53,448 nucleotides of DNA from a virus, in the IMG/VR virus record IMGVR_UViG_3300048591_001682, positions 1-53,448 of that record; one strand, 5' to 3'. This document shows, one piece after another, positions 1 to 53,448 of the stretch; positions within the stretch are counted from its first letter, which is position 1; each line of letters opens with the position of its first letter. The position numbers were made by a program, and so were the translations under genes. The notes under the pieces are model-generated. The model saw only the letters and a program-made list of their open reading frames with translations. It ran no database searches and was not told where the DNA came from.

Positions 1-1988
1 GTCGTGACCTCGCGCAGGAGCCGCACGATCTCGTCCTCGGCGGCCTTCAGATCTCGATCGATTTCCGCCAGAGCGCGCGGCGGCGTGAAAACGTAGAAGT
101 GTCGGTTGAAGTTGATCTCGTACCCGACCTTATCCTTGGTCCGGTCCATCCACGCGTCTGGCACGTGCGGCCTCACCTCGCGTTCGAAGTACGCCTCCAC
201 GTCCTCCGTGAGCGGTACGTTCTCAAAGTCGCGCAGGTCGGCGTCGGCTTCGAAACCCGATCCACGACCACCCGCTGGCACGGCCTCGGCCTTCGCGTCG
301 CGCTGCGTGAACACCGAGCGAAAGAGCTTCTGCTCGGTCGCCTTCCAGCGGCTCCCACGCTTCTTCAGGAGCGCCTCGATCTCGTCCCACGTCGCCGGCC
401 AGTCCAGGCGCGGCTCGCGGCCGAGTGCCTTGTCGATGGCCTGCACGTCGTCGAGCAGGTGCGGGCAGGCGTCGAGGAAGCGCGCCTTGTCGTCCGTCGT
501 CATCTGGTAGCGCAGGCGAAGTGGGCGCTCGATGGTGACCCGCGTGTAGCCGAAGGCCGAGTTGTCGAAGATCTTGGAGCGGGGGCCCTCCTCGAACTTG
601 CCGTAGAGCCGCACGATCTCGTCGATCTGCGCGACAGTCATGTGCCGCCTCTTGTCGCCGAGACTGCGCTTGCTGTCCTCGCTACCACCCGCGGTCCACA
701 CCTCGCGCGCGTCGAGGAGCTGCACCTTACCTTTGCGCCGCCTCTCCTTACGGTTGGTGACGACCCAGACGTAGGTACCGATGCCGGTGTTGTAGAACAT
801 CGACTCGGGAAGCGCGACGATGGCTTCGAGCCAGTCGTTCTCGAGGAGCCACCTGCGAACCTCGCTCTCGCCCGAACCCGCGCCGCCCGTGAACATGGGC
901 GAGCCGGAGAAGACGATCGCGAGCCGCGAGCCCTCCTTGTGTTCCTTCGGCTTCACGTCCTCGCGCTTGCTCCACATGTGCTGCAGGAACAGCAGCGCGC
1001 CGTCGTTCACGCGCGGCAGCCCGGCACCGAAGCGGCCGTCAAAGCCGCGCTTGTCGCTCTCCCTCTGGATCTCCTTCTGCTGCTTCTTCCAGTCGACGCC
1101 GAAGGGCGGGTTGCTCAGGAAGTAGTCGAAGGTCTCGGACGGGAACTGGTCCTCGGTGAAGATGTCGCCGAAGCGGACGTTGTCGCCGCCGCCGTTGTGG
1201 CTCACCTCCTTCATGAGCATGTCGGAGGCCGCCGTGGCGAAGGCCCGCTTGTTGTAGTCCTGCCCGTAGGCGTAGAGCTTCGCCTCGGTGTTGTGCTCGC
1301 GCAGATAGCGTTGCGCCTCGGCCAGCATGCCGCCCGTGCCGCACGCCGGGTCGAGGAGCTTGCGCACCGTGCCTGCCGTGGCGAGCAGCTTGTCGTCGTG
1401 GATGAAGAGCAGGTTGACCATGAGGCGGATCACTTCGCGGGGCGTGAAGTGATCACCGGCCGTCTCGTTCGCGAGCTCGTTGAAGCGGCGGATGAGGTTC
1501 TCGAAGATGAGCCCCATCTGCTGGTTCGGCACGTTCGACGGGTGTAGATCGACGTCGGCGAACTTCGAGACCACGAGGTAGAGGATGTTCGCCTCGTGCA
1601 TCTTCTCGATCTCGGCTTCGAACTCGAAGTACTCGAAGATGCGCTGGACGTTCGTCGAGAAGCCCTTGATGTAGCTGACCAGGTGCTTGTTGATGTTGTC
1701 CGGGTCGCCCTTCAGCTTCTCGAAGTCGAGCGGCGAGTGGTTGTGGAAGCGCTGGTCCGCGACCTTGTTCAGCGTCGTGTCGAGTGCGTCGCCTGCGAGC
1801 TTGCCGCCCTTGTGCTTCTCGTGCGCGGCGATGACCTTGGCCTTCGTCTCGGCGAGGACGCAGTCGAAGCGACGAAGCACCGTCATCGGCAGCATCACGC
1901 GCTCGTACTGCGGCGGGCGGTACGGGCCGCGCAGGAGGTCGGCGATCTGCCAGATGAGGTTCGCGAAGGAGTTGTGATCAGTAGCCAT
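1..1988 (-). CDS. hsdM: Type I restriction-modification methyltransferase subunit HsdM (C-terminus outside window)
   Basis: N6-adenine DNA methyltransferase subunit of a type I R-M complex, which modifies host DNA and forms the core to which HsdS and HsdR bind. About 662 codons are visible and the frame runs off the left edge. The N-terminal helical HsdM domain (about residues 8-130) is followed by the catalytic domain: SAM motif I DPACGTGG at 213-220 and motif IV NPPF at 293-296, typical of gamma-class enzymes. The ATG at 1988 is chosen because the protein starts with the family-typical N-terminus; no clear Shine-Dalgarno is visible. An HTH gene lies just upstream on the same strand. hsdS and hsdR are not in the window, so completeness of the system is unknown. 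Probably host or island DNA rather than phage. Confidence 0.93.
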   Translation of the reverse strand, partial: MATDHNSFANLIWQIADLLRGPYRPPQYERVMLPMTVLRRFDCVLAETKAKVIAAHEKHKGGKLAGDALDTTLNKVADQRFHNHSPLDFEKLKGDPDNINKHLVSYIKGFSTNVQRIFEYFEFEAEIEKMHEANILYLVVSKFADVDLHPSNVPNQQMGLIFENLIRRFNELANETAGDHFTPREVIRLMVNLLFIHDDKLLATAGTVRKLLDPACGTGGMLAEAQRYLREHNTEAKLYAYGQDYNKRAFATAASDMLMKEVSHNGGGDNVRFGDIFTEDQFPSETFDYFLSNPPFGVDWKKQQKEIQRESDKRGFDGRFGAGLPRVNDGALLFLQHMWSKREDVKPKEHKEGSRLAIVFSGSPMFTGGAGSGESEVRRWLLENDWLEAIVALPESMFYNTGIGTYVWVVTNRKERRRKGKVQLLDAREVWTAGGSEDSKRSLGDKRRHMTVAQIDEIVRLYGKFEEGPRSKIFDNSAFGYTRVTIERPLRLRYQMTTDDKARFLDACPHLLDDVQAIDKALGREPRLDWPATWDEIEALLKKRGSRWKATEQKLFRSVFTQRDAKAEAVPAGGRGSGFEADADLRDFENVPLTEDVEAYFEREVRPHVPDAWMDRTKDKVGYEINFNRHFYVFTPPRALAEIDRDLKAAEDEIVRLLREVT

Positions 1989-2032
1989 GTTAGACGTCCG
2001 TAGAGGAGTCGCGCGCGCGAATCGATAGAGCC

Positions 2033-2236
2033 CTAGTCATCATCGCGGGCCTCTCCGGATCGCACCGCGACTTTCTGTTGCTCGATCCACGCGTCAATGT
2101 CGCCACGTTTGAAGCGCCACTGACCGCGCACCTTGAACGCAGGAAGCTCGCCCCTCTGGGCCATCGTGTACACGGTCTTCTCCGCGACTTTCAGCAGCTG
2201 GGCGATCTCGGGTAGTGTGAGAATCTCATCCGGCAT
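2033..2236 (-). CDS. Excisionase-family helix-turn-helix DNA-binding protein
   Basis: A 67-residue protein that is almost entirely one winged HTH of the MerR/excisionase (HTH_17) type: LTLPEIAQLLKVAEKTVY, then the wing around AFKVRGQWRFKRGDID and a conserved W. It probably binds DNA as a regulator of the adjacent hsdM operon or as a recombination directionality factor for a nearby recombinase. The ATG at 2236 is preferred over an ATG 20 codons upstream because it begins at the domain. It lies 44 bp upstream of hsdM on the same strand. A 13-bp palindrome sits about 30 bp upstream of its start and could be its own operator. Confidence 0.75.
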   Translation of the reverse strand: MPDEILTLPEIAQLLKVAEKTVYTMAQRGELPAFKVRGQWRFKRGDIDAWIEQQKVAVRSGEARDDD

Positions 2237-2264
2237 TTGGGCGCGGCTCACCTGGGCAGCGGTT

Positions 2265-2277
2265 GGCAAGCATTGCC
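2265..2277. promoter_or_regulatory. Palindrome upstream of the HTH gene, candidate operator
   Basis: Perfect inverted repeat GGCAA-GCA-TTGCC about 30 bp upstream of the ATG of the excisionase-type HTH gene. The position suits an autoregulatory operator. This rests on symmetry and position only. Confidence 0.35.
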
Positions 2278-2329
2278 AGCCGCCGGCAAAGTACACTAGG
2301 CGTGCCGCATGCTCAAATCTCTTTGGAGA

Positions 2330-2764
2330 CTAGCGCCGGAAACGCGTTCGCTGCTCCACCCAAGCCCCCGCATGCGCCACCGCCCGCAGCGTCCGCTCCG
2401 CCATCGGCTCAGCCCCATCAACCGCTTCGAGCGCCAGCACGGCCTCCTGCACGTCCGGCGCCAACATCAACAGGTCCAACAGCTGCGTCACCCGCGCCCG
2501 CGTCAGCCCGAGCTTCCGCGCCACCGCGGCCCGGTCAGCCACGAGCCCGCCATCGATCGCCCCCTGAAGGTGATGCGCCAGGGCCAGCATCCGAGCCACC
2601 TTCGCCGGCCGACGCACGGGCTCAGGCTTCGCAAGCGGCGGCGTATCGGCGATCGCCACGCTCCGACTCTTGTGCCGAAACAACGGCCCCTCGATGGGTC
2701 GGAAGACGTCACCGCCGACCTCCTCGACCGCCCCCGCGCGATCGCCGCCCCCAAGCTCCGTCAC
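2330..2764 (-). CDS. Small ParB/KorB-like HTH protein downstream of the serine recombinase
   Basis: A GTG start at 2764 overlaps the recombinase stop (GTGA overlap), giving a 144-residue protein. Residues from about 75 on hold an HTH of the ParB/KorB kind, with AVARKLGLTRARVTQLLDLL followed by an LAPDVQEAVLAL segment. The translational coupling says it is made with the recombinase, probably as a DNA-binding accessory or regulator. The longer open frame upstream of the GTG is antisense-like and overlaps the recombinase, so it is not used. Exact function is not recognised. Confidence 0.65.
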   Translation of the reverse strand: MTELGGGDRAGAVEEVGGDVFRPIEGPLFRHKSRSVAIADTPPLAKPEPVRRPAKVARMLALAHHLQGAIDGGLVADRAAVARKLGLTRARVTQLLDLLMLAPDVQEAVLALEAVDGAEPMAERTLRAVAHAGAWVEQRTRFRR

Positions 2765-4770
2765 GCCGCCTCCGTCGTGCTCACCGCGGCGTCGAAGTTC
2801 ACCAGTTCGACCCGGCACACCCCACTCTCCTCGTCGACACTGACCTTGGCGACCAGCGCCCGCAGCAGCCGACCCCGATTCACGGGCGTCATGCCGCCCC
2901 ACACCTTTCCGAAGTTGCGCAGCGCCCCCACGAACCAGTCGCGATGGTGCTCGGCGTCGGCGAGGCTCTCCACGTCGCGTTCGGCAGCACGTTGCCTCCG
3001 CTCGGCATCAGCAAGCTTGGCGGCCTCGATCCGCAGCTTGTCTTCGACGACCTGCCTGGCGCGGCCCTCGAACGCGCTGAGGTCCTCCATGAGCTTGTTG
3101 GTGGTAACCACCGCTTCCGCGATCTGCACGGCCAGCGCAGCGCGCACGTCGGCGAGACGCTTGCGGTCCTTGGCCAAGCGCGCGGTGAGCTTGTCCGCAA
3201 CGCGCTGCGCGAGCGTGCCGTCCGCGGTGGCCTCGGTGATGCGCTGAAACACGAAGTCCTCGATGGCCTTCGCGGGCAAAGGCCTGCCAGAGCACTGGCG
3301 CTTGCCGAACTTGTCCCGCGTCGAGCACCGGTAGAAACGGTAAGACTTGCCGCTCCTCTTGGTCGTCGACGCGGGCGTCATCGCCTCGCCGCACGAGCCG
3401 CAGCCCAACAAGCCCCGCAGCACGTACTCGGGATTCTGGCCGGTGACCCGCAGCTCGCGACCTCCCTCGCCGACCAACTCTTGCGCCTGCCGGTAAGTGA
3501 CGCCGTCGACGAGCGGCGGTTGCTCGCCGCGGAACAGCTCGTCGCCGTACATCATCTGGCCTGCGTAGAGGGGGCTGCGCAGCACGCGCGCGATGCCGTC
3601 CTTGGTCCACAGCGCCCCTCGCTTGTGCGTGCGCTTGGTCGTGCGAGGCAAGAGGCCGCGCTGGTTCAGCTCGCGCGCGACGACGGCCATCTGACGGTGG
3701 GCGAGCAGCAACGCGAAGGCCTCGCGCACGACGTGGGCCTCGGCCTCGTTCACGACGAGCTTCTTGTCCTTGGCCGAATAGCCGAAGGGCACGGGACCTC
3801 CCGTCCACTTCCCCTTGCGGCGCGCATTGGCGATCTTGTCGCGCGTGCGCTCGCTGACCATCTCGCGCTCAAACTCGGCGAACGACATCAACATGGTCAT
3901 CGTCAGCCGGCCCATCGCGTCGGCCGTCGAGAAGTTCTGCGTGATGGAGACGAACGACGCGCCCACTGCGTTGAGCCGCTCGATCACCTTCATGAAGTCG
4001 AGCAGCGAGCGCGAGAGGCGGTCGACCTTGTAGACGACGATGACGTCCACCTTGCCGGCCTCGACATCCGCCATCAGGCGCTTGAACGCGGGGCGGTCGA
4101 TGTTGGCGCCCGTGAAGCCGCCGTCATCGTAGCGGTCATCTACGAGCGTCCAGCCCGGGGTGCGCTCGATGTACGCGAGGCACGACTCGTACTGGGAGTC
4201 GAGCGAGTCTACAAGACCAACCACCAGCTCTTCACCCGCGATGGTGAGGAGGGACTTCAAGCGCTGCATCGCTCGCGACCGCTGCCGCTTGAGGCGTTGG
4301 TAGAGACGCTCGCGGGCCACGTCGTCGTCAGGCTCGAGACGCTCGACGTATGCGCGCAAAAGTTCTCGGCGCAGCACCGTCGCCTCGACCACATCGAGTC
4401 CGCTCGTGGAGAGACCTTCCTGGATGGCGCGGTAGAGGTGCGGTGCGATTGGGACGACGCCTTGGACGAGCAGCGCCTGACTGATCGCTCGCACCTTCGC
4501 GATGTTGCCGGCAGGGTCGAACGCGAATGGATGGCAGACGTAGACGCGCCGTCGCCGAGCTACCTCGCGCCGACGACGACGCACCAGCTCCGCGGCGATG
4601 TAGTGCAGACCGTCGAGCACCTCGGCATACGCCTCGCTTGGGTAGTCGCGACCGTCATCGATGCGCCACGGGCCATACTCCCGTCTCCCTTTTTCGAGAC
4701 GACCGAGCAGCGCATCACAGATCTGGCGCTCGTCTTCCGCTAGTCCGTTGATGCGACCACCAGCGCGCAT
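2761..4770 (-). CDS. Chimeric large serine recombinase with N-terminal fusion and no visible nucleophile motif
   Basis: 669 residues. About 205-330 match the serine recombinase catalytic domain (a DDG-FTGANIDRPAF stretch, VYKVDRLSRSL, FAEFEREM) followed by the recombinase domain (GGPVPFGY, LLPRTT...W) and a zinc ribbon (CGSCGEAM ... FYRCS ... CSG), then a coiled coil. The usual start of this family, Y-x-R-V-S-T about 10 residues before SLDSQ, is replaced by LLTIAGEEL (175-182), so the catalytic Ser and its Arg partner are not seen. Residues about 75-113 (RRVYVCHPFAFDPAGN... PIAPHLY) resemble a DUF4406/deoxyribosyltransferase-like domain normally found as a separate phage protein. It looks like an N-terminal replacement that probably left an inactive recombinase. 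The ATG at 4770 has GGAG just upstream. Confidence 0.75.
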   Translation of the reverse strand: MRAGGRINGLAEDERQICDALLGRLEKGRREYGPWRIDDGRDYPSEAYAEVLDGLHYIAAELVRRRRREVARRRRVYVCHPFAFDPAGNIAKVRAISQALLVQGVVPIAPHLYRAIQEGLSTSGLDVVEATVLRRELLRAYVERLEPDDDVARERLYQRLKRQRSRAMQRLKSLLTIAGEELVVGLVDSLDSQYESCLAYIERTPGWTLVDDRYDDGGFTGANIDRPAFKRLMADVEAGKVDVIVVYKVDRLSRSLLDFMKVIERLNAVGASFVSITQNFSTADAMGRLTMTMLMSFAEFEREMVSERTRDKIANARRKGKWTGGPVPFGYSAKDKKLVVNEAEAHVVREAFALLLAHRQMAVVARELNQRGLLPRTTKRTHKRGALWTKDGIARVLRSPLYAGQMMYGDELFRGEQPPLVDGVTYRQAQELVGEGGRELRVTGQNPEYVLRGLLGCGSCGEAMTPASTTKRSGKSYRFYRCSTRDKFGKRQCSGRPLPAKAIEDFVFQRITEATADGTLAQRVADKLTARLAKDRKRLADVRAALAVQIAEAVVTTNKLMEDLSAFEGRARQVVEDKLRIEAAKLADAERRQRAAERDVESLADAEHHRDWFVGALRNFGKVWGGMTPVNRGRLLRALVAKVSVDEESGVCRVELVNFDAAVSTTEAA

Positions 4771-4938
4771 GCGCTCCAGCAGCCGCCGCGCGACTTCGAG
4801 GCCCTCGCAAGCTGCCGGCCGACGTCGACCACGGCATGCCTACCTGGTAGGCCACGGTGGGGGGGCGGGTCAGATTTTCGCGTCCTGCCTCGCTCGCGGT
4901 GGAGTGCCTGGTCCCGTTTTCGAGTGGGTCAGTTTCGG

Positions 4939-4990
4939 GAAACCGAGCAGCCCCGCGATTCGAAACCGAGCGCCGAACAAGAAACCGAGC
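4939..4990. repeat. Three direct iterons GAAACCGAGC beside the integrase gene
   Basis: Identical 10-mers GAAACCGAGC at 4939-4948, 4962-4971 and 4981-4990, starts 23 and 19 bp apart, in the 273-bp gap between the serine and tyrosine recombinase genes. The spacing of about two helical turns and the position just beyond the integrase stop suit arm-type integrase sites of an attP, or operator repeats. The rest of the gap shows no gene. Confidence 0.5.
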
Positions 4991-5043
4991 AAGCAGGCGC
5001 GTTCGGTTCTGTTCGGCAAGTAGGTCGCGGACGCGATGCACGC

Positions 5044-5661
5044 TCAGCAGATGAGCGCCTGGACGGCGCGGAGCAGCTCGTCGTCGGTGGGGTGCGTGTA
5101 GATGCTGGTCGTCACGACAGACTTGTGGCGCGCAAACTTCTGGGTGAGCCGCAGGTCCTTCGACGCGCGGTACACGGCGCTGCACCCCGTGTGACGGGTC
5201 GAGTGGAAGTTCAAGTGGCGCTCGAACCCGGCTCGCTCCTGCCAGACCCCGAAGGCGTGCCGCAGCTGGCGCGCCGACAGCCTGCGCCCGAGCCGGCTCA
5301 CGAAGACCGGCGTCTCGGGCGTGATGGTCTCGCCGGCGCGCTTGCGCCTTGCGAGCAGCCGCTCGAGCTTGGCGCGCACAGCGTCGGGCAGCAGCACTTC
5401 CTGGAGCGCCGGATCCTTCGCGGAGCGCTTGAACACTCGGAGCACGACGCGGCGCTTGGCGCGGCCCGCGTTGTCGAACACGTCGCCCACGTCGAGCGCG
5501 AGGAGCTCGTGCTCGCGCAGCCCGGTTCCCATTGCGAGGCTAAAGATGCAGTGGTCTCGGAAGCCAGCGACATGCTGCCCCGTGACCTTCAACAGCTGCC
5601 GCTGCTCCTGCTCAGTCAGTGTCTTTACGGGACGCACGATGGTGTCGGCGTAGGCGGTCAT
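5044..5661 (-). CDS. Tyrosine recombinase / phage integrase, catalytic domain only
   Basis: A 205-residue site-specific recombinase. The catalytic set is complete: R49 (GTGLREHE), H153-x-x-R156 (FHSTRHT), H179 (FARHKS) and nucleophile Y188 (SIYTH). It lacks the usual N-terminal SAM-like core-binding and arm-binding domains, so it is about half the length of phage integrases. The ATG at 5661 has GGAGGGG seven bases upstream on the minus strand and is preferred over an ATG six codons earlier. It is divergent from the terminase gene and next to three iterons, so it is the likely integrase of the phage or of the neighbouring island. Confidence 0.85.
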
Positions 5662-5738
5662 GGCGGCTCCCCTCCACACCCATACACGCTTCCGCTTGCG
5701 AAGAAGGCAAGGTCATTCGCGACGTCCCCGAGGGCCGC

Positions 5739-7172
5739 GTGACGCTCGGGATCGTCAAGCGCACCGAGGCGGAGTTCCAGCAGTGGCTGATGACGGAGCC
5801 AGGCTTCGTCACGGCGCTGATGGCGTACGACGACGAGCCCGTCGTCCTCGAGGCGTACCAGCGTGAGTTCCTCACCAACCGCTCGCGGTTCCGGTGGGTC
5901 AACAAGAGTCGTCAGGTCGGCTTCTCGTTCCTCTTCGCGCTCGAGGCGCTCGCCCGCTGCCACCTGCGCTCGAAGCACACGGCTGTCTTCGTCAGCTACA
6001 ACATGGATGACGCGAAGGAGAAGGTGCTCACCGCACGCCAGCTCCACGAGGAGCTTCCGCTCGTGTACCAGAAGCGGCTCGTCGTCGACTCGAAGACGGA
6101 GCTCGCGTTCGAGTCGAACGGCGCGACGAAGCGGCTCTCGCGCATCCTCTCGCACCCGTCGAAGGCACCGCGCGGCAAGAAGGGCGACGTCTACCTCGAC
6201 GAGCTCGCACACTACGTGAACGACCGCGAGGTGTACCGAGGCTCGACGGCGCTCATCCTCCGCAGCAACGGGCAACTCACCGGCTGCAGCACGCCGCTCG
6301 GGCGGCGCGGCATCTTCTGGGAGATCGCCAACGAAGAGCTGCGCAAGTATCCGCACCACACGCGGCAGCACGTGCCGTGGTGGCTGTGCCGCTTCTTCAC
6401 CGCCGACGTGAAGGCCGCCTCCGAGGTCGCCCTCGACATGCCGACGGAGGAGCGTGTCGAACGCTTCGGTCGACCGACGCTCATCGAGCAGTTCGACTCG
6501 CTGCCCATCGAGGACTTCCAGCAGGAGTTCGAAGGCAAGTTCGTCGACGAGACGTACAGCTTCTTTCCCTACGAACTGATCCTCCCATGCACCAACGACG
6601 ACCTGGTGCTCTACGACGAGCCCACCAGCGTGCGCACGCCCGAGGGCCGCATCGTCGCAGGTTTCGACGTCGGCCGAACGCGCGACCGCTCGGAGCTGGC
6701 GGTGTTCGAGGAGATCGAGGGTCGCTTCACGGCGCGCATGCTGCGTAGCTTCGAGGGGACACCGTTCGCCGAGCAGGAGGCCGAGCTGCGGAGGCTGCTG
6801 GGCACGCTGCCGGTCGCGCGGCTCTCGATCGACCGGAGCGGCATCGGCATGAACCTCGCCGAGAACCTGTCGCGCGACTTCCCGCAGGTCATCGGCGAGA
6901 ACTTCACCAACGAGTCGAAGGAGCGCTGGGCGACAGACTTCAAGATCGTTCTCCAGCGTCGCGATGTGACGCTGCCACGTGACCGCGAGCTGGTTGGACA
7001 GATCCACGCCATCAAGCGGCGCGTGCTCCCCTCAGGCAAGGTCAGCTTCGACGCCGAGCGCAACTCGCGCGGGCATGCGGACAAGTTCTGGGCGGTGGCG
7101 CTGGCGTGTCAGAAGGAGCGCACGGTGAGCGGCCCGCGCACCGGCGAGATCGGCGTGCGTGTGCTGGGGTGA
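5739..7172 (+). CDS. terL: Phage terminase large subunit (packaging ATPase-nuclease)
   Basis: About 477 residues. It drives ATP-dependent DNA packaging through the portal and cuts the concatemer. With the GTG start at 5739, a Walker A-like NKSRQVGFS lies at 55-63, Walker B VYLDE at 151-155, and the RNase H-fold nuclease begins at [11 protein letters not shown] (D310) with a second acidic site SIDRSG (D365). The frame is open back to 5619, but that part overlaps the divergent integrase; the GTG at 5739 has a GAGGGC upstream. The start is uncertain. No small terminase gene is visible. The RNA island separates it from the portal gene. Confidence 0.88.
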
Positions 7173-7267
7173 CCGTCGACTCTTGCAGAGAGCGACCGAA
7201 ATCGCGCTCATTGCAGCCCACGCCCATGACGCGACTCGCGCGCTTCAGCAGCGCTTGCCACGCGAAC

Positions 7268-7696
7268 CTACTTTCCACACAGCGCGAGCCCCTCCGCAAT
7301 CAACCGCCCCAACGACACCCGCATGTCCTCGCCGGAAAGCTCAGACAGTCGCTCGTCGCGTGCCCAGATCGGCTCGATACTCGGATAACGGCTGGCTGCC
7401 GTGCCATTCAGCGCGAAAGCCCGGCCATCCGAGGTGCGAAGGATGACGGAGTTGGGCCGTACGCAGAGCAACTCGCCTGCATCGACAGTCAATAGCCATT
7501 CATCGCCGTACTGAGCGCGGTGCACGTGTGAGCGGCTCTCGGAGTGGGATGCCAGGGGAGAAGTGCTTGAAGTCAAACGGGGCTTGGTGGGCGCACCTAT
7601 CAGACCGACGGCGAGATAGATCGCGCCACCGAGGATCGCCCACCTACCCATGCGAGCACTCCAGGAAGCTCCCGCCCACGTTCCTGTCGTGTTCAT
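7268..7696 (-). CDS. DUF2511 (YebY-like) membrane-anchored or secreted protein
   Basis: 142 residues. A hydrophobic segment (RWAILGGAIYLAVGLIGA, about 16-33) looks like a signal anchor. The C-terminal half carries the DUF2511 pattern: W-L-L-T-V, GELLCVRPNSV, G-R-A-FALNGTA, then I-PIW. YebY in enterobacteria is a small periplasmic protein of unclear role. The ATG at 7696 has AAAGGACAG upstream. It is convergent with terL and looks like accessory cargo on the opposite strand. Confidence 0.65.
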   Translation of the reverse strand: MNTTGTWAGASWSARMGRWAILGGAIYLAVGLIGAPTKPRLTSSTSPLASHSESRSHVHRAQYGDEWLLTVDAGELLCVRPNSVILRTSDGRAFALNGTAASRYPSIEPIWARDERLSELSGEDMRVSLGRLIAEGLALCGK

Positions 7697-8298
7697 CGTC
7701 TGTCCTTTCACCGCCGCTCGCGTGAGCACGTTGGTGACGGCAGCACTGTGACGCTTCCCGGTGCGGCGAACGCAAGCGTAAGGTTGAGCGAACCTTGGCA
7801 ATCTTCAGCAACCCTGTGCCGGCCGTGCTCCGGGTCTGCAGAGGCTCGCCTACTCCGGTCGGGTGGTGCTGGCGCGCTTCGCGCGTGCGCCGCCAACGGT
7901 GATGGGCGCAATGCCTATCCGCAGCGAGAACCCGATGTCGAACGACCCGCCCACCCCCTCCCAACGCCCACTGGGTCCGGAGCTCTTGGTGCACCGCGAA
8001 TGGCTGGCAGAGTTTCGTTAGAAACGACTCAGCCCCGGTCTTCACCCCAAGTCGATCAAGTTTATTTGTTTGATTCTCTTGACCCCGAACCTGGAGCAAT
8101 GTACAAAGTTCAAAGCTGGAGGACTTGGCGTCCTTCGCGATCGAGAACGAGTCATGTTGCGGCACAGCGAACATAAGAAAGCGCAGAGGCAAGCGTTGCT
8201 CGGGTGGTGCCCGAGCAATGACGCAAGCCCCGTGCTCTCCGTGCGTGCCCTGCCAGCGGCCACCACTGGCAATTTCGCGCGCCAGGAGGGCCTTCCCT
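7697..8298. other. About 600-bp gap upstream of the RNA island, no convincing gene
   Basis: Several short open frames exist on both strands but none has domain-like composition or a Shine-Dalgarno. Part of it (about 8035-8165) is AT-richer than the surroundings, a plausible place for a promoter of the tRNA array, but no specific promoter could be assigned. Confidence 0.4.
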
Positions 8299-8299
8299 A

Positions 8300-8340
8300 G
8301 GGCGGTTCGATCGTTCATCGAGTGACGAGTTCGACCGCCC
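8300..8340 (+). promoter_or_regulatory. Alternative hairpin overlapping the terminator (attenuator-like)
   Basis: GGGCGGTTCGA at 8300-8310 pairs with TCGACCGCCC at 8331-8340. The 3' arm is also the 5' arm of the terminator that follows, so the two hairpins are mutually exclusive. This resembles a transcription attenuator just ahead of the tRNA array. Confidence 0.4.
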
Positions 8341-8370
8341 CTGGCCACGCCACGGGCGGTTTTTCTTTTG
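8335..8370 (+). terminator. Rho-independent terminator ahead of the tRNA array
   Basis: CCGCCC at 8335-8340 pairs with GGGCGG at 8354-8359, followed directly by TTTTTCTTTTG. Its 5' arm can instead pair with 8300-8305. Confidence 0.6.
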
Positions 8371-8498
8371 TCTTTTCAGGCATTTTGGGGCTCCCAAGGG
8401 AGGCCCGAGTTCAAACGACAGCGAGCAGGATGTGCGGTTACGCAAGGGAGGAGTGATGGGACACCGAATGAAACCGGAGCCGACCATTCCTCACCAGC

Positions 8499-8574
8499 GG
8501 GGTCGTAGCTCAACAGGCAGAGCATCCGGCTTTTAACCGGGCGGTTGTGGGTTCGAGTCCCATAGGCCCCACCA
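8499..8574 (+). tRNA. tRNA-Lys(TTT)
   Basis: Acceptor GGGGTCG with AGGCCCC, D arm TAGCTCAACAGGCAGAGC, anticodon loop CTTTTAA, T loop TTCGAGT, encoded CCA. First tRNA of the array. Confidence 0.9.
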
Positions 8575-8575
8575 C

Positions 8576-8650
8576 GGATCCGTAGCTCAACAGGCAGAGC
8601 ACCCGGCTCTTAACCGAGGTGTTGGGGGTTCAATTCCCTCCGGGTCCACC
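8576..8650 (+). tRNA. tRNA-Lys(CTT)
   Basis: Acceptor GGATCCG/CGGGTCC, anticodon loop CTCTTAA, T loop TTCAATT. Discriminator A followed by CC then G, so the CCA is incomplete. One mismatch in the anticodon stem. Starts one base after the preceding CCA. Confidence 0.87.
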
Positions 8651-8651
8651 G

Positions 8652-8672
8652 CGCTTTCATTTCATGAAAGCG
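8652..8672 (+). other. Short hairpin after tRNA-Lys(CTT)
   Basis: CGCTTTCAT-TTC-ATGAAAGCG, nine perfect base pairs directly after the tRNA. It could be a processing or 3'-end signal. The following 60 bp are AT-rich and hold another hairpin (ATCAAAAC/GTTTTGAT). Confidence 0.4.
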
Positions 8673-8733
8673 AACAATATTGGTGCGTATTCAAACGTAC
8701 TAACGAGCGAAATCAAAACGCATTGTTTTGATA

Positions 8734-8808
8734 TTCGGGAGTCGTCCAGCGGCAGGACGCCTGGCTCTGACCCAGGTAACGGGGGTTCGAATCCCTCCTC
8801 CCGAACCA
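8734..8808 (+). tRNA. tRNA-Gln(CTG)
   Basis: Perfect acceptor TTCGGGA/TCCCGAA, anticodon stem CCTGG/CCAGG with loop CTCTGAC, T loop TTCGAAT, encoded CCA. Confidence 0.92.
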
Positions 8809-8825
8809 ACGTCGCTTGCAGCGAT

Positions 8826-8853
8826 CTTTGACAATCGAGAGAGACTTTTCGTG
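8826..8853 (+). repeat. Left copy of an inverted repeat bracketing most of the tRNA array
   Basis: CTTTGACAATCGAGAGAGA then CTTTTCGTG. The reverse complement recurs at 12811-12836 with a few changes. It contains a TTGACA-like hexamer and could be a promoter or regulator site. Confidence 0.55.
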
Positions 8854-8890
8854 CGGCGCGCTGGGTGTAGCGAGCCACGGCGCGCCGCAC
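8851..8890 (+). other. Long perfect hairpin followed by TTTT
   Basis: GTGCGGCGCGC at 8851-8861 pairs perfectly with GCGCGCCGCAC at 8880-8890, followed by ATCCTTTTG. This could be a terminator or processing signal between tRNA-Gln and tRNA-Asn. Confidence 0.45.
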
Positions 8891-8897
8891 ATCCTTT

Positions 8898-8972
8898 TGC
8901 ACGGTAGCTCAATGGTAGAGCGGCGACCTGTTAAGTCGACAAATGGAGGTTCGAGTCCTCCCTGTGCAGCCA
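8898..8972 (+). tRNA. tRNA-Asn(GTT)
   Basis: Acceptor TGCACGG/CTGTGCA, D arm TAGCTCAATGGTAGAGC, anticodon loop CTGTTAA, T loop TTCGAGT, discriminator G, encoded CCA. Confidence 0.9.
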
Positions 8973-8973
8973 A

Positions 8974-9032
8974 GGCGAATGCTGAAGGGACTACATCGAC
9001 CGCTAATCGACGTCTCTTCGTTCCTCGTCGCC
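8974..9032 (+). ncRNA. Candidate Y-like RNA 1: conserved basal stem with a small apical hairpin
   Basis: A 59-nt element two bases after tRNA-Asn. The 5' strand GGCGAATG-CTG-AAGGGAC pairs with the 3' strand GTCTCTT-CGTTC-...-TCGCC: AAGGGAC/GTCTCTT, GAATG/CGTTC and the terminal GGCGA/TCGCC. The apex is a 14-nt hairpin TCGA-CCGCTAA-TCGA. The same two strands (GGCGAATGC-N4-GGGACTACATC and GTCTCT-x-CGTTCCTCGTCGCC) bracket larger inserts at 9565 and, partly diverged, at 12274. Here the tRNA-like module is absent. Interpreted as a Ro60-binding Y RNA because a Ro60 gene lies in the same island; the binding itself is inference. Confidence 0.5.
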
Positions 9033-9038
9033 GTTGAT

Positions 9039-9107
9039 AGGTCGGGCGCTGGGACGCAGGCGGGCCTCCAAAACCTGCCGCGCGAGGTTCGATTCCTCGA
9101 CGACCTG
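9039..9107 (+). tRNA. Degenerate tRNA-Trp(CCA)-like gene
   Basis: Acceptor AGGTCGG/ACGACCT (six of seven pairs), anticodon stem CGGGC/ACCTG with loop CTCCAAA, a perfect T arm CGAGG-TTCGATT-CCTCG. The D arm is shortened to about 12 nt (GCG/CGC) and no CCA is encoded. It may be functional or decaying. Confidence 0.5.
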
Positions 9108-9116
9108 CTGAAACAT

Positions 9117-9184
9117 ATGTTCTGTGATCGCGATGCGCATGCACGTCTGAAGACGCACGCGCGCATCGCGAACGCAGACAACAT
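9117..9184 (+). other. 68-nt near-continuous hairpin between tRNA genes
   Basis: ATGTT pairs with AACAT, CTG with CAG, then ATCGCGATGCGC with GCGCATCGCGA, apex around GTC-TGAA-GAC. Not a tRNA. It could be a small structured RNA or a palindromic insertion. Confidence 0.45.
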
Positions 9185-9195
9185 GAGAACTCGCT

Positions 9196-9362
9196 GGGGC
9201 CGCGGTCCAGTTCGGAGTGGACGCCTGCTTGTCACGTAGGAGAGCGCGGGTTGACTAGGGTCCTACGGACCCGTCCTTCACCTGGAATCGTGCAGCTACG
9301 TGGACTGCGTCCACTTCGCCTCGCACGATTCCACGCGAAACCAAGTCCCGTCGGCCCCGCCA
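9196..9362 (+). tRNA. tRNA-Asp(GTC) gene interrupted in the T loop
   Basis: Perfect acceptor GGGGCCG/CGGCCCC, D stem GTCC/GGAC, anticodon stem CCTGC/GTAGG with loop TTGTCAC, encoded GCCA end. The T arm reads GCGGG-TT, then 89 extra bases (9253-9341), then CAAGT-CCCGT. Removing the insert restores a canonical T loop TTCAAGT. All other pairs are intact, so either the insert is recent or it is removed from the RNA. Confidence 0.85.
9253..9341 (+). mobile_element. Family A double-hairpin insert, copy 1
   Basis: 89 bp inserted between T55 and C56 of tRNA-Asp. It starts GACTAGGGTCC and ends CGCGAAAC, with a 5' hairpin GGGTCC/GGACCC and a 3' hairpin GGAATCGTGC/GCACGATTCC containing GTGGAC/GTCCAC. 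No target duplication. It is homologous to 10052-10141 and, inverted, to 10530-10620. It encodes no protein and fits a non-autonomous element. Confidence 0.75.
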
Positions 9363-9364
9363 AT

Positions 9365-9439
9365 GTCACGATAGCTCAGTGGGTAGAGCGCTCGCTTGAA
9401 GCCCGAGAGGCACTGGTTCAACTCCGGTTCGTGGCACCA
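9365..9439 (+). tRNA. tRNA-Phe(GAA)
   Basis: Acceptor GTCACGA/TCGTGGC, D arm TAGCTCAGTGGGTAGAGC, anticodon stem CTCGC/CCGAG with loop TTGAAGC, short variable loop, T loop TTCAACT, encoded CCA. A shifted reading gives TGA, but the short variable arm excludes Ser. Confidence 0.8.
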
Positions 9440-9479
9440 CGCTCCTTCGCAGCGTCATCGACGATGCAGGAGGGGCACT

Positions 9480-9551
9480 CAGGGTCATCGTCCAAGGAGG
9501 GCGCCCCGGTCTGGAGCCGGGTGGCGGTGGGTTCGATTCCCACGGCCCTGA
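9480..9551 (+). tRNA. tRNA-Pro(TGG) with C33
   Basis: Acceptor CAGGGTC/GGCCCTG with the C1-G72 pair typical of Pro, anticodon stem CCCGG/CCGGG, loop TCTGGAG, so position 33 is C rather than U. T loop TTCGATT. CCA not encoded (A then CGA). Confidence 0.8.
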
Positions 9552-9564
9552 CGAACGATTTTTT

Positions 9565-9694
9565 GGGCGAATGCAGTAGGGACTACATCGGCATTTAACC
9601 GCGTGGTCGCGGGTTCAACTCCCGCCGTTCATCCGCAAGGGTGCGCGTAGCTCAGTGGTAGAGCGCGTACGTGTCTCTGCGTTCCTCGTCGCCC
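9565..9694 (+). ncRNA. Candidate Y-like RNA 2 with a permuted tRNA-like module
   Basis: Basal stem GGGCGA/TCGCCC, GAATG/CGTTC and AGGGAC/GTCTCT as in the 8974 element. Between the strands is a tRNA body in permuted order: T arm GCGGG-TTCAACT-CCCGC, then an acceptor-like hairpin 9626-9647 closed by a GCAA tetraloop, then a canonical D arm TAGCTCAGTGGTAGAGC. The two ends of the molecule emerge where a tRNA has its anticodon stem (CGCG/CGCG). A closed acceptor means it cannot carry an amino acid. Bacterial YrlA RNAs are known to combine a Ro60-binding stem with a tRNA-mimicking module. A T run follows (9695-9701), so the stem may also terminate transcription. Confidence 0.6.
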
Positions 9695-9703
9695 ATTTTT
9701 TCT

Positions 9704-9778
9704 GGTGGCCGATCCCGAAGTGGTCGAGGGCCCCGGCTGTGACCCGGGGGTAAGGCGGTTCAAGTCCGCTCGGTCACC
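9704..9778 (+). tRNA. tRNA-His(GTG)
   Basis: Acceptor GTGGCCG/CGGTCAC with an extra G(-1) opposite C73, the histidine identity pair. D stem CCC/GGG, anticodon stem CCCGG/CCGGG with loop CTGTGAC, T loop TTCAAGT. CCA not encoded. Confidence 0.9.
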
Positions 9779-9785
9779 CTGCTTT

Positions 9786-9860
9786 CCGCCTGTCGTCCAA
9801 TGGTCAGGACTCCCGTCTGATATGCGGGCAACGATGGTTCGATTCCATCCAGGCGGACCA
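9786..9860 (+). tRNA. tRNA-Ile(GAT)
   Basis: Perfect acceptor CCGCCTG/CAGGCGG, D stem GTC/GAC, anticodon stem CCCGT/GCGGG with loop CTGATAT, T arm GATGG-TTCGATT-CCATC, encoded CCA. Confidence 0.88.
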
Positions 9861-9995
9861 CTCGCTCGGCGCGGAGATAGCGCGTGTTCGCGATATCTCT
9901 GCGGCCGTTTCGCCGGGCGGCGTGCGCTCGCGTGCACGCTGGAGCTCCGAGCTCGACGCCCGCGCACTCGCGTGCGTGCGGTTGGCAACCACCAT
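9861..9995 (+). other. 135-bp structured spacer without a tRNA
   Basis: Contains a strong hairpin at about 9871-9902 (GCGGAGATA.CGCG-tgtt-CGCG.TATCTCTGC) and a second at about 9917-9964 (CGGGCG/CGCCCG with inner GTGC/GCAC and GAGCTC palindromes). No tRNA fold or gene was found. Confidence 0.4.
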
Positions 9996-10162
9996 GGTCC
10001 GGTAGCTCAGTCAGGTAGAGCGTCTGTATGACATGCAGAAGGCCGCGGGTTGACTAGGGTCCTCCGGACCCGTCCTTCGCCCGGAATCGTGCAGCTGCGT
10101 GGACTCACGTCCACTTCGCTCCGCACGCTTCCACGCGAAACCGACGCCCGCCTGGACCACCA
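9996..10162 (+). tRNA. tRNA-Val(GAC) gene interrupted in the T loop
   Basis: Perfect acceptor GGTCCGG/CTGGACC, D arm TAGCTCAGTCAGGTAGAGC, anticodon stem TCTGT/GCAGA with loop ATGACAT, encoded ACCA. The T arm GCGGG-TT is split by 90 bp (10052-10141) before CGACG-CCCGC. Removing the insert restores the loop TTCGACG. Confidence 0.85.
10052..10141 (+). mobile_element. Family A double-hairpin insert, copy 2
   Basis: 90 bp with the same ends (GACTAGGG ... CGCGAAAC) and the same two hairpins as the 9253 copy, inserted at the same T55/C56 point of another tRNA. Differences fall mainly in loops and stem pairs. No target duplication, no coding capacity. Confidence 0.75.
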
Positions 10163-10166
10163 TCAC

Positions 10167-10239
10167 GGGGCTGTAGCTCAGCAGGGAGAGCGCTGTCGTG
10201 GCACGGCAGAGGCGGCGGGTTCGAGACCCGCCAGCTCCA
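10167..10239 (+). tRNA. tRNA-Ala(GGC)
   Basis: Acceptor GGGGCTG/CAGCTCC with the G3-U70 alanine identity pair, anticodon stem CTGTC/GGCAG with loop GTGGCAC, T loop TTCGAGA, discriminator A. CCA not encoded. Confidence 0.9.
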
Positions 10240-10247
10240 CAAACAAC

Positions 10248-10320
10248 GGGGAGGCATGTACCAAGGGGGCGAGCTGGCCCTGCAAGTCGGCTGCGGTGGG
10301 TTCGATTCCCATCCTCTCCA
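10248..10320 (+). tRNA. tRNA-Ala(TGC) with C33 and an odd D arm
   Basis: Acceptor GGGGAGG/CCTCTCC with G3-U70, extended anticodon stem AGCTGGC/GTCGGCT with loop CCTGCAA, so C33. The D arm is degenerate (TGTACCAAGGGGGCG). T loop TTCGATT. The tail reads ACCC. Confidence 0.72.
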
Positions 10321-10328
10321 CCCGTTTC

Positions 10329-10400
10329 GCGCCCGAAGTGTTTTCGGCGGCACCCCTGGCTTCCAACCAGGAGGGGCGGGTTCGAGTCCCGCCGGGCGCT
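10329..10400 (+). tRNA. tRNA-Gly(TCC)
   Basis: Perfect acceptor GCGCCCG/CGGGCGC, U73 as expected for Gly, anticodon stem CCTGG/CCAGG with loop CTTCCAA, T loop TTCGAGT. No encoded CCA. Confidence 0.88.
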
Positions 10401-10409
10401 CAAGTCATT

Positions 10410-10484
10410 ACCTCTGTGGTCCAACGGAAGGGCGTCGGTCTTCTAAACCGAAAGGTGGCGGTTCGAGTCCGTCCAGGGGTGCCA
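10410..10484 (+). tRNA. tRNA-Arg(TCT)
   Basis: Acceptor ACCTCTG/CAGGGGT, anticodon stem TCGGT/ACCGA with loop CTTCTAA, T loop TTCGAGT, discriminator G, encoded CCA. Confidence 0.9.
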
Positions 10485-10493
10485 TCGCTTTTT

Positions 10494-10660
10494 ACCCACG
10501 TAGCTCAACGGAAAGAGTCCCCGGCTTCGGTTTCGGGTGGAATCGTGCGCAGCGGAACGGACGACAAGTCCGTGGAGCCGCAGGATTCCGGCCGAAGGAC
10601 GGGTCCGCAGGACCCTAGTCAACCGGTGGGGTGGGGGTTCAAATCCCTCCGTGGGTGCCA
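10494..10660 (+). tRNA. tRNA-Arg(TCG) gene interrupted in the anticodon loop
   Basis: Perfect acceptor ACCCACG/CGTGGGT, D arm TAGCTCAACGGAAAGAGT, T loop TTCAAAT, encoded GCCA. The anticodon arm reads CCGG-CTTCG, then 91 extra bases (10530-10620), then AACCGG. Removing them gives loop CTTCGAA, anticodon TCG. The insert is family A in reverse orientation, so one element sits in both orientations in different tRNAs. Confidence 0.83.
10530..10620 (-). mobile_element. Family A double-hairpin insert, copy 3 (inverted)
   Basis: Read on the minus strand it begins GACTAGGGTCC and ends CACCCGAAAC like copies 1 and 2. The inner stem shows compensatory change (CGGAC/GTCCG against GTGGAC/GTCCAC). In element orientation its flanks are GGTT on the left and CGAA on the right, the same site as in the T loops, because the anticodon loop TTCGAACC is the complement of GGTTCGAA. 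Confidence 0.75.
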
Positions 10661-10662
10661 AT

Positions 10663-10740
10663 GTCCTCGTAGCTCAGTGGATAGAGCGCCGGCGTGCGAA
10701 GCCGGGACTGCCGGAGGTTCGACTCCTCCCGAGGACGCCA
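10663..10740 (+). tRNA. tRNA-Arg(GCG)
   Basis: Perfect acceptor GTCCTCG/CGAGGAC, D arm TAGCTCAGTGGATAGAGC, anticodon stem CCGGC/GCCGG with loop GTGCGAA, T loop TTCGACT, encoded GCCA. Confidence 0.9.
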
Positions 10741-10744
10741 TTTT

Positions 10745-10815
10745 CGCGGGGAGGGCCGGCGCCCAGCGAGGCCTCATAAGCCTCTGCCCGTCAGGTTCAA
10801 CTCCTGGCCCCGCAA
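10745..10815 (+). tRNA. Initiator-like tRNA-Met(CAT)
   Basis: Acceptor CGCGGGG/CCCCGCA has the C1-A72 mismatch that marks bacterial initiator tRNA. Anticodon stem GAGGC/GCCTC with loop CTCATAA, T loop TTCAACT, discriminator A. The stem lacks the full GGG/CCC initiator signature and CCA is not encoded. A phage initiator-like tRNA is uncommon. Confidence 0.75.
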
Positions 10816-10822
10816 CAGTATC

Positions 10823-10894
10823 CCCGCTGACGATCGGATCGACGCGCCTCTCATACGGGCGACGGCGGCGGTTCGACTCCGCCCGGCGGGACCA
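10823..10894 (+). tRNA. tRNA with CAT anticodon (elongator Met or Ile2)
   Basis: Acceptor CCCGCTG/CGGCGGG, anticodon stem CGCCT/GGGCG with loop CTCATAC, T arm GGCGG-TTCGACT-CCGCC, encoded ACCA. Whether C34 is converted to lysidine (Ile2) cannot be told by eye. Confidence 0.8.
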
Positions 10895-10895
10895 A

Positions 10896-10971
10896 CGGGA
10901 TGTGGCGCAGTTGGAAGCGCGCCGGTCTGGGGGACCGGAGGTCGCCGGTTCGAGTCCGGCTATCCCGACCA
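10896..10971 (+). tRNA. tRNA-Pro(GGG)
   Basis: Acceptor CGGGATG/TATCCCG with C1-G72, anticodon stem CCGGT/ACCGG with loop CTGGGGG, T loop TTCGAGT, encoded ACCA. Confidence 0.9.
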
Positions 10972-10977
10972 AACTTC

Positions 10978-11052
10978 GCGGGGTTCGCTCTCTGGGAGAG
11001 CGCCTGCCCTACAAGCAGGACGAGCTGGGTTCGATTCCCAGACCCCGTACCA
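10978..11052 (+). tRNA. tRNA-Val(TAC) with C33
   Basis: Acceptor GCGGGGT/ACCCCGT, D stem GCTCT/AGAGC, anticodon stem CCTGC/GCAGG with loop CCTACAA (C33), T arm CTGGG-TTCGATT-CCCAG, encoded ACCA. Confidence 0.85.
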
Positions 11053-11055
11053 AAA

Positions 11056-11142
11056 GCCCGGGTGACGGAACACTGGCAGACGTGCAGCGTTGAGAGCGCT
11101 GCGGGGCTCGTCCCCGTGCAGGTTCGAATCCTGTCCTGGGCA
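11056..11142 (+). tRNA. tRNA-Leu(GAG)
   Basis: Acceptor GCCCGGG/CCTGGGC, anticodon stem CAGCG/CGCTG with loop TTGAGAG, long variable arm CGGGG/CCCCG, T loop TTCGAAT. CCA not encoded. Confidence 0.87.
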
Positions 11143-11148
11143 CTGATC

Positions 11149-11234
11149 GCTCGCGTGGCGGAACGGGCAGACGCGGTCGGCTTAAGTCCGACTGCCCCTC
11201 GGCGGGCATGGGGGTCCGACTCCCTCCGCGAGCA
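11149..11234 (+). tRNA. tRNA-Leu(TAA) with T-loop TCCGACT
   Basis: Perfect acceptor GCTCGCG/CGCGAGC, anticodon stem GTCGG/CCGAC with loop CTTAAGT, long variable arm. The T loop has C at the near-invariant U55 position. No encoded CCA. Confidence 0.87.
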
Positions 11235-11240
11235 CACTTT

Positions 11241-11329
11241 GCCGGGATGGCGGAATCAGGCAGACGCGCTGGGCTTAGAACCCAGTGACCCTTGAGGTCG
11301 TGCAGGTTCGACTCCTGTTCCCGGTACCA
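11241..11329 (+). tRNA. tRNA-Leu(TAG)
   Basis: Acceptor GCCGGGA/TCCCGGT, anticodon stem CTGGG/CCCAG with loop CTTAGAA, long variable arm, T loop TTCGACT, encoded ACCA. Confidence 0.9.
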
Positions 11330-11334
11330 ACTTT

Positions 11335-11495
11335 GCGGACTTGGCGGAACTGGCAGACGCGCCTGACTCAAGCTCAGGTGAGCTCTCAGCTCATGGGGGT
11401 TCAAGGTGTCCCGCGGCGAACGCCGCAGGCACCTCGTTGTTGGTCAGCACGCCCCTCCGGAGCGTCCTGACCAACTGCGACTCCCCCCGTCCGCA
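11335..11495 (+). tRNA. tRNA-Leu(CAA) gene interrupted in the T loop
   Basis: Acceptor GCGGACT/CGTCCGC (six pairs), anticodon stem CCTGA/TCAGG with loop CTCAAGC, variable arm TGAGCT/AGCTCA. The T arm GGGGG-TT is split by about 76 bp (11402-11477) before CGACT-CCCCC. The insert is not family A but uses the same T55/C56 point. Confidence 0.82.
11402..11477 (+). mobile_element. Family B double-hairpin insert in a T loop
   Basis: 76 bp, starting CAAGGTG and ending CCAACTG. Hairpin 1 is AGGTG/CACCT enclosing GCGGC-gaac-GCCGC; hairpin 2 is GTTGGTCAG/CTGACCAAC. Different sequence from family A, same size class, architecture and insertion point. The boundary is ambiguous by one C. Confidence 0.6.
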
Positions 11496-11543
11496 CAATG
11501 GCTCTCATCGCTGAGGAGGTGAAGCGCCAAGGAGACTGTGACC

Positions 11544-12074
11544 ATGAGAACGCTCGTACTGGACCACGGCTACCAGCCGCACCGCATCGTCAGCTGGCAA
11601 CGCGCCGTCATCATGCTGTTCGATGGTAAGGTCGAGATCGTCGAAGAGTACGACGAGCCGATCCGCTCGGTGAGCATCACCATCAAGATGCCTGCCGTCG
11701 TACGCATGCTGCGCGCGGTGCGCGGTCGTAGACGCGCAATCAAGTTCTCGCGCATCAACGTCGCCACGCGAGACGACTTCCGCTGCCAGTACTGCGGCGG
11801 CAAGTTTCCCCTTCGTCGACTCACTCATGACCACGTCGTGCCCCGTTCCCAAGGCGGACGCACCGCGTGGGACAACATCGTGATGGCTTGCTACCCGTGC
11901 AACGAGGCCAAGAGAAATCGGACGCCTGAGCAAGCTGGAATGAAGCTGCGCAAGCAGCCCGTGAAGCCCTCGTGGCTTCCGGTGATCGCATTCCATGTCG
12001 ACGCGACGCACAGCATTCCCGATGCCTGGGCCAACTGGCTCTACTGGCACGGGGCGCTTGAGGAAGGCTCGTGA
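11544..12074 (+). CDS. HNH endonuclease inside the tRNA array
   Basis: A 176-residue HNH nuclease. The motif runs C81-x2-C84 (CQYCGGKF), D96-H97 (THDHVVPRSQGG), N111 (WDNIVMAC) and C116-x2-C119 (CYPCN), the zinc-stabilised beta-beta-alpha fold of COG1403-type nucleases. Such genes in phage tRNA clusters are often homing endonucleases, but it could also be a DNA-processing nuclease. The ATG at 11544 has AAGGAGA upstream; a GTG two codons earlier is an alternative. It is flanked by the interrupted tRNA-Leu(CAA) and tRNA-Pro(CGG). Confidence 0.85.
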   Translation: MRTLVLDHGYQPHRIVSWQRAVIMLFDGKVEIVEEYDEPIRSVSITIKMPAVVRMLRAVRGRRRAIKFSRINVATRDDFRCQYCGGKFPLRRLTHDHVVPRSQGGRTAWDNIVMACYPCNEAKRNRTPEQAGMKLRKQPVKPSWLPVIAFHVDATHSIPDAWANWLYWHGALEEGS

Positions 12075-12163
12075 GAGCAAGCCTCGCACCTTCCGACCGG
12101 ACGGCGGACCCGCGGTAGTCTTCGATGGCTCCGACGCCGCCGCCGTCCTGGTCGGAAACCTTT

Positions 12164-12240
12164 CGGAGCATAGCGCAGTCTGGAAGCGCGCCTGGTTCGG
12201 GACCAGGAGGTCGTGGGTTCAAATCCCACTGCTCCGACCA
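12164..12240 (+). tRNA. tRNA-Pro(CGG)
   Basis: Perfect acceptor CGGAGCA/TGCTCCG with C1-G72, anticodon stem CCTGG/CCAGG with loop TTCGGGA, T loop TTCAAAT, encoded ACCA. Confidence 0.92.
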
Positions 12241-12243
12241 GAT

Positions 12244-12271
12244 GGAGGTCGTTCTGACCTCCTTACTTTTT
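12244..12271 (+). terminator. Rho-independent terminator after tRNA-Pro(CGG)
   Basis: GGAGGTC at 12244-12250 pairs with GACCTCC at 12256-12262, followed by TTACTTTTTCC. It splits the array into two transcription units unless read through. Confidence 0.75.
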
Positions 12272-12273
12272 CC

Positions 12274-12396
12274 GCGGCGAATGCATGCGGGACTACATCA
12301 CCCTGGTGAACTCGGTTCGATTCCGAGCCGATCCTGATGGAGCGGTCGTCTAACGGTAGGACCCCAGGCAAACGTCTCGCGACGACTCGTCGCCGC
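12274..12396 (+). ncRNA. Candidate Y-like RNA 3 with a permuted tRNA-like module
   Basis: Basal stem GCGGCGA/TCGCCGC and GGGAC/GTCTC. The 5' strand contains GGCGAATGC-N4-GGGACTACATC, shared with the elements at 8974 and 9565. The body is a tRNA in permuted order: T arm CTCGG-TTCGATT-CCGAG, acceptor-like CCGATCC/GGAGCGG closed by a TGAT loop (one mismatch), D arm TCGTCTAACGGTAGGAC, and CCTGG/CCAGG at the anticodon-stem position joining it to the basal stem. The capped acceptor argues against a tRNA product and for a YrlA-like tRNA mimic bound by Ro60. Confidence 0.6.
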
Positions 12397-12400
12397 CTTT

Positions 12401-12553
12401 GGAAGGTCACGTGGCAGTGGTGCCACACCGGCTTCGAAACCCGGGGGCGTCATCGACGCAGAGGTTCATGGTTGATCGTTCGGCTCTGCCAAACGGTCAA
12501 CCATGGGATGCCTCGCGATGCTCGGACATCAGCGACTCCTCGGCCTTCCGCCA
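12401..12553 (+). tRNA. tRNA-Ser(CGA) gene interrupted in the T loop
   Basis: Acceptor GGAAGGT/GCCTTCC, anticodon loop TTCGAAA on stem CCGG/CCGG, long variable arm GCGTC/GACGC, encoded GCCA. The T arm GAGG-TT is split by 66 bp (12467-12532) before CGACT-CCTC. Confidence 0.78.
12467..12532 (+). mobile_element. Family C double-hairpin insert in a T loop
   Basis: 66 bp, starting CATGGTTGA and ending GACATCAG. Hairpin 1 is ATGGTTGA/TCAACCAT; a weaker second hairpin has ATG/CAT ends. It has the same T55/C56 insertion point as families A and B but no clear sequence identity to them. Confidence 0.55.
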
Positions 12554-12558
12554 TTCCA

Positions 12559-12645
12559 GGAGGACACAGTAACGGTGGTCGTCACGACCGGCTGCTACCC
12601 GGTTGGCGCGTTCGCGTCGAGGTTCGACTCCTCTGTCCTCCGCCA
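12559..12645 (+). tRNA. tRNA-Ser(GCT)
   Basis: Perfect acceptor GGAGGAC/GTCCTCC, anticodon stem ACCGG/CCGGT with loop CTGCTAC, long variable arm, T arm GAGG-TTCGACT-CCTC, encoded GCCA. The D arm is irregular. Confidence 0.87.
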
Positions 12646-12651
12646 ATGTTC

Positions 12652-12726
12652 GCGACCAAGGTGTTGACGGCTGCACGCTGCCCCGCCACGGCGGAAGCGC
12701 GGGTTCGATTCCCGCTGGTCGCTCCA
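12652..12726 (+). tRNA. tRNA-Gly(GCC) with C33
   Basis: Perfect acceptor GCGACCA/TGGTCGC, U73, D stem GTG/CAC, anticodon stem CTGCC/GGCGG with loop CCGCCAC (C33), T loop TTCGATT, encoded CCA. Confidence 0.83.
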
Positions 12727-12730
12727 TTCT

Positions 12731-12807
12731 GTCCCTGTCTTCTAGCTGGACAAGGATCCCGGGCCCTCAACCCGGAGACGGGGGTTCAACTCCCCCCAGT
12801 GACGCCA
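12731..12807 (+). tRNA. tRNA-Glu(CTC) with C33
   Basis: Acceptor GTCCCTG/CAGTGAC (six pairs), Glu-like D arm, anticodon stem CCGGG/CCCGG with loop CCCTCAA (C33), T arm GGGGG-TTCAACT-CCCCC, encoded GCCA. Confidence 0.8.
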
Positions 12808-12810
12808 CAG

Positions 12811-12836
12811 CACGAGTTCTCTCTCGATCGTCAAAG
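12811..12836 (-). repeat. Right copy of the inverted repeat bracketing the tRNA array
   Basis: On the minus strand this reads CTTTGACGATCGAGAGAGA then ACTCGTG, the inverted counterpart of 8826-8853. It lies just upstream of the Ro60 gene. Confidence 0.55.
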
Positions 12837-12868
12837 ACCGCTGCGCGCGAATACCTACGGAGATCACC

Positions 12869-14437
12869 ATGGTACTCAAGGCATTGTTCAAGAGCGCAGC
12901 TCGGTCCGCACCCAAGGCGACCAGCGTCAACCACGAGAACGCCCCGGCGTATGCGCTCGACTCGCGTACTGCGCTCGCGCAGCTCGCGGCGACCGGCTGC
13001 TTCGGAAGCACGTTCTACGTGACCGGCCAAGAGCAGCTCGACAAGGTGCTTGAGCACGCGGGTCGTTGTGACCCGGTGTTCGTGGCCAAGGTCGCTGTGT
13101 ACGCGCGTGAGCGTGGCTTCATGAAGGACATGCCGGCGGTGCTGCTCGCGCATCTCGCGACGCGGGGTGCGGAGGGCATCGCGGCCATGAAGGCGGCGTT
13201 CCCGCGCGTGGTCAACAACGGACGAATGCTTCGTGCGTACGTCCAGGTCATTCGCTCCGGGCAGCTGGGTCGAAAGTCCTTGGGTACGGCGCCGAAGAAG
13301 GTCGTGCAGCGTTGGCTTGGCGCGCGCTCGGCGATGAGCCTGTTCTCAGACTCGGTCGGAAACGATCCGTCACTCGCTGATGTGATCAAGATGGTCCACC
13401 CCACGCCGACCTCGGACGAGCAGCGGGCGATGTACGGCTACCTGCTTGGTAAGCCCTACGACGTCGAGAAGCTTCCGTACACCGTGCGGTCGTACGAGGC
13501 CTGGAAGCGCGGCGAGGGTGATGGTTCGGTGCCGAAGGTGCCGAGTCTGATGCTCGCCGGACTGCCACTGGGCAAGAAGGAGTGGACGGAGATCGCAAAG
13601 CACGCACGTTGGCACGAGACGCGAATGAACCTCAACACGTACCAACGCCACGGCGTCTTCGACGACGAGGCGTTGGTGAAGCTCATCGCGTCGCGTCTCG
13701 CAGACAAGGATGAGGTGCGGGCGGCCAAGGTCTTCCCATACCAACTCTTGGTGGCCTGGAAGACGGCGTCGGAAGTCCCGGCCCTGATCCAGAACGCCCT
13801 GCAAGAGGCCATGGAGCACTCACTCGAGAACATCCCGGAGATCGACGGTCAGGTGGTCATCTGCCCAGACGTCTCCGGCTCCATGCAGAGCGCGGTGACG
13901 GGCTACCGCAAGGGCGCCACTAGCACGGTGCGATGCGTGGACGTCGCGGCGATGATCTCGGCGGCGCTCTTGCGGAAGAGCCCGTTGGCGCGCGTCATCC
14001 CCTTCGAGCAGGACGTTCGCTCTATCCGACTCAACCCTCAGGACTCAGTCATGACCCTCTCACAGCAGCTCGCATCGATCGGCGGTGGCGGAACCAGCTG
14101 CTCGGCGCCGCTGTCGCTCCTGAACAAGGAGAAGGCGAAGGTCGACGCCGTGATCTACGTCTCTGACAACGAGTCGTGGGTCGATGCCCAAGACAAGAGC
14201 GGCTACCAGCGCGGCACCGCGATAATGGAGGAGTGGACCAAGCTCCGTCAGCGCAACCCGCAGGCGAAGCTCGTATGCGTTGACCTTACTCCCAACACCC
14301 ACAAGCAGGCGATCGATCGGCCGGACATTCTCAACGTCGGGGGCTTCTCCGACGCGGTGTTCGACGTGACCGCCCAGTTCATCAAGGCCGAGGGCCAGGC
14401 ACCTTGGGCTGAGGTGATCGACCGAACTGAACTGTAA
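12869..14437 (+). CDS. Ro60-family TROVE-domain RNA-binding protein
   Basis: 522 residues. Ro60 (Rsr in bacteria) is a HEAT-repeat ring that binds misfolded RNAs in its cavity and Y RNAs on its outer face, with a C-terminal von Willebrand A domain. Residues about 15-320 show the helical TROVE repeats (for example ALAQLAATGCF, FVAKVAVYARERG, KDMPAVLLAHLA). The vWA MIDAS motif DVSGSM is at 334-339, with later parts around GGGGTSCSAPL and VIYVSDNESW. ACGGAGAT lies upstream of the ATG. It sits between tRNA-Glu(CTC) and tRNA-Thr(CGT), in an island with three Y-RNA-like elements. Ro proteins are known from some mycobacteriophages with large tRNA sets. Confidence 0.92.
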   Translation: MVLKALFKSAARSAPKATSVNHENAPAYALDSRTALAQLAATGCFGSTFYVTGQEQLDKVLEHAGRCDPVFVAKVAVYARERGFMKDMPAVLLAHLATRGAEGIAAMKAAFPRVVNNGRMLRAYVQVIRSGQLGRKSLGTAPKKVVQRWLGARSAMSLFSDSVGNDPSLADVIKMVHPTPTSDEQRAMYGYLLGKPYDVEKLPYTVRSYEAWKRGEGDGSVPKVPSLMLAGLPLGKKEWTEIAKHARWHETRMNLNTYQRHGVFDDEALVKLIASRLADKDEVRAAKVFPYQLLVAWKTASEVPALIQNALQEAMEHSLENIPEIDGQVVICPDVSGSMQSAVTGYRKGATSTVRCVDVAAMISAALLRKSPLARVIPFEQDVRSIRLNPQDSVMTLSQQLASIGGGGTSCSAPLSLLNKEKAKVDAVIYVSDNESWVDAQDKSGYQRGTAIMEEWTKLRQRNPQAKLVCVDLTPNTHKQAIDRPDILNVGGFSDAVFDVTAQFIKAEGQAPWAEVIDRTEL

Positions 14438-14441
14438 ACGG

Positions 14442-14460
14442 GGGCGGACGTGCGCCGCCC
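14442..14460 (+). terminator. GC-rich hairpin after the Ro60 gene
   Basis: GGGCGG-acgtgcg-CCGCCC immediately after the stop codon, without a T run. It may be a 3'-end or processing hairpin rather than a true terminator. Confidence 0.4.
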
Positions 14461-14499
14461 AAATGCCGGCGGGGCCGTCAAACCCTTGTCGCGTTCTAC

Positions 14500-14574
14500 G
14501 CTCTCGATGCGTTGGTGGTGACGCACCTGTCTCGTAATCAGGAGAACGGGGTTCGATTCCCCGCGAGAGCTCCA
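14500..14574 (+). tRNA. tRNA-Thr(CGT)
   Basis: Perfect acceptor GCTCTCG/CGAGAGC, anticodon stem CCTGT/TCAGG (one mismatch) with loop CTCGTAA, T loop TTCGATT, encoded TCCA. Confidence 0.87.
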
Positions 14575-14575
14575 T

Positions 14576-14654
14576 GCCGCCGAAGACTCTGATGGTTCGG
14601 GTCGCCAGGTTTTCACCCTGGAGGTCGCCGGTTCGATTCCGGTCGGCGGTGCCA
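14576..14654 (+). tRNA. tRNA-Glu(TTC)
   Basis: Acceptor GCCGCCG/CGGCGGT, D stem GACT/GGTC, anticodon stem CCAGG/CCTGG with loop TTTTCAC, T loop TTCGATT, encoded GCCA. Confidence 0.88.
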
Positions 14655-14657
14655 CAA

Positions 14658-14732
14658 TCGGGGCTGGTCTAACGGCAGGATGCCGGACTTTGAATCCGTG
14701 CGGTGGGGGTTCGAATCCCCCGCCCCGAACCA
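14658..14732 (+). tRNA. tRNA-Gln(TTG)
   Basis: Perfect acceptor TCGGGGC/GCCCCGA, anticodon loop CTTTGAA, T arm GGGGG-TTCGAAT-CCCCC, encoded ACCA. Last tRNA of the island. Confidence 0.88.
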
Positions 14733-14823
14733 TATGCGTCACGGGGGCGCCGGCGGCTGCGAACGGGGCGCGCGAGGAGCGCCGCGCGCACGGTCGCGCT
14801 CGCTGCTTGGCAACGACGTGAGG

Positions 14824-15267
14824 CTACTCGTTGATGGCTTCGATGCCCTGTGCAGCAAGCCGCGCAAGCCCGTCCTTCATCGCTTGGAGCTGCTCGGGCG
14901 CGTGGCCCTTCCAGTCGATGATCTCGCCGATCACCCGGATCGGCGCCCGCGTGCGGAAGGACCTCGTCGGGTTCCCGGGGAACTTCTTGTCGGTGAGGTT
15001 CGGGTCGTCTTCGATCGGCCCCGAGGGTTCGACGATGTAGATGCGGCCTGGCCCGTCACCGATCGCCAGCTCGGCGCCCCATGTGGCGGCGTCCAGGGTG
15101 CCCGTCAGGTACACGAAGGCGGCGTTCTTCCTCTCGCCATAGTTGGACGAGCGACCGGCCTCGATCAGGTCGCCTGGCTTCAGGTCGGCCTTCGTGCCGT
15201 GGAGGTAGCCCGGCGTCCCGGAGCTGTCCGTCCACACCTTGAAGGGCTCGGGTGTCGGCATCGTCAT
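14824..15267 (-). CDS. arr: Rifampin ADP-ribosyltransferase (Arr family)
   Basis: 147 residues, full family length. Arr transfers ADP-ribose from NAD+ to rifamycins; some homologues are thought to act on RNA. Recognised by GYLHGTKADLKPGDLI, SNYGERKNAAFVYLT, GAELAIGDG, IYIVEPSGPIEDDPNLTDKK, FPGNPTRSFR and GEIIDWKG. It lies on the minus strand between the last tRNA and the first structural operon, so it reads as accessory cargo. The ATG at 15267 is used; an in-frame ATG two codons later is possible. Confidence 0.9.
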   Translation of the reverse strand: MTMPTPEPFKVWTDSSGTPGYLHGTKADLKPGDLIEAGRSSNYGERKNAAFVYLTGTLDAATWGAELAIGDGPGRIYIVEPSGPIEDDPNLTDKKFPGNPTRSFRTRAPIRVIGEIIDWKGHAPEQLQAMKDGLARLAAQGIEAINE

Positions 15268-15298
15268 CGGCAGTCACTGTACGCCGAGCCTCACTGAC

Positions 15299-15330
15299 TG
15301 TCCCCGCCATTCGCGCCCCGAGGCTTTGCC
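15299..15330 (+). promoter_or_regulatory. Two-box phage promoter element, site 1
   Basis: TGTCCCC at 15299 and GCTTTGCC at 15323, box starts 24 bp apart. It follows the arr cargo gene and precedes the portal operon. One of nine copies of NGTCCCC-N17/18-GCTTTGCC in the window. Confidence 0.6.
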
Positions 15331-15434
15331 CTTGCCGGAGGCGAGGCGCGCGGTCCAGCTGCTCGGTGCCCAGGTGGACTGCCTCCTCGCAGGCTGGCCA
15401 AGCGCCTCGCCTCCGCTGATTCGCGGAGTCCACC

Positions 15435-15640
15435 ATGCGGCGTACGCTCACGACCTTCGTCATCCCGGCAGGCAAGCCTGCGGGCGCTCCGCCCGAGCCT
15501 GGACCGCAAGTCGAGCTCGAAGCGCCCACCGAGGACGGGCTCCTGGCCGCCGCGCATAGCGCAATCGCCGAGCGCGGGCTGCGGCTGCGCTCCATGTCGT
15601 TCACTCCGACGGGGCTCGTCGCCTACGCGGAGGCGGCCGG

Positions 15641-15644
<4 letters not shown>
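15435..15644 (+). CDS. Small protein ahead of the portal gene
   Basis: 69 residues. The second half, with AAAHSAIAERGLRLRS and SFTPTGLVAYAE, looks like a compact alpha-beta unit. GCGGAG precedes the ATG by six bases, and the stop overlaps the portal start (GTGATG). Translational coupling to the portal suggests a head-assembly or packaging-related role; not recognised. Confidence 0.6.
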
Positions 15645-17441
<1,797 letters not shown>

Positions 17442-17452
<11 letters not shown>

Positions 17453-17696
17453 GCATCAGCATGCGTGGGTGCAGCAAGCCCAGCTCGACGCCGAGCGTGG
17501 TGTCATCACCTGCCGCATGTGCCAGCGCCACGCGGGGCTTGACGAGACGACCACATTCTGGCGCAACGGCCTTTTGGTCTTCGCGCTCTGCGACCGCTGC
17601 GCCTCGTGCCACGAAGTCGTGTTCTCGCCCACGGAGGCGGGTGTCGAGGTGCGGGCCAAGCAGAGAGGCCCGCTCATCGTTCGAGGGCGTCCATGA
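17442..17696 (+). CDS. Small zinc-ribbon protein after the portal
   Basis: 84 residues with two knuckles, CRMCQRH and CDRCASC, that could bind one zinc. The ATG at 17442 lies inside the end of the portal gene (11-bp overlap) and the stop overlaps the next ATG, so it is in the operon. Function unknown. Confidence 0.6.
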
Positions 17697-17992
17697 AGAT
17701 CAACCCTTCAAGCAAGCGCCCGTGCCGCCTCGAGCGCGGTGATGTGCGGCGCGTACCGCAGGAGCGGCGCGCGATGCTGGTTGGCTACCATCTCTGCTGT
17801 CCGCGCTGCGGGTTCGTGTGCGTCGCCCTGGTCGGCCATGATGACCTGGTGATCACGGAGGGCGAGGACAACGACATCGTCACCTTCTCGTCCGCGGTGC
17901 GCTGCGTCTTCTGTCGCGTGCTCATTCATCTCGATGGGGGCGAGCTGCGACTTGAGGAGGACGCCGATGTGCGCAACGTCCGTTACCGTTGA
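17693..17992 (+). CDS. Second small zinc-ribbon protein
   Basis: 99 residues with CCPRCGF and CVFCRVL pairs, again a likely single zinc site, in beta-rich sequence. It overlaps the neighbours at both ends, so it is translationally coupled. Function unknown; it may be a structural head accessory. Confidence 0.6.
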   Translation: MKINPSSKRPCRLERGDVRRVPQERRAMLVGYHLCCPRCGFVCVALVGHDDLVITEGEDNDIVTFSSAVRCVFCRVLIHLDGGELRLEEDADVRNVRYR

Positions 17993-19052
17993 GCCGCTCG
18001 TGCTGGTGCACGAGGCACGCGTCGCCGCGGACGAGATCGCGGAGCGCTTCCTCGGCACGCCGATCGCCAAGGCCATGGACCTCGGCAGCGCGGCGGGCTT
18101 CGACCGCGCGGTGGTGCTCCTCGCCGCGCGCCTGCGCCGCGCCACGGGCAAGGCAGACGTAGACGCAGTCCGGGAGGCCGTGGTCGTGCTCGACGTCGAC
18201 TGGAGCCGTACGACCGCGGGCGAGCGGCGCCGGCTCGTTGCCGAGGCACGGGCCGCCGCAGGTCGCACCACCGCGATCATCCCGTCGCGCATCCAAGCTC
18301 CACTCGGTGACGCCGCCGAGTCGGTCGTCACAGCGACCCGTACGCAGGCGCGGCGGGCGCAAGGGCTCGCGATCGGCGCCGACTTCAACGCGCTTGATCG
18401 ACGCATCGTTCGGCACGTCGTCGCCTCACAGGGCAACTTCGTACGGGACGAGTATGGGCGGCGCCTCGATGCGTTCGGGGAGCAAGCGCGCGCCGTCGTC
18501 GCGGCGGGCCTCGAGCAGGGGCTCGCACGCGATGACATCGCCGCGAACCTTGAGCGTGCAGCCCGAGCGGCCCTCGTCGAGCGCGCACCGTTCTACTGGG
18601 AGGTCGTCGCGAGCTCGTTCATTGGCCAGGGGCGCTCGTTCGCGCAGATGAGCAGCTACGCGGAGGCGGGCATCCAGCGGTACCGCATCGAGGCCGTCCT
18701 TGACGAGCGCACGACCCACATCTGCCGCTACCTGCACGGTAAGACCTTCGCCGTGGCGGACGCACTGCGGCGCTTCGAGCGCATCGATCAACTGGAAGAT
18801 CCCGAGGACATCAAGAGAGCGATGCCCTGGGTGCGTGAGGCGCCCGACGCCGAGACTGGCCGCACGCGGCTTTACGTGAACGGCAGCTCCGGGCGGACCG
18901 AGCTCGCCGAGGTGCGGCGTTCGGGCGTGGGGGCGCGAGACGACCGGGGCGACTTCCGCGCGCTAGCCAGCGACAGCGAGCTTAGCGAGGTCGGTATCGG
19001 GTTCCCTGGGTACCACGCGCTCTGCCGCACGACGACACTCGCGCTCGTTTGA
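17967..19052 (+). CDS. Phage head morphogenesis / minor capsid protein (SPP1 gp7, Mu gpF-like)
   Basis: 361 residues from the ATG at 17967, which has GAGGAGGA upstream. The C-terminal half carries the family pattern: FYWEVVASSFIGQGRS, Y-AEAGIQRYRIEAVLDERTT with H-ICRYLHGKTF, and a late GFPGYHALCRTTT. These proteins sit inside the head near the portal and are needed for assembly or DNA ejection. Helical N-terminus. Confidence 0.82.
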   Translation: MCATSVTVEPLVLVHEARVAADEIAERFLGTPIAKAMDLGSAAGFDRAVVLLAARLRRATGKADVDAVREAVVVLDVDWSRTTAGERRRLVAEARAAAGRTTAIIPSRIQAPLGDAAESVVTATRTQARRAQGLAIGADFNALDRRIVRHVVASQGNFVRDEYGRRLDAFGEQARAVVAAGLEQGLARDDIAANLERAARAALVERAPFYWEVVASSFIGQGRSFAQMSSYAEAGIQRYRIEAVLDERTTHICRYLHGKTFAVADALRRFERIDQLEDPEDIKRAMPWVREAPDAETGRTRLYVNGSSGRTELAEVRRSGVGARDDRGDFRALASDSELSEVGIGFPGYHALCRTTTLALV

Positions 19053-19061
19053 GCGCGTCGA

Positions 19062-19586
19062 TCACACCGCGTCGAACTCAGGGCGGAAGCGCACGACCCC
19101 CCACACGCCGTCGAGCCCATCCGGCGAGAGGCGCTGAACGAAGAAGACCTCGTCCGGCACCGGTTTTTCCCACCGGAGGTTGTGGCTGCTGGCCCGCACG
19201 AAGCCGTGGCGTGGGTAGTAGTCGGCGTGGCCAAGGACCACGCACAGTGGGTGCCCAGCGGCCCCAAGACGCCGCAGCCCCTCTTCGATGAGCTTGCCAC
19301 CGATGCCTTGGCGTTGATGAGCCGGCGAGACGGCCATCGGCGCGAGTCCGACTCCTTGGGCCGCGCGCGCCTCCGACTCGATGACGACGGGTGAGAACGC
19401 GATGTGGCCGATGACTTCGCCACTCGCCACCGCCACGAGCGACAGGCTGAGCGCCGCGTTGGCTCGCAGGGCATCGACCAGTCGCGCTTCGCCGTCGGTC
19501 TCGAACGCCGACACGTTCAGAGCGCGGATCGCGGCGATGTCGGCAGGCGTCTCTTCGCGGATCTCAATCTGCATCGCGAACGCCAT
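19062..19586 (-). CDS. GNAT-family N-acetyltransferase
   Basis: 174 residues. Acetyl-CoA site AVSPAHQRQGIGGKLI (the Q/R-x-x-G-x-G/A loop) followed by LGAAGHPLCVVLGHADYYPRHGF, typical of the YhbS-like GNAT subgroup. Substrate unknown. The ATG at 19586 has GGAGGGGAC upstream. It is convergent with the minor head gene and followed, on the other strand, by a two-box promoter, so it is cargo inserted into the head module. Confidence 0.85.
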   Translation of the reverse strand: MAFAMQIEIREETPADIAAIRALNVSAFETDGEARLVDALRANAALSLSLVAVASGEVIGHIAFSPVVIESEARAAQGVGLAPMAVSPAHQRQGIGGKLIEEGLRRLGAAGHPLCVVLGHADYYPRHGFVRASSHNLRWEKPVPDEVFFVQRLSPDGLDGVWGVVRFRPEFDAV

Positions 19587-19592
19587 ACCACG

Positions 19593-19624
19593 TGTCCCCT
19601 CCACGTGCGGGCGGCTGCTTTGCC
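19593..19624 (+). promoter_or_regulatory. Two-box phage promoter element, site 2
   Basis: TGTCCCC at 19593 and GCTTTGCC at 19617 (24 bp), then CCAAC and GGAGG before the ATG at 19642. It directly follows the divergent GNAT gene. Confidence 0.65.
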
Positions 19625-19641
19625 CCAACGGAGGTCGACGC

Positions 19642-19830
19642 ATGCCCGAGACTGCGAAGCCGCGCGCGCCAGAGAGCCGCGCCCCGGATCAGGGGAACGG
19701 CACGGCATCGTCCGCGGCAGCGCGGCAGCAGAAGCGCTACGAGCCGGTCGTTTGGCCGCGCGACTTGAACGCGCCCTCCACCGACCAGCCGGCGTGGGGC
19801 TCCGACCCGGAGGCGCTGCGCGATGGGTGA
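19642..19830 (+). CDS. Short hydrophilic protein leading the protease-capsid operon
   Basis: 62 residues, rich in Ala, Pro and charge, ending with EPVVWPRDLNAP and [16 protein letters not shown] precedes the ATG by eight bases; its stop overlaps the next start by eight bases. Not recognised; comparable tiny proteins precede the protease in PBSX-like phages. Confidence 0.55.
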   Translation: MPETAKPRAPESRAPDQGNGTASSAAARQQKRYEPVVWPRDLNAPSTDQPAWGSDPEALRDG

Positions 19831-21997
19831 CCGCCGCGATGCCGCCATCGCCCACGCGCGCCGCATCCTCGCAGCGAACCAGCGCGCGCGCCAGGAGGTC
19901 GAGAAGACCATCTGGGGATCGCCCGCAGGCAAGAAGCGCCTGGCAGACCGCCTGGTGGCGATGCTCCCGGCGCACAAGACCTACGTCGAGCCCTTCGCCG
20001 GCAGCGCTGCGGTGCTGTTCGCCAAGGAGCCCTCGGAGGTCGAGGTCATCAACGATGCGGACCTCGAGATCGCGGACGCCTACCGGCTCATCAAGAAGCT
20101 CTCGTCCGAGGGGCTCGCGAAGCTGAAGAAGCTGCCGTGGGTCGGCGACGAGGAGACCTTCAAGCGGCTCCTCGACGTTGAGCCCGAGGACGACGTCGAG
20201 CGGCTGCACCGCTTTCTGTACCTGACGCACTTCTCCCACGGGAAGATGCGCGGCAAGAGCTTCAGCCCGACCGTGGTTGGCGTCGAGGCGACGACCATCA
20301 AGCGCATCGAGAAGTTCGCGCCGCGCCTGAAGAAGGTGAAGGTCTACGGCGGCGACTACGAGAAGGTCGTTCGCAAGTACGACAGTAAGGACACCGTCTT
20401 CTTCCTCGATCCGCCGTACCCCGGCTACAACGTGGACGTTGGCGAGAGCGAGTTCGACGAGGAGCGCTTCTTCAAGCTGCTCAAGTCGCTCAAGGGCCGT
20501 TTCCTCATCACCTACGGCATCCGGGGCAAGTTCCCGGAGCTGGTGAAGGACAGCGATTTCTGGACGAAGCGCATTCGCACCCGCCGCTCCATCGCGCACA
20601 TGCGGGGCGTCGGCGGCAGCTCCGTGCTGACGCAGCTCCCGGTCGCGAACTACGAGCCGACCACCAAGGCGCTCGACGACGAATTCGCCCTCGACGACTG
20701 GGACGACGCACTCGACGACGGCGCTGACGACGTCGAGAAGGCGCAGCCCTTCGGTACGTTCGGCGGTTCGTTCCACTACGCGAAGCGCATCGTGCCGCTC
20801 ATCCCAGCGCACAAAACCTACGTCGAGCCCTTCGCGGGCGCGGCGGCGGTGCTGCACGCCAAAGACCCGAGCGACAAGGAGGTCATCGCGGACCTCGACG
20901 ACGACGTGGTGTTCCTCCACCGGAGCATCAAGGCAATGACGCCCGAGCGCGTCGAGGAGCTGCGCCGCCGCTTCGAGTGGACCGTCACGCAGGAGAGCTT
21001 CGAGAAGGCCCGCGACATGACGCCGAAGGACGATGTCGCGCGCTTCTACAAGCTGGTGTTCGTGCGCACCCACGCGCGTGACTGCCGCCCCGACGGTACG
21101 CACCCGGCGCAGCAGCACCTCGGCTCGACGACGAACCCCGAAAAGTACCTCAGAGCCGCCGAGCGCCTGAAGGGCGTGAGCATCCTGCGGCAGGACTACC
21201 GCAAGACGATCAGCGCCTACGACAGCAAGGACACGTTCTTCTTCATCGACCCGCCGTACCCCGGCGAGTGGTTCGACAAGGACAAGGTCATCGATCTCAA
21301 CGAGTTCATCGACACGCTGGCGAAGGTCGAGGGCAAGTTCATCGCGGTCCTCAACCCCACGCCCGAGAACGTGGCGGCGTTCAAGAAGGTCGGGCACGTC
21401 TTCCGGCTCAAGGTGCGCGAGGCCTCGGGGCGCGGCGGCGCCAAGCAGGCCATGCGCCTCTTCGTCGCCAACTTTCCGGTGCGCAAGGCACAGGAGTTCG
21501 AGCTCGTCGCCAAGTGCGAGCACCTGCCGCTTGATCCCGGCGTCGATGCCCTGGTGTTCGACAAACCCTCGCGCCTCGTGAAGGGCATCGACCCGAACGA
21601 CGAGCGCTTCGTGCTGGGCATCGTGCTCGAGCCGGAGGTGGTCGACGCGCAGGGCGACATCTACTCGCCTGAGGAGATCCGCGCGGCCGCCCACCGTTTC
21701 ATGGAGGACTTCGGCGGTCTCGGGCTGATGCACCGGCTTCGCGTGAACGGGCAGGTGAAGGTGCTCGAGAGCTACCTCGCGCCCACCGACTTCACCATCG
21801 GCGAGCTCGCGGTCCGCAAGGGCACGTGGCTCCTCGCGGTGCGCGTGCTCTCCGACGAGCTGTGGGAGCGCGTGAAGTCTGGCGACCTCACGGGTTTCTC
21901 CATCGGCGGCTCAGCGCGCCGAGTGCCCGAGCCCGCTCCCGTTCAGACGTCGGAACAGCCGACCAACAACCAGCCACCCTCGGAGGCCTCCGCATGA
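19823..21997 (+). CDS. Fusion: two D12-class adenine methyltransferase domains plus XkdF-like prohead protease
   Basis: 724 residues in three parts. Domain 1 (about 40-280): SAM motif [11 protein letters not shown] at 54-64 and DPPY at 196-199. After an acidic linker (285-305), domain 2 (about 312-555): [11 protein letters not shown] at 333-343 and DPPY at 476-479. Domain 3 (about 585-700) matches the XkdF phage prohead protease: [21 protein letters not shown]637 in GLMHR, LESYLAP (S650), and [11 protein letters not shown]12 enzymes methylate N6-adenine in DNA. Placing two of them in the capsid protease is unusual and could couple methylation to head assembly. It overlaps both neighbours and sits just before the scaffold and capsid genes. 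Confidence 0.82.
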
Positions 21998-22791
21998 CGA
22001 CGCCGATAAGCAAGGCGGATGACGGCGTGCATCGCCTTGTCGACATGGTCGTCGAGGAGGTCTCGCTCGTCGACCGCGCCGCCAACAAGCACCGCTTCCT
22101 GATCGTGAAAAGGGATGACGCAATGGACGACGACAACACCACTGACAGTACGACCAACGATCCGTCGCCGCCCGCTGCGCCCACGGCGAAGCTCGACGAC
22201 AACTCGGCGCTGAACGCCGCCCTCGCGGCCCTCGAGAGCCTGACGGGGCTCGTCGAGCTGCTCGGTGATCTCGGCGCAGACCAGGCTGACGCGCGGCTTG
22301 CCGGGCTCGCCGAGGAGCTGCGCAGCGTCGCCATGCAGCTTCTCGATCGCACCGACGGAGATGGCGTTCAAGAGACCGACGATGGCGTCGAGGCGCGTGT
22401 GAAGAGCGAGCCCGCGACGTTCGCGGCCAGCGTCACCGCCGCGAAGCAGGCGCTCGCGCGGCTCGGCGAGTTGGCGAAGCAGGTGCCCGCGAAGGCCGAC
22501 AAGCCCGCTGAGCCGAAGCCCGAGCCCGCCCCGGCGGCGAAGACCGTCGCGGCCGACGTGACCGAGTCGCTCGCGAAGCTCGCCGATTCGTTCCGCGCGC
22601 TGTCGGAGACCGTGAAGGAGCAGCAGCAGCGACTCGGGCGCGTCGAGAAACAGTTCGGACTGCCCAACAGCGCAGCGCCTGCCGAGCGCGTCTCGAGGGC
22701 CACCGTCGAGGACGTGGGATGGCCGCTCGATCTCAACAAGCCCAAGGACCGGGAGAGCGTCGACAAGTCGGTCTCCTTCCACGACCTCTGA
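21994..22791 (+). CDS. Scaffold-like / XkdF-associated head assembly protein
   Basis: 265 residues. The N-terminal 40 residues ([21 protein letters not shown]) match the conserved segment next to XkdF proteases. The rest is low-complexity and helical, with Ala/Asp/Glu-rich stretches and a late coiled coil ([20 protein letters not shown]), as expected for a scaffold. GGAGG precedes the ATG. It lies between protease and major capsid, and is probably cleaved during head maturation. Confidence 0.68.
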
Positions 22792-22813
22792 TTTCCGCCG
22801 GAAGGAGACCCTC

Positions 22814-23755
<942 letters not shown>

Positions 23756-23767
23756 GGAGAACAAGAC

Positions 23768-24172
23768 ATGACCGACACCCTGCTGGTTCGCCTCAAGCCC
23801 TACGACCCGCGACGCGGCTTCGTGCTGCGTCGCTTCACCTACGCCGGCATCCGCTTCCAGGACGCGCGGGGCTGGTACCGCGTCGAACGCAAAGTCGGCG
23901 AGCACCTGCGTGCCGTGCGTACGGTGCCCACCGACCCGTACGCGCCGCTCGCGTTCGATGTCTGCACCGAGGCCGAGGCGAAGGCGCTCGATGCGGGCGA
24001 GAGCGAAGCCTCGAAGCTCAAGCGCAGCGCCACCGACGACCTCAAGCTTACGGCCGCACGCGGTGCCGTCACGACTGACGACCTGCCGAAGAACACGCCC
24101 GCCACCTCCGCGTCGCCGACCGCGAAGGACGACGAAGCGGGAAGCAAGCGCGGCAAGCGCGACCGAGAGTAA
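23768..24172 (+). CDS. Hypothetical head protein after the capsid gene
   Basis: 134 residues. The first 75 form a compact beta-rich unit ([26 protein letters not shown]); the C-terminal 60 are charged and disordered, ending in [14 protein letters not shown] lies ahead of the ATG. It may be a decoration or head-completion factor; not recognised. Confidence 0.55.
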
Positions 24173-24173
24173 G

Positions 24174-24815
24174 GTGTACGCCTCGGTCGCCGACCTGCGC
24201 GCCGAGGGCGTGACTGCGGCCGAGGCGAGCGACGCCCGCCTTGAGCTGCTGATCGCCGAGGCCTCGAGCCTCATCGATCGCGTGACGGGCTGGTTTTTCG
24301 AGCCGCGCTTGCTGACGCTGCGTCTTTCGGGGCGCGACGCGCGAACCATTGAGCTGCCGGTGCCGCCGATCCGAGTGGACCGGCTCGTGCTCGACAGCGC
24401 GGAGCTGTCGCTCGATCCGAGTGAGCTGCTCGTCGTCGGCGCGCCCATCCGGCCTGGCTTCGATGGCCCGCGTCTCACGCGCCGCCGCGCATGCGTCTTC
24501 CCGCGCGGCCATGGCAATGTGGTGGCCGAGGGGCTGTGGGGCTTCACGGAGGACGACGGCACGCCCACGGGGCGCACACCGCCCGCGATCCGCCGAGCGA
24601 CGATGCTTCTCGTCCTGCGCTCGATGGCGCCGCTTGCCGACGACGCCTCGTTCGAGGCGCGCAGCCGGTGGCGCATCATCGAGGAGCGGACGCGCGACCA
24701 GAGCTACAAGCTCGAATCCACGAAGGCCTCGACAGCTGCCGCTCTGACGGGTGATCCCGAGGTCGACGCGCTGCTCTCGCTCTACGTGCGCCCGACTGCC
24801 ATGGGAGCCGCTTAG
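24174..24815 (+). CDS. Head-tail connector protein (gp6-like)
   Basis: 213 residues from the GTG at 24174, which directly follows the upstream stop. An N-terminal helical part ([34 protein letters not shown]) is followed by beta strands with [19 protein letters not shown]. This is the usual layout of adaptors that bind under the portal. Sited between capsid and tail completion genes. Confidence 0.65.
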
Positions 24816-24836
24816 CTTCGGCATTTGCTCCCGCTT

Positions 24837-25340
24837 CTATACGTCCGTAAGGCCCCACGCGGAGCGTTCTGATTCTCCCGGCGCCTCCCATGCATCGGAG
24901 GCGCGCTCGAAGAACTCCGGTGGCACCACCTGCGTGAATTCTCCCGGTGCACGGTTCCGATTCACAACGCGCTCACGCCGGACCGCGCGTGGCGCGTTGA
25001 CCACGTAGACAACGAGCACAAGCTCTTCGTCGCGCGCTCGTTCGTAGTACGTCTCCCGCTCAACTCGCTGGAGGAGGCCGAGCTCGAGGAATACGTCGGT
25101 GCCGCAGCGTAGTGCGCCGAGTGCTACGTCCCACAGCAGACTGCGACAGCGCTCGCGACGCTCCAGGTACCAAGCCATCACGCCCTCCGCGGGGCGCGGA
25201 TCGTCTCCGAATAGGCGCACCATGCAAGTGTCGACGTCGAGGTGAAGCGCCGGCGACTTGGCCATGCGTCGCTGCGCGTACGTGGTCTTCCCGGCGCCGA
25301 CAGGACCGATCAAGAGATGCAGCGTGCCCGGCGACGTCAT
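24837..25340 (-). CDS. P-loop kinase-like ATPase (AAA_33 type)
   Basis: 167 residues. Walker A GPVGAGKTT near residue 12-20, a Walker B-like HLDVDTCMVRLF, a lid region with Arg residues (YLERRERCRS) and a late VNAPRAVRRERVVNRNR. This resembles small nucleotide or antibiotic kinases of the zeta-toxin/AAA_33 group. It overlaps the DUF1272 gene (ATGA) to form a two-gene minus-strand cargo cassette between head genes. Substrate unknown. Confidence 0.75.
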   Translation of the reverse strand: MTSPGTLHLLIGPVGAGKTTYAQRRMAKSPALHLDVDTCMVRLFGDDPRPAEGVMAWYLERRERCRSLLWDVALGALRCGTDVFLELGLLQRVERETYYERARDEELVLVVYVVNAPRAVRRERVVNRNRAPGEFTQVVPPEFFERASDAWEAPGESERSAWGLTDV

Positions 25341-25588
25341 GACTTCTCTTGCGCGCAGCCGTGTGGCTTGAAAATGCGTTGCGTCGAAGCTGGGTTCGCC
25401 GCGAGCTTGTTCGCCGGACGACGCGGGCGCGGAGTGAGCTCACCGGCGCAGTTGGGGCAGATGCCCTTCAGGCGCTCCGTCGTGCAGGTCACGCAGAACG
25501 TGCACTCGAAGGAGCAGATGCGCGCGTCCGGCGAGTCGGGAGGGAGATCACGATCGCAGCATTCGCAGCTTGGACGTAGTTGCAGCAC
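25337..25588 (-). CDS. DUF1272 zinc-ribbon protein
   Basis: 83 residues. The DUF1272 pattern is near complete: LRPSCECCDRDLPPDSPDA, then ICSFECTFCVTC, then ICPNCAGELTPRPRRP and a PASTQRI tail. Eight cysteines suggest two metal sites. The GTG at 25588 has AAGGAGG upstream. Co-transcribed with the P-loop gene; function unknown. Confidence 0.82.
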   Translation of the reverse strand: MLQLRPSCECCDRDLPPDSPDARICSFECTFCVTCTTERLKGICPNCAGELTPRPRRPANKLAANPASTQRIFKPHGCAQEKS

Positions 25589-25640
25589 AGGGCGGCCTCC
25601 TTGGCCTTGCGAAGGAACCACGGGACACGACGAAGGGCAA

Positions 25641-25673
25641 CGTCCCTGTGGTGCCCTTGAGCGGCGCTTGGCC
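25641..25673 (+). promoter_or_regulatory. Two-box phage promoter element, site 3 (variant)
   Basis: CGTCCCT at 25641 and GCTTGGCC at 25666, 25 bp apart. The GTG of the next gene is 13 bp after the start of the second box, as expected for a leaderless mRNA. It follows the DUF1272/P-loop cargo. Confidence 0.5.
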
Positions 25674-25678
25674 CGTAT

Positions 25679-26179
25679 GTGCGTGGGCGCCTGATCTTCC
25701 CCTTTCTCGCCGAGCTCTATCGCCTCGATACCGTGGCGATGGCTCCTACCTATGACGAGGACTTCAAGGAGCCGGTGCTCGTCGACTCGGACGACGACGG
25801 ACTCGGCGAGCCCTTTCGAAGCGAGCACCCGCCAGTGCGCGTCCCCTGCCAGGTGGAGCCGGAAGCTTTTGAAGCCTTGCGCATGGCGACGTCCGGGAAC
25901 ACGCCCAGGTCGAGCTTCGACCTGGTCTTCCACTTCAGGGATCTCGAGCGGCTCGGCCTCGTCGACGCTGCCACGGGCGACGCCCTGATTCGTCCGAGCG
26001 ACAGGCTGGGCGCGCTCTACGCGCGCGACGGCCAACTCGTACAGGCCGTGCGCACGCCTCCCGGTCTCTACGTGACCGAGGCGCGTCCCATCGGCTTTGG
26101 GCTCCATCGGCGTCGGCCCAGCCGGAACCTGCTGCTCGTGTCTTTCCAGGATCGAGCAGCGGCAAGGAGCGGAACATGA
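25679..26179 (+). CDS. Hypothetical head-completion protein
   Basis: 166 residues from the GTG at 25679, placed at the expected transcription start of the two-box promoter; an ATG 20 codons later is an alternative. Beta-rich with [17 protein letters not shown] and [13 protein letters not shown]. It lies where head-tail joining or tail-terminator genes are expected. Its stop overlaps the next start. No family recognised. Confidence 0.55.
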
Positions 26180-26466
26180 TGAAGAAGCTGCTGCCCGCGG
26201 CACTCGCGCTGGGCAGTCTCGGCGCGCACTGCCGGTCTGCTGACGGATGCGAGCCCGGCGCGACGCGCTGCAGAGACAACGTCGCCGAGCTCTGCGACGC
26301 GAATGGCAACTACCACGAGCTCGCCGACTGCGAGGACGTGAGCGAGCGGAGCGGCGCGCCATTCGTCTGCGCGTACGTCGATGAGACGACCGAGGACGGG
26401 CGCATCACCGGTCACACCTGCGTGTCCGCGAGCGACGCCGACGCAGCGGCGGGAGGTAGGCGATGA
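26176..26466 (+). CDS. Secreted cysteine-rich protein
   Basis: 96 residues. A typical signal peptide, [17 protein letters not shown], may end at a lipobox-like Cys, although GAHC is not a canonical lipobox. The mature part has paired Cys ([32 protein letters not shown]) like the Cys-rich repeats of myxobacterial secreted proteins. It is overlapped and coupled on both sides within the phage operon. Possibly a lysis, superinfection or surface protein. Confidence 0.6.
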
Positions 26467-27104
26467 AGGGCTACCTCCAGTCACTACCGGTGGTCGGCAA
26501 GGTGTTCCACGACGTGCAGCCCGAGGAAGTTCGGGCGTTCTGGCGCTTCATGCAGGATCGCTTTCGTACGAGCGTGATCAACAAGAACAGCGCGCTCGAG
26601 ATGCAGCTCGTCGCGCGAGGCCTCGAGGCGCTCGGCATCCAGAACCGCGAGCGCTTCCTCAAGAACTTCACGACGACCATCGGCCGCCGCATCTACACGC
26701 CGTTTGAGGTCGGCTCCCCGAAGGGCGGCTGGGACCTCTGGCGCCAGATCGTTACTTGCGTGCATGAGCACCAGCACGTGGTTCAACGCGATCGCGAGGG
26801 CTTGTCGTTCCAGCTCAGCTACCTCGCCGACCGCGCCGCGCGCGCCCGCTGGGAGGCCGAGGCCTACCGCTCCAACTTCGAGCTGCAGTTCTGGCGCACG
26901 GGGAGTACGCCCTCCGCGCAGCGCACGGCCTCGGTGCTCAAGGACTACGGCTGCCGCGAGGAGGACGTCGAAGTCGTCGCGAAGTCGCTCGCTCTCGCCG
27001 CCGTTTCCATCCGGCACGGAGCGGTCATCAACGAAGCGACGCATGTCGCGCTCAGTTGGCTCGACGAGCACCTGCCGCGCTTGCGCTTCAGGCAGGTGGC
27101 ATGA
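26463..27104 (+). CDS. Putative zinc metallopeptidase-like protein (HEHQH)
   Basis: 213 residues with [15 protein letters not shown] near residue 100, an HExxH motif with a hydrophobic helix before it. No other family mark is certain. Helical C-terminus ([13 protein letters not shown]). It shares an ATGA overlap with the upstream secreted protein. It may be a peptidase, or the motif may be structural. Confidence 0.5.
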
Positions 27105-27108
27105 CGTC

Positions 27109-27699
27109 ATGACGGTCTCGCGCACGGGAGAATGGGCACGAGCGCGGCAGCTTCTGACCGCTGCGCCACACCGCCTGCAGACGGCGATCGGCACCGCCGT
27201 GCGCCAGGAAGCCCACGCCCTGCGCAACGAGATCGTCCAGGGGCTTACGAGCCAAGCGCCCGGTGGCGAGCCGCTGAAGCCGCCGTCGCCGCTCACGATC
27301 GCAGCCCGCCAGCTCGAGGGCTTCGGCGGGAGCAAGGCGCTCATCGTGCGCGGCGACCTTCGCAACTCCATCACCGTGATCGTGCGGGGCGACGAGGCCT
27401 TCATCGGCATCTCGCGTTCCGCGCGTTCGAAGGACGGCGCCTTGATGGTGGACCTCGCCAAGCTCCACGAGTTCGGCGGCCCGCCCGTCATCATCCCGAT
27501 GACGCCGAAGATGCGCCGCTTCCTGTTCGCGCTGCTCCGTAAGGCAGGCAGGGAGCCCACGGGCGGAAGCGGTCGTGGGGCCATCGTCATGCAGGTACCC
27601 GCGCGGCCGTTCCTGCGGCCGGCGTTCGAGAAGTTCCGCAGCGGGGCGAGCCGCCGTTTGCTTGAGCGTGTCGCCAAGCAGCTCGGACTTGATACTTAG
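27109..27699 (+). CDS. Tail completion / virion morphogenesis protein (Mu gpG or HK97 gp10-like)
   Basis: 196 residues. An N-terminal helix pair with [21 protein letters not shown], a strand region [11 protein letters not shown], then KLHEFGGPP and [12 protein letters not shown], the last two typical of phage morphogenesis proteins. It starts five bases after the preceding stop. Followed by a minus-strand toxin-antitoxin pair. Confidence 0.7.
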
Positions 27700-27995
27700 C
27701 GGTCGTCGTCCGGATCGAGCTCGCCAAGCAGCCTGTGCCCTTCGAACACAGTGAGCACTACGATGTCCTTGTCGACGACGCGGTAAACGACGCGGTACGT
27801 GCGCAGGAACACTTCGCGTACGTCGCTGCGACCGATTTCCGGCACGACGCGACCAGCAGTCGGCAGCTCCGCGGCTCGTGCCGCACGTTCTCGTAGCCGC
27901 TCGACCCACGATCGGGCAGCGATTGGATCGTCGAGCGCGATGTAGTCACCGATCGCGAAGAGGTCCGCGATGGATCGTTCAGTCCAGCGAACCAT
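27696..27995 (-). CDS. RelE/ParE-type toxin
   Basis: 99 residues, the family length: [20 protein letters not shown], a central [25 protein letters not shown], and late [11 protein letters not shown]. ParE members inhibit gyrase and RelE members cut mRNA; which applies is not clear. The antitoxin gene lies immediately upstream with no gap. A tail-to-tail overlap of four bases with the morphogenesis gene shows tight insertion. Confidence 0.85.
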
Positions 27996-28316
27996 CTACT
28001 TCTTCTTCGGTAGAGCGCCGAAGCGCGCGTCGAGGCGACGTCCGACCTCGTCGTGGCTTACGACACGCCCCTCCTCGTAGTCGTCGAGTCCCTCCTGAAC
28101 CGCAGCAATGAACCGAGCCTGGGCGGTCAACCGGTCGAACTCCTCGGGAGCTAGAAGGACCGCGGCCGCCTTTCCATTCTGGGTCACGACAAATGGACGC
28201 TGGCGCCCCCGAAGCTCTCGTATTCTTTCCGAAAGATGGGCTTTTAGTTCCCCGATAGGGATGATGTCCTCAGCCACGTGGAGCGCTGACACGGGACCAT
28301 TTTTCGGCCTGCTCAT
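27996..28316 (-). CDS. Phd/YefM-type antitoxin
   Basis: 106 residues. The N-terminal part has IPIGELKAHLSERIRELRGRQRPFVVTQNGKAA split by the usual Phd strand order, then VLLAPEEFDRL; the C-terminal tail would cover the toxin. It probably represses its own operon as well as neutralising the toxin. The ATG at 28316 starts at the domain. Confidence 0.83.
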   Translation of the reverse strand: MSRPKNGPVSALHVAEDIIPIGELKAHLSERIRELRGRQRPFVVTQNGKAAAVLLAPEEFDRLTAQARFIAAVQEGLDDYEEGRVVSHDEVGRRLDARFGALPKKK

Positions 28317-28367
28317 GGGACTGAATTTAGACCTATCCCCGACCCCTGACAAGCGGAGCGCTGCGCC

Positions 28368-28400
28368 CGTCCCCAGCACCCTGACGCCCCTGGCTTTGCT
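28368..28400 (+). promoter_or_regulatory. Two-box phage promoter element, site 4
   Basis: CGTCCCC at 28368 and GCTTTGCT at 28393, 25 bp apart; the GTG of the next gene lies 13 bp after the start of box two (leaderless geometry). It follows the toxin-antitoxin cargo. Confidence 0.62.
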
Positions 28401-28405
28401 TGCGC

Positions 28406-29314
28406 GTGGCCCTCCCGACGCTCAGCTCCGTGCAGCCTCCCGCTGGGCCGTCCAGCGGCGGCGACCTCGTTCGGCTCGTCGGAGCCGATTTCGCCGATCG
28501 GGTCCAGGTGGTGTTCGGCGGCGTGCTCGCCGAGGTGCTGTCCGTCCGTGACGAGGCGGGGCTGCGGATCGTCGACCTCCGCACGCCGGTCCACGCGGTC
28601 GGCGTCGTCGACGTCGAACTGCAGAACCTCGACGCGGCGGGCGACCCGATCCCCGGCGAGTCCGTGGTGCTCGCGAGCGCCTACCGCTTCGCGCGACCAA
28701 CCGTCGCTCGCGAGGCCGACCTCACGCGCGTCATCCGGCAGCTGCTGCGCGAGCTGAAGCGCCAGGTGCTCGCCAACGTGAGCGCCACGGTCAGCGTCGA
28801 CTACGACGACACGACGCTCGACGGGCTGAACGTCATCGCGATGGCCAAGGTGCCGTCGCTGGTTCTCTCGGGGCCGACACTGCGCCCGAATCGCTTCTAC
28901 TCGGCGAACGTCGCCCACGAGGATGTGGTGGGTGGCGTCTCGGGTCCCGAGCTCGTTCGGCGCAAGCCGCCGTACACCGTGGACCTGGTCTTCTCGCTCA
29001 CCGCCGCGTCGGAGCGGACAGCCGAGCTGTTCAACCTGATGGCGGCCGTCGCGACGTTCCTGAACCGCAACCGCTGGCTCGAGCTGCAGCGCGATCCCGC
29101 CGACGCGTCGCGAGGCACCGTCCGCTGGGAGCTCGACGCCGATGGCGAGTTCCGCACCCAGCTCGCGGGCAAGGACGACGTGCGCGCGTTCACCTGCGGC
29201 TTCGTCTTGCGCGGCTTCGACGTCGACGAGGGGCTGCTCCTCGACCTTGGCAAGCGCGTCACCGAGCCTGAGCTGCTCCCGACTCAGGCGATCGCTCCCG
29301 GAGTTGCCTCGTGA
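28406..29314 (+). CDS. Tail protein with an N-terminal IPT/TIG (Ig-like) domain
   Basis: 302 residues from GTG 28406. Residues about 4-75 form an IPT/TIG domain (LPTLSSVQPPAGPSSGGDLV, RVQVVFGGVLAEVL). The remainder (YDDTTLDGLNVIAM, FLNRNRWLELQRD) is beta-rich. It sits just before the sheath gene, where a tail terminator or neck protein is expected. The Ig-like domain could decorate the neck. Exact role unknown. Confidence 0.6.
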   Translation: MALPTLSSVQPPAGPSSGGDLVRLVGADFADRVQVVFGGVLAEVLSVRDEAGLRIVDLRTPVHAVGVVDVELQNLDAAGDPIPGESVVLASAYRFARPTVAREADLTRVIRQLLRELKRQVLANVSATVSVDYDDTTLDGLNVIAMAKVPSLVLSGPTLRPNRFYSANVAHEDVVGGVSGPELVRRKPPYTVDLVFSLTAASERTAELFNLMAAVATFLNRNRWLELQRDPADASRGTVRWELDADGEFRTQLAGKDDVRAFTCGFVLRGFDVDEGLLLDLGKRVTEPELLPTQAIAPGVAS

Positions 29315-29666
29315 CCGTTTCGCTGACCAACACCAGCGGCCGCTGCCTCGTGTTCGTGCTCGCACACGAGACGTACTGCATGGCGCTCGGCGAGTGTCGC
29401 TGCGACGTCGAGCAGGGGCGCCGGGCACGGCGAACGGCGAAGTCGCTCACGCTGGCGAGCGACGTGACCAGCCCTGCGCTCGATGACGCGGTGCTGACCA
29501 TCCCCGACGTCGTGCGCGCGGTGAAGCGCGGCGACCTCAGCGTGAAGCGCCACGTGCCTGAGCTGCCGAAGCCCGTCCTGGCCGCGACTCTACCCGTCCT
29601 TACGACCTCGCTCGCCGAGGTCAGCCGCCCTGACGTGAAGGCGAAGAAGAACAAGCGAGGTGCATC

Positions 29667-29670
<4 letters not shown>
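29311..29670 (+). CDS. Small tail-region protein before the sheath gene
   Basis: 119 residues. The GTG overlaps the upstream stop and its own stop overlaps the sheath GTG, so it is translationally coupled to both. It ends in a basic tail ([10 protein letters not shown]). Not recognised. Confidence 0.55.
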
Positions 29671-31889
<2,219 letters not shown>

Positions 31890-31903
31890 CGAGGAACTAA
31901 CCC

Positions 31904-32365
<462 letters not shown>

Positions 32366-33178
32366 CTACGGAGCGCTCGGGACAGGGTGGTGCGTCCGAA
32401 CTGCGGCATCGAGGCGCCGATGCACGTATGACACGAGCGTAAGGAGATCGAGTGCGTCTTGCTCCGAGATCGCCCAGTCAACGCGTGGCGCGTGGGCAGT
32501 CGGATTCCTAAAGGTGCCGAACAAACCCACGACAAGATTGACGAAGCCCTTCTGCTCCGATCGTTCGGTGTCGTTCTGGAGGCTGTTGATCGCGAGGCAT
32601 GGCTGCTGGCCGCCAAAGGCCCCCTGCACCAAACCGGCGCCGTCATCTTGAAGGCCAGATTTCAGTCGAATCTTTGCGGCAACGCTCTTGGTCGCCTCGA
32701 GCACCGCATGGAAGTAGTTGCCGTCGAGAAGCTCAGGACGACAGAAGGCCAGCACGTCGGCGTGCACGCACCGCGCGAGCAACTTCGCGCGAAGGTCGTT
32801 CGCTCGCACCTCTGCTTCGTTCAGGGTTCGCGCTGCGGTGACGGCAGCAAGCCGGCCGGCCTCAGTAAGGGTTAAACCGTGAAAGGCCAAGATCCTGTTG
32901 AGGGCCTGGCGCAGCGATACATGGACCTCGTGACTACCAACGAAGTTGACCGGAGCCATGACGGCCTCGATAAAGGCGCCGACGTTGTTTCCGACGCGGT
33001 CACTTGCCTGACGTGCCGCGAGCGCCTCGAGTACACGGCGCCACCTCGGTCCCTCACTTGGCGCATCAAATCCGAGCCGCTGAAAGAGATCGGTGAACTG
33101 GCCATGCGTCCGCGCATCCGCCAGAGCACGGGCGATCTGCTCAAGCTGGTCATGTGGGAATGTTGTGATGCCCATCAT
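32366..33178 (-). CDS. TIGR02391 (Ymh) family protein with HEPN-like RX4H motif
   Basis: 270 residues. The C-terminal domain (about 145-260) matches the family: [34 protein letters not shown], then [21 protein letters not shown] split by its R224-x4-H229 motif, and [24 protein letters not shown]-type RX4-6H motifs mark many RNases in defence systems, so a role in excluding other phages is plausible. Minus-strand cargo exactly between tube and chaperone genes. Confidence 0.75.
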
Positions 33179-33221
33179 CGCTGATTGTTACGCGCAAACA
33201 CCAGAGCGACCAACCACTGCC

Positions 33222-33254
33222 TGTCCCCCCTCGCGCATCCCTGCCCGCTTTGCC
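33222..33254 (+). promoter_or_regulatory. Two-box phage promoter element, site 5
   Basis: TGTCCCC at 33222 and GCTTTGCC at 33247, 25 bp apart, followed by GAGGAGG and the ATG at 33271. It restarts transcription after the TIGR02391 cargo gene. Confidence 0.65.
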
Positions 33255-33270
33255 CCCGAGGAGGCAGCGC

Positions 33271-34047
33271 ATGGCCGACGTCATCACGTGCCCTTCGGGG
33301 CTCACGGGCCGCATCCGCGGCATGAAAGTGCGCGAGGAGCGCGTCCTCGCCGACCGCAAGCTCGCCAAGAGCGGCGGGCAGATCGACGAACTGCTCAACG
33401 CCTGCTGGGAGGAGACGCTCGACGCCGGGCCGTACACGCTCGCTGAGGGCGGCAAGCTCGACTGGAGCAAAGTCCTCCAGGGCGACCGCTTCTTCGCGCT
33501 CCTGATGGTGCGCGCGCTGACCTACGGGCCCGAGTACGCCTTCGGCGTCGGCTGCCGCAACGACGCGTGCCACGCCCGCATCGAGTGGGAGGTCGACCTG
33601 ACGAAGCTGCCGGTGCGTGCCCTCTCTGACGAGAGCCGCGCCGCCTTCGCGGACGGGAACCGCTTCGAGGCCACGCTGCCCGACGCAGGTAAGCGCCTCC
33701 GCTTTCGGCTGCTCACCGGTGACGATGAGCGGAAGCTCCCTTCGCTCCAGCGCGCCGCACCCGACAAGCTGCTCTCGGCGGTGCTCGCATACCGCGTCCT
33801 CGACATCGACGGCGTCGAGCCGAAGGCGAAGCGCCAGTCTCTCGAGGACCTCACGATGCGCGACGCGGACTTCCTCGTGGACGAGTTCGACCGCGTCGAC
33901 TGCGGCGTCGATACGACCATCGAGATCGAGTGCCCGGAGTGCTTCGCCACGCAGGAGGTCGACCTCCCTTTCGACAAGGGGTTCTTCCTCCCGGGCCGGG
34001 ACAGGACGGCGAGGCGGAAGGCCCGGAGCAGCTCTTCCCCCACGTGA
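33271..34047 (+). CDS. Tail assembly chaperone, short form (zinc-ribbon type)
   Basis: 258 residues. Position immediately before the tape measure and an overlapping -1 frame are the hallmarks of phage tail assembly chaperones. CGRND-C and [16 protein letters not shown] are candidate metal knuckles seen in gp26-like myophage proteins. A CCCGGGC heptamer near the end is in the right register for -1 slippage, which would replace the last 18 residues by a longer tail reading to 34235. Confidence 0.7.
33990..33996 (+). promoter_or_regulatory. Candidate -1 ribosomal frameshift heptamer CCCGGGC
   Basis: The zero-frame codons CCG (33991) and GGC (33994) fit the X-XXY-YYZ rule. A -1 slip joins the short chaperone to the frame that ends at 34235. 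This mirrors lambda G/GT and Mu-like chaperones. Confidence 0.55.
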
Positions 34048-34049
34048 CG

Positions 34050-34235
34050 ATGGAGGCCTGGCGCGAGGGCATCTTCCAGGTCTGCTGGCAACAGCACGGA
34101 GGCTCCGGGCTCGCCGTGACGCTGGGCGACGCCCTCGAGCTGCCGACGACGGACCGCGACTGGCTGGTCGAGCGAATCGGCCAGCAGCGCGCTTGGGAGG
34201 CGAAGGAGCTCGAAAAGGCAGCGAAGCGGAGGTGA
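34050..34235 (+). CDS. C-terminal extension of the tail assembly chaperone (-1 frame)
   Basis: The -1 frame is open from at least 33930 to 34235 and encodes AWREGIFQVCWQQHGG, TLGDALELPTTDRDWLVERI and a charged end. As a frameshift product it adds about 80 residues to the upstream protein. The ATG at 34050, three bases after the zero-frame stop, could also start a separate 61-residue protein. The tape measure starts four bases downstream. Confidence 0.6.
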   Translation: MEAWREGIFQVCWQQHGGSGLAVTLGDALELPTTDRDWLVERIGQQRAWEAKELEKAAKRR

Positions 34236-34238
34236 TCG

Positions 34239-35240
34239 ATGGCGCTCAACAACCTCGGCCTCGGCTTCGTCTTCACCGCGCGTGACCTCGCGTCCGGGGC
34301 CATCCAGAACCTCGAGCGGAACTTCATGAGCCTCGACCGGCGCGTCGGGCTCGGAACGGAGAACATCCAGGGCGCTTTCCAGCAGCTCGGCGTGGGCCTC
34401 GCCGTGTTCACCGCGGGCGCCGCGACGGTGGGCGCCGCGTTCTCGCTCGCGAGCGCGGCCGGGCGCTTCGAGCAGGCGGTCGCCGCGGCAGGCGCCATTG
34501 CAGGCGCGACCGCCATCGAGCTCACCCAGCTCCGCGACGCAGCCATCGGGGCCGGCCTCGCGACCCAGTTCTCGCCGACCGAAGCGACGCGGGCGCTTCA
34601 AGACCTAGCCGCCGCGGGCTTCAACGTTCAGGAGTCCGTCCGGCTCCTATCGCCGGTGCTCGACCTCGCTGCGGGCTCGCTTGGACAGCTCACGCCATCG
34701 CAGGCTGCGGGGCTCGCCTCGCAGGCGATGAAGGCCTTCGGGCTCTCCATCGACCAGGCCTCGAGCTCAGTCGACCGCATGCTCCAGGCGGTCAATGTGT
34801 TCGCGCTCGACGCGAGCGAGCTGCCCCTCGCCCTTGGCACGGCCTCGCGCGGCGCGCAGGCGCTCCATCAGTCGCTCTCCGAGACGCTCATCTCGCTCGG
34901 CCTCGTGAAGAACGTCGTGCCCGGTGTCGAGCGCGCGTCCACCGCCGTCGCGGTCGCGATGGAACGCATGGCCGATCCGCGCGTGCAGCAGAGTCTGCGC
35001 GGCGTTGGCGTGTCCGTCACCGACTCGCGGAACCGCTTCCGCAGCTTCCTCGACATCCTCGGGGATCTCGCACCGAAGCTCGACCGCATGAGCGAGGCAC
35101 AGCGCTCGGCGTTCCTGCTCGCCACCTTCGGGCGCGAGGCGCTCGGCGGCGTGAACGCCATCCTTACAGGTCACGAGCGGCATCCGCACGAACACCGGCG
35201 AGACGCTGCGCGGCGCGGCAGCCATCGCATCCCTTCGTGA
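34239..35240 (+). CDS. Tape measure protein, N-terminal part (frame broken at about 35165)
   Basis: Tape measure proteins set tail length and guide tube assembly. The N-terminal region is helical and Ala-rich, with the TP901-like patterns ASAAGRFEQAVAAAGAI, GLATQFSPTEATRALQDLAA, GFNVQESVRLLSP and AFLLATFGREALGGVNA. After NAIL (ATC-CTT at 35160-35165) the frame becomes His/Arg-rich and stops at 35240, while the +1 frame continues good protein (QVTSGIRTNTGETLRG). It is either a real +1 frameshift, programmed or a mutation, or a sequence error. Confidence 0.82.
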   Translation: MALNNLGLGFVFTARDLASGAIQNLERNFMSLDRRVGLGTENIQGAFQQLGVGLAVFTAGAATVGAAFSLASAAGRFEQAVAAAGAIAGATAIELTQLRDAAIGAGLATQFSPTEATRALQDLAAAGFNVQESVRLLSPVLDLAAGSLGQLTPSQAAGLASQAMKAFGLSIDQASSSVDRMLQAVNVFALDASELPLALGTASRGAQALHQSLSETLISLGLVKNVVPGVERASTAVAVAMERMADPRVQQSLRGVGVSVTDSRNRFRSFLDILGDLAPKLDRMSEAQRSAFLLATFGREALGGVNAILTGHERHPHEHRRDAARRGSHRIPS

Positions 35241-35286
35241 CCAGTTCGAGAACGCGGGAGGCACGGCCGCGCGCTTCCGCGAGCAG

Positions 35287-36696
35287 ATGCTCAACACGTT
35301 CGAGGGACAGCGGCAGCTGCTCGGAGGTTCGCTGGAGACCCTCGCCATTGTCGCTGGTGAGCCCTTCGCGCAGGTGTTCAAGCCGCTCGTCAGCATCGTC
35401 GTCGAAGTGGTGAACGCGGTGCTCAACGTGTTTCGTCTGCTGCCCGTACCCTTGAAGCGCGCGTTCGCCGCGTTCGTCGTCTTTGCCGGAGCTGTGATCG
35501 CGATGGTGGGCGCGGTGATCGCCGCGAAGGCAGGCATCGCGCTACTCATCATCGGTTTCAAGGCTGCCGGTATCACCCTCGCGGGACTGCTCGTCACGAT
35601 CCTGCCGGCGACTCTGATCTTTGGCGCGCTTGCGCTTGCAGTCGCCGGGTTCGTCGTCGCCTTTCGCAACAACGTCGGCGGCATCGCGGACTTCTTCCAG
35701 CGCGTCGGCGAGCGCATCTCGCTCGCGTTCCGCGGCATAGTGCAGCTGTTCGAGCAGGGCGGCTTCTCTGGCGCCATTCGCGAGGAGCTGAACCGCGCTG
35801 AGAATCGCGGTCTCAAGGACTTCCTCATCCACGTGTACCTGTGGGTCAACCGCATCCGGAACTTCTTCGCAGGTCTCGCCGCGGGCTTTTCCGCAGGCCT
35901 CGAGGCCGCGCGACCGACCATCGCCGCGTTCCTCAATGCCCTCACACATCTCGGCGCCACGCTCGACCTGCTCTTCGAGCGGAACGATGCGTCGACGGCT
36001 TCGTCGCGCTTCCAAGCGTTCGGCGCCACCGGAGAGCGCGTGGGCCGCGTACTCGCCGGCGTGCTCGAGCTCGTCATCAGCAACATCGGTGTGATGGTCG
36101 CCACCCTCTCCGTGGCGGTGTCGATTGTCAGCGCCGCGATCCAGACAGTGATGACCGTCTTCTCAGGCCTCGTCGACGTCATCACCGGCGTCGCCTTCAT
36201 CATCGGCGGCATCCTCAACGGAAGCTGGACCGAGATCTGGACGGGCATGAAGCTCGTCGCGTTCGGAGTCGTCGACGCCATCATTGGCGTGGTACTCGAG
36301 CTCGCTGGGGCCATCGCAGGCGTCATCGAAGCGCTGTCCGGTCTGTTCGGCGAGGGCCATCAGTGGCAGCAGGGCATCCGCGATTTCCGTGAGTCGCTCC
36401 GCACTGACATCGTCGAGGGCTTGGGCGTGCAGGACCTTACTTTCGCGCGCCCCGCACGATCTGGAACGGTGACCCACTCGTCCCCGGGGCCATCTAACGC
36501 GATGTCGTCGATGCCGGCTGTCGCCGCCATGATGCCCGCCGTGCCGGCGTCCTCCACCATGAGGCCAGCCGCGCCGTCCGCATCGCCTCCCATCACCGTC
36601 AACCTCCAGGTCGACGGAGCGACTCTCGCCACCGCGGTCCATCGAGCAGACCGCGACTCGGCCACCCGCTCGTTCTCGCCGGTCCCCACGTACTGA
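35287..36696 (+). CDS. Tape measure protein, C-terminal part
   Basis: Continuation of the tape measure in the +1 frame, which is open from about 35164; the first ATG is at 35287. It contains long hydrophobic helices ([46 protein letters not shown]) that would reach the host membrane, and a Pro/Ser-rich tail. Joined with the upstream part it gives about 819 residues, a plausible tail length. On its own it would not make a tape measure. Confidence 0.8.
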
Positions 36697-36708
36697 CGGA
36701 GGCTCGTC

Positions 36709-37221
36709 GTGTCGCTCAACGCCGCTCTCGCTCGCACACCCAGATGCGTACTCGTCAACGTGACGAGCGGCGAGTCAATCGAGTGCCTCTTCAACCCGAC
36801 GCAGCTTTCCGAGAAGCTCGACGTCAACTGGAACCGCCTCTCAGTGCCCGGGCTCTCGCACCAGGTGCTGCAGTTCCAGAGCACGGCCAGTCGGCAGCTG
36901 TCCGGGGTCGAGTTCTATCTGGACCGCTTCTTCGCGGCCGAGCAGCCGGGCGACGTGGATATCCTCGACTTCCGCTCCTTCCTGCGCGCGCTCACCGTGC
37001 CGCCGACAGGCAGCGAAGGCGTCGTTGCGACAGCGCCGCCGCGCGTGCTGTTCATCTGGCCGGGCGTCGTCACGATCGAGTGCGTCGTGGGCAGCATCGA
37101 GTTTCAGTACAAGCAGATCGCGGTCGATGGCGCCGTGCTGGTCTACGCGGCCAGCGTGACCTTCGAGGAGATCCTCGACACCCGCGTGACAAGCGAGGAG
37201 CTGCGAGCCGAGGTAGGCTGA
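36709..37221 (+). CDS. Baseplate/tube adaptor, contractile injection system tube-hub family
   Basis: 170 residues from a GTG. Pattern of the CIS tube-adaptor family: [44 protein letters not shown] and [19 protein letters not shown] with a late [11 protein letters not shown]. These bind the distal end of the tube and often precede a LysM protein, here at 38027. Confidence 0.82.
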
Positions 37222-37227
37222 AGGCTG

Positions 37228-37986
37228 ATGAGCATCAACCCCGTTAGCGAGGCCGGTTTTGGCGGCGACATGTCGGTCTACGAGCGGGGCCGCCCGTCCT
37301 ACCCGGCAGACGCGGTCGCGTGGCTCGTCGACGGACTCGGCATTCGACCGGGCTGCGACGTAGTCGACCTCGGCGCGGGCACCGGCAAGTTCACGCGCCT
37401 GCTCGTGCCCACGGGCGCGCGCCTCTCGGCGGTGGAGCCCTCGGAGGCGATGCGCGAGCAGTTCGCCCGAGCGGTCCCCGGCGTGTCCATCCTCGACGGG
37501 ACCGCGATGGCACTGCCGCTCGCTGATGCTTCCGTCGACGTCGTCACCGTTGCGCAGGCCTTCCACTGGTTCGACGTGGCCGCCGCGACCACCGAGCTCG
37601 CGCGCGTACTTCGCCCAGGCGGTGGCGTAGGCCTCATCTGGAACGAGCGCGACGCGAGCGTGCCGTGGGTCCGCGAGCTGAATGCGATCTTTGGCTGGGA
37701 CAAGCGTGAGCGTCAGGGCGTGCCGTTCACCGTCGAGGTCGACTGGCGTGATGTCTTCGAGCAGCAGGCGCACCCGCGGCTCAAGAAGCTCGAACGGTTC
37801 GTGACCACCTACCGCCAGAAGCTCGACGTCGACACGCTGGTGCTGCGCGTGCTGTCCACGAGCTACCTCGCCTCTGCGTCGAAGGAGGAGCAGGCGCGCG
37901 TCGACACCGCCGTGCGCGCGCTCGTCCGTGAGTTCCCCGCAGAATTCGAGCTGCCCTGCGTGACGATGGCGTACCGGTCGCTGTGA
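37228..37986 (+). CDS. SAM-dependent class I methyltransferase (cargo)
   Basis: 252 residues. Motif [17 protein letters not shown], motif II-like [12 protein letters not shown], post-motif [13 protein letters not shown] and [15 protein letters not shown], the Methyltransf_11/ubiE-like layout with the AFHWFD signature. Substrate unknown. It separates two baseplate genes and is followed by a two-box promoter, so it is probably cargo, although on the same strand as the tail genes. Confidence 0.88.
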
Positions 37987-37987
37987 C

Positions 37988-38020
37988 CGTCCCCGAAGAA
38001 CCGGGGCGTGCGGCTTTGCC
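37988..38020 (+). promoter_or_regulatory. Two-box phage promoter element, site 6
   Basis: CGTCCCC at 37988 and GCTTTGCC at 38013, 25 bp apart. The ATG of the LysM-like gene is 14 bp after the start of box two, leaving no room for a leader. Confidence 0.65.
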
Positions 38021-38026
38021 CTGGGC

Positions 38027-38368
38027 ATGGCCCCTCGCACCGGTTCGCGTCACTCCTTCGCGCTCGGCGTGCCCGATGAGCTGGGGCGCCGCTTTCTCAG
38101 CGCGCGCGAGCCTTACCGTTTCAGAAAGCACACCGACACCCGCGTCCACCTCGTCGCGCAGGGCGACACGCTCTTCGACCTGGCGGGGCGTTACTTCGCG
38201 CCGCTCCCGCGAGCGTGCGGCTTCTGGTGGGCGCTGGCTGACTTTCAGCCCGATCCGATCGTCGACCCGACGCTTGAGCTCGAGGTCGGGCGGCGGCTCT
38301 TCGTGCCAAGCCTCCGCGTCCTCACCGACGTCATCCTCGGCGAGCAGCGCAGGAGACTTACCTTCTAG
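38027..38368 (+). CDS. LysM-like baseplate protein (T4 gp53-like)
   Basis: 113 residues with VHLVAQGDTLFDLAGRYF, WWALADFQPDPIVDPTLELEVG, and RRLFVPS: a LysM-type domain as in gp53-like baseplate proteins that cap the tube and bind peptidoglycan. The ATG at 38027 lies at the predicted transcription start, suggesting a leaderless mRNA. Confidence 0.8.
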   Translation: MAPRTGSRHSFALGVPDELGRRFLSAREPYRFRKHTDTRVHLVAQGDTLFDLAGRYFAPLPRACGFWWALADFQPDPIVDPTLELEVGRRLFVPSLRVLTDVILGEQRRRLTF

Positions 38369-38371
38369 GCA

Positions 38372-38773
38372 TCACGATGAAAGTCGCGCCAAGAGCTCGC
38401 GCACGTCGATGTGCCAGTCCGTCTCCTCGCCGTTCTCGTCCCAGAGCTCGCGTAGCTCCGACCGCTCGTAGACCCTTTCCACAGCCTGCCGGGCTCGCGC
38501 CGCTCCGATCTCGCGGACGGCATCACGATTCTCGTTGAGCCACTCCGCGGCCTCCTCCCGCAAGCGGTCGTCCCCCTTGCCGAGCGCTGCGGCTACCAGC
38601 TCCGCGGCCGCCAAGGCGGCGGACGCTTCGTCGACCTCCAGGTAGGCGTCCTCGGCTGATCCTGCAGCCACATCGAGCGCCTCGCCCACGAGGGAAGGAT
38701 CTCCTTCCGCGAGGTCACCCAGCCAGTCGAGCGCCGAATCGTTTTCGAAGGTTCTGTGTCCCCATGCACCCAT
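38372..38773 (-). CDS. DUF4259 protein (cargo)
   Basis: 133 residues beginning MGAWGHRTFENDSALDWLGDL, the DUF4259 hallmark, then EASAALAAAELVAAALGKGDD. Function unknown. Minus strand, inserted three bases after the LysM-like gene and followed by a two-box promoter for the hub gene. Confidence 0.8.
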   Translation of the reverse strand: MGAWGHRTFENDSALDWLGDLAEGDPSLVGEALDVAAGSAEDAYLEVDEASAALAAAELVAAALGKGDDRLREEAAEWLNENRDAVREIGAARARQAVERVYERSELRELWDENGEETDWHIDVRELLARLSS

Positions 38774-38802
38774 GGCGCGTTCCTAGCGCAAGTTGGGTCG
38801 AC

Positions 38803-38834
38803 GGTCCCTGCGGCGAGGGGTGAGCCGCTTTGCT
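38803..38834 (+). promoter_or_regulatory. Two-box phage promoter element, site 7
   Basis: GGTCCCT at 38803 and GCTTTGCT at 38827, 24 bp apart. The hub ATG is 14 bp after the start of box two (leaderless geometry). Confidence 0.58.
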
Positions 38835-38840
38835 TCGGCG

Positions 38841-40118
38841 ATGAGCACCATCGACCGGAGCGCCCCCGGCGTACGCATCACCACCCTGTCCAGCGAACGC
38901 GCGCCCAGCGGCGAGCCACTGAACCTCGAGGGGCGCATCATCAGCTTCACCTACGAGGACGTTGAGCGACGTGCGGACCAGGTGGCAATCCAGCTCGACA
39001 ACTACAACCTCGACCTGTTTGAACGCGGCGAGCTCGTCGGCGGTGCGACGCTCGAAGTTTCCTGGGGTTATCCCGGCAACATGGCGCCTCCACGGCGAGT
39101 GGTGGTGAAGAAGCTCAAAGGCTTCCAGACACTGACCATCGAGGGGCAATCCACGAGCGTGCTCATGAACCGGGAGGCGAAGACACGCTCGTGGTCGAAC
39201 AAGTCGCGCAGCGATGTCGTGAAGGAGGTCGCCGCCGAGTACGGCTACGAGGGCGCGTTTCTCCACGTCGAGGACTCGGGCGAGGTGCTCGACACCATCA
39301 ACCAGAGCGCGGAGACCGACGCGCGCTTCCTCCGGCGCCTCGCTGCGCGCGAGGAGTTCGAGTACTTCGTCGACGATGCCGGACTGCACTGGCGCTCGCG
39401 CGATCAGGCGAGCGCACCGACGCACGTGCTGACTTGGTTCTCGGACCCCGGGCGTGGCGACATCATCTCGCTCAACGTCGAGTCCGACCTCGCGCGCCGA
39501 ACCGGGCGGGTGGAGGTGCGCGGGCGCGACCCGCTGGCCAAGAGCACCATCGAGGCGCGTGCGAGTAGCGCCACGGTCGAGCGTGCGACGCTGAGCGACG
39601 TGCTCGAGGTCGTCGATCCGCAGACGGGCGAATCGTCGCTGCAGGAACGCAACGCAACGACCAGCGTGCACCCGACTTCGGCGCCCACTCCTCGAGCAGC
39701 AGAGCGCGAGTCGGCGGCTCGCTACCGACGCGCTGAGCGCGAGACGGTGAAGCTGACAATGCAGGTCGTGGGCGACCCGACGCTGCGCGCGAAGCAGGTC
39801 GTCGAGGTGCGAGACATCTCGACGCTGCTCTCCGGCAAGTACTACGTGACGGAAGCGAGGCACGTCATCGCGTCCTCGGGCTACGTCGTCGATCTGAAGC
39901 TCACGCGTGATGGGACCGGTCGCAGGATTCGCGCTGAAGCCGCAGCGCAGGGCCAGCTTCAGGGGGGCGAGCCGAACCGCGCGGCACCGGCTGCTGGAGG
40001 CGCAATGACCGAGGTCGAAGTGTTCGACCCTGCATCGGGTGACGCGCATGTCGAGTATCGACGCGACGGGCGGCAGATCGGCTCCGAGGATCCCGAGACC
40101 GGCACACGACGCCGATGA
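38841..40118 (+). CDS. Baseplate hub protein (late control protein D / VgrG-type)
   Basis: 425 residues. The gpD pattern: ISFTYEDVERRADQVAIQLDN, LEVSWGYPGN, MNREAKTRSWSNKSRSDVV, VAAEYGYEG, SAETDARFLRRLAAREEFEYFVDD, and a late barrel (GKYYVTEARHVI). Forms the hub that holds the spike. It is followed by the spike gene as in P2/Mu-like phages. Confidence 0.85.
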   Translation: MSTIDRSAPGVRITTLSSERAPSGEPLNLEGRIISFTYEDVERRADQVAIQLDNYNLDLFERGELVGGATLEVSWGYPGNMAPPRRVVVKKLKGFQTLTIEGQSTSVLMNREAKTRSWSNKSRSDVVKEVAAEYGYEGAFLHVEDSGEVLDTINQSAETDARFLRRLAAREEFEYFVDDAGLHWRSRDQASAPTHVLTWFSDPGRGDIISLNVESDLARRTGRVEVRGRDPLAKSTIEARASSATVERATLSDVLEVVDPQTGESSLQERNATTSVHPTSAPTPRAAERESAARYRRAERETVKLTMQVVGDPTLRAKQVVEVRDISTLLSGKYYVTEARHVIASSGYVVDLKLTRDGTGRRIRAEAAAQGQLQGGEPNRAAPAAGGAMTEVEVFDPASGDAHVEYRRDGRQIGSEDPETGTRRR

Positions 40119-40139
40119 GCCGAGTGACAGGAGCGACGC

Positions 40140-40718
40140 ATGAGCACCTTCGACGACGACATCCATACGCACGACTCCCGGCTGCTCGGGATGTACGTCG
40201 GCTACGTCACGGAGCGCGACGACGAGGAGCAGCTCGGGCGGGTGCGCGTCTGCATTCCCGTCGTCCTCGAGCCAGAGAGCGCTTGGGCCTGGCCGCTCGG
40301 GACCAGCGGTGGCGGCTCGAAGGACCGCGGCTTCTTCGCGGTGCCCGAGGAAGGCGCCGAAGTCGCAGTCTTCTTCAACCAAGGTAACATCGACGCGCCT
40401 TACTATCTAGCCGCGCACTGGGGGAAGCCGAACGGCGAGAGCGAGGTCCCCGAAGAGGCGCGAAAAACTCCGCCTGACAACCGCGTCTTCGCCACGAAGA
40501 CGTTTCGCATCGAGCTCGACGAGTCGAAGGACAGCCGGAAGCTCAAGCTCACCAACAAGAAGACCGGCGACCACCTCGTCTTCGATGCGGAGGAGAACTC
40601 CGTGACGCTCGAGGCGACGACGGCGCTCACGCTGCGCGCAGTCGGCGCCATCTCGCTCGAGGCCACGCAAGTCACCATCGCCGGGCGGGTAGTTCGCCCC
40701 ATCGCAGACCCCATCTGA
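40140..40718 (+). CDS. Baseplate spike assembly protein (gpV / gp5 OB-fold)
   Basis: 192 residues. OB-fold segment [26 protein letters not shown], then [24 protein letters not shown], followed by a repetitive beta region ([47 protein letters not shown]) that would form the membrane-piercing needle. Follows the hub gene. Confidence 0.87.
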
Positions 40719-40743
40719 GTGGGATGCCCGAAAGGAGATGACG

Positions 40744-41418
40744 ATGGCGCTGCCTATCTGCCTCGAGATTCCGGAGCTCCCTGACCCGCTGACCATCACG
40801 CTGCCGGGCGGTGTGAGCATGCAGCAGATCAACCTGATGGAGGCGATTCAGCCCGCGCTCACGCCGCTGGTTCCGCTGTTCGAGGTCATCGACACTGTGG
40901 TTGCGGTCTTCAACTGCGTGAAAGCCATCCCGGACTCGCTCGGCCCGCCGCCAGATCCGACGGCGCTCGCGGCGTGCATCCCTGAGCTCGCGGAGAAGGT
41001 GTCGAAGCTTCTGCGGCTCATCCCGCAGCTCTCGCTGCCGTACACCATCATCGGGATCATCGACCTCGTCATCGACACGCTCCGGCAGGCGCGCAGCCAG
41101 CTCGTGCACCTCCAGCAGCAGATGCAGCAAATTCTCGGCGCCATCGACCGCGCGACGGAGCTTGAGGACGCGGGGCTGATGGCCATCACGAGCTGCGCGC
41201 ACGCGAACGTGGCGCAGGAGGCCGCGAACGTGGGCAAGTCGCTCGCCAGCCTCGGCAAGCTGATCGGCCTCCTCAACCTGTTCCTCGGCATGATCGGTGC
41301 GCCCGAGGTGGCCGACCTCTCGAACCTCGCGGGCCGTCCGCTCGACGACGTCCTGCCTCCGATCGACGCCATCATCGAGGCACTGCGGAATGTGCGCAGC
41401 GCTGTCCCGGTGCCGTGA
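40744..41418 (+). CDS. Hydrophobic helical baseplate-region protein
   Basis: 224 residues. AAAGGAG lies just before ATG 40738, too close, so ATG 40744 is used. Long amphipathic and hydrophobic helices (IDTVVAVFNCVKAI, LLRLIPQLSLPYTIIGIIDLVI, LIGLLNLFLGMIG). Between spike and gp25; not recognised. It may be a chaperone or tip protein. Confidence 0.55.
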   Translation: MALPICLEIPELPDPLTITLPGGVSMQQINLMEAIQPALTPLVPLFEVIDTVVAVFNCVKAIPDSLGPPPDPTALAACIPELAEKVSKLLRLIPQLSLPYTIIGIIDLVIDTLRQARSQLVHLQQQMQQILGAIDRATELEDAGLMAITSCAHANVAQEAANVGKSLASLGKLIGLLNLFLGMIGAPEVADLSNLAGRPLDDVLPPIDAIIEALRNVRSAVPVP

Positions 41419-41428
41419 GGAGTACAGC

Positions 41429-41809
41429 ATGAGCCGAGAAGCACAGAACCTCCTCATCCCTTTCCGCCGCGACAAGAAGCGCGACTTCGCCGTGGGCAGC
41501 GGCGAGGCGCTCCTGGCGTCCAAGGTGCGGCAGGCGCTGCTCACCGAAGGCGCCACGGCGCGCTCGTCGGGGGACCTGCCCTGGCGCACCAACTTCGGCG
41601 CGGGTCTGGCGCTGTTGCGCCACCAGCGCAACGACGCGGCGCTCAAGGAGCTGGCTCGTGTCTACGTGCGCGACGCGCTGAAGCGCTGGGTGCCGGGCGT
41701 TCAGCTCGTGGCGCTCGTTGTCGAGCAAGATGGGCCGGCGCTCACGTTGCGGGTGCGGGTACGTGCGCGCGAGGCCACGGCCAGCGTCGTGGTGTCGATC
41801 GAGCGCTGA
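41429..41809 (+). CDS. Baseplate wedge protein gp25/gpW
   Basis: 126 residues with LLIPFRRDKKRDFAVGSGEA, LLTEGATARSSGDLPWRTNFGAGLALL, a central helix, then ARVYVRDALKRWVPGVQL and a strand pair ending SVVVSIER. gp25 is a conserved wedge component of all contractile baseplates. TGAGGAG precedes the ATG. Confidence 0.87.
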   Translation: MSREAQNLLIPFRRDKKRDFAVGSGEALLASKVRQALLTEGATARSSGDLPWRTNFGAGLALLRHQRNDAALKELARVYVRDALKRWVPGVQLVALVVEQDGPALTLRVRVRAREATASVVVSIER

Positions 41810-41879
41810 TGCCCGGCTAGCGCGCGTTCCGTGGTACCGTCGCAACCTACTGGACCGCGAGCATTCCCAGGAGTGAGTG

Positions 41880-42224
41880 ATGTCGGATCGCAAGGAACTG
41901 GGGTTCGACCTCACCACAGCAGGCGGCCTAAAGAAGGCGGCGGACTTTCTCGAGACGCCCTTGGGCAGCACTATGTTTCCCGTGCTTTGGATCGCGAAGA
42001 GGCTCGTGGACTACGCCAAAACCAAGTCCGACGTGAGTCCAGAAAAGCAGGCCGAAGCCGCGGAGAAGATTATCGAAGCTGCTCGGCGCAGCGGAGCCCG
42101 GCGCGTGAAGTTCAAGGTCGACAAGTCGGTCGGCGCAAAGCTCAAGGGGAACGTGAAGGGAGATGCGACCGTCGAAGGAAGCCTTGGCGTCGACGGTAAG
42201 ATGGAACTCGAAGTCGAGTTTTAA
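41880..42224 (+). CDS. Hypothetical cargo protein
   Basis: 114 residues. Helical first two thirds (GGLKKAADFLETPLGST, EKQAEAAEKIIEAAR) and a strand-rich end with the repeating KFKVDKSVGAKLKGNVKGD then VEGSLGVDGKMELEVEF. AGGAG precedes the ATG; GTG 41877 is an alternative. Lower GC than its neighbours. Sited between gp25 and gpJ, followed by a two-box promoter, so probably cargo. Confidence 0.6.
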   Translation: MSDRKELGFDLTTAGGLKKAADFLETPLGSTMFPVLWIAKRLVDYAKTKSDVSPEKQAEAAEKIIEAARRSGARRVKFKVDKSVGAKLKGNVKGDATVEGSLGVDGKMELEVEF

Positions 42225-42244
42225 GTCTAGGACGCACTCAGCAC

Positions 42245-42277
42245 AGTCCCCCGAAGCCCCGTCGCCCGGGCTTTGCC
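42245..42277 (+). promoter_or_regulatory. Two-box phage promoter element, site 8
   Basis: AGTCCCC at 42245 and GCTTTGCC at 42270, 25 bp apart, followed by CTCC-cc-GGAGG, where the ribosome site could pair with the preceding CCTCC, and the GTG at 42297. Confidence 0.65.
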
Positions 42278-42296
42278 TCCCCGGAGGCATCCCGCT

Positions 42297-43817
42297 GTGG
42301 CCACGCTGCCGGAGTCCGTCGACTACACCGACAAGGATTTCGACGCCCTTCGGGCGCGCCTCATCGCGCTTATCAAGAGTGTCTTTCCAGACTGGACCGA
42401 CTTTGACGTTGCGAGCTTCGGCAACCTGCTCATCGAGCTCTACGCCTTCATCGGCGACGTCCTGACCTTCTACCAAGACAACCTTGCCCGCGAGTCGCGC
42501 CTTGTGACGGCCATGCAGCGCAAGAGCGTGATGGCCCTCGCCAAGATGCTCGGCTACCGCCTGCAGGGCGCGCAGGCGGCGACCGCCGAGGTGTGGCTCT
42601 CGCTCGCTCGCGTCCCCGTCGCCAGCGTCACGATCCCCGTGGGCACCGTCCTGCGCACGCAGGAGGTCACCGAGCCGGTGCGCTTCCAGCTGGTCGCGCC
42701 GGCCGTCGTTCAGGCCGCCGCGGACCCGCCGCGCGTCCTGGCGGTGGTCGAGAACTCGAAGACGCACACGCAGCTCTTCGACGCGCGGGGGCTCGCGGAC
42801 CTCGAGCTTCACCTCGACTACACGCCCTACCTCGACGGCTCGGCGAAAGTGACGACGCCGCAGGGGGCCTTCGTCGAGGTCGACAGCTTCCTCGATTCGC
42901 GCCCCAACGAGCGCCACTTCGTCGCTGCCGTCGACCAGAACGACCGCGCCACGCTGCGCTTCGGCAACGGTGTGAGCGGCATGCCACCGAGCGGCACCGT
43001 CTCGGTGACCTACAAGACCGGCGGTGGGAGTGCCGGCAACGTCGACGCCGAGCGCATCGCGGTAATCGAGGGCGCCTTCAAGGACGCCTACGGCAACGCG
43101 GTGCAGATCTCCGTGAGGAACCCCGCGCCCGCGTCCGGCGGTGCGGACCGGCAGACCGTGGCCTCGGCGAAGCTGCTGGCGCCCGAGAGCCTGCGCGCGC
43201 TCACGAGGACCGTCGCTCGCGAGGACTTCGAGATCAACGCGCGGCGCCTCTCCGGCGTCGCCCGCGCGCTGATGCTCACATCCAACGAAGATCCAACCAT
43301 CGCCGAGAATGCCGGCATTCTCTACGTCATCCCGCAGAGCCGGACGCCCGGGATGCTGCCAACGCCCGCGCTGAAGAACCTCGTGCTGAGGCAGGTCACC
43401 GAGGTCTACCCATGCACTCTTACCTTTCAGGTCAGCGTGCAGGACCCGGTCTACAAGACCATCGACGTCGCGGCGCGCATCTTCCTGAAGCAAGGCTTCG
43501 CCGGCGGCGACGTGCGCGACCGCGTGCGTGCGAACCTCGCCGCCTACTTTCGGGTGAGCGAGCCGGACGGAACCCCGAACCCGCTCGTAGACTTCGGCTT
43601 CAACATCAAGGACGCCGAGGGCAATGCCGTTGGCGAGATCGCCTGGAGCGACCTCTTCAACGTCATCCGCGACACGCCTGGCGTGCGGAAGATGGGCGAT
43701 GCGCGCCTCGACCTGACGCTCAACGGGCTGCCCGCAGACGTGCGCCTCAACGTGCGCGAGTTCCCGGTCCTGCGGAACGTCACGATCGTGAACGGCGACA
43801 CGGGAGCGGTGCTCTGA
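42297..43817 (+). CDS. Baseplate J-like protein
   Basis: 506 residues, wedge protein gpJ/gp6-like. Recognised from [65 protein letters not shown], the long beta region with [43 protein letters not shown], and [13 protein letters not shown]. Its stop overlaps the next ATG. Confidence 0.9.
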
Positions 43818-44365
43818 TGGCGCTTCAGAACGCGAGCTTCGAGTATGCGGGCACGCTCCGAGGAGAGGCCGAGTACTGGACGCTCACCGCAGTAACGAGC
43901 CTTGAGGTACTCGCCGGCTTTGGCACCGCGCCGGAAGACGCGTGGGAGGACTTCGAGCGTTGGCACACGCTCTGCGATGCGTTCGATGACGTGACTGTGG
44001 TGCTCGCGTTCTTCGACAACGCGCTCAAGGGCTACGAGGCGTTCGAGAGCGGCTGGGCAAACGTCGTCTACCTCTACGAGCTGCCGCCCGCGCAGCTCGT
44101 CACGTGCGCGTTCGCGGGCGGGGCTGTCGAGGACTGCGAGAGCGGCTGGAGCAACGTGCCGTACCTCCGCGATTGGGCGTTCATCACTACGGCGACGGGC
44201 GTCTTCGATGGCGATCCGCGCGAGGATTTCGAGGACCAGTGGCGCGAGAACCAGTCGTACGCGTGGACGTGGGGTGCGGTCACAGCGAGTGCCGCACTCT
44301 TCGACGTCGGCATGCAGGCCGTCGAGGACTTCAATGACCGATGGTCGATCATGACCACCCTGTGA
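43817..44365 (+). CDS. Tail protein with Trp/Glu-rich internal repeats
   Basis: 182 residues overlapping the gpJ stop by one base. Repeated units of the form E-x-F/C-E-S/D-x-W then a Y-L or similar hydrophobic step: [54 protein letters not shown]. Probably a repetitive baseplate or fibre-attachment protein. No family recognised. Confidence 0.6.
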
Positions 44366-44375
44366 GGAGCGACCG

Positions 44376-45071
44376 ATGGCCGAAGCAGACTGGACCTACT
44401 TGAACGACGGGCTCGACATCGCGACCGTCGACCGCGGCGTGACGGCCGGCATCGCGCGCCCGCCAGGCGGCGGGAGCTTCCTCTACGCGTTCAACTCGCT
44501 CGCCGCCGTGAACGGTGCGGTGGCCCTGTTCGCGAACCTCGCGAGCTTCGCGCCCATGGCGAAGGGCGGCTCGATCCGTGGCGTCGTGCAGCGTGGTCCG
44601 GGTGGCGGCCCCACCGGCTTCTCGCCGTTCCTGTTCCTTTGCTGCCAAGGCAACTCGGTCAACGACAGCGCGTACCTGCTCGGCCTCTCCGACGACGACC
44701 CGCACCGCATCGTACTCCGCAAGGGCGCGGTGACCGTGGGCCTCCCGTCGGCAGACGCGCCCGGAGTGCTGCTCAAGTCCGCGGCGTCGTTCGCGCAGGC
44801 GACATGGCTGCACCTCCGCCTCGACGTCATCGTGAACACCAACGGCGACGTCGTGCTCAAGGTCTTTCAGAGCGACCTCGCGCTTCATCCGCTCAGCACG
44901 CCGCCCGACTGGCAGCCCGTCTCCGGGATGGTCGAGTTCATCGACGATCACCTCGGCATCAACTCCGGCAGCCAGCCGCTCACCTCAGGGCGCGGCGGAT
45001 TCGGCTTCTCCGTGAAGGACGTCACGCGGCGGGCGTACTTCGATCACCTCGAGTTGTTCCGCCAAGTGTGA
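44376..45071 (+). CDS. Tail-associated protein, lectin-like fold suspected
   Basis: 231 residues, beta-rich with [41 protein letters not shown] and [22 protein letters not shown], the sort of strand order seen in concanavalin-like domains. GAGGAG precedes the ATG. Between gpJ and gpI; could bind receptor or host polysaccharide. Confidence 0.55.
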
Positions 45072-45075
45072 TCCA

Positions 45076-45465
45076 ATGGCGCTGACCGCATTCACGAGCA
45101 GCGTCGGGCGCGGACAGGGGCGCCTGCCGACGCCGAACGCCATGGATGGCGAATACGCATTCGTACTTGGCGACGCGGAGCCGGGGTGCTTCTTCGAGCT
45201 GGCGCTGGGCGACCACGCCGACGTCACCCAGAGCACCGACCTCACGGGCGTCATGCTGGTGCGCGCGCTCCTGCGTCTCTCGGTGCCGGCGAGCACTCCG
45301 GCCGGGCTCACGTGGGAGGCGAGCATCACGGTCGACGGCGCCAAGCTCGCGAGGATGCGCGCCAGGTCCGGGCGGGAGAGGCTCGTTACCGATCTCGCCG
45401 CCAACGTCTCGAAGCTCTCTGGCGTGCACACGGTCGGTGTGCGGCTCGAGCTGGTGGGCGCATGA
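45076..45465 (+). CDS. Small beta-rich tail protein
   Basis: 129 residues starting four bases after the preceding stop. Alternating strands ([44 protein letters not shown]). Not recognised; in the distal tail operon. Confidence 0.5.
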
Positions 45466-45475
45466 GGAGCGCGCC

Positions 45476-46813
45476 GTGAGCAGCGTCGAGCTTCCTGCGC
45501 TCTACGTCGACAGTGTCGCGCTCCTGGTGAGCACGCCGCGCCTCGTGCTCGTGAACCGCGATCCGAGCCCCGACGAGACGGGCGTGCCCGTCGACGCGAC
45601 GCTCGCGCTCGAGCTCGTCGACACCGGTCCCGATGGCGTCAATCGGGCGAACGCGCGCGTGTGGGTCGACGGTGTCCTCGCGTTCGAAGGAGGCGCGCCC
45701 ACGGAGATAGCTCCAGCCTACGCGGGACCGCTCGCCGCCGTCGTCCAGACCTCCGACATGCTGCGCGTCGTGCTCCATCCTGTCGTCCCGCTCGCGAGCT
45801 TGTCGACGGTGCACGTACGCGTGCTCGCGCAGACCGGCGGCGGCGCAGCCTCGCTCGACGAGGTGTACTCGTTCGTGGTCGAGGATCGGACCGCGCCGCG
45901 CGTCGTCGGAGCACAGGCCCTCGCGCAGCGGACTGTGCGTGTGGCCTTCGACGAGCCGGTGCTCGTCCCGCTCAGCGCCACGTTCGCGCTCACCGCGCTC
46001 GGAGCGCCCGCTGTGCCGCTCGTCGCGGTCGCAGCCGCGGTGGACGGCAGCATCGTCCTCCTCACGCTCGACACCGAGATGACGCCGGACATCACGCACG
46101 AGCTCGTCGCGAGCGGCGTGACTGACCTCTTCGGCAACGCCGTCCTCGGCCCCTACGACCGCACCACCTTCACCGGCTTCCGCCCCGCGCGACCGGAGCG
46201 ACGCCGCTTCGACCTGTGGCGGATGCTGCCGAAGCACAACCGCCGCGACGACCAGACCGGAGACCTGTTCCGCTTCATCGCGTGCCTGCAGGAGGTGACG
46301 GACCTCCTGCTTGCCGACATCGATCGCTGGCCCGACATCTTCGACCTCGAGCGCGCGCCGGAGTCCTTCGTCGAGCTCATTCTGCGCGACCTCGGCAACC
46401 CATTCCCGTTCGAGCTCGATGCGATGGGCAAGCGCCGGCTCGCGTCGGTCCTTGTCGAGATGTACCGGCAGAAGGGCACGGCGAAAGGCATCCAGAACGC
46501 GATCCGCTTCTTCCTCGGCATCGACATCTCTGCGATCACGCCGTTCAACGCGGACACGCTCACGCTCGGCGAGGTCGAGCTCGGCATCGACTGGGTACTC
46601 GGTCCCTCGGACCGGTTCGCGCGCTACGCGTTCAACGTCGAGGTCGCTCGCATTCTCACGGCCCGCGAGCGCGAGCAGCTTCGCGCCATCGTCGAGTACC
46701 TGAAGCCCGCGCACACGCACTTCGTGGACCTCGTCGAGCCGCTGCCCGTCATCGCACCGCGCCACTGGGAGCTCGGGCTCAGCGACCTTGGTGAGACGGC
46801 GGATTTGCACTGA
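45476..46813 (+). CDS. Phage tail protein I with N-terminal Ig-like domains
   Basis: 445 residues from a GTG preceded by GAGGAG. The first 230 residues are Ig-like beta sandwiches ([47 protein letters not shown]). From about 250 it is gpI-like: [54 protein letters not shown], a hallmark helix, and a late [12 protein letters not shown]. gpI joins wedge to fibres; the Ig part may be an added adhesive module. Confidence 0.82.
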
Positions 46814-46879
46814 GAGCGCTTGGGGTGAGCCAAGTTGGCGGGCTCAAGCAAACGGGCGCGCTACTCTTTGGGGCGCCCC

Positions 46880-47839
46880 ATGACCCCTCCCGTGTTGGAT
46901 ATCGACCTATCCCTTCCGCCCTCGCGGCGCTGGGATGTCCTGCGCCCGTACCGCACCGCGGTGCGCGAGCTCGTGTCGATGTACGTCAGGGATCTCGGCG
47001 ATCTAGCAGGCGCTCGCGACGAGCTGACCTTCTACCGCTTGTCCTGCATCTCGCCCGAGTACGGCGCAGAGATGGATGCCATTGCCGAGCTCGCAGAGCT
47101 TGAGCCGCTCGAGGTGCTCCTCGCCAACGTGTACTACGACGCGTTCAAACACCTCATGGGCTGCACCGCGTTCGCGGTCGATACCGCGAGCGGACCGCTC
47201 CACGCGCGCGACCTCGACTGGTGGACCGAGCGCAACGCGCTCAGCCGTAACACCGTCATCGCTCGGTTCGTCCGAGGTGACGCTCTCTTGTGCGAAGTCG
47301 TCACGTGGCCCGGATTCGTCGGAGCGCTCTCTGGCTCCGCACCCGGGCGCTTCGCCGTGACCTTGAACGCGGTGCTGAGCGACGAACCTCCAGGGGTCGC
47401 GCCTCCGATTGGACTCGTGCTGCGCGACTTGCTCTGCACGGCAGACTTCAATGCGGCTCGCGACGACCTCGCGCGACGCCCTCTCGCCTGCGATTGCCTT
47501 CTACTGCTCACGGGCACGCGCAGCGGGGAGATGTGCGTCATCGAGCGAACCCCAACGCGCGCCGAGGTTCGGAGCACGGACTCCGGCGCAATCGTCGTGA
47601 CCAACGACTACCGAGCCCTCAGCGCGTCTGGGTGGACGCGTGCGAACACCACCACATTGCAGGCTACGTCGTGCGGCCGATACGACCGAGCTAGCTGGCG
47701 CGTTCACGCCGAGCAGTCGAGCTCGGCCGAGGCCTGTTTCGCCATTCTCGACGACAAGGGCGTGAAGATGGACATCACCGTGCAGCAGATGGTGATGTCC
47801 GCTGCCCAGGGGTGGATCTCGGCGCGAGAGGGACGGTAG
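46880..47839 (+). CDS. Acid-ceramidase / NAAA-like Ntn hydrolase (cargo)
   Basis: 319 residues. The mature Ntn nucleophile would be C95 in MGCTAFAVDT, followed by the family HARDLDWW (R110, D111) and a middle FVGALSGSAPGRFAVTLNAV; late CVIERTP and VVTNDYRAL fit the beta-beta face. Members cleave linear amides such as ceramides or acylethanolamines. The 90-residue N-terminal piece resembles the prosegment released by self-cleavage. No Shine-Dalgarno. First gene of a four- to five-gene cargo block between gpI and the fibre. Confidence 0.75.
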   Translation: MTPPVLDIDLSLPPSRRWDVLRPYRTAVRELVSMYVRDLGDLAGARDELTFYRLSCISPEYGAEMDAIAELAELEPLEVLLANVYYDAFKHLMGCTAFAVDTASGPLHARDLDWWTERNALSRNTVIARFVRGDALLCEVVTWPGFVGALSGSAPGRFAVTLNAVLSDEPPGVAPPIGLVLRDLLCTADFNAARDDLARRPLACDCLLLLTGTRSGEMCVIERTPTRAEVRSTDSGAIVVTNDYRALSASGWTRANTTTLQATSCGRYDRASWRVHAEQSSSAEACFAILDDKGVKMDITVQQMVMSAAQGWISAREGR

Positions 47840-47847
47840 GAGGCTCA

Positions 47848-48285
47848 ATGTTCGACGAGTTTGAGCCAGTCCCCTCCCTCAACTGTCCGAGGTGTGATGC
47901 AACGATAGACGGCTGGCAGGGCAAGGACGGTCCGTGTTGCCTCGTTCGCTGGCGTCAAGGCCACGCGCAACCAGAGGTCCTTCCCGATGAAGCAGACTGG
48001 GTCGACGCAACAGCTGCTCGTCTCTGGCGTCTACCCCGGTCGTTCGGACTGTATACGACGTGCGAAAGTTGCGGCCTCTGGGTCGACGCAACAGGTTACT
48101 GCCAAGACGATATCTGGTCGTACACCGTACTCGGATTAACCGTGGTCGCCCGAGCCGAACCTGCTTTCAGCGACGAGCCAGGGCGGCGGCGTTGCGGCCG
48201 CTGCAACAACGTTTGGGTGGCCGATCCCGTCAGCGACGTCGGGCCGTGCCCAGCCTGCGGAGTGGCAACGCGCCTCGTCCCATAA
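47848..48285 (+). CDS. Zinc-ribbon protein (cargo)
   Basis: 145 residues with four Cys pairs: NCPRCDATI, TTCESCGLW, RRCGRCNNVW, GPCPACGVA, enough for two zinc sites. TAGGAGG precedes the ATG. Function not recognised; similar small Trp/Cys-rich proteins occur as immunity or accessory proteins. Confidence 0.6.
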   Translation: MFDEFEPVPSLNCPRCDATIDGWQGKDGPCCLVRWRQGHAQPEVLPDEADWVDATAARLWRLPRSFGLYTTCESCGLWVDATGYCQDDIWSYTVLGLTVVARAEPAFSDEPGRRRCGRCNNVWVADPVSDVGPCPACGVATRLVP

Positions 48286-48382
48286 GCCAACGAAGGCAGA
48301 GACCTTCAACGTCCAGCGGCCTTGGGGTACGCTCGAACTCCGCAGCCGGGACTTGCGCAGGCGTCCTGCCTATAGTTCGAGG

Positions 48383-48859
48383 ATGAGCTCGCCGCTGAAG
48401 TTAGAGATCCGGCCACCCACGCACGGCTGGGCAGAGACCACGATCACGCTCGGGGACGCGAGCGTGTTCATTGACGCGTCGGACGTCGGTCCGGATTGCT
48501 TTGAGCAACTTGCAGGCTGTGCGCTCTATGCGCTGGAAGCCTACGAAGGAATTCGGGAGGCCGTGTTCTTCGAGGAGCCGGGGGCGCACATCCTTGGAAT
48601 TCGACACTGCAAGGAAGGTAAGGTTTCGGTGACGATCCATACCACGCGAGACATGCATGACGCGACCGCGCGCCGGGAGCTCGTCGCGCGAATTGAATCG
48701 ACCGCGTTCGACGTCGCGTTGGCAATCTGGCGTGGCCTTCGAGCGCATGAGACCATGCTCAACGAAGCGAGCGCCGCGGGGCACTGGAACAACTTTCCGG
48801 CAAGAGACGTGGAAGTGCTCGGAAAGCTACTACAGGAACGACGTCAAGACCTGCCATGA
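48383..48859 (+). CDS. Hypothetical cargo protein
   Basis: 158 residues: beta-rich N-terminus (LEIRPPTHGWAETTITLGD), EEPGAHILGIRH, then long helices (RRELVARIESTAFDVALAIWR). No known family. Its stop overlaps the next ATG, so the two are co-expressed. Lower GC than structural genes. Confidence 0.55.
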   Translation: MSSPLKLEIRPPTHGWAETTITLGDASVFIDASDVGPDCFEQLAGCALYALEAYEGIREAVFFEEPGAHILGIRHCKEGKVSVTIHTTRDMHDATARRELVARIESTAFDVALAIWRGLRAHETMLNEASAAGHWNNFPARDVEVLGKLLQERRQDLP

Positions 48860-49128
48860 ACCGCCTCGACGAGTTGAAGTTCGAGAGCGCCGGGGCAAGC
48901 GGTTGCAGCAACTCGGACTACGTCCTCTGCCGAACCACCTGCTGCGCCGCACTCTGCGTGGAGGACGTGGAACTGACGCAGCTCTACGTGGCTCCGGACG
49001 ACCTTAGCAAATTGGTCGCCTTGTGGGGCGATGTTGACAGATGCCCGATATGCGGCGCGGCTGAATGGGACGTGCTGCCAACAGCCGATGATGACGTCGT
49101 CGCTGGTTCGTGGGCACGCTTCACCTGA
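48856..49128 (+). CDS. Small cysteine-rich cargo protein
   Basis: 90 residues with SGCSNSDYVLCRTTCCAALC and RCPICGAAEWDVL. ATGA overlap with the upstream gene. Not recognised; the Trp-Asp-containing CPICG knuckle may bind zinc. Confidence 0.5.
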   Translation: MNRLDELKFESAGASGCSNSDYVLCRTTCCAALCVEDVELTQLYVAPDDLSKLVALWGDVDRCPICGAAEWDVLPTADDDVVAGSWARFT

Positions 49129-49224
49129 GAGCGGCCCTCGCGCCCGCGACATCGTGCCAAATCACAGCGGTGGTCCGAAGGCGACGGACCTGCAGCGCGG
49201 GACCCGCTCGCGTAGAGTCTCAGG

Positions 49225-49548
49225 ATGAGCATCAGCGAAAGACCGCTGCAGCCGCTGCGAATTCCCAGCAACTGGCAAGTGACCTACAACGAGTTCCGTG
49301 AGATCGATCCGGCGGACGCCAAAGCCGCAGCCTACCTCCGTGAAGACCTCTTCCAAGCCTTCAATCGTCTCACGAAGATATTGATCGACGTGGGCTGGTA
49401 CCCGGATGGCGATCCGGAGGGCGGGTATGTCTTGAGCGCTCATCGGGACGACTTCCACGGAGAGGAGTTGCTCCGACGCGAAGCCCGCACACGCGGAGCC
49501 ATTGTCGAAGCGATCGAAGACGCCCTTCTTCAATTCCAGCCTGCGTAG
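49225..49548 (+). CDS. Hypothetical cargo protein (immunity-like size)
   Basis: 107 residues: [19 protein letters not shown], helical middle ([22 protein letters not shown]), [12 protein letters not shown] and a helical end. The size and composition resemble small immunity proteins, but no toxin partner is visible. Last gene before a two-box promoter. Confidence 0.5.
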
Positions 49549-49560
49549 TGGATCAGTCCA

Positions 49561-49592
49561 TGTCCCCTCCAGGGCCAACCGCTGCCTTTGCC
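49561..49592 (+). promoter_or_regulatory. Two-box phage promoter element, site 9
   Basis: TGTCCCC at 49561 and CCTTTGCC at 49585, 24 bp apart. The leader TTGCCTC...GAGGCAA can fold over the ribosome site of the fibre gene (ATG 49627). Confidence 0.62.
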
Positions 49593-49626
49593 TCCCAGAG
49601 GGCCCCGCGCCCCCCGAGGCAAGGAC

Positions 49627-51084
49627 ATGGCCGACCGCGTCGACTTCTACTTCCGCCAGCGCGTTACTGAGGCCGAGCTCGACCTCGCGTTCGCCTTGCT
49701 CGAGAAGGCGGACCGCGACCTCGCCGCCGACCTGAACATCTACGGCATCGTCTCAGGCGCTGTCCCCGCGCCGCACTCGCCAGTGCCCGATCTGACGGTG
49801 GACCTCACGGCCCCGGCACGCGCCTACGACAACCTTGGCCAACGCATGTTCTTCGGGACCGGGCAGACAGTCGACTGCGCCGTCGATCTCTCGGGCATCC
49901 CCACCGACGTCGCCTCCGCGGGCAACGAACGCTGGCTTGGCGTCTTCCTGCGCTTCAAGCGCCAGCTCTCCGACCCGCGCACGGACGGCAACTCCCAGCA
50001 GGTGTTCTTCCGACGCGACGAGTCGTTTGAGCTCGTGGTGCGACAAGCGCCCGAGGGCGCGGTCGGTATTGCACCAAAACCAGCGCTGCACGCCGACGAG
50101 CTGCTCCTGTGCGACGTGCGACGTCGTCCGGGGCAGACGCAGATCCTCGCCACAGACATCGACACCTCGCGCCGCCAGGCCTTCGTCTTCGCACAGGGCA
50201 CTTCGGTGGCCGTCGATCCAGCTGCCTGGCAGGTGCTGAGGCCGGCCGCGAGCACTGTGCAGTCGACACTCAACGAAGCGGACACCGTGCTCGCGCGCCA
50301 CTTCGGCGGAGCGGCACGACGTCACGGAGCCGACGCGATCGACATCAGACCGCGCGGCTTCTTCACCGCCAACAACGTGCAAGCCTGGCTCGATCAACTG
50401 ATCGACGTGCTGACGTCGACCGCCGATGGAGCTCCCGGTGCTGCACGCATCGGCGCGGATGCGGTGGTCGGCATCCCGAACGCTCTCGGCCCGGCCAGCG
50501 TCGATGCTCAGCTCGCGCAGCTGTTGGGCTTCCTCAACGCTCACGTCACCGCGAGTGCCAACGCGCACAACGCTTCCGCGATCCCATCCCCGGTGCAGTC
50601 AGGGACTCCTTACTCACTCGCGGCCGGCACCGTACGGTCCCAGCTAGTCGCGCTGCTCGCGAACCTCAACACCCATGCCACCAGCGCTGATCACGACGCT
50701 CGGTACTACCGTAGCGGCGCGAAGGTCGCGGACGCGGAGCTGCTCGATGGACTCGACCAATCCGCGTTCGCAAGAGCCACGCACGACCACGATGGACGCT
50801 ATCCGCGCCAGCTCTTCGCCAACTCGCAGATCTACAACGCCGGCCAAGCGCGAGACCTGACCTCCTTCGCGTCGCGACCCGCGTTCGTGCACGTCGAGTA
50901 CGCGTACCTCAGCAGCGACGACACGCCGCAGTCGACGTTCTACGGCAGAGGCGCGTTGAGCGAGTCGATACGGCACTGGGTCACCAAGGTGTCCGCCGGA
51001 GGTGGCTCTGACTTCCGCCTGACAGTCCAAAACACCAGCAACACCCGCCTCTACTTGACGGTGGCGGCTTACGGGACGGGATGA
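49627..51084 (+). CDS. Tail fibre / receptor-binding protein
   Basis: 485 residues. N-terminus [22 protein letters not shown] with an [12 protein letters not shown] attachment part, a middle with low complexity ([13 protein letters not shown]), the fibre-typical DHDARYYRS and [10 protein letters not shown] collagen-free motifs, and a beta-rich tip ([22 protein letters not shown]). Such DH-D-RYY motifs mark phage fibre shafts. It follows the cargo block and precedes lysis genes. Confidence 0.8.
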
Positions 51085-51087
51085 GCG

Positions 51088-51633
51088 ATGACCGACGACC
51101 TCCAGAGCGCCCGCGCTCGCTTCGAAGCAGCCTTTTCCACCCTCGGCAGCGCGGGAGCGCTGAGCTTCGTAGCTGCGCTTCGGGGAGACGGCATGCAGGG
51201 GCGTTTGCCCTGCTGGGGCGGACTCGCCGATGTGTTCTCGTCGGCGTTTTCCACAGAGGCCTCGCAGATCGACGCCCTCAAAGTGCTCGCTGCCGACGGC
51301 GACACCCGCTCGCTACTCGTCTTCCTCCACCTCGCGAGGTCGAAGCAGAAGGTGCTGCGAGAGATGGCTCGCATGGCGCCATCGCTCCCGCTCGTCGTTC
51401 AGCGCGCCTTGGTCGCCCTGGCGCCTGACGCGTTGGACGACGAGAGCATCAACGGCCTCGCCTCCGTGGCGCGCGCCCTCGTGAGCTCCCCCGACGACCG
51501 CGCCCGCGAACGGGAGCAAGCCGAACGGCGCATTGATGAGCTCCTGTCCCTGCGCTTCCTGGCTCCTGACGAGCGCGATCCCAGGGAGGAGTACAAGTGG
51601 GCTGCGCAGTACAAGCGAAGCGGGTTCCTGTGA
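51088..51633 (+). CDS. Hypothetical helical protein between fibre and amidase
   Basis: 181 residues, almost all helical (LHLARSKQKVLREMARMAP, LPLVVQRALVALAP, REREQAERRIDELLSL). It starts three bases after the fibre stop and overlaps the amidase GTG, so it is in the lysis/fibre operon. It could be a fibre assembly chaperone; not recognised. Confidence 0.5.
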   Translation: MTDDLQSARARFEAAFSTLGSAGALSFVAALRGDGMQGRLPCWGGLADVFSSAFSTEASQIDALKVLAADGDTRSLLVFLHLARSKQKVLREMARMAPSLPLVVQRALVALAPDALDDESINGLASVARALVSSPDDRAREREQAERRIDELLSLRFLAPDERDPREEYKWAAQYKRSGFL

Positions 51634-52376
51634 ACCACCTCGTCGTAGCTGGCACCCTCGTCGCAGCTCCAGACGACGTGTGTACCGTGACCTTCGCGGA
51701 GCACGGCATCGCGCGGTTCACGGGCAAGCCGCGTTCGAGGGCAAACGAGGTCGTCTTGCATGAGACGGTCACGCGGGACGCGCCGACGACTCTTCGCGTT
51801 CTGAGGAAGCGCCGACTCAGCGTTCACGTGGTCATCGACCACGAGGGCACCGTGTTTCAGCACGGTGATCTGGCTGAGGTGATGCAGCACGCGGGCCCCG
51901 ATCACAACCCAGCGTCCGTCGGCATCGAAGTGGTGAATCCCTACTACCCAAGGGACCTCAAGACCACGTCGCCGTGGCGGCGCGTCATTACCGCCCCATG
52001 GGCGCACGAGGGCTTGTATGTGGTGCCCACGTTGGCTCAGGCGGAGACCACTGCGAAGCTCGTCGCCTGGCTCACGAGCGCGCCGCATCCCGCGCTCGGC
52101 ATCCCGCGACGCTGGCCCGGGCTTCGCGATGGTCTCTTCTCGATGTCGCGGCTGAAAGCCTCGCGCGCTGGCGACGGGATCTACGCACACCTGTACTTCG
52201 GACACGCCGATGGTGCTTGGCTGGCGCTCTACACGTGGCTGCGACTCGAGGCCGGCCTCCCACCGACTGAGGCCTATGTGGAGGCGGTTCGACGTGCGAG
52301 CCGCGTTCGGGACGCTGCCAACGTTCAAGACCTACTACCCGCGGCAAGCAGCGCATCAAGCGCGCAGCCGAGCTGA
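51630..52376 (+). CDS. N-acetylmuramoyl-L-alanine amidase (endolysin)
   Basis: 248 residues from a GTG overlapping the upstream stop. Amidase_2 features: VVLHETVT (H44, E45), LSVHVVIDHEGTVFQHGDLAE, DHNPASVGIEVVNPYY and a late helical part. It cleaves the stem peptide from glycan to lyse the host. No signal peptide or SH3/LysM wall-binding domain is visible, so export would need a holin, and one is encoded just downstream. Confidence 0.82.
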   Translation: MNHLVVAGTLVAAPDDVCTVTFAEHGIARFTGKPRSRANEVVLHETVTRDAPTTLRVLRKRRLSVHVVIDHEGTVFQHGDLAEVMQHAGPDHNPASVGIEVVNPYYPRDLKTTSPWRRVITAPWAHEGLYVVPTLAQAETTAKLVAWLTSAPHPALGIPRRWPGLRDGLFSMSRLKASRAGDGIYAHLYFGHADGAWLALYTWLRLEAGLPPTEAYVEAVRRASRVRDAANVQDLLPAASSASSAQPS

Positions 52377-52390
52377 CCCGGAGGAGCGAG

Positions 52391-52627
52391 ATGGACGACA
52401 TCAAGGACATCGCAGTCTGGCTGCAAGCATCAGGTCCTTACGGTTTCGTATGCGTCCTGGGGTGGGCGTTCTGGCGCATGAACGAGAAGAAGGATGCCGC
52501 CCTGCGCGAGCTCTGCGACAAGGTTGCCGAGATGAGCCGGGCGCAGACGGAGGCGGTCACGAAGGTCGAGGCTGCGCTCGTGGCACTGAAAGATGCGTTG
52601 AAAGACCTGCGCGATCGGGCGGTGTGA
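52391..52627 (+). CDS. Holin-like small membrane protein
   Basis: 78 residues with one hydrophobic segment (GPYGFVCVLGWAFWRM, about 15-30) followed by a charged coiled coil (ELCDKVAEMSRAQTEAVTKV...). GGAGGAG precedes the ATG. Location right after the amidase and this topology fit a single-pass holin. Confidence 0.6.
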   Translation: MDDIKDIAVWLQASGPYGFVCVLGWAFWRMNEKKDAALRELCDKVAEMSRAQTEAVTKVEAALVALKDALKDLRDRAV

Positions 52628-52672
52628 GCTGCGTGCGCGGCTTCTCTCCAGATTCCGCGGGCCTTGGCGCGT

Positions 52673-52726
52673 AGGTCGATTCTTCGCTTCTTCGCCTTGG
52701 AACCTGCGCAGAAGGAAGCCTGTATG
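52673..52726 (+). promoter_or_regulatory. Duplicated promoter-like leader, copy 1
   Basis: AGGTCGATTCTTC at 52673, GCCTTG at 52694 and GGAAGCCTGTATG at 52714. The same three blocks occur at 53077 with identical spacing. CCTTGGAA and TGTATG resemble -35 and -10 boxes 18 bp apart. Confidence 0.55.
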
Positions 52727-52776
52727 TCGTCGCGAACGGGGCGCACGATGCAACCCACCCCGACGGAGACGACGAC

Positions 52777-53055
52777 ATGAAGGTAAGCGAATTGATCGAG
52801 CTTCTGGAGGAGCAGGACCCGGACGCCGAAGTCCTCGTGATGATGCAACGAAACTGGCCGTTCGAATGCGCTCTGGCAGGCGTGACGACGCGCGAAGAAA
52901 TGCTCCGCGCCGACGCCGAGGAGCGCGAGGCTGAAGGCGATGCAGCCAATGAGCCCCGCCTCGAGAGCGGCACGGCCAAGAGCGACGTCTTCATCGTAGA
53001 GGGCGACCAGTTCCGCTACGGCTCGAATACGGCGTGGAGCGTAGCCACGCGTTGA
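52777..53055 (+). CDS. Small protein of the right-end early region
   Basis: 92 residues: MKVSELIELLEEQDPDAEVLV is a very common N-terminal pattern of small phage proteins of unknown role; a Glu-rich middle and a short strand FIVEGDQFRYG follow. Driven by the leader at 52673. The 149 bp between it and the holin-like gene hold no other gene. Confidence 0.65.
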   Translation: MKVSELIELLEEQDPDAEVLVMMQRNWPFECALAGVTTREEMLRADAEEREAEGDAANEPRLESGTAKSDVFIVEGDQFRYGSNTAWSVATR

Positions 53056-53076
53056 GCTCGAACGCGGTTCCAAGCG

Positions 53077-53130
53077 AGGTCGATTCTTCACGGAATGGCC
53101 TTGCTTGGGTCGCGAACGGAAGCCTGTATG
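53077..53130 (+). promoter_or_regulatory. Duplicated promoter-like leader, copy 2
   Basis: AGGTCGATTCTTC at 53077, GCCTTG at 53098, GGAAGCCTGTATG at 53118; offsets 21 and 41 exactly as in the 52673 copy, while the sequence between the blocks differs. Confidence 0.55.
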
Positions 53131-53157
53131 GCTGGACAAACAACGCGGAGGACGGCG

Positions 53158-53448
<291 letters not shown>

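Follow-up and report, generated by a model that had tools for sequence, protein, structure and literature searches.

The stretch of DNA analysed here, to which we refer as the window, is the whole 53,448-nt IMG/VR virus record IMGVR_UViG_3300048591_001682, which carries the terminase, portal and Mu-F-like head protein genes of a tailed phage. Between terminase and portal lies a tRNA array that also holds genes for an HNH endonuclease and a Ro60/TROVE protein and several YrlA-like RNAs (Table 1), YrlA being a Y RNA that contains a tRNA-like domain. With the Ro of rtcR-Ro-rtcB operons on Rhizobium plasmids, the Ro protein shares 53% identity, and the YrlA-like RNA at 9564 probably belongs to the second family of a preliminary description made from the sequence of this DNA. 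Neither an RtcB nor a Y1 transposase gene was found in the window record. As homologues of the HNH gene mostly lie outside tRNA arrays, its presence is not diagnostic. No tRNA array was found in any of the closest phage relatives (L006-L029), one of which, L028, has a terminase protein 96% identical to that of the window; the array is thus cargo, and these phages inform on that status only, not on the element described below.

Within the array, three split tRNA genes contain copies of one element, here called A1. The preliminary description had reported a double-hairpin element of about 90 bp, present three times inside tRNA genes and once inverted, and it was right in this, down to the exact coordinates. 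As it stated, the T loops of tRNA-Asp and tRNA-Val are split between T55 and C56 (GCGGGTT/.../CAAGTCCCG and GCGGGTT/.../CGACGCCCG; a slash marks the point of insertion) and the inverted copy splits the anticodon loop of tRNA-Arg(TCG). The bottom strand of the latter target reads CGGTT/CGAAG, a 7-nt loop (TT/CGAAG) on a stem closed by G-C, so that the anticodon arm mimics a T arm; all three junctions agree with the proposed GGTT on the left and C(G/A)A on the right, and a target duplication is, as claimed, absent from all three window copies. Their pairwise identity is 80-90%. Each is non-coding and folds as two side-by-side hairpins with compensatory changes, which upholds the hairpin described at each end: hairpin 1 has the form GAC-TA-GGGTCC NNN GGACCC-GTC, with a two-base TA bulge, and the long hairpin 2 follows directly. 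The sequence GACTAGGGTCC occurs exactly three times in the window and gave only chance matches in phages, plasmids and IMG/VR, which argues that the window copies are not themselves due to chance. In all three cases (3/3), joining the exons yields a tRNA recognised by ARAGORN. The preliminary description overlooked two further T-loop inserts, in tRNA-Leu(CAA) and tRNA-Ser(CGA), which are unrelated to A1 in sequence and occupy a T-loop site identical to that in tRNA-Asp and tRNA-Val.

Table 1. Features of the phage tRNA array, in window coordinates
Feature	Position	Strand	Details
tRNA array	8499..14732	+	26 intact tRNA genes (ARAGORN) and 5 split
Short YrlA-like RNA, apparently without tRNA-like module	8972..9037	+	Rfam RF02553, 26.5 bits, E 0.019
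tRNA-Asp(GTC), 5' exon; 3' exon	9196..9252; 9342-9362	+	ARAGORN on joined exons
A1 two-hairpin element, T loop of tRNA-Asp(GTC), after T55	9253..9341	+	89 nt
YrlA-like Y RNA	9564..9698	+	Rfam RF02553, 61.9 bits, E 1.2e-12; below gathering score 69
tRNA-Val(GAC), 5' exon; 3' exon	9996..10051; 10142-10162	+	ARAGORN on joined exons
A1 element, T loop of tRNA-Val(GAC), after T55	10052..10141	+	90 nt
tRNA-Arg(TCG), 5' exon; 3' exon	10494..10529; 10621-10660	+	ARAGORN; Rfam tRNA match spanning the insert, 40.5 bits
A1 element, inverted, anticodon loop of tRNA-Arg(TCG), after G36	10530..10620	-	91 nt
Double-hairpin insert, T loop of tRNA-Leu(CAA)	11402..11477	+	76 nt; exons 11335-11401, 11478-11496
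HNH endonuclease gene	11538..12074	+	Pfam HNH_5 1e-15; syntenic orthologues follow Leu-CAA in arrays A, B and C
YrlA-like Y RNA	12274..12399	+	Rfam RF02553, 55.3 bits, E 9.1e-11; below gathering score 69
Double-hairpin insert, T loop of tRNA-Ser(CGA)	12467..12532	+	66 nt; exons 12401-12466, 12533-12553
Ro60/TROVE RNA-binding protein gene	12869..14437	+	related to Ro of RtcR-RtcB RNA-repair operons

Relatives in bacterial genomes and empty sites

A nucleotide search of 379 genomes of the Nannocystis phylum (Myxococcota) led to genome G265, and a pattern search of 184 genomes of its order, which includes the Sandaracinaceae MAG G002 and the Myxococcales MAG G001, added G415; the reversed-pattern control of the latter search gave zero matches in every genome. 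Three arrays in these two genomes of soil bacteria, A (contig C469 of G265), B (partial, contig C165 of G265) and C (contig C11 of G415), are orthologous to the phage array, with a shared tRNA order and the HNH gene after Leu(CAA), and B and C also encode Ro. Together with the three window copies, the curated set comprises 21 copies, 18 of them in G265 and G415; the selection of these and of the restored tRNAs relied on visual inspection and ARAGORN and so is biased towards well-formed cases.

Fourteen copies form a second type, A2, of 67-69 nt, which always lies in the T loop and always in sense orientation: in the Tyr, Val, Ile-TAT, Leu-TAA, Leu-CAA and Ser-TGA genes of array A, in Ser-CGA and Glu-TTC of array B, and in Lys-TTT, Arg-CCT, Ile-TAT, Met, a Gln-like gene and a Ser fragment of array C. 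Type A1 (84-91 nt) is in sense orientation in the two window T loops and inverted in the window Arg anticodon loop, in the D loops of Tyr and Leu-AAG in array A and of Arg-TCT in array C, and in one spacer of array C. The left junction of A1 is (G/A)GTT in the window copies and two D-loop copies; in most A2 copies and one A1 copy it is GGT or TGT, then G. The D-loop copies have extra bases at the right end, which leaves their boundaries ambiguous. Some neighbours in the G415 array are decayed: a Gln gene with a degenerate body, a truncated Leu-TAA and the Ser fragment. A weaker covariance-model match (43 bits) adjoins the Thr gene of array A.

Orthologous tRNA genes without an insert were found for Tyr, Val/Ile, Leu-AAG, Leu-CAA, Ser, Lys-TTT, Arg-TCT, Met and Glu-TTC, and these comparisons reveal precise empty sites, for instance GAAGGTTCAACTCCTTC in array C of G415 versus GAAGGT[69 nt]TCAACTCCTTC in array A of G265. 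The Asp, Tyr, Phe and other array genes of G414 and G492 are likewise uninterrupted. Empty sites in orthologues imply that the element moves, or is cleanly lost. The mobility proposed in the preliminary description, with entry at (G/A)GTT of tRNA loops in either orientation, is borne out to this extent, and the pattern that it had named as speaking against it, homologues always present at the same tRNA positions with no empty sites, was not what the relatives showed. What it had proposed to look for among relatives was found in part, namely 18 more copies and the empty sites, but no Y1 transposase linked to a copy.

When the complete genomes of G265 and G415 (8-11 Mb) were searched for exact patterns, the element turned up inside tRNA arrays only. 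A covariance model of A2 matched, among 38 loci (728 kb), only the window and the G265 and G415 arrays; run over 318 Polyangia genomes and the 379-genome phylum sample, it added only MITE-like copies in G528 and one weak match in G118. G132 (14 copies) and G528 carry a motif resembling hairpin 1 within MITE-like repeats that are dispersed outside tRNA genes; it may be either the element itself, lodged in a MITE, or a building block common to both. Element-specific scans of IMG/VR returned only chance matches within coding sequence (L005, L268), and a pattern scan of genome contigs and searches of phages and plasmids returned nothing convincing. With a detector of split T loops, the window alone was positive among tRNA-bearing Ro loci; four weak candidates at other loci (L107, L126, L151 and L157) resembled chance joins and were set aside.

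Covariation in the hairpins

The two hairpins of the element are supported by covariation. In A2, 95.6% of the alignment cells are paired and seven pairs show double changes, a result that none of 500 shuffles equalled, and pairing fell to 45-51% when the partner was slid by one column. The foot of hairpin 1 occurs as AAC/GTT, GAC/GTC and GCC/GGC, one position of hairpin 2 takes all four Watson-Crick types, and the TA bulge is invariant across the curated set. For hairpin 2 of A1, the pairing is 95.2%, with five double-change pairs and one of 500 shuffles as good. G-U pairs account for 6 of 520 pairs in the minimum free energy folds of all elements and for 0 of 301 in A2, versus 203 of 2344 in the tRNAs of the same arrays. 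This scarcity is odd for an RNA and hints at constraint on the hairpins as DNA, or on both strands.

Conservation of the split tRNA genes

Removal of the inserts restores 18 clean tRNA genes and raises the ARAGORN counts from 26 to 31 in the window, from 23 to 30 in array A, from 8 to 10 in B and from 26 to 30 in C. The split tRNAs keep 310 of 323 stem pairs (96.0%), compared with 1349 of 1377 (98.0%) in intact ones. Between arrays A and C, with two mis-assigned pairs left out, tRNA pairs with at least one split member are 82-94% identical and intact pairs 83-100%, the split tRNAs being slightly more diverged (about 0.89 versus 0.93 identity). The Ser genes split in both A and B have exons that are 94% identical, with different anticodons (TGA and CGA), and the exons of Ile(TAT), split in both A and C, are 93% identical. 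By comparison, only 42% of the fourfold-degenerate sites of the HNH gene are identical between A and C, and 36% between A and B. Conservation of exons over such a saturated synonymous distance makes dead genes a poor fit, barring gene conversion or recent transfer; as the A2 copies resemble each other, the inserts shared between arrays could reflect gene conversion and not inheritance.

The junctions are consistent with the rejoining of the tRNA halves. All 14 A2 copies have a T directly ahead of CRA, whereas the base to the left of the insert, the would-be original T55, is G in eight, T in five and A in one, as would be expected if the RNA were joined, with T54 of the mature T loop coming from the 5' half and T55 from the 3' half. 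The window copies have T55 to the left of the insert and no extra T to the right, and joining again gives TTCRA.

Comparison with known systems

To our knowledge, the tRNA introns known in bacteria are self-splicing group I introns. These occur in bacterial and phage tRNA genes and resemble the present element in that they are mobile, leave the exons intact and have empty sites in relatives (PMC3984707). The element differs in being too small (67-91 nt) for a ribozyme core, in its T-loop site and in its two side-by-side hairpins; no Rfam group I or II intron match was found within 8400-14800 at E up to 10, and we rejected identity with either group, as no catalytic core was found. Protein-spliced tRNA introns are found in archaea and eukaryotes. 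The archaeal ones with a bulge-helix-bulge are also short inserts, sometimes in the T loop, and involve RtcB ligation; here, however, the hosts are bacteria and phage, both orientations occur and no single hairpin closes the insert, whose 5' and 3' parts form separate hairpins, so that, judged from the folds, the bulge-helix-bulge is lacking. As in a protein-spliced intron, exact removal of the insert restores the tRNA, here in silico (by ARAGORN and the stem pairing given above).

Short hairpin inserts at the loop apices of structural RNAs are also known from rRNA intervening sequences and 5S expansion segments, and are as sporadic in structural RNA genes as the element (PMC7812874). The element differs from these in lying in tRNA, several copies to an array at one loop site, in the restored TTCRA and in its RNA-ligase islands. 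IS200/IS605 derivatives and other MITEs share with it the terminal hairpins, the lack of coding capacity and, as far as the variable junctions described above allow, a fixed short target and, for A1, the absence of an obvious target duplication. The IS200/IS605-like identity suggested in the preliminary description is nevertheless not upheld: G265 has only a sub-threshold Y1 match, and of the eight Y1 matches in G415 none is near a copy; the copies are not dispersed across either genome but restricted to the arrays; and hairpin 1 occupies A1 from its very first base, with no obvious space for left guide sequences. The boundaries, inspected by eye, do not fit the G/TTRRRY of integron attC sites.

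The host context, too, has parallels. Long tRNA operons induced by stress are exemplified by the Anabaena trn operon, and an HNH gene, rtcB and a slipin are likewise part of the TrcR regulon (PMC10272220), while RtcR operons carry Ro, Y RNAs and RtcB and are regulated by damaged tRNAs (PMC7790460). Loci of this general kind are established, and the element is an addition to them: our literature search on those systems found no tRNA-splitting inserts, and no description of T-loop inserts or of a matching element was found in the open-licence literature.

Interpretation

We give an about even chance to the reading that the element is a mobile, non-coding, two-hairpin insert of tRNA hairpin-loop apices that behaves like an intron and would be spliced at the RNA level. 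The usual point of insertion would be the T loop, where T54/T55 is parted from C56; the insert would be cut from the precursor RNA by a nuclease, and the tRNA halves would then be sealed, for which an RNA ligase of the RtcB type is the simplest candidate. Since T arms within an array are similar, gene conversion between them could explain the spread of the T-loop type; it would not account for copies that lie inverted in D and anticodon loops. We infer ligation of this type because RtcB is encoded near the G265 and G415 arrays (about 8-12 kb from arrays A and C) together with RtcR, RlaP, KptA or Ro: RtcR and RlaP accompany array B, RlaP and KptA/Tpt1 array C (all three proteins by Pfam), and Ro both, so that the bacterial arrays can be described as RNA-repair islands. 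RtcB, RtcR and Ro are, however, also found with insert-free arrays or operons, so that the association is not specific and the context is permissive, not diagnostic. Support for the intron reading comes from the anatomy, the empty sites, the restriction to arrays in G265 and G415, the covarying hairpins and the conserved exons, whose joining gives a clean TTCRA T loop. Precise splicing of the inserts, which the preliminary description had set against its own reading, now appears the better supported of the two, given the function-like conservation of the split tRNAs.

The inverted copies count against an intron, since they would call for strand-blind machinery, as do the scarcity of G-U pairs, the slightly greater divergence of the split tRNAs and the lack of an RtcB gene in the window record. 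We consider rather unlikely an alternative in which a MITE-like, hairpin-ended DNA element with the target GGTT/C is moved in trans by a recombinase and destroys the tRNA, the damage being tolerated because array tRNAs are dispensable. Insertion in both orientations, in three kinds of tRNA loop (T, D and anticodon) and at one intergenic site, the near absence of G-U pairs, the hairpin-1 motif in the dispersed non-tRNA repeats of G132 (14 copies) and G528 and the decayed neighbours in G415 (Gln, Leu-TAA, Ser fragment) would all be in keeping with it. It accounts poorly for exons conserved over a saturated synonymous distance, for tRNA-borne A2 copies that share the sense orientation, the T loop and a near-constant length of 67-69 nt, and for the failure of exact-pattern searches to find any copy in G265 or G415 beyond the arrays despite the ubiquity of GGTT; nor is a transposase linked to any copy.

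The anatomy, with short hairpins at loop apices and conserved flanks, is also that of rRNA intervening sequences and expansion segments (PMC7812874), and the insert might accordingly be excised by an RNase III-type cut without ligation, or be retained, the tRNA working nicked or enlarged. Since the T loop normally packs against the D loop and the T arm is bound by EF-Tu, a T loop so altered should function poorly, and ligase genes are present in the same islands; we regard this alternative as improbable. The Ro60 gene and the three YrlA-like RNAs interspersed in the window array, together with the strong conservation of the insert sequences, would suit split genes that make chimeric RNAs on purpose, such as hybrids of tRNA and Ro ligand or decoys for tRNA-cleaving toxins, with the inserts staying in the RNA. 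Orthologues with empty sites, inverted copies and varied loops all speak against such a purpose, as does the finding that no YrlA match overlaps a window insert, and it strikes us as very improbable.

Returning to the intron reading, we suggest tentatively, and at somewhat less than an even chance, that the element represents a new class: a mobile bacterial and phage tRNA intron of 67-91 nt that is non-catalytic, consists of two covarying hairpins, occupies T-loop positions 54-56 and would be excised by a nuclease and sealed by RtcB in stress tRNA arrays. RtcB occurs widely among bacteria, where there is debate over its natural substrates. If the proposal is true, bacterial RtcB gains a role in tRNA splicing, and the bacterial RNA-repair system a concrete tRNA-splicing substrate, which opens that role to direct testing. 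Most of the split genes escape standard tRNA finders, so that such arrays seem poorer in tRNAs than they really are.

The tRNA array as phage cargo

The tRNA array, together with the HNH and Ro genes, lies within positions 7172-15600 of the window and is cargo, with terminase and portal genes on either side; this combination is not present in related phages such as L028, whose terminase is 96% identical at the protein level. Three YrlA-like Y RNAs lie in the array, the first of which seems to be missing the tRNA-like module, and several similar sequences can be seen in the array of the bacterial genome G415. Strong inverted repeats are present in tRNA gene spacers of the window (9114-9185 and 9861-9995).

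YrlA-like Y RNAs of the window
Feature	Position	Context
Y RNA 1	8972-9037	Within phage tRNA array, Ro60 gene adjacent
Y RNA 2	9564-9698	Within phage tRNA array, Ro60 gene adjacent
Y RNA 3	12274-12399	Within phage tRNA array, Ro60 gene adjacent

Ro genes are also found in two short Escherichia/Salmonella phage records, OR845705.1 and OR851267.1, the former with a Ro-Y RNA-RtcB operon; OR845705.1, filed as phage, looks like host DNA.

Element hairpins and related repeats

G-U pairs are scarce in the hairpins of the tRNA-splitting elements (6/520, compared with 203/2344 in tRNAs; elements of the window, L242 and the orthologous arrays of G265, L211, and G415, L240), a near-absence that hints at constraint at the DNA level or on two strands. 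The GAC-TA-GG hairpin motif of these elements also occurs at non-tRNA sites in the genomes G132 (L217-L239) and G528 (L271, L275), inside MITE-like repeats that are roughly 250-300 bp long and have terminal inverted repeats.

Downstream of an intact Ser(CGA) gene, G415 contains a Ser T-arm 3' fragment that retains the element (L240 3153-3219), perhaps a trace of recombinational loss. Its Ile(GAT)-type tRNA (L240 5578-5651) has a counterpart in G265 (L211 about 7340-7490) that instead carries the anticodon GAC (Val) and is split too. The G265 tRNA-Phe gene (L211 7553-7682) appears to contain an insert of another kind, ~50 nt long, in the variable region.
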